NCBI RefSeq assembly: GCF_004336745.1
Contig: NZ_SJXD01000011.1
Location: 124,001 to 188,000 of the forward strand
From: Roseococcus sp. SYP-B2431
GTDB lineage: Bacteria > Pseudomonadota > Alphaproteobacteria > Acetobacterales > Acetobacteraceae
Direction of reading: 5' to 3'
DNA: 64,000 nucleotides
A program made the position numbers and the translations under genes. Positions 1 through 64,000 of this stretch are shown in pieces. Each line of letters starts with the position of its first letter. Position 1 is the stretch's first letter. The notes beneath the pieces are model-generated. The model was not told the DNA's origin, searched no databases, and saw nothing but the letters and a program-made list of their open reading frames with translations.

Positions 1-781
1 CCGGACGGCCGAGCGTGCGCGGCAGGACGAGCGCGAGGAAGCGCGTGTCGTCGCGGGTGGCGAGGCTGCGCCAGCGCGTGCGCTCCGGCGCGCGCAGGAT
101 CTCGGCCAGCGAGGTGGTGGTGGCGAGGTCATGCCAGGAATCCAGCCCGAGCAGGGCGGGCGAGGCCGGCATCACGATCGGGCAGAAGGCCGCGGCGGCG
201 ACGGCGGCAAGCTGGTCGAGCACGCGCACATCGTCGACCGGATGGCCGGCTGCGGGGCCGGGACGGATCTCGAAATCGGCGGCCAGCATGCCGTAGGGCT
301 CGCCGCCGGGCGTGCCGAACTCATCCTCGTAGATCAGCCGGAAGAGCACGGACTGGTCGAATTCGGCGGCCCGCTCCAGGTCGCGCGCCAGCTCCTGCCA
401 ACGCGCCGTGAGCAGGCGGACCTTCACCAGCCGGTCCTGCACGAAGCCCTCGACGAGCCAGTGCAGCCCGCGCCAGGACCCCTCCATCCGCGTCAGCCGG
501 GGATGGTGCAGGACGGCATCGAGCTGGCGGGAGATGGCGGCGTCCAGCGCCGCGATATCGCGGTCCAGCGCCTCCTCGAGGATGGCCTTGCGGCTCTTCC
601 CCGAGGCGGCGATGGCGCGCAGGCGGTCCCGACCCATCCAGCTGCGCAGGATGGCTCCGGGATCGCGCTCCATGAGGAAGCCGGCCATCTCGGCCGCCGG
701 CGAGCCAGCCGAGAAGTGGCGCCCCGAAAGGGCCACTTCCCGAAGTCCTGTATCGGGCGAGATGGCGCCAAGCCCCGCCAT
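1..781 (-). CDS. TssC-like sheath protein, second copy (ImpD type), C-terminus cut by window edge
   Basis: The first 260 residues are present; the rest lies beyond position 1. The protein is a divergent paralogue of the adjacent TssC. Shared landmarks are SWRGLHWLV (SWRGLNHLV in TssC), EFDQSVLF, the stretch around [11 protein letters not shown], and the late motif RFLALVLPRTLGR. TssC forms the large subunit of the contractile sheath with TssB. In imp-type T6SS loci a second TssC homologue often follows the first and is thought to be a sheath or baseplate-associated accessory, but its role is less clear. ATG at 781 lies 22 bp after the tssC stop, so it is probably in the same transcript. The family call is firm; calling it a separate paralogue rather than a tssC duplicate rests on low overall identity. 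Confidence 0.85.
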   Translation of the reverse strand, partial: MAGLGAISPDTGLREVALSGRHFSAGSPAAEMAGFLMERDPGAILRSWMGRDRLRAIAASGKSRKAILEEALDRDIAALDAAISRQLDAVLHHPRLTRMEGSWRGLHWLVEGFVQDRLVKVRLLTARWQELARDLERAAEFDQSVLFRLIYEDEFGTPGGEPYGMLAADFEIRPGPAAGHPVDDVRVLDQLAAVAAAAFCPIVMPASPALLGLDSWHDLATTTSLAEILRAPERTRWRSLATRDDTRFLALVLPRTLGRP

Positions 782-803
782 GTCTCGCCCCCTTCCCCGC
801 GGA

Positions 804-2300
<1,497 letters not shown>

Positions 2301-2304
2301 GGGG

Positions 2305-2811
2305 TCAGCCCTCCGTCTTGCCGAGGCCGAGCTGGTCCGACAGCTGCTTCAGCTTGGCTTCGTCCTGCAGGACCTCGTCCAGCAGCTCTTCCAGCTTCTC
2401 GGAATTGTCGACCTTGCTCATGAGGTCGCGCAGCTTGCTGCGGGTCTCCATGAGGGCCTTCAGCGCCGGGACCTGCTCGGCCACCTTGGCGGGCTCGAAA
2501 TCGTCCATGTGGCGGAACTTCAGGTTCACGCCCATCTCGCTGCCGTCGCCCGCCAGCGTGTTCTCGACCTTCATGTTGAGGCCCGGCGCGATGCGCGCCA
2601 TGACGTCGTTGAAGTTGTCGCGGTCGATCTGCGTGAACTTGCGCTCGGCGAGCGGCTTCAGCGGCTCGCTCGGGTCGCCGGCGAAGTCGCCCATCACGCC
2701 GACGATGAACGGCAGCTCGCGCTCGATCGCCGCGCCCTCGGTCTCGACGTCGTAGGTGATGTGGACACGCGGCTTGCGCACGCGGTTCAACTTGTCATGA
2801 ACGCTGGCCAT
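2305..2811 (-). CDS. tssB: T6SS contractile sheath small subunit TssB (VipA/ImpB)
   Basis: This 168-aa protein has typical TssB features: an N-terminal [20 protein letters not shown], the [14 protein letters not shown] motif, the [17 protein letters not shown] segment and a C-terminal charged helical region. It pairs with TssC to form the sheath protomer. ATG at 2811 is preceded by a GGGGAGA ribosome-binding site on the minus strand. The gene follows tssA after about 158 bp, so it may have its own promoter as well as read-through from tssA. Confidence 0.97.
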
Positions 2812-2969
2812 GGCATTCTCCCCGGCGCCACGGCGCCGCCCTGGTTGGTCTGCACGCCGCGGGGCCTCCGGCCGGGCTCCGCTTGGCGCGGAGCGTAAGC
2901 CTTCGGATTTCGCGGCGTCAATCTTGCGATCGCCTTTATTCTACTGCCCGTTGCAGGCGAGGGAAGCGG

Positions 2970-4103
2970 CTATTCTGTCGCGTCCATCGCGCGGGGATGA
3001 ATTCCGAGCGCGGTGAGCATGGAGGTCCGCGCCCCTTCGTCCTGCATCACCTCGGCCAGCAGCTCGGGCAGCGACATGCGGCCGCGCCGCGCCGCGTCCG
3101 AAAGCGTATAGGCGAGGAAGGAGTGGGGCTCCGTCTTCTGGAAGAACTCGGCGAGCTGCTCCAGCGTCTTCAGCGCCTGCTCGCGGTTGGCGAGGCTCCC
3201 CGCTCCGGGCATCACGAGGCCGCCCCCCGCCGCCGCCGCTGCAGCTGCCGGCTGGCCGGGGGCGGCCGGCGCGCCATCCTCCGCGACCATCCCGCCCCCG
3301 GCATCCTCGGCGCCGCCGCCGAGCCGGGTCGCGACCTCGGCCATGCGGTCAAGGACCTCGGCAACCCGGCGTGACGGCGGCGCGTCGTAGCCGAAGCGCG
3401 CGTCGAGCTGGTCCTGGAAGAGCTGCCAGGCGGCCCGCGTCTCCGTCGTGAGCGCGACCATTGCGCGCAGGCCCGGGCGGTCGAACTTGGCCTCCGTCTC
3501 GACCGTCTCCAGCGGAATGACGCCCTGGGCGAAGCGCTGCTCGCGCCGCGTCTCGTCGGAGATGCCCGCCGTGTCGGCCGAGGCCTCGTATTGATAGATG
3601 CTGAAGCCTTCGCCCGAGGGGCGGCGGAAGAGCGGCGCGCGGCGCAGCGCCTGCATCACCGTGCCGTCGGTGTCGCCGCCCGCGAGCCCGCCGAGCGGCG
3701 CGGAGCGCCCCTCCAGCCCGTCCTCGTCCGGCTGCGGGAAGCCGGCGTCCCAATGCTGCTCCAGCAGCCCCGCCAGCACGCGCGCGCCCGCGGAGAGGCC
3801 GGCCAGCCCCTCCTGCCGGACCAGCGCCTCGGTCAGCCAGGCCGCGATCTCGAAGTCCTTGCTGTTGCTGGTGAGCGCGTCGACGGCGAGACGGCGCACC
3901 TGGCGCCAGCCCTCGACGGGCGCGGTCTCGCCCTCGCCCTCGCTGTCCCGCGCGCGCTCCTCCGCTCGGGCCTCCGCCCGCGCGTCGCGCAGCTTCTGGT
4001 AGATGGAGGAAGGAGAGTAATCGAGCCGGAGATCCTCACCGGCGCCGTCGCCGCTGCCGAGCGGCTCCACCAGCGTGGCCACATCCACCACGTCGTCGAC
4101 CAT
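2970..4103 (-). CDS. tssA: T6SS cap/baseplate protein TssA (ImpA)
   Basis: The protein has 377 aa from the ATG at 4103 (MVDDVVDVATLVEPL). An upstream in-frame start at 4142 would add 13 residues with no family character. The ImpA N-terminal domain is visible in LVEPLGSGDGAGEDLRLDYS, in the segment around AVDALTSNSKDFEIAAWLTE and in LLEQHWDAGFPQPDEDG. A low-complexity Ala/Gly stretch near residues 290-310 precedes a C-terminal helical domain ending MLTALGIHPRAMDATE. TssA coordinates baseplate docking and tail polymerisation. It is the first gene of the minus-strand unit, divergent from tssH. Confidence 0.93.
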   Translation of the reverse strand: MVDDVVDVATLVEPLGSGDGAGEDLRLDYSPSSIYQKLRDARAEARAEERARDSEGEGETAPVEGWRQVRRLAVDALTSNSKDFEIAAWLTEALVRQEGLAGLSAGARVLAGLLEQHWDAGFPQPDEDGLEGRSAPLGGLAGGDTDGTVMQALRRAPLFRRPSGEGFSIYQYEASADTAGISDETRREQRFAQGVIPLETVETEAKFDRPGLRAMVALTTETRAAWQLFQDQLDARFGYDAPPSRRVAEVLDRMAEVATRLGGGAEDAGGGMVAEDGAPAAPGQPAAAAAAAGGGLVMPGAGSLANREQALKTLEQLAEFFQKTEPHSFLAYTLSDAARRGRMSLPELLAEVMQDEGARTSMLTALGIHPRAMDATE

Positions 4104-4423
4104 CCGAATCCCCCGATTGCCATTGCAGCGCCAGTCGGGCACCGCTTCGCCGAACTAGAGCATGAAGCCTGGGCTTTGGCACCTTTTGGCGCGGCTTTCG
4201 ACCCGCTGCCCGGACAGGTTTGTCGCGTCTGTCGCGCGCGTGCCGTTTGTTGAATTCTGCATGATGGCAGGACGTGATCCTGCGGGTATTCAACACGTCG
4301 TGCACATGCACGAAATTCTCATCCATTCATGATCTTCCCTGGACACAGGGCAAGAGCGACCCGTAGCTTCCCGCCGATCAAAGGTTAGGGTGCCGGGCAA
4401 GCGGCAAGGGAGACGTCGGCTTC
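4104..4423. promoter_or_regulatory. Divergent tssA/tssH control region with nested inverted repeats
   Basis: This 320-bp gene-free stretch separates divergent T6SS units and has lower GC than its flanks. It contains an outer 8-bp inverted repeat, TGTTGAAT (4248-4255) and ATTCAACA (4288-4295). Between these lies an inner repeat GCAGGA/TCCTGC (4267-4272, 4278-4283). A separate dyad, TCGTGCA-CA-TGCACGA, lies at 4298-4313. These are seen directly; that they are operators or a shared promoter is inferred from the divergent context. No promoter box could be assigned with confidence. Confidence 0.55.
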
Positions 4424-7057
4424 ATGGTAGCGATCGATCTGAAGTCCCTGGTGGCCCGGATGACGGAGCTGGGCCGCCGGCAGCTGGAATCTGCGGCCGG
4501 ACTCACGCTGTCCCGGACCCACTACAATGTGGAGATCGAGCATCTCCTCATGAAGCTGATCGAGACGCCGGGCTCCGACGTCTCGATGATCCTCAAGCAG
4601 GCCGGCATCGATGTTGGCCGCGTGCTGAGCGAGCTCACCAAGGCGCTCGACAAGATGCGGACGGGCAATGCCCGCGCGCCCGGCCTCTCGCCCGACATCG
4701 TGACCTGGCTGCGCGAGGCCTGGATGATCGCCAGCCTCGAGGCCAACCAGGGCAAGATCCGCACCGGCCACATGCTGGCGGCGCTCATCAGCGACGAGAC
4801 GCTGGCGCGCACGGTGAAGGACAGCGCGCCGACGCTGCTCAACATTCCCACCGACGCGCTGCGCAAGAATCTCGAAGCGCTCACCAAGGGCAGCGAGGAA
4901 GAGGCGCAGGCCTCCATCGCCGCACCCCCGGGCGCGAGCGGCGCCCCTGCCGAGGGCGCGCCGCGTGCCGGCGGCCCGCTCGACCAGTTCTGCACGGACC
5001 TCACGGCGCAGGCCAAGGCCGGCAAGATCGACCCGATCCTCGGCCGCGACGCCGAGATCCGCCAGATGATCGATATCCTGACGCGCCGCCGGCAGAACAA
5101 TCCGATCCTCACCGGCGAGGCGGGCGTGGGCAAGACCGCGGTCGTCGAGGGCCTGGCGCTGCGCATCGCCTCGGGAGACGTGCCGGAGGCGCTGGCCAAG
5201 GTGAAGCTGATGTCGCTCGACCTCGGCATGCTGCAGGCCGGCGCGGGCATGAAGGGCGAGTTCGAGAATCGCCTGAAGGGCGTGATCGACGCGGCGAAGT
5301 CCTCGCCGGTTCCCGTCGTGATGTTCATCGACGAGGCGCATACGCTGATCGGCGCCGGCGGCCAGGCCGGCCAGAACGATGCGGCCAATCTGCTCAAGCC
5401 CGCGCTCGCGCGCGGCGAGATGCGCTGCGTCGCCGCCACCACCTGGGCCGAGTACAAGAAGTACTTCGAGAAGGACGCGGCGCTCACCCGTCGCTTCCAG
5501 GTCGTGAAGGTTGAGGAGCCGACGCTGCCGCTGGCCAACGCCATGCTGCGCGGCCTCGTCGCCACCCTGGAGAAGCACCACGGCGTGCGTATCCTCGACG
5601 AGGCGGTGACGGAGACGGTGCGGTTGTCCGCCCGCTACATCCCCGCGCGCCAGCTGCCCGACAAGGGCGTCTCGCTGCTCGACACCGCCTGCGCGCGCGT
5701 CTCCATGAGCCAGGCGGCGATCCCGGCGCCGATCGAGGACCGCACACGGCGCCTCGCGCTGATCGCGACGGAGCTGTCGGCGCTGGGCCGCGAGGCCGCG
5801 ACCGGCGGCGACCACGAGAAGCGCACCGGCGCGCTCGTCGTCGAGCAGGCGGAGGTCGAGGCCGAGCTCGCGGCGCTCAAGGAGCGATGGGAGCAGGAGA
5901 AGGACTACGTCACGAAGATCCGCGAGCTGCGCGAGGGCCTGGAGGCGCCGGCCGACGGCCACGACACGGTCGCCGCGCTGGGCGATCTCACGAAGCTGAC
6001 GACGGAGCTGCGCGCGCTGCAGGGCGAGGAGCCGCTGGTGCATCCCGTCGTCGACGGCCAGGCCGTCGCCGAGGTCGTCGCGACCTGGACCGGCATTCCG
6101 CTGGGCCGCATGGCGGGCGACGAGATCAAGGGCGTGATGGCGCTGCAGGAGAAGCTGGAGGAGCGCGTCGTCGGCCAGAGCCATGCGCTCGCCGCCATCG
6201 CCCAGGCCATCCGCACGAATCGCGCCGGCCTCGCCGATCCGCGCAAGCCGATCGGCGTCTTCCTGATGGCCGGCACCTCGGGCGTCGGCAAGACCGAGAC
6301 GGCGCTGGCGGTCGCGGACCTGCTCTATGGCGGCGAGCAGAACCTCACCACCATCAACATGAGCGAGTTCAAGGAAGAGCATAAGGTCGCGACGCTGATG
6401 GGCAGCCCGCCCGGCTATGTGGGCTATGGCGAGGGCGGCGTGCTCACCGAGGCGGTGCGCCGCCGGCCCTATTCGGTGATCCTGCTCGATGAGATGGAGA
6501 AGGCGCATCCCGGCGTCCAGGACGTGTTCTACCAGGTCTTCGACAAGGGCAACATGAAGGACGGCGAAGGCCGCGACATCGACTTCAAGAACTGCGTCAT
6601 CATCATGACGTCGAATGCCGGCACCGACACCATCGCCAAGCTCTGCGCCGATCCCGAAACGGCGCCCGAGCCCGAGGCGCTTGTCGAGGCGCTGCGGCCG
6701 GACCTGCTGAAGTCCTTCAAGCCGGCCTTCCTCGGCCGCTGCAACGTCGTGATCTACTATCCGCTCGCGGATCACGTGCTGAAGCAGATCATCGGCCTCA
6801 AGCTGCGCAGCATCGGCAAGCGCGTGCGTGAATCCTACGACGCCTCCTTCGAGGTCGATCCCGCGGTCACCGAGGCGATCGTGGAGCGTTGCCGGGAAGT
6901 CGAAAGCGGCGCGCGCAACATCGAGAACATCCTCAACCGCACGCTGCTGCCGGAGCTCTCGGCGCAGGTGCTGGAGCGCCTCTCGGAAGGCAAGCCGATC
7001 GCCAAGGTGCGCGTGGGAATGAATGACGAGGGCGGGTTCAGCTACACGCTCGAATGA
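4424..7057 (+). CDS. tssH: T6SS sheath-recycling AAA+ ATPase TssH (ClpV)
   Basis: This 877-aa ClpB/Hsp100-type unfoldase removes and recycles contracted TssB/TssC sheath. It has an N-terminal Clp repeat domain (about 1-150). The first AAA+ module has Walker A GEAGVGKT near residue 230 and Walker B VVMFIDEAHTLIGAG. A helical middle domain follows, then a second AAA+ module with GTSGVGKT near residue 616 and SVILLDEMEKAHPGVQD, and the ClpB D2-small domain. It diverges from tssA across a 320-bp control region and is followed by hcp. The distinctive ClpV context and length separate it from housekeeping ClpB. Confidence 0.96.
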   Translation: MVAIDLKSLVARMTELGRRQLESAAGLTLSRTHYNVEIEHLLMKLIETPGSDVSMILKQAGIDVGRVLSELTKALDKMRTGNARAPGLSPDIVTWLREAWMIASLEANQGKIRTGHMLAALISDETLARTVKDSAPTLLNIPTDALRKNLEALTKGSEEEAQASIAAPPGASGAPAEGAPRAGGPLDQFCTDLTAQAKAGKIDPILGRDAEIRQMIDILTRRRQNNPILTGEAGVGKTAVVEGLALRIASGDVPEALAKVKLMSLDLGMLQAGAGMKGEFENRLKGVIDAAKSSPVPVVMFIDEAHTLIGAGGQAGQNDAANLLKPALARGEMRCVAATTWAEYKKYFEKDAALTRRFQVVKVEEPTLPLANAMLRGLVATLEKHHGVRILDEAVTETVRLSARYIPARQLPDKGVSLLDTACARVSMSQAAIPAPIEDRTRRLALIATELSALGREAATGGDHEKRTGALVVEQAEVEAELAALKERWEQEKDYVTKIRELREGLEAPADGHDTVAALGDLTKLTTELRALQGEEPLVHPVVDGQAVAEVVATWTGIPLGRMAGDEIKGVMALQEKLEERVVGQSHALAAIAQAIRTNRAGLADPRKPIGVFLMAGTSGVGKTETALAVADLLYGGEQNLTTINMSEFKEEHKVATLMGSPPGYVGYGEGGVLTEAVRRRPYSVILLDEMEKAHPGVQDVFYQVFDKGNMKDGEGRDIDFKNCVIIMTSNAGTDTIAKLCADPETAPEPEALVEALRPDLLKSFKPAFLGRCNVVIYYPLADHVLKQIIGLKLRSIGKRVRESYDASFEVDPAVTEAIVERCREVESGARNIENILNRTLLPELSAQVLERLSEGKPIAKVRVGMNDEGGFSYTLE

Positions 7058-7290
7058 ACTCGCATGGGACGGCGCGACACACGCGAAGAATATGCCGTTG
7101 CAGGAATAGGTACTTCGCGTGAGTCTGTGACTGTGGATTTCAGGATTCCGCAAGCATCGGCATCACAAAATGGTCCGAATGTGCGGGAACCTGCCAGGCG
7201 GCGAGGTGGTCTCGCCGTTGGATCAAACCGGCCAGGTCGCCGCCGCGGCGCCCGGATCGGCTCAGCGCGCGGCAACGGAGTGAAGAAGAA
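7058..7290 (+). promoter_or_regulatory. tssH-hcp intergenic region with inverted repeat
   Basis: This 233-bp spacer contains a perfect 9-bp inverted repeat, CACGCGAAG (7080-7088) and CTTCGCGTG (7113-7121), just after the tssH stop. It could be a hairpin at the end of the tssH message or an operator for hcp. An AGAAGAA ribosome-binding site sits immediately before the hcp ATG. The length suggests that hcp has its own promoter, as Hcp is usually made in excess over TssH, but no clear -35/-10 pair was found. Confidence 0.4.
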
Positions 7291-7770
7291 ATGGCCATCT
7301 TTCTGAAGTACGGTACGATCAAGGGCGAGACCACGCAGCTGGCGCACAAGGAATGGATCGAGATCGAGTCCTTCCAGTTCGGCGTCGGCCGCGGCATCTC
7401 GATGGGCGTCGGCGGCGGCTCCAAGCGCGAGGCCTCGGCCCCGTCGGTGAGCGAGATCACGCTGACCAAGACGATGGACATCTCCTCGCCCCTGATCTTC
7501 AAGGAAGCGCTGGGCGGCAAGGCCGTCGAGGTCAAGATCGAGCTGACGCAGACCGACAACAGCGGCAAGCACGTCGCCTTCCAGAAGTACATCCTGACCG
7601 ACACGCTGATCTCCGGCTACAGCATCTCCTCCGGCGGCGCGCGCCCCTCGGAGAGCCTGAGCCTGAACTTCGCGAAGGTCGACAGCGAGTACATGAACAT
7701 CGACGACAAGTTCGCGTCCAAGACGACGGGTCACGTCATCTTCGACATCGGGCTCTCGAAGCTCTCGTAA
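7291..7770 (+). CDS. hcp: T6SS inner tube protein Hcp (TssD)
   Basis: At 159 aa it has the family length. The sequence opens MAIFLKYGTIKGETTQLAHK and continues with EWIEIESFQFGVGRGIS, followed by ITLTKTMDISSPLIFKEAL, all typical of Hcp1-type hexameric rings. Hcp stacks into the tube propelled through the sheath and is itself exported. It lies downstream of tssH with a 233-bp gap and is followed by a hairpin terminator, so it is probably expressed as its own unit. Confidence 0.97.
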   Translation: MAIFLKYGTIKGETTQLAHKEWIEIESFQFGVGRGISMGVGGGSKREASAPSVSEITLTKTMDISSPLIFKEALGGKAVEVKIELTQTDNSGKHVAFQKYILTDTLISGYSISSGGARPSESLSLNFAKVDSEYMNIDDKFASKTTGHVIFDIGLSKLS

Positions 7771-7825
7771 GCGAGGCGTGGCGCCGGGGCGCAACCCGCC
7801 CCGGCCTGCAGCCCAGGCTCGCGCA

Positions 7826-7876
7826 CGGCGCGCCCGGCCCAGGAGGGTCGCGGCGCGCCGATCGTTTTCAGGGCGT
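7826..7876 (+). terminator. Probable intrinsic terminator after hcp
   Basis: An inverted repeat, CGGCGCGCC (7826-7834) with GGCGCGCCG (7852-7860), is followed by two T-rich runs (TTTT near 7865 and TTTTT near 7875). A second GC-rich hairpin lies between it and the hcp stop. This arrangement would end the abundant hcp transcript before the H-NS-like gene. Confidence 0.5.
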
Positions 7877-7978
7877 TTTTCGGAAGGACGCTTGCAAATC
7901 CGCCCGGCGCGCCATAAGCGCCAGGGAACTGGGCCCTGACGTCCGGGCCGGATTCTTCCTTTGACCGAAAGTCCACAG

Positions 7979-8341
7979 ATGCCCGATTCCGACGGCAAGC
8001 TCGAGACGCTGATCGCCGCCCTGCCGGGCCTGTCGATGGAAGAGCTCGGCATGCTGTCCGACGCCATCGAGAAGGCGCGCGAGGACATGGCGACCGCGGG
8101 CCGCGCCGCGCTGCTGGAGGAGTTCCGCCTCAAGGCCGAGCGCCTCGGGCTGTCGGTTGAGGAACTGGTGGGCGCCGCGGCGCCGGAAGGCTCGCGCTCG
8201 CAGCGGTCGGATGCCGGCAAGAAGGTCGCCGCCAAGTACCGCGGCCCGAATGGCGAGGAATGGACGGGCCGCGGCCGCATGCCGAACTGGCTGGCGGCCA
8301 TGGAGGCCGAGGGCCGCAGCAGGGACGAGTTCCTGATCTGA
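7979..8341 (+). CDS. H-NS family nucleoid-associated DNA-binding protein
   Basis: The protein has 120 aa from ATG 7979; a TTG at 7961 would add six residues. The N-terminal half (residues 10-60) is a charged coiled coil used for oligomerisation. The C-terminal domain carries the H-NS DNA-binding signature KYRGPNGEEWTGRGRMPNWL. HvrA/H-NS-like proteins bind curved or AT-rich DNA and silence acquired genes. It sits between hcp and the convergent phosphatase gene, inside the T6SS locus, which suggests a local regulatory role. That role is inferred; it could equally be a global regulator that happens to lie here. Confidence 0.88.
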   Translation: MPDSDGKLETLIAALPGLSMEELGMLSDAIEKAREDMATAGRAALLEEFRLKAERLGLSVEELVGAAAPEGSRSQRSDAGKKVAAKYRGPNGEEWTGRGRMPNWLAAMEAEGRSRDEFLI

Positions 8342-8381
8342 GGGGCCGGCCGGTTCCGGCCTTTACCCATCGCGCCCTATA

Positions 8382-9092
8382 TCACGCCTCGATCAGCACC
8401 ACGCTGACATTGTCGCGCCCGCCCGCCTCGACCGCGAGGCGCACGAGATCCTCCGCCCGGGCGCCCTGAGACAGCAGCGCGGCGATGCGGGCCTCGGGCA
8501 ATTCCTTGAACACGCCGTCGCTGCAGAGCATGTAGCGGTCGCCCGGCTGGATGCGGTCGGCCACCTTGTCCAGCACCAGCTCGCCGCCCGCGCCCACCGC
8601 GCGGGTGATCACATTGGCCCGGGGATGGGCTTCGGCATCCGCCGCGTCGATCTCGCCCGCATCCACCAGCTCCTGCACGAGGCTGTGGTCGCGCGTGAGG
8701 CGCAGGAGCTGACCGTCGCGCATGAGGTAGATGCGGCTGTCGCCGGCCCAGAGCGCCGCGAAATACGCCCCGCGGGCCAGCAGCACGACGATGGTGGAGG
8801 CGATGACGCCGCCGGTGCCGCGCGCCTCTGCCCTGGCCTGGAGCTCCGCATGCACCCCGGCGAGGCGCAGGCGTACCTGGGCCAGCATCTCCGCCGCCGT
8901 CAGGCCCGGTGGGATGGCGGAGAGCGCATCGGCGATCGCCGTGCTCGCCACGTCGCCGGCGCCATGCCCACCGGCGCCGTCGGCGACGGCCCAGAGCCCG
9001 AGGTCCGGCCGGTCCACGAGGTTGTCCTCGTTGCGGGTCCGCACGGCCCCCGGATGCGTGGCGGCGCTGGAGGCCAGGAGGGTGGCTCTCAT
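8382..9092 (-). CDS. pppA: PP2C-family Ser/Thr phosphatase of the T6SS (PppA-like)
   Basis: This 236-aa cytoplasmic PP2C has all metal-binding motifs: RTRNEDN, VADGAGGHGAGD, WAGDSRIYLMRDGQL, LCSDGV and GGRDNVSVV. In T6SS loci PppA reverses phosphorylation of the FHA protein by the kinase PpkA. A PpkA gene is not seen in this window. The ATG at 9092 overlaps the tagF stop by 4 bp (ATGA), which is typical of translational coupling. It is the last gene of the minus-strand block and is convergent with the H-NS-like gene. Confidence 0.93.
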   Translation of the reverse strand: MRATLLASSAATHPGAVRTRNEDNLVDRPDLGLWAVADGAGGHGAGDVASTAIADALSAIPPGLTAAEMLAQVRLRLAGVHAELQARAEARGTGGVIASTIVVLLARGAYFAALWAGDSRIYLMRDGQLLRLTRDHSLVQELVDAGEIDAADAEAHPRANVITRAVGAGGELVLDKVADRIQPGDRYMLCSDGVFKELPEARIAALLSQGARAEDLVRLAVEAGGRDNVSVVLIEA

Positions 9093-9637
9093 GTCTCGGG
9101 CTGCTCCAGCTCGTGCCGCTCCAGCAGGAGCACGAAATCGACGGGCGCCGGCATGGCGCGCGATGGCTGGCCTGCCGACCAGAAGACGCTGCGGCCGTCG
9201 AGCGTCACGTCCGGATCGGCGTCGGGCGGCGGATCGGGCAGGCGCGCGGCCAGGCTGTCGGCGTCGATCTCGCCCGCGCGGGCCTCGAGCGCGGCCGCTT
9301 CCAGCGCGTCGTACCATGCCTCCGGCGGAGGCAGGCCCGCCATCGGCAGCACGGCGGCGAGCGTGAGCGGGAAGCGCCGGCCCACCGTGTCGGCCGAGGT
9401 GACGACGATGCCGAAGGCCGCGTCCGGCCCGCAGGCGCCGGGCGCCAGCCGGAAGCGCCAGGCGGGCGCGGCCTCCCAGGCCGTCTCCCAATCCTCGCCC
9501 AGTTGCTCCCGCGAGGCGGCGACGCCTTCGCTCAGCCAGGCGTCCCAGGGCGCGACGAAGCTGCGCGGCAGCACGCGCCGCACGAAGTCCCCATGGGCGG
9601 GGAGCTTGCCGAACAGCCCGGTACGCACCTCGTCCAT
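9089..9637 (-). CDS. tagF: T6SS-associated protein TagF (ImpM)
   Basis: The protein has 182 aa from ATG 9637 (MDEVRTGLFGKLPAHGDFV); an upstream start at 9652 is also open. The TagF signature GLFGKLPAHGDFVRR is followed by FVAPWDAWLSEG and FGIVVTSADTVGRRFPLT. TagF is a post-translational repressor of T6SS assembly that works alongside the PpkA/PppA pathway. In some alphaproteobacteria it is fused to PppA; here the two are separate but overlap by 4 bp. Confidence 0.92.
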   Translation of the reverse strand: MDEVRTGLFGKLPAHGDFVRRVLPRSFVAPWDAWLSEGVAASREQLGEDWETAWEAAPAWRFRLAPGACGPDAAFGIVVTSADTVGRRFPLTLAAVLPMAGLPPPEAWYDALEAAALEARAGEIDADSLAARLPDPPPDADPDVTLDGRSVFWSAGQPSRAMPAPVDFVLLLERHELEQPET

Positions 9638-9734
9638 GGCTAGGCGGCACATCCGGCGCGCGGCATGGCCGCGAGCCGTGCCAGCTTCGGAAATCCTCCT
9701 TCGGCGATCGATCCGCGGTCCATCCGGAAGCCTC

Positions 9735-12700
9735 CTAATTCTGCGGCGGCGCGAAGGTCGGGCAGCGGAAGTCGGTCATCTCGCGTAGCCCGAAGGGGTT
9801 GATGCTGCTCGCCGCCTGGAGCGTGAAGTCCGCCGTCCTGTCGCCCTGGATGACGCTCAGGCGGAAGCGGTCCGGCTGCGGCGTCGCCACCACGCGGTGC
9901 AGGAAGACGAGCTTCAGCGTGGACCAGGCGCCGTCATAGGCGAGGTCGCCGCGGCTCGAGGCCGGGTCGAAGGTCAGCGTGATCGGCTGCAAGGACGGGA
10001 ATTGCAGGTCGATCGGCCGTCCCCCGCCGCCGACGGGCAGCGAGACGCGCGCGCCGGAGGCCTCCAGCGTCGCGCTCGACGTTCCCGCCGAGAGGCCGGC
10101 CGGGACGATCTGGAAGCGGAAGCCATTGGCCACGCCGGCCGGGAAGAAGGCGTCGCGGATCGCCTGGGCCCGCTGGAACTGCATCAGGTCCGAAGCCGAG
10201 ACGGGCGGCGGCAGGCCGTCCGTCGCCACCGGGCGCCAGGGGCGCTGCGTGACGTCGGCATAGGGGCGCAGATACTGCGTGAAGAAGGTGTCGAAGGTTC
10301 CGCCCGGCGCGAAGAGGCGGATGAAGTCGTCCACCGGCATGTCGGGCGTATTGGGCTGGCGCCGGAACGGGAAGCGCGTCTCGATGCCTCGGCAGAGCGC
10401 GACGAGGCTGGTGCCTCCGCCCCCGGCCGCGGCGCCGCCGCCTCCGCCACCACCACCACCACCGCCGGCCGCGGCGGCAATGGCCGCCTGGGCGCCGCCG
10501 GCGCGGGCGCGGCCGGTCGCCTGGGCCAGCGCCGTCATCCAGCTGCGAAGCGGCTCGGGCTGGCGCTGCGCCTCGGAGAGCAGACGCTGGCCGGGATCGA
10601 GGCCCACGCTCGGCGGCATCACCGTGCCGGGCGGGGAATTGGCGAGCCGCGCGACCTGCACATAGAGGTCGTTCATGATGGCGAGCACGCCGTCGAGCGG
10701 CTGGCCGGACGCCTCCCGCAGCGCCTGGAAGCGCCGCTCCACCACCTCGGCGACCGGCGCGGCCCCGTTGCCGAGCTGGACGCCGACGGCCGCGGCGACC
10801 CGGCTCGCGGCCCCGGCCGCGGCGCCCGCGGCGGCACTCGCGGCCCCCTGGGCGGCCTGGCCCGCGGCTCCGGCGGCGCCGGGCGCCTCGGGTGCCGTCC
10901 CCGGCGAGAGCTGCCGCGCGATGCCGCGGAGCAGGTCCTTCATCGGCGAATTGGGCGCGCCGAGCAGGTTCAGCGCCTCTGCCGAGGCGTTCAGCCCGAC
11001 GACCGGCGGCAGCACGAGATCCTGCAGCATCGCCTCCCAGGCCCGCACGTAGTCGGCGGCGTAGAGGGCGAGCACGTCGGCCTCGAGCCGGCGCGGATCG
11101 CCCGCCCCGGCCGTCGCGGCCTCGGGGCCCAGCACCCAGGATTCGCTGGCCGCCTCGAGGGCGGCCTGCGGCAGGCGCGGCAGCACGGCCCCGTAGAGCC
11201 CGTTCACCGTGAAGAAGCCCGGCACGCCCTCGGTCAGGGGGCGGCCGCTCGGGCGGACGAAGTAGCGCTGGCCCGCGGCGCCCAGCGCCTGGGCCGGCGC
11301 CCAGGCCGGGACATTGGCCGTGTCGGCGAGGTTGCGGAGCCGCGCATAGACGCGCTGGGCCATGGGCAGCCGCGAGAAGACGCGCCGCGCCTGGTCCACC
11401 AGCGCGCCGTCCAGCGGATAGGTGGCGAGCTGGCCGGCCAGCAGCGCGTCCAGATGCCGGCCGAGCGCATCGCGGCCCGGCTGGTTCACGGCGCCCGGGA
11501 AGGCGGCCTGCCAGTCGAGCCCGAACCACTCCTTCACGAGGCTGCGGTCCATCGGCCCCTGCTTGCCGAGCATGAGGTAGACGCGCACGGCCTCGTAGAG
11601 GTAGTCGGGCCGCTGGATGCCCTCGCGGATCTGCTGTTCCAGCCGCGCCAGCAGGCGGGGCAGCAGCACGCGGTTGAGCGCGCGGCCATAGGCGCTCTCG
11701 GCGCCGGCCTGGAGCATCTCCTGCTGGCTGAGTCCGAAGCCCGGGCCCTCGCCGGCGGCGGCCGGCGGCAGGGTCTTGGCGGCCTCTAGATAGGCGAGGA
11801 TGGGCGCGAGGTCGGGGCCGCGCACGCGGTCGAGCGGCGCGGCACCGCCGGCCCGCTCGGCGGCGGTCACGGCGACCGCGAGGCGCTCGCTGCGCCCGCC
11901 TTCCGCGTGGAGCGCGGTCCAGCCCCAGACGCCGCCTCCGAGCACCAGCAGCAGCGCCGCCGCCCAGGAGCCGATCTGCACGATGCGCCGGCGCGATTCC
12001 AGCCCGCGGTCATTGGCCGCGAGCCGCGCCTCGTTGAACACCACGTCCTTGAGCAGCCGCGTCAGGAAGTAGGCGCGGCCCTTCTGGCCCATGATCGCGG
12101 CCGGGCGGCTCGGATCCAGCCCGAAGGAGCGCGAGAGCGCGCCGGCCAGCCGGTCGAGCGGCGTGCCCTCCTGCGTGCCCGAGGTGAAGTAGACGCCGCG
12201 CAGCAGGGGCGCGGGATCGAGCTTGGAGCCGCCGAAGGCCGCCTGGGCGAATTCCTTCAGCGCGGACTCCAGCGAGGCGAGCTGGGTCGGGAAGCCCGCG
12301 ATCAGCGCGCGCTGCTGCGGTCCGCGCTCGGTCTGCAGCCGCTCGATGAGGCGGACCATCAGCCGTTCGGAGAGGGCCGTGAATTCCTGGCCGAACTGCG
12401 TCACCGCGCCCTCGGGCGTGTGGCCCATGGGGAAGGTGAAGCCCCAGACCTGCTCGCGGGCATTCTTGTCGAGGTCGTCGAAGAACTCGATGAAGCCGGG
12501 CAGCAGGTCGGCCTTGGTGACGACGAAATAGACCGGCAGCCGCTGGCCGAGCCGCGTCTCCAGCTCCTTGATGCGCCGCCGCACGCTGCGCGCATGCGCC
12601 TCGCGCTGGGTCGCGTCGAGGCGCGAGAGCATGTCGACGCCGAAGGCCACCAGCACGCCGTTCAGCGGCTGGCGCGGGCGGTTCTTCTTCACCAGGTCGA

Positions 12701-13277
12701 GGAAGCGCTCCCAGCCGGCCTTGTCCGCATCGGCGTCGCTGTCCTGGGTGGTATAGCGGCCGGCCGTGTCGATCATCACGGCGCGCTCGGTGAGCCACCA
12801 GTCGCAGAATCGCGTGCCGCCGACGCCGCCGACGCGGCCCTCGGCGAGCGGGAATTCGAGGCCGGAATTGAGCAGCGCCGTCGTCTTGCCCGAACCCGGC
12901 GGGCCGATGATCGCATACCAGGGCAGGTCGTAGAGATAGGTGCCCTTGCCACCCGTCGCGGCCTTCAGCTTGGCCAGCGCCTCGGTGAGCTTGGCGCGGA
13001 GTTCGGCCTCCTCGCCGGCGGCGGCCTCGTCCTTCTTGGCCTGCGGGTCGGGCGCGGCGGCGGCCTCGACAAGGCCCGCGTCGCGGCTCTCGCGCTTCCG
13101 GCCGATCAGGAAGAAGACCAGGAACCAGAGGATGACCGGGATCGCGACGAGGATCGCGCGCAGCCAGATCGCGTCGAAGGCCTCGCCCAGCAGCGGGGAG
13201 AAGAGCCAGATGACGACGTCCAGCAACAGGACGCCGAACAGGGCGCCGAGCGCCGGGATGGTGAACAGGCTGCGCAT
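9735..13277 (-). CDS. tssM: T6SS inner-membrane core protein TssM (IcmF/ImpL)
   Basis: This 1180-aa protein has two N-terminal membrane helices (about 7-27 and 38-58), a Walker A motif GPPGSGKT at 125-132, and a third helix near 430-450. A large periplasmic region ends in a beta-rich TssM domain. It spans the envelope and anchors the baseplate through TssL and TssK. It contains two unusual low-complexity stretches: an Ala/Gly-rich segment near residues 800-830 and a long glycine run near residue 940. The gene starts 1 bp after the tssL stop. Confidence 0.95.
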   Translation of the reverse strand: MRSLFTIPALGALFGVLLLDVVIWLFSPLLGEAFDAIWLRAILVAIPVILWFLVFFLIGRKRESRDAGLVEAAAAPDPQAKKDEAAAGEEAELRAKLTEALAKLKAATGGKGTYLYDLPWYAIIGPPGSGKTTALLNSGLEFPLAEGRVGGVGGTRFCDWWLTERAVMIDTAGRYTTQDSDADADKAGWERFLDLVKKNRPRQPLNGVLVAFGVDMLSRLDATQREAHARSVRRRIKELETRLGQRLPVYFVVTKADLLPGFIEFFDDLDKNAREQVWGFTFPMGHTPEGAVTQFGQEFTALSERLMVRLIERLQTERGPQQRALIAGFPTQLASLESALKEFAQAAFGGSKLDPAPLLRGVYFTSGTQEGTPLDRLAGALSRSFGLDPSRPAAIMGQKGRAYFLTRLLKDVVFNEARLAANDRGLESRRRIVQIGSWAAALLLVLGGGVWGWTALHAEGGRSERLAVAVTAAERAGGAAPLDRVRGPDLAPILAYLEAAKTLPPAAAGEGPGFGLSQQEMLQAGAESAYGRALNRVLLPRLLARLEQQIREGIQRPDYLYEAVRVYLMLGKQGPMDRSLVKEWFGLDWQAAFPGAVNQPGRDALGRHLDALLAGQLATYPLDGALVDQARRVFSRLPMAQRVYARLRNLADTANVPAWAPAQALGAAGQRYFVRPSGRPLTEGVPGFFTVNGLYGAVLPRLPQAALEAASESWVLGPEAATAGAGDPRRLEADVLALYAADYVRAWEAMLQDLVLPPVVGLNASAEALNLLGAPNSPMKDLLRGIARQLSPGTAPEAPGAAGAAGQAAQGAASAAAGAAAGAASRVAAAVGVQLGNGAAPVAEVVERRFQALREASGQPLDGVLAIMNDLYVQVARLANSPPGTVMPPSVGLDPGQRLLSEAQRQPEPLRSWMTALAQATGRARAGGAQAAIAAAAGGGGGGGGGGGAAAGGGGTSLVALCRGIETRFPFRRQPNTPDMPVDDFIRLFAPGGTFDTFFTQYLRPYADVTQRPWRPVATDGLPPPVSASDLMQFQRAQAIRDAFFPAGVANGFRFQIVPAGLSAGTSSATLEASGARVSLPVGGGGRPIDLQFPSLQPITLTFDPASSRGDLAYDGAWSTLKLVFLHRVVATPQPDRFRLSVIQGDRTADFTLQAASSINPFGLREMTDFRCPTFAPPQN

Positions 13278-13278
13278 G

Positions 13279-14661
13279 TCAGCGGCCCCCTCGCAGCAGG
13301 ATCACCTCGATGCGGCGGTTGGCCTCGCGGCCCTCCGGCGTCGCGTTCGAGGCGATGGGCTCGGCATCGGCCTTGCCCTCGATGGTGAAACGGGCGGCCT
13401 CGCCATTGGCCGCGATGATGATGTTCCCCGCCTCCTGCGCGCGCGCCTGGGACAGCGCGAAGTTGGAGGGGAAGCGCACGGAGCGGATGGGCTGGTTGTC
13501 CGAATGGCCCTGGATCAACACGCGGCCAGGCTCGGTCTTCAGCGCCTCGCCGATGCGGCGCAGCAGGTCGTGGAAGCTGGACGCCACGGTCGAGGAGGCG
13601 GAGGGGAACATGCCACGACCGCGGATGCGGACGAGAACCCGTTGCGCGTCGCCTTCGACGGTCACGAGGCCCTGCGCGATCTCGGGGGCCAGGAACTGCC
13701 GCAGCGTCGGCAGGGCATCCGGCCGGGGGGCGGCGGTGGGCGGGGGGGGCGGCGCGGGGGCCGGCGGAACGGGCGGCGCGGTGCGGTCGATGGCGGGCAG
13801 CGCGCCGGGCGGCAGCGCCGCCATGCGATCATAGAGGTCGCCGGCCTGGGCGCCGAGCTTGTCGGAGAGGTAGTACCACCCGCCGCCCAGCAGGGCCAAG
13901 GCCAGGGCGAAGGCCACCCAGGCCGGCACGCTGCGGCTCACGCCGCGATGCGGGGCGTCCACGCCGCGCCAGCGCGGCGAGAGCTCGCGCTCGTAGTTGC
14001 CGCGGAGCTGCTGCAGGAGCTGGTAGAGCCCTTCGCGCACGCGATCGAGCTCGGCCGCGCCGCGCGGCATCAGACGGTACTTGCCCTGCAGCCCGAGCGA
14101 GAGGGCCAGGTAGCTGACCTCCAGCGCGCCCTTGTAGCGGCCGGGATCCTTCTGCATGCCGGTCAGCAGGTCGAAGACGCGCTCGCCCGAGCGCACCTCC
14201 TGGTGGAAGGTCGAGACCAGCGACTTCTGCGCCCAGGCCGATTGCGCGCCCCAGGGCGTGCTGAGCACCACGTCGTCGAACGCGGCGGAGATCACGTAAT
14301 GCGCGGCGCGGATCTCCTCGGCCGTCGCGCCGGAATCACGCGCATCGGCCTCGAAGGCGCGCAGGGCCCGGAGCGCGCGCTCGCGCAGCTCCTCGACGGG
14401 TGGCTGGCCAGCCACGCCGGCATTGGCGAGGCGCGCGAGGATCTGCAGCAGGGGCGATGCGGCGGCGGCGAGCGGCCCGGGCCCGACCTTGGGCAGCGCC
14501 TCGGCCTCGCCCGCCAGCCGTGGCGCGGCGGCGCCGGCGGAGCTGGCCTGCGGCGGCGGCGGCGCCGCGCCCTGCGGCACGCCGGCCACGGGCCGCGGCG
14601 CTCCGCGCCCGACGACGGTGCGGTCGTTGTCCTCGGGTTCGCCGAAGGGATTGTCGCTCAT
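13279..14661 (-). CDS. tssL: T6SS membrane complex protein TssL with C-terminal OmpA domain
   Basis: This 460-aa protein has a Pro/Ala-rich N-terminus and a DotU/ImpK cytoplasmic domain (about 65-225; note ILARLANAGVAGQPPVEELR and SLGLQGKYRLMPRGAAELD). One membrane helix follows at about 240-262, then a Pro-rich linker and an OmpA-like peptidoglycan-binding domain (about 330-460; VLIQGHSDNQPI, ALSQARAQEAG, NRRIEVILLRGG). The OmpA extension marks an 'evolved' TssL that can bind the cell wall itself. The gene lies between tssK and tssM. Confidence 0.95.
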   Translation of the reverse strand: MSDNPFGEPEDNDRTVVGRGAPRPVAGVPQGAAPPPPQASSAGAAAPRLAGEAEALPKVGPGPLAAAASPLLQILARLANAGVAGQPPVEELRERALRALRAFEADARDSGATAEEIRAAHYVISAAFDDVVLSTPWGAQSAWAQKSLVSTFHQEVRSGERVFDLLTGMQKDPGRYKGALEVSYLALSLGLQGKYRLMPRGAAELDRVREGLYQLLQQLRGNYERELSPRWRGVDAPHRGVSRSVPAWVAFALALALLGGGWYYLSDKLGAQAGDLYDRMAALPPGALPAIDRTAPPVPPAPAPPPPPTAAPRPDALPTLRQFLAPEIAQGLVTVEGDAQRVLVRIRGRGMFPSASSTVASSFHDLLRRIGEALKTEPGRVLIQGHSDNQPIRSVRFPSNFALSQARAQEAGNIIIAANGEAARFTIEGKADAEPIASNATPEGREANRRIEVILLRGGR

Positions 14662-14724
14662 GTCAGTTCTCGACGGTCCTGCCGGCCGGCGCGCGGCCGG
14701 CCGATTTCGGGAAGGGCAAGGGGC

Positions 14725-16062
14725 TCATGCGCGGATCGCCCAGAGGCTGAGACGCAGATTGGGGAAATCGCCCGAGACGTGGATCGCGAAGCCGCCGCTG
14801 GTCTGCATCTGCTGCCAGTGGGGCGAGCCGCGATCGAGCTCGAAATAGACGGCGCCCGCATGGAAGGGGATCTGCCGCGGTGCGACGGGCAAAGGCCGCA
14901 CGATGATGCCGGGCAGCGCCACGTTCACCAGCTCGCGGATATGCTCGACCGCGCCGATCTTCACCTGGTTGGGGAATTGCCGGCGGATGGTCTCGCCCGG
15001 AATGTCGGACATCACCGTCATCACGAACTGGCCGGCGCGCAGCAGGTTTCGATCGAGGATGGGCCCCACGCGCACGCCGTGGCTGCGCTCCTGGAGCGGG
15101 ATCTCGACGGCGTTGGTCTCCAGCACGGCCGAGAGGCTGCGGCGGAGATCGGCGATCACGGGCGCGAAGCTGCGCTGCAGATCGTCGTGCCGATAGGCCG
15201 GGTAGGTGGTGGCCTTCTTGTCGGGCGCGGTGAAGGTGGCGAGCTCGCCCGCGATCTGCACCAGCGTCCCGTAGAGCGTCTCCGGATGCACGTTGCCCGC
15301 ATCGGCGTAGTGCGCGAGCAGGGGCAGGCAGCGATTCACCGTCTGCAACAGCAGGAAGTCGGCGACCTCCGCCACGCCGCGCGCGCCGGGCTGCGAGAGC
15401 CGGGCGCCCAGCGCCTCGGCGCGCTGGCCCAGCATGCCCACCAGCTCGCCCAGGACGTTGGAGAGCGGCGGCACGGCGGAGACGCGCAGGCAGGGCGGGA
15501 TGAAGCGGTCGTCCACCAGCACGCGGCGGTCGGCCTGCACCTCGACGATGCGCGCAAGGCCGAGGCAGGTGAAGCCTGCGCGCTCCTCGCTCTCCAGCAT
15601 GTAACGCAGGCGGGGGCGGCCGACGGCGAGCTCGGCCGGCAGGGTCGCGTCGGAATGGGTGTCATAGGCCTCGAAGGCGCGCAGGCCGTAGCGGGCGGCG
15701 GCGCCCTCCGGCCCCTCCGTCGCCGTGACCTCGGGGCTTCCGGGCTGGCGGACGGGGAGCGCCAGGTAGACGATCTGGTTGCGCGTGCCCTCCAGCAGGT
15801 CGAGCGGGGCCGGCTGGTCGGCCGTGCCGGGGATGGCGAAGGGCGTGCCGTCCTCGAGCACGCCGGCGATGTTGGAGAGCGCGAACTTCCCGGCGCCCAG
15901 CAGGTCGCGGTCGAGCGCGATCTCCGTCACCCCCCAGGGATGCGGGCGCAGCGGCGCGCTGCGCGCCTGGAGCAGGTGCTCGAAATACCGGTCCTGCTGC
16001 TGGTAGTGCTGCGCGCGGAGGAACATGCCCTCCTGCCAGACGACCTTGTCGTTCCAAGCCAT
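14725..16062 (-). CDS. tssK: T6SS baseplate-membrane connector TssK (ImpJ)
   Basis: At 445 aa it has the family length. The N-terminus carries VVWQEGMFLRAQHYQQQDRY, typical of TssK, and LRPHPWGV. The middle contains RQFPNQVKIGAVEHIRELV, and the protein ends in a beta-rich domain. TssK trimers link baseplate (TssE/F/G) to TssL/TssM. It follows the FHA gene by 36 bp and precedes tssL by 63 bp. Confidence 0.95.
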   Translation of the reverse strand: MAWNDKVVWQEGMFLRAQHYQQQDRYFEHLLQARSAPLRPHPWGVTEIALDRDLLGAGKFALSNIAGVLEDGTPFAIPGTADQPAPLDLLEGTRNQIVYLALPVRQPGSPEVTATEGPEGAAARYGLRAFEAYDTHSDATLPAELAVGRPRLRYMLESEERAGFTCLGLARIVEVQADRRVLVDDRFIPPCLRVSAVPPLSNVLGELVGMLGQRAEALGARLSQPGARGVAEVADFLLLQTVNRCLPLLAHYADAGNVHPETLYGTLVQIAGELATFTAPDKKATTYPAYRHDDLQRSFAPVIADLRRSLSAVLETNAVEIPLQERSHGVRVGPILDRNLLRAGQFVMTVMSDIPGETIRRQFPNQVKIGAVEHIRELVNVALPGIIVRPLPVAPRQIPFHAGAVYFELDRGSPHWQQMQTSGGFAIHVSGDFPNLRLSLWAIRA

Positions 16063-16098
16063 GCCGCGTGACGTTCCCCGGTTGGGTTTAGAGGCTGA

Positions 16099-17826
16099 TC
16101 ATCGGCCGCCGCGCGCGGCCTCTTCATAGGCGCGGGCGAAGGCCTTGCCGAAGGCGCTGTCGAAATCGTCCTCGAACTGGTCGGTCACCTGCTGATGCAG
16201 GCGCTTGTAAGCCTCCCAGAGTCGCTTCTCCCGCGCGCCGGGCAGCAGGCCGCCGCCCGTGACCTCGCCCTCGAGCGGCGCGGGCGCGAGGCGCGCGAGC
16301 AGCGCCTTGGCCGCCGCCTGTGTGGCCGCGAGGGTGGCGAGCTGATGCGCCGTCAGGTCCTGCACGGTCTCGCGGATCGCGGCCGGGCCGCCGCGCGGCG
16401 CGGTGAGCAGCGCCTGGAGCGCCGCATCCTCGTCGGCCGCGAACTTCACCGGGTTGTTGCCGGCCGCGCGGATCATGGTCTGCTCGATGCGGAACTCGCG
16501 CTTCACGTCGGCCCGCGCGATGAGCAGGGCGCGCATGCCGGCGATGGCTGCGCGCAGCGCGAGCCCCGCGGAGCTCAGCGCGGCCGAGGGATCGAGGCTG
16601 GGCGGCGGCGGCGGAAGCCCGGCCGCCTGGAAGACGATGGCGAGCGCGGCCTGCAGGTCGCCGCCCCCTGCCGGTGCCGCCGCCGGCGTCACGTTGACCG
16701 CGACGGTCACCGCCGGGCCCGGCGGTGGAGGCGGCGGTGGCGCGTCCAGGAACGGATCGGCGGATCGCGCGGAAGGCGGGGCCGGTTCCGGGAAGGCCGG
16801 CGGCGGCTGGTGGGCGGAGGGATGCGGCGCCGGGGGGCGTGGCGCCTGCGTGGGCGGCGGCAGGTCCGCGAAGGGATCGCCGAGGGCGGGCGCGGCGGCC
16901 GGCACTCCCGGTGGCGGGGCGTCGGCGAAGGGGTCGGGCAGGGGCGAGGGCAGGGGCGAGGACGCGACGGCGGGCGGCGACGCCGCCGGCGCGAGATCCG
17001 CGAAGGGACCGGGCAACGGCGTCGCCGGCCGGGCGGGGGGCAGCGGGGTTGCCACATCGGCGAAGGGGTCGCCCAAGGGGACGGGCGGCGGCGCGGCAAC
17101 CGGGGCCGCAGGCGGGGGGGCGAAGGGATCGGGCTGCCGCGCACCGGGGGGAGGCGCGTCGGCGAAGGGATCCGGCAGATTCGCGAAGGGATCGCCGGCC
17201 GTTCCGGCCGGCTTCGGCCCCACCGGCGCGTCCCAATTCGTCGGCAGCAGGTCCGGCATGGTGGCGCGGGGCGGGGTGAAGACGTCGTTCGTGCTCGGCC
17301 GGTGGTCGGGCATGACGGGGCCATGGTCGTCCGGCGCGAAGGGATCGAAATCCGAGGGAAGCAGCGGCGCCGCGCCCGAGGGAGGGCTGTCGCCGGCCGA
17401 GAGTCCCGGCAAGGGGACGGAGAAGATGTCGCTGACCGGGGCGGCGGGCGGCGCCATCGGATCGGGCACGGCCGCCGCGGACTGCCAGCGGCCCTCGCCG
17501 TAGCCGGCCTCCTCTTCGACGCGGCACTCGATCTCGTAGGCGCCGAGGCGCAGCCGGTCGCCGTCGCGCAGCACGCGGACCTGGTCGCGGCCCACCGGCT
17601 CAGCGCTGCTGTTCAGGAAGGTGCCGTTGGTCGAGAGGTCGCGCACCTGCCACGCGCCCGAGAGATACTCGACGGCGCAGTGCCGCTTGGAGAGGACGCG
17701 GTCGGGGTCGCGCAGCGGCCAGTCGCATTCGGTGCCGCGGCCCATGACGTATTCGCCGCCCGGCACGCGCCGCTGCTCAGGGGTGGCCTGCTCCGGACAG
17801 CGAAGGACGGACAGGACCAGCACCAT
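16099..17826 (-). CDS. tagH: T6SS FHA-domain protein (Fha/TagH, ImpI type) with DPF-repeat linker
   Basis: This 575-aa protein has three parts. Residues 20-105 form an FHA phosphothreonine-binding domain (MGRGTECDWPL, LSKRHCAVEY, LSTNGTFLN). Residues about 115-385 form a Pro/Ala-rich, probably disordered linker with many DPF-centred repeats such as GDPFAD and PDPFADAPPPG. Residues about 390-575 are the helical ImpI C-terminal domain, ending with LHQQVTDQFEDDFDSAFGKA. FHA proteins of this type are the targets of the PpkA/PppA switch that licenses T6SS assembly. The gene precedes tssK. Confidence 0.92.
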   Translation of the reverse strand: MVLVLSVLRCPEQATPEQRRVPGGEYVMGRGTECDWPLRDPDRVLSKRHCAVEYLSGAWQVRDLSTNGTFLNSSAEPVGRDQVRVLRDGDRLRLGAYEIECRVEEEAGYGEGRWQSAAAVPDPMAPPAAPVSDIFSVPLPGLSAGDSPPSGAAPLLPSDFDPFAPDDHGPVMPDHRPSTNDVFTPPRATMPDLLPTNWDAPVGPKPAGTAGDPFANLPDPFADAPPPGARQPDPFAPPPAAPVAAPPPVPLGDPFADVATPLPPARPATPLPGPFADLAPAASPPAVASSPLPSPLPDPFADAPPPGVPAAAPALGDPFADLPPPTQAPRPPAPHPSAHQPPPAFPEPAPPSARSADPFLDAPPPPPPPGPAVTVAVNVTPAAAPAGGGDLQAALAIVFQAAGLPPPPPSLDPSAALSSAGLALRAAIAGMRALLIARADVKREFRIEQTMIRAAGNNPVKFAADEDAALQALLTAPRGGPAAIRETVQDLTAHQLATLAATQAAAKALLARLAPAPLEGEVTGGGLLPGAREKRLWEAYKRLHQQVTDQFEDDFDSAFGKAFARAYEEAARGGR

Positions 17827-17992
17827 GCGACGTTCTTTCTCAACCCTTCGGCGGCGTCCATGCGGACGCGTTTGAGGCCTCTTACTTCGGCTTGCGCCGT
17901 GACAGTAGGCGTCCCGCGGCGCGATTGCGTCAAGCGCAACGCCCTGGCGGGACTGCCTCGCGCGACGGTCGCCCGGCGCCCGAGGCGAAGAG

Positions 17993-18292
17993 CTAGGGGC
18001 CGATCAGCACGGTCGGCAGGCCCATGATCAGCGAGCCGCCATGCGCCGTCATGTCGCCGATCCGCGCGGCCGGACTTCCGCAGACAAGGACGGTGAAGCT
18101 GCCGAGCACGATCGCGTCCGGCGGGCCCACGCAGATGCAGGTGTCGCCGACCCTGGCTTGCGGCAGCATGCCCGTCAGCACCGTCGGTGCGCCCATGACG
18201 ACCGGACCTCCGACATGGGGGATCGGCGGAAGTCCCGGCGTGACCATCGGGCAGACATGCATGTCGGTGATCCGGGAGGCGGGCATGCCCAT
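17993..18292 (-). CDS. PAAR-domain T6SS spike-tip protein
   Basis: This 99-aa protein contains a PAAR-type fold: PASRITDMHVCPMVTPG, PHVGGPVVMGAPTVLTG, ARVGDTCICVGPPDAI, and the PAARIGDMTAHGG signature that gives the family its name. PAAR proteins cap the VgrG trimer and bind a metal through His/Cys. Here the protein has no effector extension. The start overlaps the stop of the upstream gene in a TGATG junction at 18292, so it is translationally coupled to it. Confidence 0.93.
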   Translation of the reverse strand: MGMPASRITDMHVCPMVTPGLPPIPHVGGPVVMGAPTVLTGMLPQARVGDTCICVGPPDAIVLGSFTVLVCGSPAARIGDMTAHGGSLIMGLPTVLIGP

Positions 18293-18882
18293 CAGGGTTT
18301 CTCCGGTTCGAGGCGGCCGGCGCCGCCGCCGGCGATGTCGCGCGCGGATTGAAGGAAGCGCTGGAAGCGCGCCTCGGCCTTCTCCGGCGCCACGCGCGTC
18401 GCCGCCAGGATGATGGCCCCGGCCACGGCCACGCCGGTGAGGTGGTCGGCCGGCGGCACGACCGGCTGGCCCTCCGGCGCCATGCTGCCGCCGGACCAGA
18501 AGGCGGCAACGGCCGCCCAGGCTTCGGGGCTGCGGAAGCCGCCGCGCTGCGCGACCTCCATGGTGGCGCGGCGCGCCGGCTCGTCGGGCTTGCGCACCCA
18601 GGTCTCGGCGGCGGTCAGCGCCTCGGAGTCGCAGGCCGGCGGCTCCGCGACGGGCACGGCGCGGGCGCACATGCAGGCCCACCACACCGCCTCGCGCTTG
18701 GGCAGGGCATGGGCGACCAGGCGGAGCGCGTCCGGCATGCGCCCCGCCTCCGCCAGGCGGGCCACGCCGGCCGCGGCATCGGGCAAGCCCGTGACCAGCG
18801 AGGTGCCGGGGCCATCGAGCTCGAGCCGCGGCAGCAGCGGTTCGAGGGGGGTGGTCAGCTTGTTCGGGGAGGAGGCGCTCAT
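18292..18882 (-). CDS. VgrG-linked hypothetical protein (DUF6931-like)
   Basis: This 196-aa protein is mostly helical, with no signal peptide. A Trp/Cys-rich motif, KREAVWWACMCARAV, lies near residues 62-76, and a small Ala-rich hydrophobic segment (TGVAVAGAIILAATRVAP) lies near 150-165. It is sandwiched between vgrG (1 bp gap) and PAAR (TGATG overlap). That placement suggests a chaperone or adaptor role in spike assembly or cargo loading, but this is inferred from position only. The DUF6931 assignment is from memory of T6SS-linked proteins and should be treated as moderate. Confidence 0.7.
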   Translation of the reverse strand: MSASSPNKLTTPLEPLLPRLELDGPGTSLVTGLPDAAAGVARLAEAGRMPDALRLVAHALPKREAVWWACMCARAVPVAEPPACDSEALTAAETWVRKPDEPARRATMEVAQRGGFRSPEAWAAVAAFWSGGSMAPEGQPVVPPADHLTGVAVAGAIILAATRVAPEKAEARFQRFLQSARDIAGGGAGRLEPEKP

Positions 18883-18883
18883 G

Positions 18884-20800
18884 TCAGTTGATCATCACCA
18901 GGCCACCCTTGAGCGTCAGCATCGCATCGCCCTTGTGCGTGGCCATGAGGCCCTGGCTGTTCAGCATCAGCGACGCCTTCACGTCGATGTTCAGCGATTC
19001 GATGCTGATGCTCATGGGCGTCATGTGGATCTTGCTCTGGCCGCAGGTGAGCGTGATCGACTGCATCGCCTCGTATTTGATGCTCCCGAGCGAGGCTTTC
19101 TCGGTGATGTTCCCCATTTTCACCAGCCGGTCCAGGTTGCCCATCTCGATGGTGAGCTTGTCGTTGCCCTGGCTGACCGTGGCGGTGCGGTCCAGCTTCG
19201 TGGTCTCGGTGTGCTTGCCGTCGACCGTTTCCGTGCGGTGCCGTTTGATGGTCTCGGTGCGGTCGTTCTTGATGAGAAGGGTCATGTCCTTCTCGGCCTG
19301 GATGTTGATCTCCTCCGAGCCCTTCTTGTCCTCGAAGCGCAGCTCGTTGAAGTTGGACGCGCCGCCGCCCTTGCTGGAGCGCGTCTTGAAGCCCGACTGC
19401 GTCTTGTTGGCGGGCAGCGTGTAGATCGGCTTCTGCTCGGAATTGTAGACGCTGCCGATGGCGATCGGCCGGTCCGGGTCGCCATGCTCGAAGGCCACCA
19501 GCACCTCGTCGCCGACGCGCGGCAGCGTCCAGGAGCCGCCCCACTTCCCCGAGAAGCTCTGCGCCACGCGCACCCAGCAGGAGGAGGTGTCGTCCTTCTT
19601 GCCCGCCCGGTCCCAGAGGAAATGGACCTTGATCCGGCCGTATTCGTCGCAGTGGATCTCCTCGCCGGAGGGGCCCGTGACGATGGCGCTGTGCAGCCCG
19701 ACCATGGGCGGCCGCGGCCGCGGCTCGGCGGGGCGCCAGGGCCGGTCGGCCGGCATCAGCACGAGGTTGTTGCTGTAGCCGGAGGCGCCGCCGCCCGAGA
19801 GATGCGTCTCGTCGAAGGCCTCGTGCCGTGTCGAGGCGACGAGCCAGGTGACCGGCGCCGCGATGTCGATGCCGGCCTTCACCTTGAGCCGGCCGCCGGC
19901 GAAGATGGTGGGGTCGTTGCCCGTCGCCGTGATGCGGTCGGCGGCGGTCTCGTAGGTCTCCATGCCGAGCTTGGCGAGGTCGCCCTCCGGCCGCACGGCC
20001 TGGCCGCCGGGCCAGCGGTAGATCTCGTATTTCGAGGCATTGGGCGAGCTCAGGATGGTGCCCGTCTGTTTCTGCAGGAGGGTATTGGGCTTCAGCCCGT
20101 CGAAGTCCTCGGCGACCATCTTGCCCGGCTGCAGCGACGACACCGGCTTCCAGTCGATCAGCGTGCCGACCTCGCCGGCATCGGAGCGGACCACCTGCGG
20201 GTCGCCGCCGATCATCGGGTAGTCGCTGTTGGCGCCGCAGACCACCAGCGTGTGCTCGTTGTCCTTGTGCTCGAAGAAATAGCCGCAGCCGGCCTCGTCC
20301 AGCATGCGCTGCGAGAAGTCGAGGTCGGTCTCGTTGAACTGCACGCAGTAGGTGCGCGGGCTGCTCGGCACCGAGCCGCCCCAGCGCACCGGGGCGACGC
20401 CGCTGTCGCCCAGGACGGCCGTCACGATGTCCTTGACGGACTTGTCCTGGAAGATCCGGCAGTCGGCGGTGCGCGAGAGGTGCCAGAAGTTCGGCACCAC
20501 CTCCAGCCGGTAGGCCGCGAGGCCGCGGCCGAAGGCGCCGACGCGGCCGAAGGCGCGCACGACGCCATGGAAGTGCCGTGGGTCCACATGCTTCACGCGG
20601 ATCGTGCAGGTGACGGCCTTGCCGATCAGCGCGGAGGGCTGGAGGTCCATCTCCTGGCTGATGACCTCGGCCGTCAGCGCGAAGGGCCGGCCGATTGTCT
20701 CCTGCACCGACAGGCGCCGGAGAATCAGCTTGTCGGCGCCGAGTGGAGACGAGATCTCCAGCAGCCGCTCGGCATGCGACAGATTCAACACGTCGCTCAA
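18884..20800 (-). CDS. vgrG: T6SS spike protein VgrG (TssI)
   Basis: This 638-aa protein has the gp27-like base (about 1-380), the OB-fold/gp5 domain with WVRVAQSFSGKWGGSWTLPR and PRVGDEVLVAFEHGDPDRPI, and a C-terminal beta-helix needle rich in repeats such as RTETIKRHRTETVDGKHTET. It has no large catalytic extension, so it is a structural rather than specialised VgrG. The first available start is TTG at 20800; GTG at 20791 is an alternative. It is followed closely by the DUF6931-like and PAAR genes. Confidence 0.96.
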   Translation of the reverse strand: MSDVLNLSHAERLLEISSPLGADKLILRRLSVQETIGRPFALTAEVISQEMDLQPSALIGKAVTCTIRVKHVDPRHFHGVVRAFGRVGAFGRGLAAYRLEVVPNFWHLSRTADCRIFQDKSVKDIVTAVLGDSGVAPVRWGGSVPSSPRTYCVQFNETDLDFSQRMLDEAGCGYFFEHKDNEHTLVVCGANSDYPMIGGDPQVVRSDAGEVGTLIDWKPVSSLQPGKMVAEDFDGLKPNTLLQKQTGTILSSPNASKYEIYRWPGGQAVRPEGDLAKLGMETYETAADRITATGNDPTIFAGGRLKVKAGIDIAAPVTWLVASTRHEAFDETHLSGGGASGYSNNLVLMPADRPWRPAEPRPRPPMVGLHSAIVTGPSGEEIHCDEYGRIKVHFLWDRAGKKDDTSSCWVRVAQSFSGKWGGSWTLPRVGDEVLVAFEHGDPDRPIAIGSVYNSEQKPIYTLPANKTQSGFKTRSSKGGGASNFNELRFEDKKGSEEINIQAEKDMTLLIKNDRTETIKRHRTETVDGKHTETTKLDRTATVSQGNDKLTIEMGNLDRLVKMGNITEKASLGSIKYEAMQSITLTCGQSKIHMTPMSISIESLNIDVKASLMLNSQGLMATHKGDAMLTLKGGLVMIN

Positions 20801-20876
20801 AGGAGGCGTTCCCCACGAATCCTGATCACGACCTTAGAGGGCCTAAACCACGACGGGGACATAAGATTTGTCATGT

Positions 20877-23795
20877 CTATCGCGCGACGACCCCCATCGG
20901 GAACGAGCGCAACTCGCGCTGCGCCGTCCGGAAGACCGCATCCTGTCGGTGCTGCTTCTCGGCCGCAAGGACGGGGACCCGCCGCGTGACCCATTCGCCG
21001 AGCGCCAGCGCCGAGACATGGCCCTCGCTGTCGGTCGCCGCCCGGCCGCTCATGGCCTCGCGGATGGCGAAGGCGAAGACGCCGTTCCGGTCGTCGTAGC
21101 TGTCCAGCGCCTCCTGCACGCTGCTGCTGGCGGCCAGCAGGAAACGCCCAGTCTCGTTGCCCAGCGCGGCGAGGCTGTCGATGGTCACCTGGCCCGCATG
21201 GCAGGTGTCGATGAAGAGGAAGCCGTCCCTGGCCCGGATGCGGGCGAGGGCGGAGACCAGCGTGCCCTCGTCCAGGGAGGTGCGGCGCAGCGCGTCCCAG
21301 TTGGCGGTGCTGGTCGTCTCGTGCGGCAGGAAGAGGAAGCGCCGGTCAGGCTCGGACCGCACGCCATGGCCGGCGAGATAGAGCACGAAGGTGTCCTCCG
21401 GCCGCGCCACCTGGGCCGCCGAGGTCAGCGCCGCCAGGATATTGGCGCGGGTGGCCTCGCGGTTGGTCAGCACCGTCGAGATGACCTCGCGGAACACGCC
21501 CTGCGCCCGGCTGCGCAGCGTCTCCACGACGCTGCGCGCGTCGGCGACGGCGAAGCGCAGGTTGAGGTCGGCCAGCTGGTACTGGTCCACGCCGACCGCG
21601 ACCAGGATCAGGCGGCCGGCCCCCGGCGGCGGCGCGGCCTCGCCGGGGCGGCGGAGCTCCATCACCGGGCCCTCGGCGAAGAGCGTGCGGTCATCGGCAT
21701 AGAGACGGGCGGCGACGCGGTTCGGCCCGGGGTCGAGCGGAACCTCCACGGAATTCGGGCCGGCCACGGCCGCGCTGCGCACGGCGATCCGGTCGTTCAC
21801 CATGACGTCGAGCGGGCCGAGGCCGAGGCCGCGATCGGTCGTGTTGAAGGTGAGGCGCAGCGCGCTGGCGCCGGCCGGCAGCTCGGCCCCGCCCCAGGCA
21901 ACGGGCGAGCAGCCGCCTTCGACCACCGCGCAGGCCTGCCCGGCGGACAGCGTCGGCAGCCGGCCGATGCGCGCGCGCACCTCGCCGAGCTCGTTCATGC
22001 GCGCCTGGGCGAGCCGGGTGTCCCCGAGCAGCCGCGCCCGCACGGCGGCGGGGGCGTAGAGCGCGCGATAGGCCTGCTGGAAGCTCGCCCATTCGGGCGT
22101 CTGGCCGCGGCCGTTGTTGAGATGGACGCCCACCAGCTCCTGCCCGCCGTGGGGCGCGTGGTCGAAGAGCCCTTCCGTCGTCCAGGTCACCCAGCGGCGG
22201 GCATCGGCATGGACGAAGAGGGCGCCGCGCTCGCGCAGCTGGTCGGTCGCCTCGAACCAGCGGATCGTGCCGTCGCCGAGCGCGGCTACGGCCATGCCCT
22301 CGACGGCGACCACGGCCCAGACGGTGCCGGGCATGGGCAGCTGGTCGAGCAGCCGGCCCGAGCGGTCGAACAGGCGCAGATGCGTGTCGGTGCCCAGGAG
22401 GAAGGCTTCGTCCTTCGGCAGGATCGAGAGGCTGCGGCTGTATTCGCCCTCGGCGAGGCGCAGCGGCTGGCCGTTCAGCCGCGGCCGGTCGCGGTTCTGC
22501 CAGTCGGTGACGACGAGGCGCCCCCCTGGCGTCGAGGTCTGCTGCCGCGCCGGCAGCAGCCCCCGGCCTTCATCGGCCACGAGCTGGCCCGACTGCCCGT
22601 CGAAGACGAGGGGCGGCGTGCCCGGCCGAATCACGAAGCGCACGCGCTGCCCATCCGGGCTGGCGGCGAGCCATTCGGCGGTGTTGCGGAAGTCGCCGCC
22701 CGACGGGCTCGGCGCCTGGACCACCGAGCCGTCAGGCGCGATGCGGCCCCAGCCGGGATCGGCGGCGGCATAGGCGAGCCCGCCCTGCGGCAGCGGAAGG
22801 AGGTGCGAGATGGCGTCGCGCGCGGCGGGGATGTCGCGCGCCGGGCCGAGGCCGAAATCCGACCAGCGCCGGATGACGAAATTGGCAGCGCCCGGTGCGC
22901 CGCCCTGGCGCCGGGCATAGCCGCCGGCATAGAGCTGCACGCCGCCACGCGCGTCGGAGGCCCAGGTCACGGCCGGCAGGCCCTCGCCCTGGAGCCAGGT
23001 GGTGTCAGGCACCAGCACGCTGCGGAGGTCGTTGGCCTGCAGGACCTCGACGCGCAGCCGGTCCTCGAAGCCGATGGCCAGCAACGCGCCGTCCGGCGAC
23101 CAGGCGAGGCCGTAGGGGCGCCCGCCCTGGACCGGCGCGCGCTCGACCACCTTGCGGCCGGAGGCGTCGTAAACGCGCACCTTTCCGTCGGCCGAGCTGG
23201 CGGCGAGCCGGCCGGCGCCGTCGAAGGCGACCATGCGGGCCGGGCCCATCCAGCCCGCGCTGTCCTCAGCGAGCTGCCGGCCGTTGCGCGCGTCCCAGAT
23301 GCGGATGCCCGAGCGCCCGCCGAGCGCGGCCGCGATGCGCGTGCCGTCCGGCGAGACGGCGAGATGGAAGACCGGCGCCGGCTGGTTCGGCAGCCGCGCC
23401 AGAAGACGGCCGCTCGAGGTCTCGAAGACGTAGATGGAGAAGGCGCCATCCCAGGACCGGCCAGTATAGCCGGCCGCGACGGCGCGGGTGCCGTCCGGCG
23501 TCAGCGCGACGGCGTAGAGCTCGCCCTCCTCGCGGTCGCCGATGGGCGGGCGCAGCACGCCGATCGGCGTGCCGTCGGGCAGCGCCCAGAGGCGCAGCGT
23601 CTTGTCATCGGAGACCGAGGCGAGAATGCGCCCCGTGGCATCGGTGGCTAGCCTGGCGACGGGCGCGATATGCGCCGACGCCTCGACCCGCAGGATCGGG
23701 GCCTGCGGCGGCTCCTGCGCGCGGACCGCCCCGGCAAGCGCGAGGCCGCCGAGGACGAGGCCGGCCGCGAAGACCGCCGTGAGGGGCCGGCGCAA
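20877..23795 (-). CDS. Exported WD40-repeat caspase-family (C14-like) protein
   Basis: The protein has 972 aa from a TTG at 23795, chosen because it begins directly before a Sec signal peptide (LRRPLTAVFAAGLVLGG, cleavage after VRAQ) and 7 bp after the preceding stop. Residues about 35-560 form WD40-like blades (RILASVSDDKTLRLWALPDG, SPDGTRIAAALGGRSGIRIW). The C-terminal 240 residues are a caspase-like domain with the catalytic pair: His810 in YLAGHGV and Cys865 in FIDTCHAGQ. Both residues are present, so proteolytic activity is plausible. It lies directly upstream of vgrG and downstream of a lipoprotein gene. Its function and any T6SS link are inferred from position. Confidence 0.87.
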   Translation of the reverse strand: MRRPLTAVFAAGLVLGGLALAGAVRAQEPPQAPILRVEASAHIAPVARLATDATGRILASVSDDKTLRLWALPDGTPIGVLRPPIGDREEGELYAVALTPDGTRAVAAGYTGRSWDGAFSIYVFETSSGRLLARLPNQPAPVFHLAVSPDGTRIAAALGGRSGIRIWDARNGRQLAEDSAGWMGPARMVAFDGAGRLAASSADGKVRVYDASGRKVVERAPVQGGRPYGLAWSPDGALLAIGFEDRLRVEVLQANDLRSVLVPDTTWLQGEGLPAVTWASDARGGVQLYAGGYARRQGGAPGAANFVIRRWSDFGLGPARDIPAARDAISHLLPLPQGGLAYAAADPGWGRIAPDGSVVQAPSPSGGDFRNTAEWLAASPDGQRVRFVIRPGTPPLVFDGQSGQLVADEGRGLLPARQQTSTPGGRLVVTDWQNRDRPRLNGQPLRLAEGEYSRSLSILPKDEAFLLGTDTHLRLFDRSGRLLDQLPMPGTVWAVVAVEGMAVAALGDGTIRWFEATDQLRERGALFVHADARRWVTWTTEGLFDHAPHGGQELVGVHLNNGRGQTPEWASFQQAYRALYAPAAVRARLLGDTRLAQARMNELGEVRARIGRLPTLSAGQACAVVEGGCSPVAWGGAELPAGASALRLTFNTTDRGLGLGPLDVMVNDRIAVRSAAVAGPNSVEVPLDPGPNRVAARLYADDRTLFAEGPVMELRRPGEAAPPPGAGRLILVAVGVDQYQLADLNLRFAVADARSVVETLRSRAQGVFREVISTVLTNREATRANILAALTSAAQVARPEDTFVLYLAGHGVRSEPDRRFLFLPHETTSTANWDALRRTSLDEGTLVSALARIRARDGFLFIDTCHAGQVTIDSLAALGNETGRFLLAASSSVQEALDSYDDRNGVFAFAIREAMSGRAATDSEGHVSALALGEWVTRRVPVLAAEKQHRQDAVFRTAQRELRSFPMGVVAR

Positions 23796-23802
23796 GCGGG
23801 CC

Positions 23803-24798
23803 TCAGCCCGCGAGTTCGAAGCCGCCGCCGGCCGCGGCCAGGCGTTCGGCATTGCCCACGCTCTCGGAGAAGTTGTCGCGGCGCGAGATATTGGTCGCCG
23901 CCAGCGAGCGCACGTCCGTGCCCCCCGAGGGCGGTGTCGCGGCCGCCCGCTGGCCGCGGGGGGCCGGGGGGAAGGCATCCGCCGGCGCATAGCCGCGCAC
24001 GCCGGAGGCGGTTTCGACCTGGACGTAGCCGGCCGGCCCGGGGCGCGTCGCCACGACCTCGCGGGCGTTGATCTGCGCAACCTCGGAACTGCCGGCGTCC
24101 GGCCGGAGCTTCACGACGACGGCGCGGCGCGGCGCGGCGCGGACCGGCTGGGGCCGGCTGTAGCTGGCCATGACCGCCGACTTGCCGCCGGGCAGGGCGC
24201 TGTCGAAGGCGGTGTCGAACTGGGCGCCGCGGCCGGTGATGCTCTGGTTGATGCGCTGCGCGACCTGGATGTCGCCCTGGAACCGTGCGCGGATCTCGGC
24301 GATCTGGGCCTGCGCGACGTCGCGGCTCAGGCGGCCGGACTTGAAGGCGTCGCGCACGGTCGCGGCCGTGCGGAGGCGGCAATCAGTCAGCTGGTCGAAG
24401 GCGACCTGGGTGCGATCGAGCTGGGCGTTCTCGCGCGAGAGGTCGCTGCTCATCTGGGCGAAGATGGCCTGCTGGTTCTGCGCCTGGCGCTGCAGGGCCG
24501 AGTAGTAGCCGACCGCCGCGCCGGTCGCGCCGCCGACGGCCGCGCCGATCAGCGCGCCCTGCCAGCTGCCGGAGGCCAGCCCGCCGACGAGGGCGCCGCC
24601 CAGCGCGCCCACGGCCGCACCTTGCAGGATGTCCTCGCCGTAGTAGTCGCCCGTGCTGTCGAGGGCCACGAGGTACTGGCGGCAGACATCGCGCCCGTCA
24701 TCCGCGCCGATGCGGCCGGCTTGCGTCGTGACGCAGCCCGCGAGCATCACGGTCGCAGTGAGAAGCGCGGTCGCGCGGGTGAGCGGACGGCTGGCCAT
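23803..24798 (-). CDS. Glycine-zipper lipoprotein with SH3-like C-terminal region
   Basis: This 331-aa protein has a clear lipobox (VMLAGC, Cys22). A glycine-zipper hydrophobic hairpin follows (about 60-97: AAVGALGGALVGGLASGS, GALIGAAVGGATGAAVGYY), then a coiled-coil region (about 100-185) and a beta region resembling an SH3b domain (about 220-270; GPAGYVQVETASGVRGYAPA). It is probably an envelope-anchored oligomer or scaffold. Its stop lies 7 bp before the WD40-caspase start, so the two are probably co-expressed. Confidence 0.8.
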   Translation of the reverse strand: MASRPLTRATALLTATVMLAGCVTTQAGRIGADDGRDVCRQYLVALDSTGDYYGEDILQGAAVGALGGALVGGLASGSWQGALIGAAVGGATGAAVGYYSALQRQAQNQQAIFAQMSSDLSRENAQLDRTQVAFDQLTDCRLRTAATVRDAFKSGRLSRDVAQAQIAEIRARFQGDIQVAQRINQSITGRGAQFDTAFDSALPGGKSAVMASYSRPQPVRAAPRRAVVVKLRPDAGSSEVAQINAREVVATRPGPAGYVQVETASGVRGYAPADAFPPAPRGQRAAATPPSGGTDVRSLAATNISRRDNFSESVGNAERLAAAGGGFELAG

Positions 24799-24922
24799 GG
24801 CGGTTCATCCCTAACGCAAGAGAATTGCATGCTAATGCGCGGCTCGAAAAACGCCTAGGCACATTACACGCTGCAACGGCCCCGTGAGACAGACGCGACA
24901 GAACTCCCCGCGACGGTGCTGC

Positions 24923-25198
24923 TCAGTCCGCGGGGTCGGGGCGGGGCATGTCCCGGAAGTAGGGCACGACCTTGCCCTGGACCTTCATGGTCAGCGGCAG
25001 GCCTTTGCGGCCGACGGCCTTGCCGACGACGAGGCGGACCCAGCCCTCGCTGACGCAGTATTCGTCGACATTGGTCTTCTCGACCCCCTTGAAGATGATT
25101 CCCACGCCGCGTTCGAGCGCGGCGGCATCGTGGAAGGGGCTCTTGGGATCGCTGGCGAGGCGGTCGGGGGGAGTGGCGGGCCTGGCATCGTCGGACAT
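24923..25198 (-). CDS. DUF3297 family protein
   Basis: This 91-aa cytoplasmic protein carries the conserved segments [20 protein letters not shown] and [20 protein letters not shown], which match the DUF3297 family (glutathione peroxidase-annotated in some genomes without support). Function is unknown. It is divergent from hutU with about 100 bp between starts. Confidence 0.85.
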
Positions 25199-25302
25199 GC
25201 CGCCCTCCTAGCGCAGAAGGCACGCGCTTGGGAATTCGTCCGGTTGGCGACGGCCGCCAGGCTGTCATGATGGCGGCCGCCTCACGGAAGGATTTCCGCC
25301 GC

Positions 25303-26988
25303 ATGTCGCCAAGCCAGCCTCTCCCGGGCCGCTCCCGCAACGCTCCCGCCATCCGCGCGCCGCGCGGGCTCGAGATCACCTGCCGCCAATGGACCACCGA
25401 GGCGGCAATGCGGATGCTGATGAACAACCTCGACGACGAGGTGGCGGAAAAGCCGGGCGAGCTCGTGGTCTATGGCGGCATCGGCCGCGCCGCGCGCGAC
25501 TGGGACAGCTACGAGCGAATCGTGGCCTCGCTGAAAAAGCTGGAGGGCGATCAGACTCTGCTGGTGCAGTCGGGCAAGCCGGTGGGAGTCTTCCGCACAC
25601 ATGGGAACGCGCCGCGCGTGCTCATCGCCAACTCCAACCTCGTGCCCGCCTGGGCGCACTGGCAGCACTTCAACGAGCTCGATCGCAGGGGGCTCATGAT
25701 GTACGGCCAGATGACGGCGGGTTCCTGGATCTACATCGGCAGCCAGGGAATCGTGCAGGGCACCTACGAGACCTTCGTCGAGGCCGGGCGCCAGCACTTC
25801 GGCGGCTCGCTGGCGGGGCGCTGGATTCTGACGGGCGGGCTCGGCGGCATGGGGGGCGCGCAGCCGCTGGCCGGCGTCTTCGCGGGCGCCTGCGTTCTCG
25901 CGGTCGAGTGCCAGCCCAGCAGCATCGAGAAGCGGCTGGAGACGCGCTACCTGGATCACCGCGCCGACGATCTCGACGCCGCGCTGGAGATGATCCGCAA
26001 GGCCACGGCCGAGAAGAAGGCCATCAGCGTCGGCCTGCTGGGCAATGCCGCCGAGGTGTTTCCCGAGCTGGTGCGCCGCGGCGTCGTGCCCGACATCGTG
26101 ACCGACCAGACCAGCGCGCATGATCCGGGCAACGGCTACCTCCCCGCGGGCTGGACGCTCGGCGAATGGGCGGCCAGGCGCGAGAGCGACCCGGCCGCCG
26201 TCTCGGCCGCGGCCAAGCGCAGCATGGTGCAGCACGTGCAGGCCATGCTCGACTTCCAGAAGATGGGCTCGGCCGTGCTCGACTACGGCAACAACATCCG
26301 CCAGATGGCGAAGGACGAGGGGCTGCGAAACGCCTTCGACTTTCCGGGCTTCGTGCCGGCCTACATCCGCCCGCTCTTCTGCCGCGGCGTCGGGCCCTTC
26401 CGCTGGGCCGCGCTCTCCGGCAACCCCGAGGATATCGCCAGGACCGACGCGAAGGTGCGCGAGCTCATGCCGCACGACACCCATCTGCACCGCTGGCTCG
26501 ACATGGCGCGCGAACGCATCGCCTTCCAGGGCCTGCCGGCGCGGATCTGCTGGGTGGGCCTGGGCGACCGCGACCGGATCGGCCTCGCCTTCAACGAGAT
26601 GGTGGCGCGCGGCGAGATCGGCCCCGTCGTCATCGGGCGCGACCACCTGGATTCCGGTTCCGTCGCCTCGCCCAACCGCGAGACGGAGGCCATGCGGGAC
26701 GGCTCCGACGCCGTCTCCGACTGGCCGCTGCTGAACGCGCTGCTCAACACGGCGAGCGGCGCGACCTGGGTCTCGCTGCATCATGGCGGCGGCGTGGGCA
26801 TGGGCTACAGCCAGCACGCCGGCATGGTGATCGTGGCCGACGGCACGCCGGAGGCGGCCGGGCGGCTGGCGCGGGTGCTCTGGAACGACCCGGCGACGGG
26901 CGTCATGCGCCACGCCGACGCGGGCTACGACATCGCGCTCGACTGCGCGCGGGAGAAGGGGCTGGAGCTGCCCGGCATCCTGCGCTGA
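25303..26988 (+). CDS. hutU: Urocanate hydratase
   Basis: The protein has 561 aa from ATG 25303, which follows a GGAAGG ribosome-binding site; ATG 25267 and a GTG at 25228 are longer options. It hydrates urocanate to imidazolone propionate in histidine degradation, using tightly bound NAD. Family motifs include [61 protein letters not shown] and [16 protein letters not shown]. No other hut gene is next to it, so the pathway must be completed from elsewhere. Confidence 0.96.
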
Positions 26989-27015
26989 TCGCGAGGGGGC
27001 GGCGCCCTTCGCGGA

Positions 27016-27996
27016 CTACCGCGCCGGTGGCCGGGACAGTCCGAGCGTCCGCGCCACCTCGCCCAACGCCTCGTACTCAGCCCGCATCGCGCGGCCCATC
27101 TCGTCCCCGAAGAGCGGCGCGAGCGTGGCGCCCTGCGCGTCCATCGCCTCGCGGAAGCGCGGCGTGCGCATCGCGGCGCCGAAGGCCTCGTTGAGCCTGG
27201 CCATGCGGTCAGCCGGAATGCCGACGGGCGCGATCATGCCCCACCAGATGGTCACCGCCATGTCGCCGAGGCCGAGGCTGTCCAGGCCCGCGCCGTCGGG
27301 CGCGGCCGGATGGCCCTCGCGCGTTGTCAGCAGCAGGCAGCGCGCGCTGTTCGCGCGGATGGCCGGCATCGCGCCGACGATGGAGCCGCCATAGAAGGTG
27401 ATGTGCCCGCCGAGGAAGGCCGGCAGCGTCTGGCCCGCGCCCTGGAAGGGCACCGTCGTCATCTGGAGGTCGAGGCGCCGGAGGATGCGCTCGACGCCGA
27501 GATGCATCACGCCGCCGAGCCCCTCATTGCCCCAGGTATAGGTGTTCGGGTTCTCGCGGATCTTCGCGATCATCTCGGGCAGGCTGCGGGCCGGGAAGTC
27601 CGGCTTGGCGCAGAGCGCGAAGGGCGAGTAGCCCACGGTGAAGACCGGCGCCATCTGGTCGATCGTGTAGCGCGCGCCGAGCGTGTGCGGCGCCGCGGTG
27701 ATCGGCGTGTTCCAGATGAAGCCCAGCGTGTGGCCGTCGGGCCGGGAGTCGATCACATGCTGCACCCCGATCGTTCCGCTGGCGCCGGGGCGGTTCTCCA
27801 CGATGATCGGCTGGCCGAGCGAGCTGCCGACGATCTCCTGCAGCACGCGGGCGAAGATGTCCGTCCCGCCGCCGGGGTTGATCGGCACGACGATGCGGAT
27901 CGGGCGGTCCGGGAAGGACTGTGCCGCGGCGGGGCGCGGCTGGAACGGCACCAGGGAGAGCAGGGCAATTCCCAGGGCGGCGAATCTGCGAGGCAT
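27016..27996 (-). CDS. TctC (Bug) family periplasmic solute receptor
   Basis: The protein has 326 aa from ATG 27996, with an AAGGAGG ribosome-binding site. A Sec signal peptide (cleaved after PAAAQ) is followed by the Bug signature FPDRPIRIVVPINPGGGTDI, then VENRPGASGTIG and PDGHTLGFIWNTPI. These receptors bind carboxylates or other small ligands. No TctA/TctB gene is adjacent. It is divergent from the cyclase-family gene. Confidence 0.93.
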   Translation of the reverse strand: MPRRFAALGIALLSLVPFQPRPAAAQSFPDRPIRIVVPINPGGGTDIFARVLQEIVGSSLGQPIIVENRPGASGTIGVQHVIDSRPDGHTLGFIWNTPITAAPHTLGARYTIDQMAPVFTVGYSPFALCAKPDFPARSLPEMIAKIRENPNTYTWGNEGLGGVMHLGVERILRRLDLQMTTVPFQGAGQTLPAFLGGHITFYGGSIVGAMPAIRANSARCLLLTTREGHPAAPDGAGLDSLGLGDMAVTIWWGMIAPVGIPADRMARLNEAFGAAMRTPRFREAMDAQGATLAPLFGDEMGRAMRAEYEALGEVARTLGLSRPPAR

Positions 27997-28004
27997 GGGT
28001 TCCT

Positions 28005-28022
28005 CCTTATAAGGATATATCC
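28005..28022. promoter_or_regulatory. Two overlapping palindromes upstream of the TctC gene
   Basis: CCTTATAAGG (28005-28014) and GGATATATCC (28013-28022) are both perfect 10-bp palindromes that share a GG. They lie 9 bp from the TctC start and overlap its ribosome-binding site, so a bound repressor would block expression. An operator role is inferred. A related CCTTATAGGG lies in front of the DUF1028 gene at 42189-42198. Confidence 0.4.
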
Positions 28023-28122
28023 GGCACAGATTGCGCTCTGGTCCGGCTTTCCGGAAGTGAAGCAGGGTTTGCGATCTCTGTCTGCGGCGCCATACTTGCC
28101 CATCGAACATGCAGAGGCCGCC

Positions 28123-28815
28123 ATGAAACTGATCGATCTGTCCCGTGAAATTCATCATAAGGGCCAGCGCCTCGTGAATCACCCGACCATCGAGGTCTAT
28201 CCCTTCAGCACGCATGACGAGAAGCGGGTGGCCGACGGCTACGAGTTCTCCTCCGCGACCATGGTCCTGCACATGGGCGACCATGGCGGCACCCATGTCG
28301 ACGCGCCGGTCCATTTCGACGAGACGCCGGGCGCGATGACGGTGGACCAGATGCCGCTGGAGACCTTCTTCACCGAGGCCGTCTGCCTCGACCTCACCCA
28401 TGTGGCCGACAAGACCGACATCACGATCGCCCATCTGGAGGCGGCGGAGAAGGCGGCCGGCATCACCATCCAGCCGAAGGACACGGTGCTGCTCTATACG
28501 GGCTTCTACAAGCGCGCGACCGGCACGGAGGGCTACATCACCGACTTCCCGGGCTTGACGAAGGAGAGCGCCACCTGGCTCGGGAAGAAGGGCATCACGG
28601 CCTTCACCGTGGAATCCGTGAGCCCCGGCCGTCCGGGCCGCAACAACTTCGAGGTGCACCATGTCTGCCGCGACATGGGATTCACGCATTACGAGGGCGT
28701 GATCAACCTCGACAAGGTGGTGGGGAAGGGGCGTTTCCGCTTCATCGCCTTCCCGCTGAAGATCCGTGGCGGCACGGGCAGCCCGGTGCGGCCCGTCGCC
28801 TGGCTGGAGGAGTAG
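28123..28815 (+). CDS. Cyclase-family (kynurenine formamidase-like) metal-dependent hydrolase
   Basis: The 230-aa protein begins MKLIDLSREIHHKGQRLVNH and carries the family metal motif HMGDHGGTHVDAPVHFD (HxGxHxDxPxH type). Later come LLYTGFYKR and GITAFTVESVSPGRP. Members open amide or lactone bonds, kynurenine formamidase being one example. The substrate here is unknown. It diverges from a TctC receptor that could supply the ligand, and it ends at a strong hairpin shared with the convergent GAF gene. Confidence 0.88.
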   Translation: MKLIDLSREIHHKGQRLVNHPTIEVYPFSTHDEKRVADGYEFSSATMVLHMGDHGGTHVDAPVHFDETPGAMTVDQMPLETFFTEAVCLDLTHVADKTDITIAHLEAAEKAAGITIQPKDTVLLYTGFYKRATGTEGYITDFPGLTKESATWLGKKGITAFTVESVSPGRPGRNNFEVHHVCRDMGFTHYEGVINLDKVVGKGRFRFIAFPLKIRGGTGSPVRPVAWLEE

Positions 28816-28826
28816 CCAGGGCCGGA

Positions 28827-28850
28827 AGCGCCGGCCCGAAGGCCGGCGCT
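28827..28850. terminator. Bidirectional terminator-like hairpin
   Basis: A perfect 10-bp stem, AGCGCCGGCC/GGCCGGCGCT, with a CGAA tetraloop sits 12 bp after the cyclase stop and 12 bp before the end of the convergent GAF gene. There is no long T-run, so termination efficiency is uncertain. Confidence 0.5.
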
Positions 28851-28861
28851 CCTTCCGGGCT

Positions 28862-29458
28862 TCAGGTTCCGACCGACCGCCGCGGCAGGATGGAGAGATC
28901 CTGCGCGGCCATCCATTCGCGGCCGCCCTGCGCGATCCAGAGTGAGGCCGCCAGCGCCGCGAATCCGCGATGCGCGACCAGATCCGCCTCGCCGAAGGTG
29001 TTGCGCGCGGCATTGGCGCAGATCAGCACGCCCAGATACTCGCCCTTCCACATCAGCGGCGCGAAGAGCGTGGAGCCGGCGCGGAAGCTCTGCAGGATCT
29101 TCACGAAGCTCGCATGCAGCGCCGTGTCGCGCAGGAGCATCGGCTGCTGCCTGTGGGCGACCTCGCCCGGATGGCCGAGATGGATGTCCACCAGCTCGTG
29201 ATGCTGCTCAGGCGCGAAGTTCACCGGCGCCACGATCATGTGGTGCCGCCCGTCCGCCGTGCGCATGAAGGCGGTGCAGGCGGCGCCGACCTTGGGCGGC
29301 GGATCCTCCCGGAAGGCATTGGGGCGCAGCGCCGCGGAAGGATCGCCCAGCAGGGCGGGGATGGCGCGGGTGATGGCGTAGAGCGCCTCCTCGGGCCCAT
29401 CCGCCGCCGCGCCCTCGGCCGCGATCCGGGCAAAGCCCGCCATGTGTTCGAAGCTCAT
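28862..29458 (-). CDS. GAF-domain protein
   Basis: This 198-aa soluble protein from ATG 29458 has a GAF-like arrangement: VGAACTAFMRTADGRHHMIV, LRDTALHASFVKILQSFRAG, TLFAPLMWKGEYLGVLICAN and the late AAL-rich helix. GAF domains sense small molecules. No output domain is attached. The start is 2 bp after the stop of the enolase-superfamily gene, so the two are probably co-translated. Ligand and partner are unknown. Confidence 0.75.
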   Translation of the reverse strand: MSFEHMAGFARIAAEGAAADGPEEALYAITRAIPALLGDPSAALRPNAFREDPPPKVGAACTAFMRTADGRHHMIVAPVNFAPEQHHELVDIHLGHPGEVAHRQQPMLLRDTALHASFVKILQSFRAGSTLFAPLMWKGEYLGVLICANAARNTFGEADLVAHRGFAALAASLWIAQGGREWMAAQDLSILPRRSVGT

Positions 29459-29460
29459 GC

Positions 29461-30579
29461 TCAACCCTTGAACCGCAACAGTCTCTCGGGATCCGGCACC
29501 ACGCCGATCCCCGGTCCGGGCGGCAGGATGGCCTGACCGCCGCGCACCGTCACGGCGCCATTCCTTATAATATCCTCCGCCAGCATGCCATGCGTGACGC
29601 TAAGGCCCCATTCGACGTCCGGCAGGAGGGCCGCGAGATGCAGCGCGGCGGCGGCGCCCACCGAGGTCTCCGCGATCTTGCACGCCAGCGTGCCGCGCAT
29701 GCCGTTCTCGCGCAGCAGCGCATCGGCCGCGAGGGTGGGCAGCAGCCCGCCGAGCTTGATCGACTTCAGGCCGAATCCGGCCGCGAGTCCGCGATGCGCC
29801 GGGATGTCGCGCAGCCCGTGCAGCCCCTCGTCGATGCAGATCGGGCAGCCGGGCTGCCGCGCCAGCACGGCGAGGCCGGCGAGGTCGTCGTCGAACAGGG
29901 GTTGTTCCAGATAGTCGAGCGTGCCCTCGGGCAGGGCTGCGCGAAAGGCGCTCGCGGCCGTGATGTCCCAGGCCATGTTGGCGTCGCCCGAAAGATGGGC
30001 CTCCGGGCCGAGTGCCGCGCGCAGCGCGCGGATGAGCGCCGCATCCTCCCGCGGATCGGCGCGCAGTCCAAGCTTCACCTTGATATGTCGGAAGCCCTCT
30101 GCCTGCGCGGCGCGCGCGGCCGCCAGCACCGAGGCGTCGTCGGCCCCGCCGATCATGGCAATGGCGGGCACGGAATCGCGCAGCGGCGCGCCGAGGAAGC
30201 GCGAGAGCGGCAGCCCCGCGCGCCGCGCGGCGAGGTCGAGCACGGCCATCTCGGCGGCGGCCTTGGCGCCGGTGTTGCCGCGGATGGCGCGGGCCAGGCG
30301 CGGGCCGATCGCGTCCGCATCGGGCAGCGCCTCGCGCAGCAGGGCCGGGCCGAGATAGCGCCCGGCGACCTCGGCCATGCCGGCCAGCACCTCGCCGGTC
30401 ATGGTCGGCGCGACGCTGGCCTCGCCCCAGCCGGAGCGACCCTCGGCGTCGCGCAGCTCGATCAGCAGGGTTTCGGCGTCGGTGATCGTCTCGCTGGCGA
30501 GCAGCAGCGGCTTCTTCAGCGGAATGCGCAATGGCCAGACAGCGACATCAGCGATCCGGAGGGGCCAGGCAAAGCTCAT
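29461..30579 (-). CDS. Enolase-superfamily enzyme (muconate lactonizing/dipeptide epimerase type)
   Basis: This 372-aa protein from ATG 30579 has an N-terminal capping domain (PLRIPLKKPLLLASETI) and a TIM barrel. Visible features are KVKLGLR (the KxK base motif), LSGDANMAWD (metal Asp), YLEQPLFDDD (metal Glu), ICIDEGLHGL (metal Asp/Glu) and GLKSIKLGGL (second lysine). These fit the muconate lactonizing subgroup, which includes L-Ala-D/L-Glu epimerases and o-succinylbenzoate synthases. The exact reaction cannot be told. The GAF gene follows directly. Confidence 0.85.
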   Translation of the reverse strand: MSFAWPLRIADVAVWPLRIPLKKPLLLASETITDAETLLIELRDAEGRSGWGEASVAPTMTGEVLAGMAEVAGRYLGPALLREALPDADAIGPRLARAIRGNTGAKAAAEMAVLDLAARRAGLPLSRFLGAPLRDSVPAIAMIGGADDASVLAAARAAQAEGFRHIKVKLGLRADPREDAALIRALRAALGPEAHLSGDANMAWDITAASAFRAALPEGTLDYLEQPLFDDDLAGLAVLARQPGCPICIDEGLHGLRDIPAHRGLAAGFGLKSIKLGGLLPTLAADALLRENGMRGTLACKIAETSVGAAAALHLAALLPDVEWGLSVTHGMLAEDIIRNGAVTVRGGQAILPPGPGIGVVPDPERLLRFKG

Positions 30580-30608
30580 GGCGCAGGGAACCACACTCCC
30601 CGCCAATG

Positions 30609-30637
30609 AAAAACCCGCCGCCAGAACTGGCGACGGG
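30609..30637 (-). terminator. Intrinsic terminator, distal copy
   Basis: This is the same hairpin in copy 1 of the element (30614-30637), with one C-A mismatch that is a G-U wobble on the minus strand, followed by five U residues. It would act as a backup terminator before the enolase-family gene, which starts at 30579. Confidence 0.7.
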
Positions 30638-30760
30638 TTCCCAACTCTCCGGCCGCGAATGCGGCCGGCGCGCCCAGGACTACCGGACGGCCTCGCGCGA
30701 CTGCGGCGGCGCGAAGCCAAGCCGCCGGAGGCGGCGCCCGGCGTCTGAGGGCACCCCAAC

Positions 30761-30790
30761 AAAAAACCCGTCGCCAGAACTGGCGACGGG
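30761..30790 (-). terminator. Intrinsic terminator, proximal copy, after glnA
   Basis: A perfect 11-bp stem, CCCGTCGCCAG (30767-30777) with CTGGCGACGGG (30780-30790), is followed on the minus strand by six U residues (30761-30766). It lies about 120 nt after the glnA stop in the second copy of the tandem element. Confidence 0.8.
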
Positions 30791-30910
30791 CTTCCAACTC
30801 TCCGGCCGCAAGCGCGGCCGGCGCGCCCAGGACTACCGTTCGGCTTCGCGCCACCGTGGCGGCGCGAAGCCAAGCGCGCGGAGCGCGCGCCCGGCGTCTG
30901 AGGGCATCAA

Positions 30911-32335
<1,425 letters not shown>

Positions 32336-32469
32336 GTCTCTGTCCTGTTCACTGCGTCCCTAGGTGATGTCCCGCGCGGAGAGCCCGCGCAGCCGCCCAC
32401 CGCCAGCCAGGGACGCCCCCAGGGCCAGCGCTGGACGAAACTCGTGGAGGCGTCAGGCCCCCTGGAAGC

Positions 32470-32955
<486 letters not shown>

Positions 32956-33098
32956 TCATGCCTTTCCCGGAAGGTAGCGCCTGAAAGACGGGCACGCTGC
33001 CTTCGTTCAAGGCATGTCTCGTTCCGGACCATTGCGCAGCGGGGGGAGGACCCTCATGCTAGATTCCTCGTTTCGCCAGCCATCCAAGGTTCCTGCCG

Positions 33099-34289
33099 AT
33101 GAAGCCGATGAATGACCTCCTCTCCGCCACGGGGACGACGATCTTCACCGTCATGTCCGCCCTCGCGGTGCAGCACGGGGCCATCAACCTCGGCCAGGGC
33201 TTTCCCGACTATGACGGACCGCCCGACGTGGTGAAGGCCGCGGCCGATGCGCTGATGGACGGCCGCAACCAGTACCCTCCGCTGACCGGCGTGCCGGAGC
33301 TGCGCCAGGCCGTGGCGGCCGCCAACAAGCGCTTCTACGGCATCGAGGTTGACCCGGACTCCGAGGTCGTCGTCACCTCCGGCGCCACGGAGGCCATCAC
33401 CGCCGCGCTGATGGCCGTGCTCAACCCGGGCGACGAATGCGTGCTGATCGAGCCGCTCTACGACACCTATCTACCGGTGGTGAAGCTGCTCGGCGCCGTT
33501 CCGAAGCTCGTCCGCCTGAGCCCGCCGAAATGGGAACTGCCGAGGGACGAGCTGGCGGCGGCCTTCTCCTCGAGGACCAAGGCCATCCTCTTCAACACGC
33601 CGATGAACCCGACCGGCAAGGTCTTCACCACGGCCGAGCTCGCCTTCATCGCCGACCTCGTGCAGCGGCACGACTGCTACGCGGTCTGCGACGAGGTCTA
33701 TGAGCACCTGACCTATGACGGCTGGTCGCATATCCCGCTGATGACACTGCCCGGCATGCGCGAGCGTTGCTTCCGCATCGGCAGCGCGGGCAAGACCTTC
33801 AACCTGACCGGCTGGAAGGTGGGCTACGTCACCTGCGACCGGGCGCTGGCGCCCAACGTCGCCAAGGCGCACCAGAACCTCACCTTCACGACGGCGCCCA
33901 ACCTGCAGCGGGCCGTGGCGGTGGGCCTCGCCAAGGACGACGCCTATTTCGCCGGACTCTCCGGCCAGCTGGCCGACCGGCGGGATCTGCTGGCGGAGGG
34001 GCTGACGGCGCTCGGCTTCCAGGTGCTGCCGGCCATGGGCAGCTACTTCGTCACGGCCGACATCCGCTCCATCGGTTTCACGGGCGACGACGTGGCCTTC
34101 TGCCGCATGCTGACCGAGGAGGCCAAGGTCACGGCCATCCCGGTGACGGCCTTCTATGCCGGCGCGAATCCGCCCAGCCACTATGCGCGCTTCGCCTTCT
34201 GCAAGAACGAGAGCGTGCTGCGCGAGGCGCTGGCCCGCATCGGCGCCTGGATGGAGCGGCGGGCCGGCGCCCAGCGCGCGGCAGGGTGA
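33099..34289 (+). CDS. Class I/II PLP-dependent aminotransferase (methionine/kynurenine aminotransferase-like)
   Basis: This 396-aa fold-type I enzyme has the PLP lysine Lys232 in GSAGKTFNLTGWKVGY. It also has LGQGFPDYDGP at the N-terminus, VTSGATEAI, NTPMNPTGKVF, CDEVYEHL and the C-terminal RFAFCK arginine that binds the substrate carboxylate. The GQGFPD and SAGKTF features resemble the YbdL/kynurenine aminotransferase group. The amino donor is not known. It stands alone, divergent from glnB, and is followed by a GC-rich hairpin (34299-34318). Confidence 0.92.
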   Translation: MKPMNDLLSATGTTIFTVMSALAVQHGAINLGQGFPDYDGPPDVVKAAADALMDGRNQYPPLTGVPELRQAVAAANKRFYGIEVDPDSEVVVTSGATEAITAALMAVLNPGDECVLIEPLYDTYLPVVKLLGAVPKLVRLSPPKWELPRDELAAAFSSRTKAILFNTPMNPTGKVFTTAELAFIADLVQRHDCYAVCDEVYEHLTYDGWSHIPLMTLPGMRERCFRIGSAGKTFNLTGWKVGYVTCDRALAPNVAKAHQNLTFTTAPNLQRAVAVGLAKDDAYFAGLSGQLADRRDLLAEGLTALGFQVLPAMGSYFVTADIRSIGFTGDDVAFCRMLTEEAKVTAIPVTAFYAGANPPSHYARFAFCKNESVLREALARIGAWMERRAGAQRAAG

Positions 34290-34416
34290 TTGCCGGCCCA
34301 GGCGGCGCTCGCCGCCCGGGCGCGCGAAAAGCGCCCCATCATCCGCCACCGCCGCTTGCGGCCGTGACCGTGGGTTGACGCATCCCGCACGGGGGGCCTA
34401 TCCAGCGCGCCGTGCG

Positions 34417-34492
34417 GCGGTCGTAGCTCAGGTGGTAGAGCGCCAGGTTGTGGTCTTGGATGTCGCGGGTTCGAGTCCCGTCGATCGCCCCA
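34417..34492 (+). tRNA. tRNA-His (GTG anticodon)
   Basis: This 76-nt cloverleaf has acceptor arm GCGGTCG pairing with CGATCGC, a D arm (AGCTC...GAGC), and an anticodon stem CCAGG/CTTGG around loop TTGTGGT with GTG at the anticodon. It has a standard T arm (GCGGG-TTCGAGT-CCCGT region) and an encoded CCA end. No integrase or partial duplicate of the 3' end was seen nearby. Confidence 0.96.
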
Positions 34493-34558
34493 TCCGACAT
34501 ATTCATATGCCCTTGGTCCGATTAAGCTTCCGGTAACCAGACCGGGAGACAATCGTCC

Positions 34559-35515
34559 ATGATGCACCGTATCCTTCTCCTCGGCCTGCTCGCGCTGCTC
34601 GGCGCGGCGCCGGCCTCCGCCTTCCCGGATCGCCCGATCCGCATGGTCGTGCCCTTCTCGGCCGGCGGCGCCACCGATGTCGGTGCCCGCGTGCTGGCCG
34701 AGGCCATGGCGTCCCATCTGCCGCAACCCATCGTGATCGAGAATCGGGTGGGCGGCGCCGGCATCGTCGCCTCGGAGCTGGTAGCCCGCGCGGCAGCCGA
34801 CGGGCACACGCTGCTCTTCAACAACACCTCCCACGCGGTGCTGCGCCTCGTCGTGCCCAATGCCCCGATCGACGTGACGACGGCGCTGGCGCCCGTCTCG
34901 GTGCTCTCCGAGATGCCCATGGTCATGCTGGTGGCGAACAACTTTCCCGCCCGCGACGTCCGCGAGTTCATAGCCCTGGCCCGCGCCAACCCCAACCGCT
35001 ACGACTACGGGAGCACCGGCGGGGGCGGCACGCTGCAGATGGCCGCGCTGCTCTTCCTGCATGCGGCGCAGCTCCAGCTCAACGAAATCCCCTATCGCGG
35101 CGGCGCGCCCGCCACCCTCGACCTCGCGGCCGGGCGCATAGGTCTGGTCTTCGACGTCGCCCTGACCGGGGTTCAGACCGCCCGAAGTGGCCAGGCCCGC
35201 GCCTTCGCCGTCACCAGCGCCGGCCGCAGCCCCGCGCTGCCCGACGTGCCGAGCCTGCGCGAGATCGGCCTGGATGCGGAGATGAACGTCTGGCAGGCGG
35301 TCTTCACCGCCAGCGCGACACCGGAGCCGGTCAAGCTCGCCCTTCAGCGCGCCATGGCCACGGCGCTCGCGCAGGAGGGCGTGCGTCAGCGCATGCTCGG
35401 CCTGGGCGTGGACCGGATCGTCGCCAGCACGCCAGAAGCGGCGGCGGCCTACGTGGCTCGCGAAGTGGCCCGCTGGGAGGAACTGCTGCGCGGCCGCATC
35501 GCGCCCGGGGGCTGA
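34559..35515 (+). CDS. TctC (Bug) family periplasmic solute receptor
   Basis: This 318-aa protein has a Sec signal peptide (ends APASA), followed by FPDRPIRMVVPFSAGGATDV, VIENRVGGAGIVASE, ADGHTLLFNNTSH, YDYGSTGGGGTLQ and EIPYRGGAPA, all typical of Bug receptors. It sits between tRNA-His and the sensor kinase. The kinase may respond to its ligand, as in BctC/BctE systems, but this is inference. No membrane transport subunit is present. Confidence 0.93.
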   Translation: MMHRILLLGLLALLGAAPASAFPDRPIRMVVPFSAGGATDVGARVLAEAMASHLPQPIVIENRVGGAGIVASELVARAAADGHTLLFNNTSHAVLRLVVPNAPIDVTTALAPVSVLSEMPMVMLVANNFPARDVREFIALARANPNRYDYGSTGGGGTLQMAALLFLHAAQLQLNEIPYRGGAPATLDLAAGRIGLVFDVALTGVQTARSGQARAFAVTSAGRSPALPDVPSLREIGLDAEMNVWQAVFTASATPEPVKLALQRAMATALAQEGVRQRMLGLGVDRIVASTPEAAAAYVAREVARWEELLRGRIAPGG

Positions 35516-35579
35516 GGGAAGCGTCGCACGAGGCCTGGTGCCGGGCGTCCCGCCTTGGACGAACCCGGCGGGCTCTGCC

Positions 35580-37832
35580 ATGCTCGCCGCGGCTCGGAGA
35601 CGGGATTTGGCTGGCGCAGGACAGGTGAGGAGGCCGGCACGAGGGCTGCGCGGCCATCTGGCGCTGCTCGGCGCCGTTCTGCTGCTGCCGGGCCTCCTGC
35701 TCGGCGGCGGCATGACCTACGACCTCGCCGTCCGTCTCCAGCGCAAGGCCGAGGACGACCTCACCACCAGCTCCCGCGCGGCCGCCCTGGCCGTGAACGA
35801 GGAGCTGGAGGGCGCGCTGATGGTGCTCACCACGCTCGCCACCTCGCCGCATCTCGATCCCGCCACATGGCGGCTCGAATCCTTTCACTGGCAGGCGCGG
35901 GAGGTGGCGGCACAGCTCGAGACCTTCGTCATCCTGGTCACCATCGAGGATCTCGGCCAGCAGGCGGTCAACACCGGCCAGCCCCTCGGCGGCCCGCTGC
36001 CCAGCGTGCCCAACGGGGCGGCCTCGGTGATCGCCGCCCGCACCGGCCGTCCCACCTTCGTGCCGCCGGTCTATATGCCGGAGATCGACCGCGCGCTGGC
36101 CATCGTCGCCGTGCCGGTGATCCGCGGCGGCCAGGTCCGGGGCGCGCTGGCCATGCCGCTCGCCACCAGCCGCATCGAGCAGCCGCTGCGCCCGCTGCCG
36201 GACGCGCTGGGCTCGACCGCCTTCATCCTGGGGCCGGCCAGCCGGCTGGTCGCGCGCCAGCCCGATCCGGAGCGGACCATCACCCGCTCGGCCCCTGCCT
36301 GGATCTCGGAGGCGATCGGCGACCGGCGGCGCGGCATCCTGCGGGGGGAGGGGCTCGACGGGCTGCCCTCGGTCATGGCCTTCAAGCGGCTGCCGATCAA
36401 CGACTGGGTCGTCGTCGTCAGCGTCGGCGAGGCGGAGGAGCGGGCGACCTGGCAGCCGGTCGTGCTCTGGCGCCTGGGCCTGGTGGCGGCGCTGCTGCTG
36501 CTGGCCGTGGCCGCGATGCTGCTGCTGATCCGGCGGCTGATGCGGCCGCTCGAGAACCTCGTGGACGGCACGACCGTGCAGCCGCCCGGGACCGCGCGCG
36601 TGGCCGAGTTCGAGGCGCTCGCCGCGGCCGTCGTCGCCGCCCAGAACGCCCCCCGCCGCGAGGCCGAGGCCGCCCGCCGCGCGGCCGAGGAGAACCTGCT
36701 GCTCACGCGGGAGGCCGAGGACGAGCGTCGGCTGCTGAAATCCGTGGTGCAGTCGGTGCCCGAGGCCATTTTCGTGAAGGACACGGAGCTGCGCTACGTG
36801 CTGGTCAACCGGGCCGCCGCCGGCGCCTTCGGCCGCAGCGAGGACGAGGTGATCGGCCGCACCGACGCGGAGCTCACCCACCCGGACGTGGCCCGCGAGA
36901 TGACCCTGACCGACCGCGCCATGATGAACAGTGGCATCACCCAGGAATACGAGAACCGCGTCGTCCTGCCCGGCCACGGGCACGAGGCGCGCACCTACCT
37001 CACCGTGAAGGGGCCCTGGCGGGATTCGTCGGGCCGCATCGCGGGGCTGGTCAGCGTGGCGCGCGACGTCACGCTGCGCCGCGCCACCGAGGAGCGCCTG
37101 CGCACGGCCGAGGAGGCCATGCGGCGCATCGCCCGTGCCGACAGCCTCACCGCCATGGGCGTGGGCGTCGCGCACGAGCTCAACCAGCCGCTCACCGCTG
37201 TCGCCAACTTCCTCCGCGCGGGAGCCCGGTGGCTGCAGGACGATTCGCCGGATCCGGCGCGCATCGGCGCCGCGCGCGAGGCGATGCAGGAGGCCGCCGC
37301 CCAGGCCCAGCGCGCCGGCGAGATCGTCCGCCGGCTGCGCGACTTCATCGGCCGCGGGGAGACCGATCAGAAATATGTCGCGCTCGGCCCGCTCGTGGCC
37401 GACGGCGTGGCGCTCATCTGCGCGGCGCGCGGCGAGGAGAGCCTGCCCATCGCGCTCGACATCGCGATCAACGGCTGCATCGTGATGGCGGACGAGGTGC
37501 AGCTCCAGCAGGTCTTCGTGAACCTGCTGCGCAACGCGATCGAGGCGACGGAGGGGCTGAAGGATCGCGGCCTCTCCGTTTCGCTCCGGCAGGAGGAGGG
37601 GCGGGCGGTGCTGCGCTTCGCCGATGGCGGGCCCGGCCTGCCGCCGGAGGTGAAGGAGCGGCTCTTCGAGCCCTTCGTCTCGACCAAGGAGGGGGGCATG
37701 GGCATCGGACTGGCCATCTGCCGTGCGATCGTCGAAGCGCATGCCGGCCGGATCACGGCAATGGCGCGGGAGGGCGGAGGGACGGTGATGCGCATCGACC
37801 TGCCGCTCGCCCCAGCGGAGGGCTCGGGCTGA
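35580..37832 (+). CDS. Membrane sensor histidine kinase (PAS-HisKA-HATPase, FixL/DctB-like)
   Basis: The protein has 750 aa from ATG 35580; a GTG at 35538 would add 14 residues. It has TM1 at about 27-45, a periplasmic sensor region resembling a CACHE domain (about 46-295), and TM2 at about 296-318. A PAS domain follows (about 385-500; VPEAIFVKDTELRYVLVNRA), then HisKA with His532 in VAHELNQPLTAVANFLRAG, and a HATPase with N box LLRNAIEA, DGGPGLPP and GIGLAI. The periplasmic part suggests sensing of an external ligand. Its stop overlaps the response regulator start (TGATG). Confidence 0.93.
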   Translation: MLAAARRRDLAGAGQVRRPARGLRGHLALLGAVLLLPGLLLGGGMTYDLAVRLQRKAEDDLTTSSRAAALAVNEELEGALMVLTTLATSPHLDPATWRLESFHWQAREVAAQLETFVILVTIEDLGQQAVNTGQPLGGPLPSVPNGAASVIAARTGRPTFVPPVYMPEIDRALAIVAVPVIRGGQVRGALAMPLATSRIEQPLRPLPDALGSTAFILGPASRLVARQPDPERTITRSAPAWISEAIGDRRRGILRGEGLDGLPSVMAFKRLPINDWVVVVSVGEAEERATWQPVVLWRLGLVAALLLLAVAAMLLLIRRLMRPLENLVDGTTVQPPGTARVAEFEALAAAVVAAQNAPRREAEAARRAAEENLLLTREAEDERRLLKSVVQSVPEAIFVKDTELRYVLVNRAAAGAFGRSEDEVIGRTDAELTHPDVAREMTLTDRAMMNSGITQEYENRVVLPGHGHEARTYLTVKGPWRDSSGRIAGLVSVARDVTLRRATEERLRTAEEAMRRIARADSLTAMGVGVAHELNQPLTAVANFLRAGARWLQDDSPDPARIGAAREAMQEAAAQAQRAGEIVRRLRDFIGRGETDQKYVALGPLVADGVALICAARGEESLPIALDIAINGCIVMADEVQLQQVFVNLLRNAIEATEGLKDRGLSVSLRQEEGRAVLRFADGGPGLPPEVKERLFEPFVSTKEGGMGIGLAICRAIVEAHAGRITAMAREGGGTVMRIDLPLAPAEGSG

Positions 37833-38455
37833 TGAACCGCGTGGTGCATGTGGTGGATGACGACACGGCGGTGCGCCGGTCCCTCGCGATGCTGCTGCGC
37901 TCCACAGGCCACCAGGTGGAGACCTATGGCAGCGCGGAGGCGCTGCTGCAGACGGCGGAGGCGCCCGGCGGGCTGGCCCAGGGCTGCATCGTGCTCGACG
38001 TCCGCATGCCCGGGATGGACGGGCTTCTCCTCATGGAGGTGCTGTCGCGGCGCGGCATCCGGCTGCCGGTGGTGGTCGTGACGGGCCATGGCGACATCCC
38101 GCTCGCGGTGCGGGCCATGCGCGCGGGAGCGCTGGACTTCGTCGAGAAGCCCTATGCCGAGGAGCGTATCCTGGAGGCGGTCGGCAGCGCGCTGGCCTCT
38201 TCGCGGCAGGTGGATCGCCAGCGGCTGCTCGCGGCGCAGGCCCAGGCCAAGGTCGGCGCGCTCTCGCCCCGCGAGCGCGAGGTGCTGGCGGCGCTGATGG
38301 AGGGCAAGGCCAACAAGGTGATCGGCTTCGAGCTCGGCATCAGTCCGCGCACGGTGGAGGTGCATCGCGCGAATCTGATGGAGAAGCTCGGCGTCCGCAG
38401 CCTGCCCGAGGCGGTGCGGATCGGCCTTGAGGGCGGCATCGGCGGGGCAGGATAG
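37832..38455 (+). CDS. FixJ/NarL-type response regulator
   Basis: This 207-aa protein has a receiver domain with acceptor Asp56 in IVLDVRMPGMDG, conserved VTGHGD and the Lys in FVEKPY. A LuxR-type helix-turn-helix follows (LSPREREVLAALMEGKANK and GISPRTVEVHRANLMEKLGV). It is translationally coupled to the preceding kinase and forms its cognate pair. Targets are unknown; the neighbouring receptor genes are candidates. Confidence 0.95.
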   Translation: MNRVVHVVDDDTAVRRSLAMLLRSTGHQVETYGSAEALLQTAEAPGGLAQGCIVLDVRMPGMDGLLLMEVLSRRGIRLPVVVVTGHGDIPLAVRAMRAGALDFVEKPYAEERILEAVGSALASSRQVDRQRLLAAQAQAKVGALSPREREVLAALMEGKANKVIGFELGISPRTVEVHRANLMEKLGVRSLPEAVRIGLEGGIGGAG

Positions 38456-38611
38456 CTTGCGGCCATCACGGGGGCGGTCCAGCATCCGCGGGATCCGGAG
38501 AGGTTTCCGCTGCGCTGGCTGCTGCCGCTCCGGTTCTTTGCTTTGTCGCATTTTCCGGGCATCCGGCGCTTCCGCCGGACTTGAAGATGCTCAGCCGGAG
38601 ACGCCCGCCGC

Positions 38612-39370
38612 ATGTCCTCGACCCGCCTCGCCGCCGATCGCGGCTTCCGCTACGTGCCAGGGGTCTACCAGTACTCCGCGGGCGTGGCGGCCGAGCCCGG
38701 CTTCCGCATCGAGCGCGTGCGCTTCGCAGACCCCGTTCCGATGGCCGCGGGCTTTTCCCGCATTGCCGCGGTGCTGGAGGCCGCAGGACGGCCGAGGACG
38801 GCCTTCTGCGCCTGCGAGCTGCGCTCGCCGGCCCCCTTCACCGAGCAGGGCTTTGCCGATTTCAACAAGATCTACGGCGGCGTGCTCACGGAATGGGGCA
38901 TCTTCCTGGACGGCGACAATCCCGTGGCGCGCAGCAATGTCTGCCCCGAGATCGCCCCGCCGGCCGAGCCCTCCTTCCACGCCTTCAGCTACACGGTGCC
39001 GGATGGCGGCGCGGCGCCGAGCTTCGTGGTCGCGGGCAGCGGCGAATCCCAGGAGGGCAAGGCCAATTACCGAGACCACGCCATCGCGCTGGGCGACCTC
39101 TCGCCGGCCGGGCTCCTGAGCAAGGGGCAATTCGTGCTCGGCGAGATGGAGCGGCGCATGAAGGCGCTGGGCTTCGGCTGGGCCGACACGACCGGCGTGC
39201 AGGTCTATACGGTGCATGACCTGCACCCCTTCCTGGCGAGCGAGATCGTCCGTCGCGGCGCCGCGCGGCACGGCCTCGCCTGGCAGTTCTGCCGGCCGCC
39301 GGTGCAGGACCTGGAATACGAAATGGATTGCCGAGGCGTGCCGGTGGAGCGGGTGCTGCCTGCCCGGTGA
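38612..39370 (+). CDS. CnbZ-like protein (2-amino-5-chloromuconate deaminase family)
   Basis: This 252-aa soluble protein has no signal peptide. Notable segments are FCACELRSPAPFTEQGFADF, NPVARSNVCPEI, FVVAGSGESQEGK and VQVYTVHDLHPFLA. The overall shape is like the CnbZ group of 2-aminomuconate deaminases, which have RidA-like features. The assignment is by recollection of conserved stretches and is moderate. It precedes a TctC receptor by 116 bp, which hints at catabolism of an imported aromatic or dicarboxylate compound. A small hairpin (38562-38577) separates it from the response regulator. Confidence 0.6.
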   Translation: MSSTRLAADRGFRYVPGVYQYSAGVAAEPGFRIERVRFADPVPMAAGFSRIAAVLEAAGRPRTAFCACELRSPAPFTEQGFADFNKIYGGVLTEWGIFLDGDNPVARSNVCPEIAPPAEPSFHAFSYTVPDGGAAPSFVVAGSGESQEGKANYRDHAIALGDLSPAGLLSKGQFVLGEMERRMKALGFGWADTTGVQVYTVHDLHPFLASEIVRRGAARHGLAWQFCRPPVQDLEYEMDCRGVPVERVLPAR

Positions 39371-39486
39371 CGCTTTGCGCGCTTGCTGGGCAAAGCTTGC
39401 ACGGAAAGCCATGTTCCGAGCCGAAGCGCGCTTGACCGGCATCTCCGCCCGGCAAGGATCGGACCTCCACGCAGGAGGTCCAAGCC

Positions 39487-40482
39487 GTGCCGTCCATCCG
39501 CCTCACCCGCCGCGCCGCCGCGGCCGCGATGCTTGCCTCGCCAACCCTCGTCTCGCCCGCCCTGGCGCAGGGTTCGAACGGATCGCGCTGGTCGCCGACG
39601 CAGCCGGTCCGCGTCATCATCCCGTTCACGCCGGGCGGCACAATGGACCCGGTGGTGCGCCTCTCGCAGACCTTCCTGCAGCAGGAGCTCGGACAGCCCG
39701 TCGTCATCGACTACAAGCCCGGCGGCGCCACGGTGGTCGGCACGCAGGAGGTCATGCGCGCGGCGCCGGACGGCCACACGATGATCATGGTGGCGAACAG
39801 CTTCGCCGCGAATATCACGCTGCGGCCCAGCATGCCCTACAACCCGCTGCGCGACTTCGCGCCCATCTCCATGTGCACCGTCGTGCCGCATGTGCTGGTG
39901 GTGCATCCCTCCGTGGCGCGGGACTTCGCCGGCTTCCTGGAGGCCGGGCGGCGGCCGGGCGGCGGGCTGGCCTTCGGCTCCTACGGCATCGGCACCTCGA
40001 ACCACCTGGGCGGCGAGCAGTTCCGCGAGCTGGCGCGGCTCAATGCCACCCACGTCCCCTATAGCGGCGCGGCGCAGGCCAATACCGACCTCATGGGCGG
40101 CCGGCTGCAGTTCATGTTCTCCAACCTGCCGGATGTGATCCAGCCGGTGCAGGGGGGCCGGCTCCGCGCCGTCGCCATCTCGGCCGAGGCCCGCACCCGC
40201 GAGCTGCCGGACGTGCCGACCATGGCGGAGCTGGGTTTTCCCCTGGTGCTTTCCGACAGCTGGTTCGGGCTGCTGACGCGCGCCGAGGTGCCCGAGGCGG
40301 CGCGGGCGCGGCTGGAGGCGGCCTGGACCGCGGCGCTCGCGCGGCCCGAGGTGAAGGGTCGGCTGGAGGAGACGGGTTTCACCGTGCTGGCGCGTCCGGC
40401 GGCGCAGTTCGGCGCGGAGATCCGGCGCTACACCGAGACCTATGCGCAGGTGATCCGCGCGAACGACATCCGCGTGGAGTAG
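39487..40482 (+). CDS. TctC (Bug) family periplasmic solute receptor
   Basis: This 331-aa protein has a signal peptide with a twin-arginine-like start (RLTRRAAAAAMLASPT, ends ALAQ). It also has QPVRVIIPFTPGGTMDPVVR, VIDYKPGGATVVG, PDGHTMIMVANSF and HVPYSGAAQA. It is probably co-transcribed with the CnbZ-like gene. It is convergent with the next TctC gene (9 bp apart), with no obvious terminator. Confidence 0.92.
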   Translation: MPSIRLTRRAAAAAMLASPTLVSPALAQGSNGSRWSPTQPVRVIIPFTPGGTMDPVVRLSQTFLQQELGQPVVIDYKPGGATVVGTQEVMRAAPDGHTMIMVANSFAANITLRPSMPYNPLRDFAPISMCTVVPHVLVVHPSVARDFAGFLEAGRRPGGGLAFGSYGIGTSNHLGGEQFRELARLNATHVPYSGAAQANTDLMGGRLQFMFSNLPDVIQPVQGGRLRAVAISAEARTRELPDVPTMAELGFPLVLSDSWFGLLTRAEVPEAARARLEAAWTAALARPEVKGRLEETGFTVLARPAAQFGAEIRRYTETYAQVIRANDIRVE

Positions 40483-40491
40483 CGCGTCCGC

Positions 40492-41460
40492 TCAGTCCAC
40501 GGTGATCCCCGCCTCGCGCACGATGGCCACCCAGCGGGCGCGCTCGCGCTCGATGAAGGCCTGGAACTGCTGGGGCGACCCGCCGCCGGGCGTGACGCTC
40601 ATGCCGCGCAGCCTGGCCTCGACGTTGGGATCGCGCAGCGCCTCGTTGGCGGCCTCGTTCAGCGTGGCGACGATCTCCGGCGGCGTGCCGCGCGGCGCCA
40701 TCAGCCCGTACCAGGAGCTGATGTCGAAATCCGGATAGCCGAGCTCCGCCATGGTGCGGATCTGCGGCAGCACCGCGAGCCGCGTGGCCGAGGTCACCGC
40801 GAGCGCGCGCAGCTGCCCGCCCTCGATCAGCGGCACGGAGGAGGGCGAGATCGCGAACATGAAGTCGACGCGGCCCGCGGCGACGTCGCGCTGGGCATCG
40901 GGAATGCCGCGATAGGGGACGTGGACGACGTCGATGCCGGTTGCGCGCTTGAAGACCTCGGCGATGAGCTGGGTGAGGTTGCCGTTGCCGGCCGAGCCGA
41001 AGGTCAGCACGCCCGGCCGCGCCTTGGCGGCCGCGACGATGTCCTGCGGCGTCCGGAAGGGGCTGCTGCCGCCGACCACCAGCACGCCCGGCGCGAGGCC
41101 CGCCAGCATGATGGGCACGAAGTCGTTCACGGGGTCGTAGGGCAGCCGGCTGTAGAGCGCGAGGTTGGCGCCGAGGGCGCTGATCGTGCTCATGATGAGG
41201 TTATAGCCGTCCGGTGCCGCGCGCGCCGCCGCCTCGTGGCCGACCAGCGAGCCGGCGCCCGGGCGGTTCTCCACCACGAAGGGCTGGCCGAGCTTGTCCG
41301 ACATGCGCTGGGTCAGCAGCCGCGTGACGAGGTCGTTGTCGCCGCCGGCGGCCAGCGCGACGATCACGCGCACGGGGCGGTTCGGATAGCGCGCCTGCGC
41401 CTGGGCAAGGCCGGGCAAGGCGAGAAAAGGGGCGGCGAGCAGGGGGCGGCGCGATGTCAT
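40492..41460 (-). CDS. TctC (Bug) family periplasmic solute receptor
   Basis: The protein has 322 aa from ATG 41460. A short signal peptide (AAPFLALPGLAQAQA) is followed by RYPNRPVRVIVALAAGGDND, FVVENRPGAGSLVG, APDGYNLIMSTIS and VHVPYRGIPDAQ. The start overlaps the DUF1028 stop by 4 bp, so the two form an operon and may share a substrate pathway. Confidence 0.92.
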   Translation of the reverse strand: MTSRRPLLAAPFLALPGLAQAQARYPNRPVRVIVALAAGGDNDLVTRLLTQRMSDKLGQPFVVENRPGAGSLVGHEAAARAAPDGYNLIMSTISALGANLALYSRLPYDPVNDFVPIMLAGLAPGVLVVGGSSPFRTPQDIVAAAKARPGVLTFGSAGNGNLTQLIAEVFKRATGIDVVHVPYRGIPDAQRDVAAGRVDFMFAISPSSVPLIEGGQLRALAVTSATRLAVLPQIRTMAELGYPDFDISSWYGLMAPRGTPPEIVATLNEAANEALRDPNVEARLRGMSVTPGGGSPQQFQAFIERERARWVAIVREAGITVD

Positions 41461-42173
41461 GCCCTGGCGGCCTTGCGCGCCGCCAGTTCGGCGACGAACT
41501 TCTCCTGCGGCGGGGCCGAGGGCGGATGCTCGGCGCGCATGCGGTAGAGCGGCAGGTACTCGCTGTACTCCTCGTAGATGCGACGCATTTCCTCCACGGC
41601 GTGCGGGTGGGAATCCACCCGCAGGTCGAGCTCCGGCTGCTCGTCGCGATGCTGGATGAGCAGGGACGAGGAGCGCTCCGGCAGGTGCCCGTTGCCGCCG
41701 GACTGTCCGCCTGCGTCGCGTCCCGCTTCCAGGACGCGCATCAGGCGCTCGGCGAGCGTTTCTCCCCTGGTGGCCAGGAAGGTCTCGGCCATGGCGTCCA
41801 CCACCTGCTCGCCCGCGAGGACATTGCCGAAGACCGCATAGCCCGGGCCGGTGCGATGGCCGTGCCAGGGGCGCGTGTTCGGCCCGGTATGCGCGGCCGA
41901 GCCGCCGTTGCGATCGACGATGCCGCATTGCCGGTAGTCCGCGAACTCGTCGGTCGCGAGCGTCGCCGCCAGAGCGGACCGCGCATCGTGCCCGAGCGCG
42001 AGGAAGCTGAGCGAAAGCCGGGCCAGCCTCGGGTTGGAGAAGGCCTGGCTGCTGGCGGCACCAAGGTTGGAGCGCGCCTGCGGACACTTGGCGCCGACGC
42101 CGAGGGAGTAGGTCGCGATGGCGACGCCGAGGCGCCCGGTCTCCTCGCAGAAACCCAGAACTGTGAAGGTCAT
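41457..42173 (-). CDS. DUF1028 family Ntn-hydrolase-like protein
   Basis: This 238-aa protein starts MTFTVLGFCEETGRLGVAIA, with SLGVGAKCPQARSNLGAASS and GYAVFGNVLAGEQVVDAMAE, all typical of DUF1028, a family with an Ntn-hydrolase fold. The C-terminus (LPLYRMRAEHPPSAPPQEKF) is an extra tail. Related genes are often next to Bug receptors and amidohydrolases. The substrate is unknown. It is coupled to the TctC gene that follows and has a palindrome upstream. Confidence 0.88.
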   Translation of the reverse strand: MTFTVLGFCEETGRLGVAIATYSLGVGAKCPQARSNLGAASSQAFSNPRLARLSLSFLALGHDARSALAATLATDEFADYRQCGIVDRNGGSAAHTGPNTRPWHGHRTGPGYAVFGNVLAGEQVVDAMAETFLATRGETLAERLMRVLEAGRDAGGQSGGNGHLPERSSSLLIQHRDEQPELDLRVDSHPHAVEEMRRIYEEYSEYLPLYRMRAEHPPSAPPQEKFVAELAARKAARA

Positions 42174-42184
42174 CGCAGCTGCTC

Positions 42185-42202
42185 CATTCCCTATAAGGAA
42201 TG
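42185..42202. promoter_or_regulatory. Inverted repeat upstream of DUF1028/TctC operon
   Basis: CATTCC-CTATAA-GGAATG is a 6-bp inverted repeat centred on an AT-rich core, 12 bp before the DUF1028 ATG. The minus strand reads CCTTATAGGG, close to the CCTTATAAGG palindrome at 28005. This is a candidate operator. Confidence 0.35.
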
Positions 42203-42242
42203 CTAGCGCCTTCCTCCTCCGGAGCGCAAATCGCTATGGCCG

Positions 42243-43226
42243 CTAGGCATCTTCCGGCCGAAGGCCGACCGCGCCCGCCACGGCGGCGAAGCGGGCGACC
42301 GTGTCGCGGACCAGGGCGCCGAAGGCCTCCGGCCCGCGGCCTTCGACATCGAAGCCCTGGCCGTTCAGCCGCTGGACGACACGGGGATCGCGCAGGGCGC
42401 CAAGGCCCGCAGCCTGGAGCGCGGCCAGGGCCGGCGCGGGCGTGCCGGCAGGCGCCAGCAGGCCGATCCAGGTGCGGATCTCGAATTCCGGCGCGACGGT
42501 TTCGGCGAAGGTCGGGATGCCCGGTGCGGCAGGGCTGCGCTCCTTCCCGGTGACGCCGAGCGCAACCAGGCGGCCCTCGCGGATGTGGTCGAGCGCTGCG
42601 TTGAGCGTGACCACGCCGGCATCCAGCGTGCCGCCCAACACGTCGACCAGCAGCGGGCCGCCGCCGCGATAGGCCACGTGCTCGGGCCGGCCGCCGAGCG
42701 CCTGGCCGAGCAGCTCGCTGGCGAAATGATGCGCGGTGCCCAGGCCGGGCACGCCGACATTCACCGGGCGGCGCGAGCGCAGCCGCGCGGCATAGGCCGC
42801 CGCATCGGGCAGGCCGGCGCGCGGGTGGGCCACGACCACATGCGAGGCCGCTACCCCGAGCAGCACGGGCGCCAGCCCCGGCACGAAGGGCCCGCTGCCG
42901 GGAATGGGCAGCGCCTCCACGGCGGCCAGCGTGTCGTTGGTGATGAGGATGGTGTGCCCGTCCGCCGCGGCGCGCAGCACCGCTTGGTTGCCGACGCGCG
43001 AGGAGGCGCCGCCGATATTCTCGATGACGACGCCCTGGCCGAGCGCGGCCGCGAAGGCCGGCACGAAGGCGCGTGCGAAGACGTCCACGCCGCCGGCGGG
43101 CGGGAAGGGGACGACGGCGCGGACGGGCCGGCTCGGGAAGCCCTGTGCCTGGACGGCCCCCGTCTGAATGGCGGGGGCGGCGAGGAGGGAGGCCGCGAGC
43201 AGCGCGCGGCGGGGGATGCGGATCAT
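42243..43226 (-). CDS. TctC (Bug) family periplasmic solute receptor
   Basis: The protein has 327 aa from ATG 43226. The signal peptide ends AVQAQG and is followed by FPSRPVRAVVPFPPAGGVDV, VIENIGGASSRVG, ADGHTILITNDTL and HVAYRGGGPL. It lies 4 bp after the next TctC gene, which is a diverged sister (both have YRGGGP and the late TFAETVAP segment), so the pair looks like a tandem duplication. Confidence 0.92.
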   Translation of the reverse strand: MIRIPRRALLAASLLAAPAIQTGAVQAQGFPSRPVRAVVPFPPAGGVDVFARAFVPAFAAALGQGVVIENIGGASSRVGNQAVLRAAADGHTILITNDTLAAVEALPIPGSGPFVPGLAPVLLGVAASHVVVAHPRAGLPDAAAYAARLRSRRPVNVGVPGLGTAHHFASELLGQALGGRPEHVAYRGGGPLLVDVLGGTLDAGVVTLNAALDHIREGRLVALGVTGKERSPAAPGIPTFAETVAPEFEIRTWIGLLAPAGTPAPALAALQAAGLGALRDPRVVQRLNGQGFDVEGRGPEAFGALVRDTVARFAAVAGAVGLRPEDA

Positions 43227-43230
43227 GGGT

Positions 43231-44199
43231 TCAGCCTCGGGGAGAGCGTTCGGCAATGGCGCGGATGACGGGGGCGGCCTGCGCGCTGGAGGCCGCCGCC
43301 CGGGCGGCAAACTCCTGGGGCGGCAGGGCCGTGATGGTGAAGCCGAGGCCGCGCAGGCGATCGGCGACAGCGGGATCGGCCAGCGTTGCCGCGACGCCCT
43401 GATGCAGCGCCGCGACAATGGCGGGCGGCGTGCGCACGGGGGCGAGGATGCCCTGCCAGGAATCCACGTCGAAGCCAGGCGCCACGGTCTCGGCGAAGGT
43501 TGTAACCTCCGGCAGGGCAGGATCGCGCGCGCCGGTGCTGACGCCGAGCGGCACCATGGTGCCCTGGCGGATGTATTCGGTGACCGCGGGCAGGGTGATG
43601 ACGACAGCATCGGTGTTGCGGGCGATGAGGTCGGTCGCGGCCGGGCCGCCGCCGCGATAGGAGACGAATTCCACCCGGAGGTCGCCAAGGCGGGCGGTCA
43701 GCAGCTCGTGGACCACCTGGGCGATGCCGGCCTGGGCCGCGATGCCGACGTTCAGGCCGCCCGGCCGCGCGCGCATGGCGGTCAGGTAGCCCGCCATGTC
43801 GCGGATTCCGGTGCCGGGATGGGTCACCAGGATTTGCGCGGCGCGCACGGCATGGATGACCGGCGCGAAGCTTTCGAAGGAGATGCCGGCGCGCGGCTCG
43901 GCCAGGGCGGCGAGGATGATGGCGTCGCCGGTCAGCAGCAGGGTGTGGCCGTCGGGTTCGGCACGGGCGACCTGCTGGGCGGCGAGGAGGCCATTTGCGC
44001 CGCCCTGGTTCTCGACGAGCACGGGCTGGCCGAGGCGGGCCGATAGCGTGGGCGCGAGAATGCGGGCCAGCGCGTCCAGGCTGGCGCCGGGCGCGGAGGA
44101 GACGACGAGACGCAGCGGGCGCTGCGGGAAGGTCTTGGCCTGGACCGGACGTGCGGCGAGGAGCGCGCCGGCGGCCAGGATGTGGCGGCGATGAAGCAT
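43231..44199 (-). CDS. TctC (Bug) family periplasmic solute receptor
   Basis: This 322-aa protein has a signal peptide ending RPVQAKT. It shows FPQRPLRLVVSSAPGASLDA (a departure from the usual PFxxGG motif), LVENQGGANGLLA, PDGHTLLLTGDA and FVSYRGGGPAATDL. It is the first gene of a two-receptor operon and follows a 460-bp intergenic stretch that probably holds its promoter. Confidence 0.92.
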   Translation of the reverse strand: MLHRRHILAAGALLAARPVQAKTFPQRPLRLVVSSAPGASLDALARILAPTLSARLGQPVLVENQGGANGLLAAQQVARAEPDGHTLLLTGDAIILAALAEPRAGISFESFAPVIHAVRAAQILVTHPGTGIRDMAGYLTAMRARPGGLNVGIAAQAGIAQVVHELLTARLGDLRVEFVSYRGGGPAATDLIARNTDAVVITLPAVTEYIRQGTMVPLGVSTGARDPALPEVTTFAETVAPGFDVDSWQGILAPVRTPPAIVAALHQGVAATLADPAVADRLRGLGFTITALPPQEFAARAAASSAQAAPVIRAIAERSPRG

Positions 44200-44659
44200 G
44201 GGACAGTTCCGATGGAAGGAGGGGATGGCGGTGCGGACCGCGCGTCAGGCGCGCCGGGCGGCCTTCCGACATCGCGCCGCGTCAACATGCTTCGCGGGAA
44301 CGGGTGGTTCTGCGGACATGGCGAGGATGCGATGGCTCCGTGATGGCTGACGGCCGCAATATGACACCGGATTACGGGATAGAAATATTATTTTACAATG
44401 TAAAATGCATTACTCTCGTCGATCCGGCAGGATTTCGCCCCCACCGTCATCCTGATGTCTTAAAATAGATGTTTATTTACAGCGTATTATACAGTTTTCG
44501 GGCCAGCTAAAAATATACATATAAGCTCGTGGAAAGAGCTTGACCTATACCGATTGGTCGCATAATCCTTCGTCATGATCACGCATCGGACGATCCAAGC
44601 TGGCGGGTGTTGTCGCGTGTGAACGCGCCCCGCCCTTCCTGACCCTTCCGGATCCACCC
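44200..44659. promoter_or_regulatory. AT-rich intergenic region with palindromes
   Basis: This stretch of about 460 bp is strikingly AT-rich between roughly 44360 and 44570, unlike the rest of the window. It contains a perfect dyad ATTTTACA-A-TGTAAAAT (44390-44406) and AAGCTC-N7-GAGCTT (44523-44541). A TTGACC (44540-44545) is followed 15 bp later by CATAAT (44561-44566), a slightly short sigma-70-like pair. These could control the minus-strand receptors or a plus-strand small gene. No longer ORF is present. Confidence 0.5.
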
Positions 44660-44815
44660 ATGTCGCTCGTCGAACTCGCTGAAGCCGCCGGCTTCGCCCT
44701 TCCCCTCCTGGCCCTCTTCTGGACCGCGGCATTGGGCCTCGTGCTGCACGCCGGCTACCCGCCGCCGTCCGAGGACATCGCGCACGCTGTCCTGGCCGCC
44801 AGTTTCGCGTCCTAG
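44660..44815 (+). CDS. Possible small membrane protein
   Basis: This 51-aa ORF starts MSLVELAEAAGFALPLLALF and has one hydrophobic helix (about 8-32) and a Pro-rich centre. The -10-like CATAAT lies about 95 nt upstream. No ribosome-binding site is clear and no family is recognised. It may be a chance ORF. Confidence 0.25.
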   Translation: MSLVELAEAAGFALPLLALFWTAALGLVLHAGYPPPSEDIAHAVLAASFAS

Positions 44816-45022
44816 ATCTTACGCGTGCACCCTCTCCGCTTGTCGCCGGCGGAGCGGCCTTCGGGCCGTGTCAGGCGACGCCTTGCTAGCGTTTCCTCCC
44901 ATGACCTTGGCCGGGGCCTTCGGGCTCCGGCCACTTTCCGGCAAGGATGAATTCACCGCGTCGGGCCTTGAAGGGCGTCGGATCCCGCCAAGATGCCGCT
45001 CCAGTTCACAGAGGAGAAGGCG

Positions 45023-45355
45023 ATGCCTCGGACAGCTTCCGGACCCTGCGCGTCCCGGCTGGCGGGATGTATCGCCATGGCTGAACTGCGGCCTGCCTCG
45101 CCTTCGCACTTCCAATTGCCGCGCGCCGCTCCGGCGCAGGAGTTGCACATGCGCCTTTCCGTGCCCGTGACCGACGCCGGATCCCTCGTCGCCGTCGCCG
45201 CCCAGGACGAGGAGGCGGGCTGGTTCCTGATCGCGATCGATGCCCGCCTCGAGCCGCTCGACCGCGCGAGCTTCGGCAGCGCGAAGGAGATCGAGGTGGC
45301 GGCGCGCGCCCATTTGCGCCGCAGCCAGCCCGGCCCGCCGCCCCGCTGGTCCTGA
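45023..45355 (+). CDS. Hypothetical protein
   Basis: This is a 110-aa protein. ATG 45023 is chosen because an AGAGGAG ribosome-binding site lies at 45010-45016; an earlier ATG at 44993 lacks one. The N-terminal 40 residues are poorly ordered. The C-terminal part (MRLSVPVTDAGSLVAVAAQD, GWFLIAIDARLEPLD) looks like a small beta domain followed by a helix. It is upstream of the MetQ-like gene by 53 bp. Function is not recognised. Confidence 0.45.
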   Translation: MPRTASGPCASRLAGCIAMAELRPASPSHFQLPRAAPAQELHMRLSVPVTDAGSLVAVAAQDEEAGWFLIAIDARLEPLDRASFGSAKEIEVAARAHLRRSQPGPPPRWS

Positions 45356-45408
45356 CCCCCCTTCTGCCCGGGCACCGACGAGCCTGGGCCTTCCCCCGGA
45401 GTTCGCCC

Positions 45409-46209
45409 ATGCTGCGCCGTTCCATCCTCGCCTTGCCCGCCCTGCTGCCCGGCCTCGCCGCCGCCCAATCCGGGGAGCTCGGCACCCAGGCCCGGCCCGT
45501 GCGCGTGGGCGTCACCCAGGGCGTGCATGCCCAGACCTTCGAGAAGGTGCGCGACCTGCTGGCCGCCAACGGCTTCTTCACGCGCGCCGTCGAGTTCGGC
45601 GACTTCATCCAGCCCAATGCGGCGCTGGCCGGCGGTGACCTGGAGGCCAATGCCTACCAGCACCTGCCCTTCCTCGAGGCGCAGCGCGCCCAGCGCGGCT
45701 ACGACTTCGTTTCCGTCGGCAAGACGGTGCTGACGCTGATGGGCGTCTTCTCGCGCAAGCACCGCAGCCTCGACGCGCTGCCGAGCGGGGCGCGCGTGGC
45801 GATCCCGAACGACCCGACCAATGGCGGCCGCGCGCTGCTCCTGCTGGCGCAGAACGGGGCCTTCACGCTGCGCGCCGGCGCCGACCACCGCGCGACCGTC
45901 GCGGACATCGCGGCCAATCCGAAGCGCATCCGGATCGTGGAGCTGGAGGCCGCCTCGATCGTCCGCGCGCTGGACGACGTGGATGCGGCGGCGATCACGG
46001 GCAATTTCGCGGTGCCGGCCGGGCTCAACCCGCTGCGCGACGCGCTGGCGCGGGAGACGGAGCAGAGCGTGTACACCTGCCTCGTGGTGGTGCGCCGCGC
46101 GGATGCGCCGGCGGCCTGGGCGCAGCGGGTCGCGCGGGGCTATGCGCGGCCGGAGGTGAAGGCCTTCGTGGAGACGACCTTCGGCGGCGCGGTGATCGTC
46201 GGCGCCTGA
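45409..46209 (+). CDS. MetQ/NlpA-family substrate-binding protein
   Basis: This 266-aa protein has RPVRVGVTQGVHAQTFEKVR, GDLEANAYQHLPFLEAQRAQ, ARVAIPNDPTNGGRALLLLA and ITGNFAVPAGLNP, characteristic of MetQ methionine receptors. Unusually it has a cleavable Sec signal (LPGLAAAQS) rather than a lipobox Cys, so it is probably a soluble periplasmic protein. No MetN/MetI genes are adjacent, so its transporter partner is unknown. Confidence 0.85.
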   Translation: MLRRSILALPALLPGLAAAQSGELGTQARPVRVGVTQGVHAQTFEKVRDLLAANGFFTRAVEFGDFIQPNAALAGGDLEANAYQHLPFLEAQRAQRGYDFVSVGKTVLTLMGVFSRKHRSLDALPSGARVAIPNDPTNGGRALLLLAQNGAFTLRAGADHRATVADIAANPKRIRIVELEAASIVRALDDVDAAAITGNFAVPAGLNPLRDALARETEQSVYTCLVVVRRADAPAAWAQRVARGYARPEVKAFVETTFGGAVIVGA

Positions 46210-46512
46210 GGCGGCACGGGGGTCGTTGATGGAATCCTGCTTCCCAGGACGCCTCCGGAGACGCTTCGTCTCGCATGACCTTGCCCGCGCAGCCGCCCGC
46301 ACCGCCTCGTGGCTGGCTCGTTGAAGCGGCCGGCAGGCGCCATCCGGGATCGTGAATCATTCGCGGCGCAACCCGCCGGACGTCCCGAGGCGCTGCCCGT
46401 GAAGATCGGCCTTTACGAACGCGCCCATCCGCGCTTCGCTCGCCCCTGGCGCCGTCGGCGTCCAAGAAGCGGCGCCCCGCACGGCCTGCCACCCCAACCC
46501 AACGAGGCCCGG
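46210..46512. other. Gene-free stretch between MetQ-like and TctC genes
   Basis: These 303 bp lie between two plus-strand receptor genes. No convincing ORF, terminator or palindrome was seen. The in-frame extension of the TctC gene upstream to 46309 reads as low-quality, Arg/Pro-rich sequence and is not accepted as coding. Confidence 0.5.
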
Positions 46513-47490
46513 ATGCGCCGATTGATCCTGAATGCCCTGCTCGGCCTGCTGGCCCTCTCATCCGCCGCGCAGGCCCAGACCTTCCCCGTCCCGGGGCGCC
46601 CGGTCACCTTCATCTACGGCTTCCCGCCCGGCACGCCTGGCGACGTCTACCTGCGGCTGGCGGGGCCGCGCATCTCGGCCGCCCTCGGCGTGCCGGTGGC
46701 CGTCGAGAACCGGGTGGGGGCCACGGGCAACATCGCCGCCGAGGCGGTCGCCCGCGCGCCCGCCGACGGGCACACCGTGGTGCTCACCACCACGAGCCTC
46801 GCCGCCGTGAATCCGCTGCTGCTGCGCATGCCGATCGATCCAGCCCGCGACCTGCTGCCCGTCATGCGGGTCTTCGACGCGCCCAACGTGCTGACGGTCA
46901 GCACCGCGCAGCGCCCGCAATACACCGATTGCCGCGCCCTGATGGCGGCGCTGCGCGCCCGGCCGGGCCAGCTCAACTATGCCAGCAGCGGCGCGGGCGC
47001 CTCCACGCACCTGGCCGCGGCGCAGTTCCTCCAGGCGGCGGGGCTGCAGGTGCAGCACGTCCCCTATCGCGGCGGCCCGCCGGCGATGATCGCGCTCTAC
47101 CAGGGCGAGGTGGAGTTCTTCTTCTACCAGAGCGGCACGGTCATCGAGGACATGCGTGCGGGGCGCGTGCGCATCCTCGGCATCACCTCGGCCGAGCGCC
47201 ATCCGCAGGTTCCGGAAGTGCCGACGGTGGCCGAGGCCTGCGGCATGCCGGGCTTCGTCAGCACGACCTGGCACGGGCTGATGGTGCCCGCCGGTGCCCC
47301 CGCCGGGGCCGTCGCGCGGCTGAACGAGGAGTTCCGGAAGATCAACGCCATGCCGGACATCCAGCAGCGGCTGGTGAGCCTGGGCCTCACGGTGCTGCAG
47401 GGCGACCCGGCGGAGATGGCGGCCGCGACCGCGCGGGACATCGCGCATTGGGGCGAGGTGGTGCGGCGCGCGGGGCTGCGGGCGGAGTGA
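46513..47490 (+). CDS. TctC (Bug) family periplasmic solute receptor
   Basis: The protein has 325 aa from ATG 46513, where the signal peptide begins (MRRLILNALLGLLALSSAAQ, cleaved after AQAQ). It has GRPVTFIYGFPPGTPGDVYL (PPG replaces the usual PGG), VENRVGATGNIA, ADGHTVVLTTTSL and HVPYRGGPPA. It is an orphan receptor, convergent with the following lipoprotein gene. Confidence 0.92.
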   Translation: MRRLILNALLGLLALSSAAQAQTFPVPGRPVTFIYGFPPGTPGDVYLRLAGPRISAALGVPVAVENRVGATGNIAAEAVARAPADGHTVVLTTTSLAAVNPLLLRMPIDPARDLLPVMRVFDAPNVLTVSTAQRPQYTDCRALMAALRARPGQLNYASSGAGASTHLAAAQFLQAAGLQVQHVPYRGGPPAMIALYQGEVEFFFYQSGTVIEDMRAGRVRILGITSAERHPQVPEVPTVAEACGMPGFVSTTWHGLMVPAGAPAGAVARLNEEFRKINAMPDIQQRLVSLGLTVLQGDPAEMAAATARDIAHWGEVVRRAGLRAE

Positions 47491-47573
47491 CGCCGCGGCG
47501 TCAGGGACGCCCCGGCCTACTCGCACGATTGGGTCCGATAGGCCGCGGGCCCGGGAGCCGAAGCGCCGCCCCG

Positions 47574-48170
47574 CTACCGCGCCTGGAGCAGCGCCGCCGC
47601 GAAGCCCGGCCGGTCGAGCAGGCGGTCGATCGCCTGGTTCATCGTCCGCAGCATGAGCGCATGCAGCCCTGCCGGATCGGCGAAGACGCCCGTATCCAGC
47701 GCGAGGATGCTGCCCTCCACATTGTTCACCTTCTCCCGGTCCTGCCAGAGGACGCGGCCGCTGCCGCGCTCGCGCAGGACGAGCTCCAGCTCCGCCGTGG
47801 CCTCCAGCCGGACATATCGGTTGGCTACGAATTCGCGAATGGTGATCTCGATCTCGACGCGCGGAGCCTGCTGCGCCAGCCAGCCGCGCGCGGCGAGCCC
47901 GTCGTTGAAGGCGCGCTGCACCGCCTGGTCCAGCGGACGGTCGGCCTGGAGGGTCCTGATCGGATTGCCGTAGCCGCCGCGGATGGTGCCGATCCAGACG
48001 GGATCCTCGCCGCCGGTGGCGCGACTGTTCCGCACCGCCGCCGTGCGGGCCACGGGCCCCGGCGGCTGCTGGGCCGTCACCGGCGAGGTCGGCGCGTAGG
48101 GCATAGGGTACTGCGTCGTGCCGCAGGCGGTCAGAAGCAGGGCGAGCAGGATCGCGGTGATTGGACGCAT
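47574..48170 (-). CDS. YajG-like outer-membrane lipoprotein
   Basis: The protein has 198 aa from ATG 48170. It has a lipobox LLLTACG (Cys16), a disordered N-terminal stretch, and a C-terminal alpha/beta domain with PLDQAVQRAFNDGLAARGWL, a beta-hairpin pattern EIEITIREFV, and ALMLRTMNQAIDRLLDRP. The overall design resembles YajG-type lipoproteins that bind envelope ligands. The function is not established. It stands alone, with a 119-bp gap to the monooxygenase stop. Confidence 0.75.
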   Translation of the reverse strand: MRPITAILLALLLTACGTTQYPMPYAPTSPVTAQQPPGPVARTAAVRNSRATGGEDPVWIGTIRGGYGNPIRTLQADRPLDQAVQRAFNDGLAARGWLAQQAPRVEIEITIREFVANRYVRLEATAELELVLRERGSGRVLWQDREKVNNVEGSILALDTGVFADPAGLHALMLRTMNQAIDRLLDRPGFAAALLQAR

Positions 48171-48289
48171 GCGTTTCCCCAGGCGATGTGGCCGTGCGAA
48201 AGCATCGCCCCGTTCCGGGCCCGCATCAACATATGCCGCGTCCTGCATATAAGGGCAGTGTCAGCCTTTCCACGGATGATGGGACAGGG

Positions 48290-50032
48290 TCACGCCAGAC
48301 CGAGTTCCCGCGCCTGGATTTGCAGTGCCAGCACCTTCGAGTAGATGCGGCTCTGCGCCAGGCTGCCGGCGGTGAACCAGAGGCCGTCCTGGCCGGTTGG
48401 ACGCCACATGTTGCGCAGCTCCCCATCCTCGCCAAAGCCCCAGACGGGGCCGATGCGGTCGGCGATCGCGCTGCCGAGGAAATGGCGCACCACCTCCTGC
48501 TGGTTGAGGTAGCCGGTGGCCAGCACCAGCAGCTCCGCCGGCACGACCGAGCCGTCCTTCAGCCTGGCGCCCCCGGTGACGAAGCGGTCGATGTCGGCAA
48601 ACTGCAGCAGGCCGATGCGGCCCTCCACGATCATGTCCGAGGCGCCGACGTTGAAGTAGTAGCCGCCGCCGCGCTGCAGGTATTTCATCTGGAAGCCGGT
48701 CTCGTCGGGCCCGTAGTCGAGCCTGAAGCCGCGCGCCTCCAGCGCATCGAGCAGCGGCTTGTCGACCTGGCGCGAATGCGCCGTCGAGAGCTGGTAGCCG
48801 TGCTTCATCACCGGGAAGGGCGAGGCCATCGCCAGCAGGTCGCAATCCTCGAAGGGAATGCCCTCGGCATAGATGGAATAGACGCGCTGCGCCTCACGGA
48901 TGCCGACCACGTAGGTCGGGCTGCGCTGCACGATCGTGACCTTCGAGCCGCTGGCCGCGAGGTCCTGCGCCACGTCGTGCCCGCTATTGCCGCTGCCGAG
49001 GACCAGGGTCGGGCGACCCTCCCAGGCGGCGCCTTCCGTATAGGCGCCGGAATGCAGGATCGTGCCCTCGAAGTCCTCGAGGCCCGGGAGCTTCGGCTTC
49101 ACCGGGATGCTGCTGACGCCCGTCGCGAAGACGAGGTGGCGCGGCTTCAGCAGGCGCTCGCTCCCATCGGCGCGGCGCAGCGTGACGCGCCAATGCCCAC
49201 CGGCCTCGTCCCAGTCGCCGCCGCGAAAATCCGTGCCGGTCCAGACGTTGAGGTCCATCGCCTCGGCATAGGCCTCGAACCAGCCGGCCAGCTTGTCCTT
49301 GGGGATGAAGACGGGCCAGGTCGGCGGGAAGGGCATGTAGGGCAGGTGGTTGACGTGCACCTCGTTGTGCAGCGTCAGCGCGTGGTAGCGCTTGCGCCAG
49401 TTGTCGCCGATGCGCTGCTGCCGGTCGACGACCAGCGTGTCCACGCCGAGCGCGCCGAGCCGCGCCGCGATGCCGAGCCCCGACTGTCCCGCACCGATCA
49501 CCAGCACGGCGGGCTCGCGATCCTCGTAGCGCTGGTGGCGGAGGCGCTTGTCGAGCCAGTTCTCGCCGCCGAAGTCGCGCTGGTAGTCGGCCTCGCCTGC
49601 GCCCGCGCGGTTGAGCCGTTCCTCGTGCCCCCGGATGGCGTCGAGCGTGGTGAGCAGGATCCAGGCGCGCGTACCGGATTCGGCGGTGACGAGGCGCAGC
49701 ACGCCCTCGCAGGGGCCGGTCGCGGTCTCGAAGGTGAACATGGCCTCGATGCACTCGGTGCCGGCGCGCTTCACGCGGCGCGGCGGGGTGCGGCCGGAGA
49801 GGCGGACGCCGCGGGGCCGGGTGCGGTCCAGCGCCGCGCGCAGGCGTTCCGCGATGGCGTCCGCGCCATTGCTGGTGACGATGTCCCAGCCGAAGGCGAG
49901 CACGTCGCGCCAATGGCCATCGGGCAGGAATAGGGCGGTGGCCGCCTCGGCGTCACCGGCGGTCATGGCCTTGTCGAAGGCCTCGAGCCAGGCGGCGGCG
50001 GTGCTGCTGGCCGGACGATCCATGACGTTCAT
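48290..50032 (-). CDS. Flavin-dependent monooxygenase with N-terminal SnoaL-like domain
   Basis: This 580-aa protein has an N-terminal SnoaL/NTF2-like segment (about 10-140; AWLEAFDKAMTAGDAEAATA). The flavin monooxygenase core follows: the FAD Rossmann motif VLVIGAGQSGLGIAARLGAL near 175, a second dinucleotide motif LVLGSGNSGHDVA for NADPH near 345, and VLATGYLNQQ near the C-terminus. The fold fits group B flavoprotein monooxygenases (FMO/Baeyer-Villiger). The substrate is unknown. It is a single-gene unit bounded by a hairpin upstream (50103-50132). Confidence 0.88.
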   Translation of the reverse strand: MNVMDRPASSTAAAWLEAFDKAMTAGDAEAATALFLPDGHWRDVLAFGWDIVTSNGADAIAERLRAALDRTRPRGVRLSGRTPPRRVKRAGTECIEAMFTFETATGPCEGVLRLVTAESGTRAWILLTTLDAIRGHEERLNRAGAGEADYQRDFGGENWLDKRLRHQRYEDREPAVLVIGAGQSGLGIAARLGALGVDTLVVDRQQRIGDNWRKRYHALTLHNEVHVNHLPYMPFPPTWPVFIPKDKLAGWFEAYAEAMDLNVWTGTDFRGGDWDEAGGHWRVTLRRADGSERLLKPRHLVFATGVSSIPVKPKLPGLEDFEGTILHSGAYTEGAAWEGRPTLVLGSGNSGHDVAQDLAASGSKVTIVQRSPTYVVGIREAQRVYSIYAEGIPFEDCDLLAMASPFPVMKHGYQLSTAHSRQVDKPLLDALEARGFRLDYGPDETGFQMKYLQRGGGYYFNVGASDMIVEGRIGLLQFADIDRFVTGGARLKDGSVVPAELLVLATGYLNQQEVVRHFLGSAIADRIGPVWGFGEDGELRNMWRPTGQDGLWFTAGSLAQSRIYSKVLALQIQARELGLA

Positions 50033-50102
50033 GGCGGCGTTCCTCGATCGGTTTTCCCGAGCCGAGCGGAGTTGGCCGGGGCCGTCAACCGCCCCGGACG
50101 AC

Positions 50103-50132
50103 GAACGCCGCCGGCCGGAGCCGGCGGCGTTC
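50103..50132. terminator. Long perfect hairpin after FKBP gene
   Basis: A 13-bp perfect stem, GAACGCCGCCGGC/GCCGGCGGCGTTC, with a CGGA tetraloop lies 23 bp after the FKBP stop on the minus strand and before the monooxygenase start. There is no U-tract. It is probably a terminator or mRNA 3' end stabiliser. Confidence 0.5.
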
Positions 50133-50154
50133 GGAAACGCGGATCGAGGCGGCC

Positions 50155-50490
50155 TCAGCCGATCTCGTAGAGTTCCACCTCGAAAACCAGCGTCGCGTTC
50201 GGCGGGATCACGCCGCCGGCGCCGCGGGCGCCATAGCCCTTCTCGGGCGGGATCACGAGGCGGCGCTGGCCGCCGATCTTCATGCCCTGCACGCCCTCGT
50301 CCCAGCCCGCGATCACGTGGCCGGCGGCGAGCGGGAAGCGGAAGAGGTCGCCGCGATCGCGCGAGCTGTCGAACTTGCGGCCCTTGTTCTCGGGCGCGGC
50401 CTCGTCGAAGAGCCAGCCGGTGTAGTGGACGGCGACCTGCTTGCCGGCGACGGCGGTTTCGCCCGTGCCTTCCTTGATGTCTGTGATCAT
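50155..50490 (-). CDS. FKBP-type peptidyl-prolyl cis-trans isomerase
   Basis: This 111-aa single-domain FKBP has VAVHYTGWLFDEAAPENKGR, FDSSRDRGDLFRFPLAAGHV, VIAGWDEGVQGMKIGGQRRL and YGARGAGGVIPPNATLVFEV, which include the active-site Tyr, Asp, Trp and Ile positions of the family. It has no signal peptide, so it is cytoplasmic. It is followed by the hairpin at 50103. Confidence 0.95.
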   Translation of the reverse strand: MITDIKEGTGETAVAGKQVAVHYTGWLFDEAAPENKGRKFDSSRDRGDLFRFPLAAGHVIAGWDEGVQGMKIGGQRRLVIPPEKGYGARGAGGVIPPNATLVFEVELYEIG

Positions 50491-50566
50491 GGCGATTCTT
50501 TCCGGTGAAATGGCTTCAGGCCCGTGGCGCCGGAGCGCCAGGGCCCTCAGTTCAACGCGACAGGCA

Positions 50567-50583
50567 CCGGCCCGATGGGCCGG
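50567..50583. terminator. Hairpin between FKBP and secreted-protein genes
   Basis: CCGGCCC-GAT-GGGCCGG is a 7-bp perfect stem immediately after the stop of the secreted-protein gene on the minus strand. A second small stem (TGGCGC-CGGA-GCGCCA, near 50525-50540) lies further on. Both are GC-rich without a U-tract. Confidence 0.4.
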
Positions 50584-50589
50584 CGGCCC

Positions 50590-51057
50590 TCAACGTGGCG
50601 GAATTTCCGAAATCAGCAACTGCGTGGGCACGCCCGCGCCGCGATTGTAGTGGCCCACCCAGATGTCGTACTGGCCGGATTGCGGGTTGTTCAGCACGAC
50701 GCCGGGGTCCGTGCCCTTGAAGTCGTCGTTGCAGATCCACCGCCCGTTCGGCAGGTTCACCACCAGCGTCACGTCCGAGCGCGAGGTCGCCGCGAGGTAG
50801 AGCGGATAGCCGCCCGCGCGATAGTTCAGCCGAAAATCCGGCGGGTCGGCGATGGAGCCGACGCAGCCCGGGCCGCCGATGCGCTCGGCCGGGATATTGC
50901 CGCCGGCCGTCACGTTCACGACATAGGGGTCGGGGGCGAAGTTGGCGCTCAGGTTCACCGTGCCGAAGGTCGGCCTGCGATTGTAGTTCTGCGCCACCAC
51001 GCTGCCTGCGGTGACGGCCAGGACCGCGGCCGAAATGGCCAGGATTCGCGACAACAA
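50590..51057 (-). CDS. Small secreted beta-rich protein
   Basis: This 155-aa protein has a Sec signal peptide (cleavage after GSVVAQ). The mature region is beta-rich: GTVNLSANFAPDPYVVNV, IGGPGCVGSIADPPDFRLNY, SDVTLVVNLPNGRWICNDDF and QYDIWVGHYNRGAGVPTQLL. The pattern of paired Cys and the terminal YDIWVG strand recall pre-peptidase C-terminal-like sandwich domains. No catalytic residues are evident. Function is unknown. Confidence 0.75.
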   Translation of the reverse strand: MLSRILAISAAVLAVTAGSVVAQNYNRRPTFGTVNLSANFAPDPYVVNVTAGGNIPAERIGGPGCVGSIADPPDFRLNYRAGGYPLYLAATSRSDVTLVVNLPNGRWICNDDFKGTDPGVVLNNPQSGQYDIWVGHYNRGAGVPTQLLISEIPPR

Positions 51058-51152
51058 TCATGCCTCCCGTTTTGAGTCCGGCCCAGGCTCCTATGCCGGG
51101 CACGGCGAGGCAATGGGAATCTTGCATCGTTTGTAATGCGATGCGGAGGAAT

Positions 51153-53273
51153 TCAACGCGCCTCGGACCGCCAGGCCACGATCGCGATTCCCAGCAGCAG
51201 CGGCAGCATCAGCCAGGGCGGCAGCAGCGGCAGGGCGGCGATGCCGGTCACCGTGTGGTCCTCGCGGCGCCGAAGCCCGATCCAGCCCGAGCCCTGCGCG
51301 TCGCGCCCGGCCGAGACGCTGCGGATCTCGGGGACGGAAGTCCCGTCGCCGAACCAGCGGGAAGCGCCGCCGGTCGCGGTCACCAGCGGCTGCACGCGCG
51401 CGGGATCGGCGCGCAGGTCGGCGAATTCGGGCGGGTTGGCCGGCATGGCGGCCGCGAAGGCCTGCCGGCGCCCGTCGCTCACCTGCCAGAGCCCCGGCGC
51501 GGCCGCCGGCGCCTCGGCCGAGGCGCGGCCGCCGCCGCCATTGGCGCCGCCATGGGACAGCGGCACGCGGCTGGTGGCGCCGTCGGGCGCCGTGATGGTG
51601 ACTTCGGGCGGCGCGCCGGCATCCAGGCTGCGGCGGTTCACCATCAGCCGCCCGGCCTCGATCCGCGCCGTCAGGTCCTCCTCCTCCAGCTCCGGCTCGC
51701 GCATGAGCCAGTGGGCGGTGCGGCGCAACAGCTCCTGCTGCGGCCCGCCGCCGTCATGCCCGCGCGACCAGAGCCAGATATGGTCGGAGAGCATGAGCGC
51801 GACCCGCCCCTGGCCCACGCGGTCCAGCACCAGCAGCGGCGCGCCGCCGGCGCCCTCCATGACGGTCGTGCCCGCCCGCGCCTCGGTGCGGATGGTGCGG
51901 TACCAGCGGCCCCAGCTGGCCTCGGTGGCCTCGGTATTGGCGCCCGTCAGCCCCTCCGTGACCGGGTGCCGCGAGCCGGGGATGGAGATGCGCGGCCGGA
52001 AGGCCTGGTCCAGAATGGCCTGCTGCACGGGACGCGCCGGCAGCACGGCGCCGAGCGGCGTTCCCGCGAGGCTCGTGCCCCCCACGAATTCCGGCCCCAC
52101 CGAGACCAGCAGCGCGCCGCCGCCGCGGACGTATTCAGCGATGTTGCGCAGGTAGCTCGGCGGCAGGATGCCGCGATTGGCGAAGCGGTCGAAGACCACG
52201 AGGTCGAAGTCGCGCAGCTTCACCTGGAAGAGCTCGCGCACCGGGAAGGCGATCAGCGCCAGCTCGTTGAGCGGGGTCAGGTCGTCCTTCTCGGGGGGGC
52301 GCAGGATGGTGAAGTGGACGAGGTCCACGCCCGGATCGGCCTTGAGCAGCCGGCGCCAGGTGCGCTCGCCTGCATGCGGCTCGCCGCTGACCAGCAGGAC
52401 GCGGAGCCGGTCGCGCACGCCGTTGATGGCGACGACGACGCGGTTGTTCACGTCGGACACCTCTCCGCCTTGCCGGTCCCCGGCGGGGCCTTGCCGTGTC
52501 TCGACCACGAGGTCGATGACGGAAGGGCCGGCGCGCTCGATGGGCAGGGTGATGCGGTGCTCGCGGCCGATCGGCACGCTTTCGGTGATCGGCGCCTGGC
52601 CGTCGCGGCGCAGGGTGAGCTGGGCCTGCCCCGTCTGGGTGGGGACGCCCAGGTCCTCCACGATCAGCCGCAGCTCCACGCTGCGGCCGACGATGCCGAA
52701 GCCCGGCGCCTCTAGCAGGCGGATGCGGCGGTCCACCTCGCCCTGGCGGCCCGGCATGAGCAGGTGCAGCGGCACGCCCTCGCCGGGCGCCCAGGTGCCG
52801 TCGGTCGGCACGTCATGGACCTGGCCGTCGGAGAGCAGGAGCACGCCGGCCAGCCGGGTGGCGGGGATGTCGGCCAGGGCGCGCTCCAGTGCGGCGAAGG
52901 CGCGGGTGCCCTGGTTGCCGCCCTCGGGGATGTCGACCACGCGCAGCTCGACCTCGCGCAGGCGGCCGATGCGGGCCTCGACCTGGCGGCGGGCGGCCTC
53001 GATGGCGGCGTCGTGATGGGCGGCGACGCGGGTGCTGTCGCTGCGGTCCACCAGCAGCAAGGCGATGTCGGGCCGCGTCTCGCGCGTCTGCTCGACGAGG
53101 CGGGGCTGCGAGAGCGCGCCGAGCACCAGCAGGAAGGCCAGCGCGCGCCACCAGGCGCCCCGCGCCCGGCGCAGCAGGGCCGGCAGCAGCGCCAGGAGGC
53201 AGAGCGCGCCGAGCGCCAGGATCAGCCAGACCGGCAGGATGGGCGCGAAGTCGAAGGCGAGGGCGGTCTGCAT
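51153..53273 (-). CDS. Membrane protein with VWA-like and glutamine-amidotransferase-like domains
   Basis: This 706-aa protein has two N-terminal membrane helices (about 14-33 and 40-60). A VWA-like segment follows with IALLLVDRSDSTR (partial MIDAS) and LAGVLLLSDGQVHDVPTDG. An immunoglobulin-like region, a GATase1-like domain (LLVSGEPHAGERTWRRLL, VVFDRFANRGILPP) and a C-terminal helix (WLMLPLLLGIAIVAW) complete it. Its start overlaps the DUF4159 gene stop by 1 bp (TGATG). It belongs to a conserved alphaproteobacterial MoxR operon of unknown envelope role. Confidence 0.82.
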   Translation of the reverse strand: MQTALAFDFAPILPVWLILALGALCLLALLPALLRRARGAWWRALAFLLVLGALSQPRLVEQTRETRPDIALLLVDRSDSTRVAAHHDAAIEAARRQVEARIGRLREVELRVVDIPEGGNQGTRAFAALERALADIPATRLAGVLLLSDGQVHDVPTDGTWAPGEGVPLHLLMPGRQGEVDRRIRLLEAPGFGIVGRSVELRLIVEDLGVPTQTGQAQLTLRRDGQAPITESVPIGREHRITLPIERAGPSVIDLVVETRQGPAGDRQGGEVSDVNNRVVVAINGVRDRLRVLLVSGEPHAGERTWRRLLKADPGVDLVHFTILRPPEKDDLTPLNELALIAFPVRELFQVKLRDFDLVVFDRFANRGILPPSYLRNIAEYVRGGGALLVSVGPEFVGGTSLAGTPLGAVLPARPVQQAILDQAFRPRISIPGSRHPVTEGLTGANTEATEASWGRWYRTIRTEARAGTTVMEGAGGAPLLVLDRVGQGRVALMLSDHIWLWSRGHDGGGPQQELLRRTAHWLMREPELEEEDLTARIEAGRLMVNRRSLDAGAPPEVTITAPDGATSRVPLSHGGANGGGGRASAEAPAAAPGLWQVSDGRRQAFAAAMPANPPEFADLRADPARVQPLVTATGGASRWFGDGTSVPEIRSVSAGRDAQGSGWIGLRRREDHTVTGIAALPLLPPWLMLPLLLGIAIVAWRSEAR

Positions 53274-55960
53274 CAGTTGCCCAGCCTTTCGAGGATGGCG
53301 GGCACGTGCACCTGGTCGCCCTTGTAGTTGCCCGTGAGCGCGTACATCACGAGGTTCGCGCCGAAGCGATAGGCGAGGATACGCTGGCGCGATCCGCCCG
53401 GCACGGCGGCGTGCAGGTTCTGGCCGCGCGCATCGACTGCCCAGGCGCCGGCCCAGTCATGACCGCCGATGACCACGGGGCTGACGCTGTCATTCGCGCG
53501 GTCCTGTTCCCGGGAAACCCAGACGGTCCCGCCCGCGAAACGCCCCGGCAGCTCGGCCAACAGATAAAAGGCGCGGCGCAGGACGTGCTCCTCGGGCACG
53601 GGCATGAGGGGCGGGATGGCCAGCCCCTGCGTCACCCGGCGCAGCGCGGCGCGCGCGCCGGGGGAAAATCCCTCGCCCGAGCCCTCGTCGCGCGTGTCGA
53701 AGAGAACGATGCCGCCGTTGCGCATGAAGCCGTTGAGCGCGGCGACGGCCTCTGGGCTCAGTGTCGGCGCGTCGGGCCGGACCGTGAAGTAGAGGAGGGG
53801 ATAGAGGCTGAGGTCGTCGCGCCCGGGCGTGACGCCGGCCGGCTCGGCGAGCGCGGCGGCCGTGCGGCGGTTCACGAAGTCGGACAGGCCCGCCAGCCCC
53901 TGGCGCATGGTCTCGTCGGTGCCGTTGTCGCCGGTGACGACATAGCCAAGGCGCGTGACCAGCGCGGGAAGATTCTCCTCCTGGGCCTGGGCCTGGGCCG
54001 TCGCCGCCATCAGGATCAGCGCCACGCCCGCCGCCCGCGCGAAGCCCAGCAGCCCGCGCAGCCGCAGCGAGGCGAGCAGGTCGATCGCCAGGATCGCCAG
54101 CGCCGCCGCCATCAGCCAGGGCCCGAGGTCGCGCTCTGGCGGGATGCCGGCGATGGTGCGCGTCGCGGCCCCGGCCGGCGAGTTCGCATGCAGCCGCGGC
54201 GCCGGGAGCGTGTCGCCGAGGTTCAGCGCCCGGCGGAACCCCTCGCCGCCGGCGGTGCCGTACCAGCCGGGCGGGTTGCGCGCCGAGGGCACGGCCTCGC
54301 CACTGGCCGGGATGGGCTGCGCACCGGGCGGCGGCGGGACCAGCCGGCCGAAGCCGTCCAGCGCCTCCAGCGGCGCGAGGGCGCCGTCGCCCTCCTGGCC
54401 CGGGACGCCGGAGGAGAGCGCCACCAGCCGCCGCAGCATGCTCACGAAGAGGCCCGAGAGCGGCAGGTCCGACCACTCGGCCGTCGCCGTGACGTGGAAG
54501 AGCACGATGCGGCCCTGGCCGCGCGGCTCGGCCGTGACCAGCGGGGTGCCGTCGGTCAGCCGCGCCCAGACCTTGTCGGCCAGCCGGGCGGAGGGCTCGG
54601 CCAGCACCTGGCGCTCGACGCTGATCTCGGCCGGCACGGCGAGGCCGGCGAAGGGCGAGCCCTCGGCGAAGGGCGCCAGGTGCTGCGGCTGCTCCCAGGA
54701 GAGCGAGCCGCCCAGCTGCCGCTCCGCCCGGAGCTGCACCGGCAGCAGGCCATCCGGATGCTCGGCCAGCCGCGCGCCGGCGAAGCGGATCAGCATACCG
54801 CCGCGCTCCACGAAGCGGGTGAGGGAGGCCATCTCCGGCCCCTCGGCGATGGGCCGGTCGGCCAGGATCAGCACCGAGAGGGGGCGCGCCATCAGCCGGT
54901 CGACGTCGCCGCGCCGCAGCTCCGCGAAGGGGTTCAGCGCGCGCTCCAGATAGAAGAGGTCGCCGATCAGGGGAGCGTCGGCCGCCGTCTCCTCCGCGCC
55001 GGGCAGCAGGCCGACCGGGCGGCGGCGGAAGCGCTCGTCCAGCAGGACCACGCCGCCGGGGCCGGCCTCGTCCGCGAGGTCCAGCCGGTGGACGCGGTTG
55101 CGGATCTCCGTCGGCAGCTCCAGCACCGCCTCGGATTCCGTGGCGCCCGCGCCGAGCTGGAAGCTGGCGCGCGCCAGCGCCCGGCCGTCCTGCGCGCGCG
55201 CGATGACCTGCGCTTCGCCCGGCGCGTTCACCGGCGATTGCCGCAAGGTCAGCATCAGCCGGTCGCCTTCGGCGCGCGGCGGCGCGAGCAGCCGCACCGG
55301 GCGCTCCTCGGCCCGCGCCAGGGTCAGCGCGCCGCCCGCCTGCAGGCGGTTCATGAAGGCCTCGGCCGTGTCGTCGCTCCGATGGGCTATGCCGTCCGAG
55401 AGATACAGGGCGGAAATGCGCTCCGGGCGGTTCCAGCCCTCCAGCGCGGCCAGTGCCGCCCGCCGGTCCGGCGGCCAGGAGCGCGGCCGCAGCGCCGCCA
55501 GCCGGGGCGCAAGGTCGGCCGCCGGCATGGGGCCGATCACCCGTGGCGGCGCGCCGCCCTCGCCGGGCGCGGTGGCGAGCAGGGCCGCCGGGCGCCCCTC
55601 GCGCTCCGCCCGGTCCAGCTCGGATTGCGCGATGGCCACCCGCAGCGGCCAGTCGGGGCCCGAGGCCCAGCCGTCGTCCAGCACCAGCAGCAGCATGCCC
55701 TCGCCGGAGCCCGAGGCGCCGGGGCCGAGAACCGGGCGCGCCAGCCCCAGGATCAGCAGCGCCGCCGCGGCGATGCGCATCAGCAGCACCCACCAGGGAG
55801 TCCGGGCGGGCGTCTCCTCGGCGATGGGGAGATCGCGCAGCAGCATGGCCGCCGGGAAGTCCATGCGGCGCGGCTGCGGCGGCGTGACGCGCAGCAGCCA
55901 CCAGAGCAGCGGGAGGGCCGGGAGCGCCAGCAGCAGCCAGGGGGCGGCGAAGCTGATCAT
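53273..55960 (-). CDS. BatA-like N-terminal / DUF4159 C-terminal membrane protein
   Basis: This 895-aa protein has a BatA-type N-terminus with two membrane segments (ISFAAPWLLLALPALPLLWW and WVLLMRIAAAALLILGLARP). A long extracytoplasmic middle and two more helices follow near residues 620-660. The C-terminal DUF4159 domain carries LSLYPLLYFTVRPDAPTLSP, FMRNGGIVLFDTRDEGSGEG and MYALTGNYKGDQVHVPAILE. DUF4159 has a glutamine amidotransferase-like fold. It is the third gene of the MoxR operon. Confidence 0.9.
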   Translation of the reverse strand: MISFAAPWLLLALPALPLLWWLLRVTPPQPRRMDFPAAMLLRDLPIAEETPARTPWWVLLMRIAAAALLILGLARPVLGPGASGSGEGMLLLVLDDGWASGPDWPLRVAIAQSELDRAEREGRPAALLATAPGEGGAPPRVIGPMPAADLAPRLAALRPRSWPPDRRAALAALEGWNRPERISALYLSDGIAHRSDDTAEAFMNRLQAGGALTLARAEERPVRLLAPPRAEGDRLMLTLRQSPVNAPGEAQVIARAQDGRALARASFQLGAGATESEAVLELPTEIRNRVHRLDLADEAGPGGVVLLDERFRRRPVGLLPGAEETAADAPLIGDLFYLERALNPFAELRRGDVDRLMARPLSVLILADRPIAEGPEMASLTRFVERGGMLIRFAGARLAEHPDGLLPVQLRAERQLGGSLSWEQPQHLAPFAEGSPFAGLAVPAEISVERQVLAEPSARLADKVWARLTDGTPLVTAEPRGQGRIVLFHVTATAEWSDLPLSGLFVSMLRRLVALSSGVPGQEGDGALAPLEALDGFGRLVPPPPGAQPIPASGEAVPSARNPPGWYGTAGGEGFRRALNLGDTLPAPRLHANSPAGAATRTIAGIPPERDLGPWLMAAALAILAIDLLASLRLRGLLGFARAAGVALILMAATAQAQAQEENLPALVTRLGYVVTGDNGTDETMRQGLAGLSDFVNRRTAAALAEPAGVTPGRDDLSLYPLLYFTVRPDAPTLSPEAVAALNGFMRNGGIVLFDTRDEGSGEGFSPGARAALRRVTQGLAIPPLMPVPEEHVLRRAFYLLAELPGRFAGGTVWVSREQDRANDSVSPVVIGGHDWAGAWAVDARGQNLHAAVPGGSRQRILAYRFGANLVMYALTGNYKGDQVHVPAILERLGN

Positions 55961-56015
55961 CGGAAGGCTCTGCCCTTGTTTTCATGCTTGGGCATCAGGC
56001 AGATTAGGCCAAGGC

Positions 56016-56871
56016 TCATGACGGGGCCAATGCCTGCCACAAGGACAGCAACGCCAGATGGGGCGGCTGGTCCGTGCGGTGGGTCGAAAAACCCCAGCCC
56101 GCGGCCCGCGCCATCGTCGAAAGCCCCTCGCGATGCGCGGCCAGCCGCTCGGCGTAGAGGCTGCGGATCGTCTCCACCCGCGGCACCAGCAGGGGCGCCT
56201 CGCCCTCCAGCCCGTCGAAGCGGATGCGCCCCGAATAGGGCAGGCTCTCCTCCGCCGGATCGAGGATCTGCAGCATCTGCCCCCGCAGCGGCCGTGCCGC
56301 GTAGCGCGACAGCAGCGCCTGAAGCTCGGGCAGGGGCTGCAGGAAGTCGCCGAACATCACCAGCCGCGCATGCCGCGGCAGCGTGACCTCCCCGGCCTCC
56401 GCCCGCGCCGGGCGGATCATGGCCGCCGCCAGGGCCGGCAGCGCCGATCGCCCCATGAAGGCCTGCCGGTCGCCCGGCGTGAGCCGCACCCGCTCGCCCC
56501 CGCGCAGCAGCAGCGAGGCCAGCGCCAGCAGCAGAAGGTCGGCCCGTGCGGACTTCTCCTCGAGAGTCCTGCCGGAACGCCAATGCATCGACGGCGAGGG
56601 ATCGCGCCAGAGAAGCACGGTCTGCGCCGCCTCCCATTCCGTCTCGCGCACGAAGAGCCGGTCCGCCTTGGCGCTCTGCCGCCAGTCCACGGAGGCGGCC
56701 GCATCGCCCGGCGAATAGGCGCGGAACTGCCAGAAGGCGTCGCCATGGCCCGAGCGCCGGCGCCCGTGCACGCCCTGCATCACCGTGTTGGCGACGCGCT
56801 CGGCCGCGACGACGAGCGGCGGCAGCCGGGCCGCGGCGACCTCCGCCCGGAGATGGGTGACGGCTTCAGGA

Positions 56872-56879
<8 letters not shown>
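56016..56879 (-). CDS. DUF58 domain protein
   Basis: This 287-aa protein carries the DUF58 hallmark GRRRSGHGDAFWQFRAYSPG followed by SVDWRQSAKADRLFVRE and TVLLWRDPSPSMHW, a VWA-like beginning. DUF58 proteins work with MoxR ATPases. The start overlaps the MoxR stop by 8 bp, showing tight coupling. Confidence 0.95.
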
Positions 56880-57867
<988 letters not shown>

Positions 57868-57958
57868 CTGGTTGCGATTCCCATATTGACGAGGTGTGGG
57901 GGCGATGCTGCGTTGGGCGGCCGCGCCGGGACCACACGGTGATTGCTCAGGAAAGCCT

Positions 57959-58579
57959 ATGCCGCCCGAAGCTGGGATCAAAGCATCGATTGGGAAGGGT
58001 CTCCCCGACTGCGCGCGGCGCATTGACCAGTCCATAGGCAAGGTGCTCCTGCGCCAGAAGCACGATTGCGGGCAGATCGACATGCGCATCGCGCGGGACG
58101 GCACCTGGTACTACAAGGGCAGCCCGATCCATCGGAAGGAGCTGGTCTGCCTCTTCGCCTCGGTGCTGAAGCGCGAGGAGGATGGCGGCTATCTCCTTGA
58201 GACGCCGGTCGAAAAGGGCCGCATCACAGTCGAGGACGCGCCTTTCGTGGCTGTGGAGATGGTCTGGCGGGACTGCGATTGCGGCGATGGCGGGCCGATC
58301 CGCCAGTGCCTCAGCTTCCGCACCAATTGCGACGAGGTCATTCCCTGCAACGCCGAGCATCCGATCCGCATCCAGCTCGACCCACGTACGCGCGAGCCGC
58401 GGCCCTATATCACCGTCCGGCCGGGCCTCGAGGCGCGAATCGCCCGGCCCGTCTTCTACGAGATGGTGGCGCTGGCCGTGACCGAGCGGATCGAGGACCG
58501 CCAGATCATAGGTGTCTGGAGCGAGGGCGTCTTCTTCCCGATCGACGAGGAACCCGCCCTCGGCCTGGCGGCGGAGTGA
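57959..58579 (+). CDS. DUF1285 family protein
   Basis: The protein has 206 aa from ATG 57959, chosen for the AGGAAAG ribosome-binding site; a GTG at 57896 is the alternative. It has CGQIDMRIARDGTWYYKGSP, IHRKELVCLFASVLKREEDG and YLLETPVEKGRITVEDAPFV, the DUF1285 core. Function is unknown. It starts a compact plus-strand run of housekeeping genes and diverges from moxR across about 91 bp. Confidence 0.9.
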   Translation: MPPEAGIKASIGKGLPDCARRIDQSIGKVLLRQKHDCGQIDMRIARDGTWYYKGSPIHRKELVCLFASVLKREEDGGYLLETPVEKGRITVEDAPFVAVEMVWRDCDCGDGGPIRQCLSFRTNCDEVIPCNAEHPIRIQLDPRTREPRPYITVRPGLEARIARPVFYEMVALAVTERIEDRQIIGVWSEGVFFPIDEEPALGLAAE

Positions 58580-58592
58580 CGGGCGAGGCGCC

Positions 58593-59186
58593 GTGACGGC
58601 CGAGGAGCTCTGCGCCCGGCTGCGGCATCCCCACTTCCTGGAATCGATGCCGCCGCCGACCGGCGACGACGCCCTGCTGCCGGCCGGCGCCGTCATCAAG
58701 CCCGCGGCGGTGCTGGTGGCCATGGTGCTGCATCCGCGCGAGCCGGGCGTGCTGCTGACCCAGCGCGCCTCGCATATGAGGAGCCATGCCGGCCAGGTGA
58801 GCTTCCCCGGCGGGCGCATCGAGCCGGGCGAATCCCCCGAGGAGGCCGCGCTGCGCGAGGCCTATGAGGAGGTGGCGTTGGATCCCAGCCTGCCGCGGGT
58901 GATGGGCCGCCTGCCGCGGCACCTGACCGGCACGGGCTACGAGATCACGCCCGTCATCGCCGCCCTGCGGCCGGGCTTCACGCTGATCCCCTCGCCGGAC
59001 GAGGTGGCATCGGCCTTCGAACTGCCGCTCTCCATCCTGCTCGACCCCGCGGCCCCGCGCCGGGAACGGGCGGAGTGGAAGGGGCGCATGCGGGAATACT
59101 GGGTCTGGCCTCATGGCGAGCACCACATCTGGGGGGCGACGGCGACCATCCTGGTAAACCTCGCCACGGCGCTGCGGGCCGGCTAG
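58593..59186 (+). CDS. NUDIX CoA pyrophosphatase
   Basis: The protein has 197 aa from GTG 58593, 14 bp after the DUF1285 stop. The NUDIX box is present as GGRIEPGESPEEAALREAYE followed by EVAL. The upstream HAGQVSFPGG is the UPF0035 signature of CoA diphosphatases (CoA to 4'-phosphopantetheine plus ADP). It sits between DUF1285 and DUF6111, a conserved alphaproteobacterial arrangement that leads to the CCA-adding enzyme. Confidence 0.92.
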   Translation: MTAEELCARLRHPHFLESMPPPTGDDALLPAGAVIKPAAVLVAMVLHPREPGVLLTQRASHMRSHAGQVSFPGGRIEPGESPEEAALREAYEEVALDPSLPRVMGRLPRHLTGTGYEITPVIAALRPGFTLIPSPDEVASAFELPLSILLDPAAPRRERAEWKGRMREYWVWPHGEHHIWGATATILVNLATALRAG

Positions 59187-59196
59187 GGACAGCCCC

Positions 59197-59442
59197 ATGG
59201 GCGTCCTCATCGAATTGTTCTTCTTCGCGCTGCCCTTCGTGGCCTATCTCGCCTGGTGGCGGTTGGCCGGGCGGAAGCCGGGGCACGAGCCCTCGCGCCG
59301 GCTGGTCGTGCTGGCCGCGATCGGCGTGGTCTGCGGCGTGGCGGCGGCCAGCTATTACGGCCTCTCGCGCAGCTTCGAGGGGGACGACTACGTACCGGCG
59401 CGGATCGAGCGCGGCGGGATCGTCCGCGGCACCACGCGGTGA
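59197..59442 (+). CDS. DUF6111 family small membrane protein
   Basis: This 81-aa protein has two membrane helices (about 4-22 and 36-54). It ends YVPARIERGGIVRGTTR, typical of the DUF6111 proteins found next to CCA-adding enzymes. Function is unknown. Its stop overlaps the GTG start of the CCA-adding enzyme gene by 4 bp (GTGA). Confidence 0.82.
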   Translation: MGVLIELFFFALPFVAYLAWWRLAGRKPGHEPSRRLVVLAAIGVVCGVAAASYYGLSRSFEGDDYVPARIERGGIVRGTTR

Positions 59443-60641
59443 GCCTGCCCGACTATCTGAGCGCCGAGGGGCCCCGGAAGGTCTTCGCCGCGCTGCCGGA
59501 TTCCCGCGCGGTGGGCGGCTGCGTGCGGGATTCGCTGGCGGGGCTGCCGGTGCGCGACCTCGACATGGCCGCGCCCTTCCCGCCGCGGGCGATCGCGGAC
59601 CGGCTGAAGGCGGCCGGCTTCAAGGTCTTCGAGACGGGGCTCGCGCATGGCACGGTGACGGCGGTGCTGGGCGGCGTGCCCATCGAGGTGACCTCGCTGC
59701 GCCGCGACATCGCCACCGACGGCCGTCACGCCGAGGTGGAATGGACCACCGACTGGCGCGAGGATGCCGAAAGACGCGACTTCACCATCAACGCCATGTC
59801 CATGGGCGCCGATGGCGTGCTGCATGACGAGTTCGGCGGCCGCGCGGACCTCGCGGCGCGCCGCGTGCGCTTCGTGGGCGATGCAGCCCAGCGCCTGCGC
59901 GAGGACTATCTGCGCGCCCTGCGCTTCTTCCGCTTCCACGCGCGCTATGGCGGCGCGGAGCCCGATCCCGTCGCGGTCCGGGCGATCCGCGAGGCGGTGC
60001 CCGGCCTCGCCCGCCTCTCGGCCGAGCGCGTCTGGAGCGAGCTCAAGCGGCTGATGGAGGCCGAGGATCCGCGCGCCGCGCTGCGCCTCATGGCCGAGAC
60101 GGGCGTCCTGCCCGCCGTGCTGCCCGAGGCGGGCGATCCGTCGCGGCTGGACGCCGCCCTGGCGCGCGGCGTGGCCGACGTGCTGCTGCGCGTCGCGATG
60201 CTCCTGCCGGTCGGCACGGATGTCGCGGCCCTGGCCTCGCGCCTGAAGCTCTCCGGCGAGGAGGCCGCGCGGCTCCGCGCCTTGCACGCCATCGCCGATG
60301 CCCCCGGCCCGTCGGAGCGCGAAGTCGGCGCCCTCCGCCGGTTCCGCGCCGCCGCGCGCCTGCGCAGCGAGGCGGCCCTGCCGGCGGAGATCCTTCTCGT
60401 CGCCGCGGCCCAGCATCCGGAACGGGACTACGGTCCCCTGCTCGACCATCTGGAGCCCGGCCCTGGCCCGGCCTTCCCCCTCCAGGGCCGCGACGCTGTC
60501 GCCCTGGGCGTTCCGCACGGGCCGCGCATCGGCCGGCTGCTGGGCCAGGTCCGCGACTGGTGGCTCGAGACGGGCGCGTCCGCCGATCACGCCGCCAGTT
60601 TGAAGAAGCTGCGCGAACTGGTGGAGCGGGATGCTTCCTGA
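59439..60641 (+). CDS. cca: CCA tRNA nucleotidyltransferase / poly(A) polymerase family enzyme
   Basis: The protein has 400 aa from GTG 59439. The nucleotidyltransferase signature VGGCVRDSLAGLPVRDLDMA holds the catalytic Asp-x-Asp pair. RRDFTINAMSMGADG and RLREDYLRALRFFRFHARYG are the class II neck and template motifs. It adds or repairs the 3' CCA of tRNAs. It overlaps both neighbours slightly. Confidence 0.95.
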   Translation: MSLPDYLSAEGPRKVFAALPDSRAVGGCVRDSLAGLPVRDLDMAAPFPPRAIADRLKAAGFKVFETGLAHGTVTAVLGGVPIEVTSLRRDIATDGRHAEVEWTTDWREDAERRDFTINAMSMGADGVLHDEFGGRADLAARRVRFVGDAAQRLREDYLRALRFFRFHARYGGAEPDPVAVRAIREAVPGLARLSAERVWSELKRLMEAEDPRAALRLMAETGVLPAVLPEAGDPSRLDAALARGVADVLLRVAMLLPVGTDVAALASRLKLSGEEAARLRALHAIADAPGPSEREVGALRRFRAAARLRSEAALPAEILLVAAAQHPERDYGPLLDHLEPGPGPAFPLQGRDAVALGVPHGPRIGRLLGQVRDWWLETGASADHAASLKKLRELVERDAS

Positions 60642-62403
60642 TACCCCGCGCCCCATGTCCTCCGAGACCGCCTCGATCCCCCTGATCCGCCGCTTCTGGC
60701 GCGACCACCTGCGCGAGCAGCGCGGCCGGCTGGCGCTCGCGGTCGTCCTCACCCTCGTCCTGGCCGGCATCACGGCACTCTACCCGGTCATCATCCAGCA
60801 GGCCTTCGACAGCTTCGGCAGCGGCGATTCCCGCATCGTCTGGCTGCTGCCGCCGGTCATCGTCCTCGTCACCGCCGCGCGCGGCGCGGCGATGTACTTC
60901 CAGCAGACCACCATGCAGGGCGCCGTGCTCGGCAGCATCGAGCACCTGCAGAACGCGCTCTTCTCCGCGCTCACCCGCGCCGACTACGCCGCCGTCAGCA
61001 CCGAGGCGCCGGCCCGCCACGTCACCCGCTTCACGCTGGACGCGACCCAGATCCGCGAGGCGCTGTCGCGCAGCATCAACGGCCTGGGCGACCTGCTGAC
61101 GGTCATCGGCCTCGTCGCCTCCATGATCTGGCTGGACTGGCAGCTCGCCGCCATGGCCGCGCTGCTCTACCCGGTCGCCGCCTGGCCGATCCTGACCATC
61201 GGCAAGCGCATCCGCCGCGCCTCGCGCGGCATGCAGGACCGCGCCGGCGAGACCAGCGCCCTGCTCAACGAGAGCTTCGCCGGCGCGCGCGTGGTGCGCA
61301 CCTACCGACTGGAGGCGCAGGAGGAGGGCCGCGCCCGCGCCGCCTTCGCCGAGCTGCGCGGCAGCCTCCAGCGCATCGTGCGCGTCCGCGCCCGCGTCGA
61401 TCCGATCCTGGAGGCGCTGGGCGGGCTGACCGTGGGCGTCGTGCTCGGCGTCGTCGGCTGGCGGGTGACGACGGGGCAGGGGACGATCGGCGAATTCACC
61501 GGCTTCGTGGCCGCCGTGCTGATCGCGGCGCGCCCGGTGCGCGCGCTCGGCTCGCTGAACGCGGCACTGCAGGAGGGGCTGGCCGGCCTCGCCCGCGTCT
61601 TCGGGGTGATGGACCTGAAGCGCGAGATCGCCGACGCGCCGGATGCGCGCGCGCTGCCCGCCGGCCAAGGCGAACTCGTCTTCGACCATGTCGGCTTCCA
61701 CTATCCCGGCAGCACGGTCCCCGCGATCAAGGAGCTGAGCTTCCGCGCGGCGCCCGGCGAGACGGTCGCGCTGGTCGGCCCGTCCGGTGCGGGAAAGTCC
61801 ACCGCCATCGCGCTGCTGCCGCGCCTCTACGACGCGACCGCCGGCACCATTACGATGGATGGCGCGGATATCCGTCACGTCCACATGACGGAGTTGCGCG
61901 ACGCCATCGCCTATGTGGGCCAGGAAGCCGTGATCTTCGACGACACCGCGCTGGCCAATATCGCCTGCGGCCGGCCCGGCGCCACGCGCGCGGAGGTCGA
62001 GGCCGCGGCCCGCGCCGCCCAGGCGCATACCTTCATCGAGGCGCTGCCCGCCGGCTACGACACGCCGCTCGGCCCGGGCGGCGGGCGGCTCTCGGGCGGC
62101 CAGCGCCAGCGCGTGAGCCTCGCCCGCGCGCTGCTGCGCAATCCGCGCGTGCTGCTGCTCGACGAGGCGACCAGCGCGCTCGACGCCGAGAACGAGGCCG
62201 CGGTGCAGGCCGCGCTGGAGACGCTGCGCGAGGGGCGCACCACGCTCGTCATCGCGCACCGGCTGGCGACGGTGCAGAAGGCGCACCGCATCGTGGTGAT
62301 GGAGGAGGGCCGCGCCATCGAGCAGGGCACGCATGCCGAGCTGATGGCGCTGGACGGGCTCTATGCGCGGCTGGTGCGGACTCAGGCCTTCGCCGAGGCC
62401 TGA
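60631..62403 (+). CDS. ABC exporter with fused membrane and ATPase domains (MsbA-like)
   Basis: The protein has 590 aa from ATG 60631 (GGAG just upstream); ATG 60655 is the alternative. The six-helix exporter domain (about 20-330) is followed by an ATPase with Walker A GPSGAGKST, Q-loop YVGQEAVIFDD, signature LSGGQRQR and Walker B LLLDEATSALD, plus the IAHRLAT switch His. Half-transporters of this type move lipids or drugs as dimers; the substrate is unknown. The start overlaps cca by 11 bp, and the 3' end overlaps the convergent LysR gene by 22 bp. Confidence 0.95.
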   Translation: MLPDTPRPMSSETASIPLIRRFWRDHLREQRGRLALAVVLTLVLAGITALYPVIIQQAFDSFGSGDSRIVWLLPPVIVLVTAARGAAMYFQQTTMQGAVLGSIEHLQNALFSALTRADYAAVSTEAPARHVTRFTLDATQIREALSRSINGLGDLLTVIGLVASMIWLDWQLAAMAALLYPVAAWPILTIGKRIRRASRGMQDRAGETSALLNESFAGARVVRTYRLEAQEEGRARAAFAELRGSLQRIVRVRARVDPILEALGGLTVGVVLGVVGWRVTTGQGTIGEFTGFVAAVLIAARPVRALGSLNAALQEGLAGLARVFGVMDLKREIADAPDARALPAGQGELVFDHVGFHYPGSTVPAIKELSFRAAPGETVALVGPSGAGKSTAIALLPRLYDATAGTITMDGADIRHVHMTELRDAIAYVGQEAVIFDDTALANIACGRPGATRAEVEAAARAAQAHTFIEALPAGYDTPLGPGGGRLSGGQRQRVSLARALLRNPRVLLLDEATSALDAENEAAVQAALETLREGRTTLVIAHRLATVQKAHRIVVMEEGRAIEQGTHAELMALDGLYARLVRTQAFAEA

Positions 62404-63281
62404 GTTGACGCCAGTTCCCACAGATGCCGTGCCGGGTCGCGCGGCATCTCCTGCCCGCGTACCAGGTAGAGGCGCAGCGGCCCGCCGGCCAGCGCCAGCG
62501 GCCGGGTAACGCGGCCCGTCTGCCGGGCGGCCTCGGGCGCCACCCAGCCGAAGAGCGCCAGGATCAGCTCCGCCCCGAACCCCTCGCGCATCTGGCGGAA
62601 GTCCAGGATGTCGGGGATTTCCACCAGCGTGCCGCCGGCCTCGACCACCGGCTCGAAGAGCGCGCGCGACAGCTCGGGATTGAGGCCGCGCGTGAAGACC
62701 GCGACCTTGCGCCCGGCGAGCGCGGCCGGCGGGATTTCCGGCAGCGCCAGCAGCGGGTCGCCGGGGGCGAGGATGAGCTCCTGCGTGGTCTGCGCCAGCG
62801 CCAGCGCCTCCAGCCCGGCCGGCGGAGCCACGGCCACCGTGAAGGCGAGGTCCAGCACGCCCTGGCGCGCGCGCTCCAGCAGGACCGGAGTCCAGCCGAT
62901 GTCGAGCTCCACGCTGACGCTCGGCCAGTGCCGGCGGAAAGCCTCGATCAGGCTGTTGGTGACGGGGATGTGGGCGCCATAGGGCGGCGTGCCCAGGCGC
63001 AGCCGCCCGGAGCCGCCGCGCAGCGTCGCGGCCAGCTCGTCCACGCCCTGCGCCGCCTCGACCAGCGGCCGCGCGCGTGCCAGCAGGGCGCGGCCCTCCT
63101 CGGTCAGCTCCACGCGCCGGGTGCTCCGCAGCAGGAGCGGCACTCCGAGCTGCGCCTCGAGCTGGCGGATGCGCGTGGAGAGCCAGGGCTGCGCCACGCC
63201 GAGCCGCGCGGCGGCGCGGGTGAAGGACAGCTCCTCCGCCACGACGCCAAAATGCAGCACGAGGCGGATATCCACCTTCAA
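62382..63281 (-). CDS. LysR-family transcriptional regulator
   Basis: This 299-aa protein has an N-terminal winged helix (LHFGVVAEELSFTRAAARLG, then VAQPWLSTRIRQLEAQLGVP) and a periplasmic-binding-like effector domain (LRLGTPPYGAHIPVTNSL onwards). It is divergent from a solute-binding protein gene with 121 bp between, so it probably controls that gene in response to its ligand. The inducer is unknown. Confidence 0.95.
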   Translation of the reverse strand: MKVDIRLVLHFGVVAEELSFTRAAARLGVAQPWLSTRIRQLEAQLGVPLLLRSTRRVELTEEGRALLARARPLVEAAQGVDELAATLRGGSGRLRLGTPPYGAHIPVTNSLIEAFRRHWPSVSVELDIGWTPVLLERARQGVLDLAFTVAVAPPAGLEALALAQTTQELILAPGDPLLALPEIPPAALAGRKVAVFTRGLNPELSRALFEPVVEAGGTLVEIPDILDFRQMREGFGAELILALFGWVAPEAARQTGRVTRPLALAGGPLRLYLVRGQEMPRDPARHLWELASTQASAKA

Positions 63282-63402
63282 GGCAGGCCCTCACTCATAC
63301 GATTTCCGTCATAATAACCGCGATCCCGTATTGGACAAATCCATGCCTGCTCAGCTTCGATGTCCGGACAACAGGGCCCGAAGGGCCGCAGGGGAGGACG
63401 CG

Positions 63403-64000
63403 ATGACGACACGTCGCCAGATGCTCGCAGCCGCCACGGCCGCGCCGACGCTCGCGGGAGGCCGGGCGAGGGCGCAGGGGCAGGCACCCATCCGCCTCGG
63501 CGTGCTGGGCGATTTCTCCGGCCCCTACCGCCATCTCTCCGGCCCCACCAACGTGGCCTGCGTGCGCCAGGCGGTGCAGGATTCCGGCCTGACCGAGCGC
63601 GGCATCGCCGTCGAGGTGGTACAGGCCGACCACCTCCAGCGCGCCGATCTGGGCGTGGCCATCACGCGCGAATGGTTCGACCGCGGCGGCGTGGATGCGG
63701 TGCTGGAGGTGAACAACTCCTCCATCGCCCTCGCGCTGAACGGCCTCGTGCGCGAGAAGGACAAGGTGCATCTCAACACGGGCGCGGCCAGCACCGAGCT
63801 GACCGGGCCGAGCTGCAGCCCCAATACCATCCACTGGACCTACGACACCTACATGGCCGCGCGCTCCTCCGGCGTGGCGACGATCCGCGCGGGCGGCGAC
63901 AGCTTCTTCTTCATCACAGCCGACATGGCCTTCGGCCACCAGATGGAGCGCGACCTCTCGCGCTTCATCGAGGAGGGGCGGGGCCGCGTGGCGGGGCGCG
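63403..64000 (+). CDS. Branched-chain amino acid-type ABC substrate-binding protein, cut by window end
   Basis: The N-terminal 199 residues are present. ATG 63403 follows a GGGGAGG ribosome-binding site. A signal peptide with a twin-arginine-like start (MTTRRQMLAAATAAPTLAGG, cleaved after RARAQ) is followed by APIRLGVLGDFSGPYRHL, then NNSSIALALNGLVREKDKVH and FFFITADMAFGHQMERDL, a LivK-like pattern. It would feed an ABC importer encoded beyond the edge. The gene is divergent from the LysR gene. Confidence 0.88.
   Translation, partial: MTTRRQMLAAATAAPTLAGGRARAQGQAPIRLGVLGDFSGPYRHLSGPTNVACVRQAVQDSGLTERGIAVEVVQADHLQRADLGVAITREWFDRGGVDAVLEVNNSSIALALNGLVREKDKVHLNTGAASTELTGPSCSPNTIHWTYDTYMAARSSGVATIRAGGDSFFFITADMAFGHQMERDLSRFIEEGRGRVAGR

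Follow-up and report, generated by a model that had tools for sequence, protein, structure and literature searches.

A dispersed, structured intergenic repeat in a group of Acetobacteraceae, present as two tandem copies behind glnA of Roseococcus sp. SYP-B2431

In Roseococcus sp. SYP-B2431, the gap between glnA (glutamine synthetase; 30911..32335, minus strand) and the next gene is occupied by two similar, hairpin-rich sequences in tandem, which raises the question of whether they are a structured RNA selected on the glnA transcript, as a preliminary description proposed, or members of a family with a wider role. Coordinates refer to the window, the whole stretch of 64,000 nucleotides that was analysed (positions 124,001 to 188,000 of contig NZ_SJXD01000011.1). 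Both sequences are copies of a structured non-coding repeat, one that is dispersed over intergenic regions in a group of Acetobacteraceae.

The tandem units behind glnA

On the glnA strand the direct repeat consists of units at 30756-30906 and 30603-30753, each of 151 nt, 87% identical and 153 nt apart from start to start; the tandem pair is thus real, with a length and period somewhat different from the ~145 nt and ~152 nt given before. In each unit a core of ~107 nt precedes a terminator-like hairpin and its T-run, and this minus-strand ending, already described, can be seen in the sequence of both copies. The core nearest glnA (30799..30906, minus strand; copy 2 of the preliminary description) starts 4 nt past the TGA stop codon of glnA and scores 103.0 bits (E 8.4e-18) against R1, a covariance model built from 31 copies of the SYP-B2431 genome; the farther core (30646..30753, minus strand; copy 1) scores 98.1 bits (E 7.5e-17). 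The terminator-like hairpins behind the near copy (30756..30798, minus strand; fold z -5.77) and the far copy (30603..30645, minus strand; fold z -5.13) both lie outside the dispersed core, and are the two matches of a simple terminator scan of 30400-31000, in which shuffled sequences gave a mean of 0.7. The downstream gene (29461..30580, minus strand, with its start variously placed at 30580 or 30531) had been called enolase; its translation reads instead as an enolase-superfamily protein of racemase/epimerase-like type, and the name rests on that reading. Upstream of glnA on the same strand, an open reading frame at 32470-32820 reads as a P-II (GlnB-like) protein, and a tRNA gene lies at 34417-34489 (Rfam RF00005, 60.3 bits).

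The copies differ in the hairpin P3, which has arms GCGCGC/GCGCGC in the copy nearest glnA (30874..30888, minus strand) and GCCGCC/GGCGGC in the farther copy (30721..30735, minus strand), with the loop TCC in both. The reported exchange of GCCGCC-TCC-GGCGGC for GCGCGC-TCC-GCGCGC is exact, with three base pairs altered together. In the lower-coordinate copy the terminator stem has one U-G on the minus strand, as claimed; the 11-bp stem has nine Watson-Crick pairs, one G-U and one C-C mismatch, because of which the statement that its irregularities are G-U only falls just short of right. On the reverse strand the P3 loop reads GGA, the motif bound by CsrA. The idea of a CsrA sponge was rejected, CsrA (PF02599) not having been found in the SYP-B2431 genome in a search that detected it in 3 of 14 control genomes.

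The glnA 3' ends of the genus show how far this arrangement extends. GlnA relatives at E <= 1e-150 are present in 20 of 21 genus genomes (SYP-B2431 counted), and the 3' ends were compared at 20 loci, 19 of which were read and five of which have a profile-HMM match. Full copies directly follow the glnA stop codon in SYP-B2431 (two), G017 and G008 (the second cut short by the contig end), and a full copy is located after the terminator T-run of glnA in G016 and G011. Inspection by eye shows shortened look-alikes in G001, G015, G005 and G007; G006 and G012 have GC-rich hairpins that could not be assigned; and no element is seen at the glnA 3' end of G010, G004, G003, G009, G020, G018 and G002. 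G013 has just 76 nt of glnA flank, and the match in G014 stops before the end of glnA and was left unread. In 20 stretches around glnA from nine other genomes, matches occur only at glnA (L222 and L223; L227 weakly, E 0.004), so these stretches yield no further pairs of filled and empty sites.

A dispersed family and its placement at gene edges

The suspicion that the unit belongs to a dispersed family of the genus proved correct, in a form that alters its limits: the repeated unit is the ~107-nt core, not ~145 nt, and lacks the terminator hairpin. It comprises a conserved 5' motif (CCCTCARRCGCCGGGCG), the P3 hairpin with its TCC loop, a linker (CTTGGCTTCG), the stem-loop P4 and the hairpin P5. 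A DNA search of the SYP-B2431 genome found 42 places, nearly all of which span the core and not the terminator. With R1 at E <= 0.001, at least 73 copies were counted in the genome, distributed over 69 sites; scoring was confined to 150 first-look candidates, which makes this a minimum. The core is present in all 21 genus genomes searched, at 2-134 places per genome (5-134 in the 13 that are >= 90% complete and <= 5% contaminated). By BLAST it was detected in 20 of 20 other genus members, in 3 of 15 genomes from other genera of the family, and in 2 of 24 genomes from other families of the class. The exact pattern of the 5' domain is found on at least 116 genome-contig stretches, and the matches listed include Falsiroseomonas, Neoroseomonas, Azospirillum and Croceicoccus as well as metagenome-assembled genomes named Porphyrobacter and Micavibrio. 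Without mismatch, which misses diverged copies, the pattern was recovered from 5 of 385 class genomes sampled (SYP-B2431 counted; five families represented) and from 2 of 398 genomes sampled across the phylum, each of them a member of the class. In plasmid records the 5' part alone matches, in Azospirillaceae records and one Burkholderia fragment; of five such contexts, three (L320, L322 and L323) are between co-directional genes, one (L319) is unannotated and one (L321) lies in 1.2 kb with no listed genes.

Rfam release 15 has no match to the element at the curated cut-off (the best in the element region is anti-hemB, 28.8 bits against a cut-off of 49.5); it identifies the tRNA alone in the window, and only tRNA and SRP RNA in 13 loci of other genera. 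Full-text literature searches returned no description of the family among the matches listed. Several variants were encountered along the way. A few SYP-B2431 copies (L306 1506-1627; L304; L308) have a different, longer P3 (GGTTGGGGC...GCCCCAACC, or decayed) between the same conserved linkers. A short variant of 82-83 nt (L084 1382-1463; L237 926-1008) has as its P4 a perfect hairpin with a TGAA loop, and G008 has additional matches of ~82 nt, some in tandem. In copies from Azospirillum, Paracraurococcus, Plastoroseomonas and Roseicella (L113, L118, L105, L102 and L049), a hairpin of variable sequence abuts the element upstream, and in some of these another hairpin follows it, both as judged by eye.

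No predicted gene covers the midpoint of any of the 73 SYP-B2431 copies, of which 28 are sense and 28 antisense to their neighbours, 16 lie between convergent genes and one between divergent genes; by site the figures are 27, 26, 15 and 1 of 69. Divergent spacers make up 58 of 228 background spacers (20-1000 nt, from the window and 20 genus stretches that come mostly from other genomes and are in part mutually orthologous), which gives a site-level binomial p of 4e-8. The element is nearly excluded from divergent spacers, those that contain only promoters. The other genus genomes have 32 sense, 24 antisense, 15 convergent and no divergent copies among 71 classed, with eight copies at locus ends and one beneath a predicted gene left out, and 16 classed copies from mixed genera are 9 sense, 1 antisense, 5 convergent and 1 divergent. 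At 50 of 69 sites a gene is closer to the 5' end of the element than to the 3' end, the median gaps being 9 nt and 32 nt (Wilcoxon p 5e-4): the 5' end hugs the gene boundary, past stop codons or, in reverse, ahead of start codons.

Where the 5' gap is less than 45 nt, a T-rich tract at -7 to -2 precedes the element in both orientation classes. Reversed copies often read TTTGAGGGC-N4-7-ATG, with GAGGGC, an A-rich spacer and ATG, and so the reversed end of the element (TGAGGGC plus the A-rich spacer) often seems to supply the Shine-Dalgarno sequence of the next gene. With gene boundaries taken from a simple codon-usage gene finder, and with orthologous sites not independent, 12 of 29 antisense SYP-B2431 copies have an ATG 4-10 nt beyond the element end (4-7 nt in 11 of the 12), and three more have one that touches the element; in other genus genomes the distance is 4-7 nt in 13 of 24. 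The copies off Shine-Dalgarno distance (14 of 29 in SYP-B2431, 11 of 24 elsewhere) include inner copies of tandem arrays. When the Shine-Dalgarno bonus was dropped from start calling, class counts and ATG gaps were unchanged, and Pfam profiles that align from residue 1 back the starts of NrdR (gap 4), a biotin carboxylase (gap -1) and a Cons_hypoth95 protein (gap 7). A corresponding role of the 3' tail as a Shine-Dalgarno sequence for sense copies was rejected, the spacing to the next start, by eye, not being fixed. Nor was there a shared regulon among the 20 of 73 contexts in which the gene at the 5' end was scanned; these neighbours are varied housekeeping, transport and regulatory genes, and a nitrogen theme is absent.

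Structure, covariation and strand

The structure placed on alignment A1 consists of P1 (2-5:15-18), P2 (12-14:37-39), P3 (19-24:29-34), P4 (42-47:81-86) and P5 (87-94:99-106). Of its 837 cells in 31 copies 98.3% pair, falling to 33-48% when the arms are slid by 1-3 columns, and changes on both sides of a pair occur in 77 cells against 26.5 in shuffles. No pair of the four in the outer stem P1 has changed on both sides, and P2 has one pair that varies on both sides (in 6 of 31 sequences); because of this, a pseudoknot of P1 with P2 is only suggested. A less circular test of P3 used 116 loci retrieved with a pattern in which the 10-18 bases of P3 were unconstrained. Of the 59 distinct inserts 48 are perfect, and 314 of 328 inner pairs are Watson-Crick (with 4 G-U and 3 A-C), against a mean of 55% and a maximum of 62% in 200 controls with the 3' arms re-dealt among inserts of equal length. 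When all loci are pooled, including some retrieved through similarity extending over P3, 62 of 77 inserts are perfect and 399 of 419 pairs are Watson-Crick. The loop is mostly [N]TCC, and some arms contain A-T pairs. Covariation of the paired bases, predicted from the two window copies, is therefore present beyond chance relative to shuffled and re-dealt controls, statistics in which phylogeny is not included. The pairing is strongly conserved, a pattern that selection on single-stranded DNA would equally produce.

Not all of the apparent compensation need have arisen base by base. All four combinations of P2 and P4 variants are represented in the 38 of 73 SYP-B2431 copies parsed for both, and L163 and L084 differ in P3 as a block but align over the remainder of the copy. 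Whole hairpin modules exchanged between copies, rather than stepwise compensation, seem to account for some of the 'compensatory' flips; stepwise compensation may nonetheless have operated across longer times.

Wobble pairs say little about which strand carries the structure. An initial count of 152 G-U against 18 A-C in 160 distinct copies fell to 58 against 16 once fixed G-U positions were excluded, and the assignment of a strand by wobbles was abandoned because a wider stem search of the SYP-B2431 copies gave 44 G-U and 10 A-C against means of 45 and 18 in 30 shuffles. The canonical stems have 7 G-U and 6 A-C in 88 distinct near-full copies (of 152 aligned). Across the family, wobbles are without clear strand bias beyond base composition. 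At the glnA locus the strand leans to that of glnA, in four copies only, because the 11-bp stem has 4 G-U and no A-C over these copies (two from SYP-B2431 and one each from two other genomes) and because the cores fold better on that strand: among 200 shuffles of each, z is -3.66 and -4.60 with no shuffle equally good, compared with -1.77 and -2.85 on the opposite strand, where 13 and 2 shuffles are equally good.

Origin, function and relation to known repeats

The comparison of sites gives glimpses of turnover. L003 carries the element and L090, its empty counterpart, does not; L022 and L180 have it in opposite orientations within one spacer; and by eye, L163 has one unit and L084 three (one truncated), as do L033 (one) and L252 (three). 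Some sites are common to several genomes (four in the L014/L165/L187/L160 group), and such sharing fits long-term function as well as persistence. The 5' CCCTC and a 3' tail containing GAGGG match weakly, by eye, in some copies, and the only empty site is too diverged for a duplication or the insertion ends to be recognised. The RAYT domain (Y1_Tnp, PF01797) is absent from the SYP-B2431 genome and from 20 of 21 genus genomes in a search positive for 5 of 14 control genomes; a RAYT-driven REP was rejected on these grounds. The sole genus genome with Y1 transposase domains, G016, has three matches (L157-L159), one with an internal stop codon.

On balance, the whole is probably best explained as a new structured repeat of REP/ERIC-like type, retained wherever its hairpins and its Shine-Dalgarno end do no harm or are of use. 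Such an element would spread or turn over as DNA by a non-RAYT activity, and would also multiply in tandem, with whole hairpin modules traded between copies. Copies would persist where co-transcription does no damage, presumably in mRNAs of both orientations. Behind a stop codon the hairpins may act as inter-cistronic or 3'-end mRNA structure; reversed before a start codon, the element end (TGAGGGC plus the A-rich spacer) may take over as the Shine-Dalgarno sequence. At glnA the unit is situated between the stop codon and the terminator-like hairpins, and hence most probably constitutes the structured 3' end of that gene's mRNA. A bolder reading, possible if doubtful, is a portable translation-boundary element, present in several alphaproteobacterial families and moved by a putative enzyme. 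Its terminus reads as a Shine-Dalgarno sequence in one direction and as CCCTC in the opposite one; for this reason it would target stop codons and Shine-Dalgarno sites, or be fixed there by selection, and could slip between co-transcribed genes with translation continuing.

The preference for a repeat tolerated in transcripts has to be weighed against other explanations. The structure may have been selected mainly as single-stranded DNA, its hairpins being recognition sites of a putative hairpin-recognising transposase or recombinase with no RNA function; the equal orientation relative to co-directional genes, the wobbles with no clear strand bias, the swings in copy number inside the genus, the two orientations in one spacer (L022/L180) and the tandem additions all agree with this. 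We consider it rather unlikely, since the Y1 domain, the one transposase type searched, is absent in 20 of 21 genus genomes, terminal repeats and target duplications are not established, and a single divergent copy in 73, together with the abutment to reading frames, points to effects on transcription or translation. Derivation from an insertion sequence as a classical MITE is very improbable: the element is short, non-coding and multi-copy, with one filled/empty pair (L003/L090) and the weak CCCTC/GAGGG match of some copies, but neither a consistent terminal inverted repeat nor a target duplication was seen, in a search for a parent element that covered Y1 transposases.

Another reading builds on the one offered at the outset: the element would be a regulatory RNA of the glnA transcript, either cis-acting or of sRNA type, with a tie to nitrogen control. 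It draws on the full copies behind glnA in SYP-B2431, G017, G008, G016 and G011, on the 4 G-U against no A-C in the 11-bp stem of four copies, and on the better fold z-scores on the glnA strand. It is nevertheless quite unlikely when 71 of 73 SYP-B2431 copies are elsewhere, 28 are antisense to both neighbours, the 20 scanned 5'-end neighbours show no nitrogen theme, and other genomes lack the glnA copy or have it in shortened or displaced form. An orientation random with respect to genes had been named beforehand as an outcome against RNA selection, and copies between co-directional genes are evenly divided (28 sense, 28 antisense); having no fixed direction, the family as a whole does not support selection on a single transcript strand. 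What survives of the proposal is local, in that wobbles and folding at glnA, in a tiny sample, fit the strand; as a general cause it is not supported.

A REP/ERIC-like repeat of this kind would matter in several ways. Many genus genomes have tens of copies, which may be relevant to operon expression, and the TTTGAGGGC-N4-7-ATG junction may be a simple way for an intergenic repeat to precede a start codon with translation intact. It also advises caution, as covariation within a repeat family can arise from hairpin-module swaps between copies. According to Di Nocera et al. (2013, PMC3733652), families of CGTC-tagged REPs occur in species from every alphaproteobacterial order and are missing from Acetobacteraceae; here, a larger multi-hairpin element is found in such a genome. 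Like the CGTC REPs as characterised in that paper, the element is dispersed and hairpin-forming, with no dedicated transposase, and its copies are mostly in unidirectional or convergent gaps near the 3' ends of open reading frames. Those REPs consist of a single stem of 8-9 bp whose first pairs are A/T, carry a CGTC tag and in most cases a tail of CCA type, and are predominantly arranged as head-to-head dimers (PMC3733652), whereas the new element is ~107 nt long, combines several GC-rich hairpins with conserved linkers and forms tandems head to tail; its reverse strand reads GGCGTC, GGCGTT or GGCGCC followed by TGAGGGC, with no stem of the CGTC REP kind beside it. The GTAG REPs associated with RAYT/TnpA-REP (PMC8266576) are likewise intergenic, hairpin-based and present in many copies. 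GTAG is absent from the 31-copy consensus, and both window copies hold it in the variable part, not ahead of a conserved hairpin. Br-REP1 of Bradyrhizobium (PMC5082802) is, like the new element, an alphaproteobacterial repeat of 3' untranslated regions, with three palindromes and strongly varying copy number; its central consensus, CCGGAATCTCGAGATTCCGG, has no relation to the new sequence that could be seen by eye. The nearest in size and style are the ERIC/BOX-type repeats: ERIC, BOX and RUP resemble the element in being ~100 nt or more, intergenic, folding and multi-copy, and RUP and BOX are over-represented between convergent genes (PMC2267715, PMC3049150). They differ from it in sequence, structure and taxa, and the available parts of their descriptions (PMC2267715, PMC3049150) contain no terminal Shine-Dalgarno placement such as that of the element described here.
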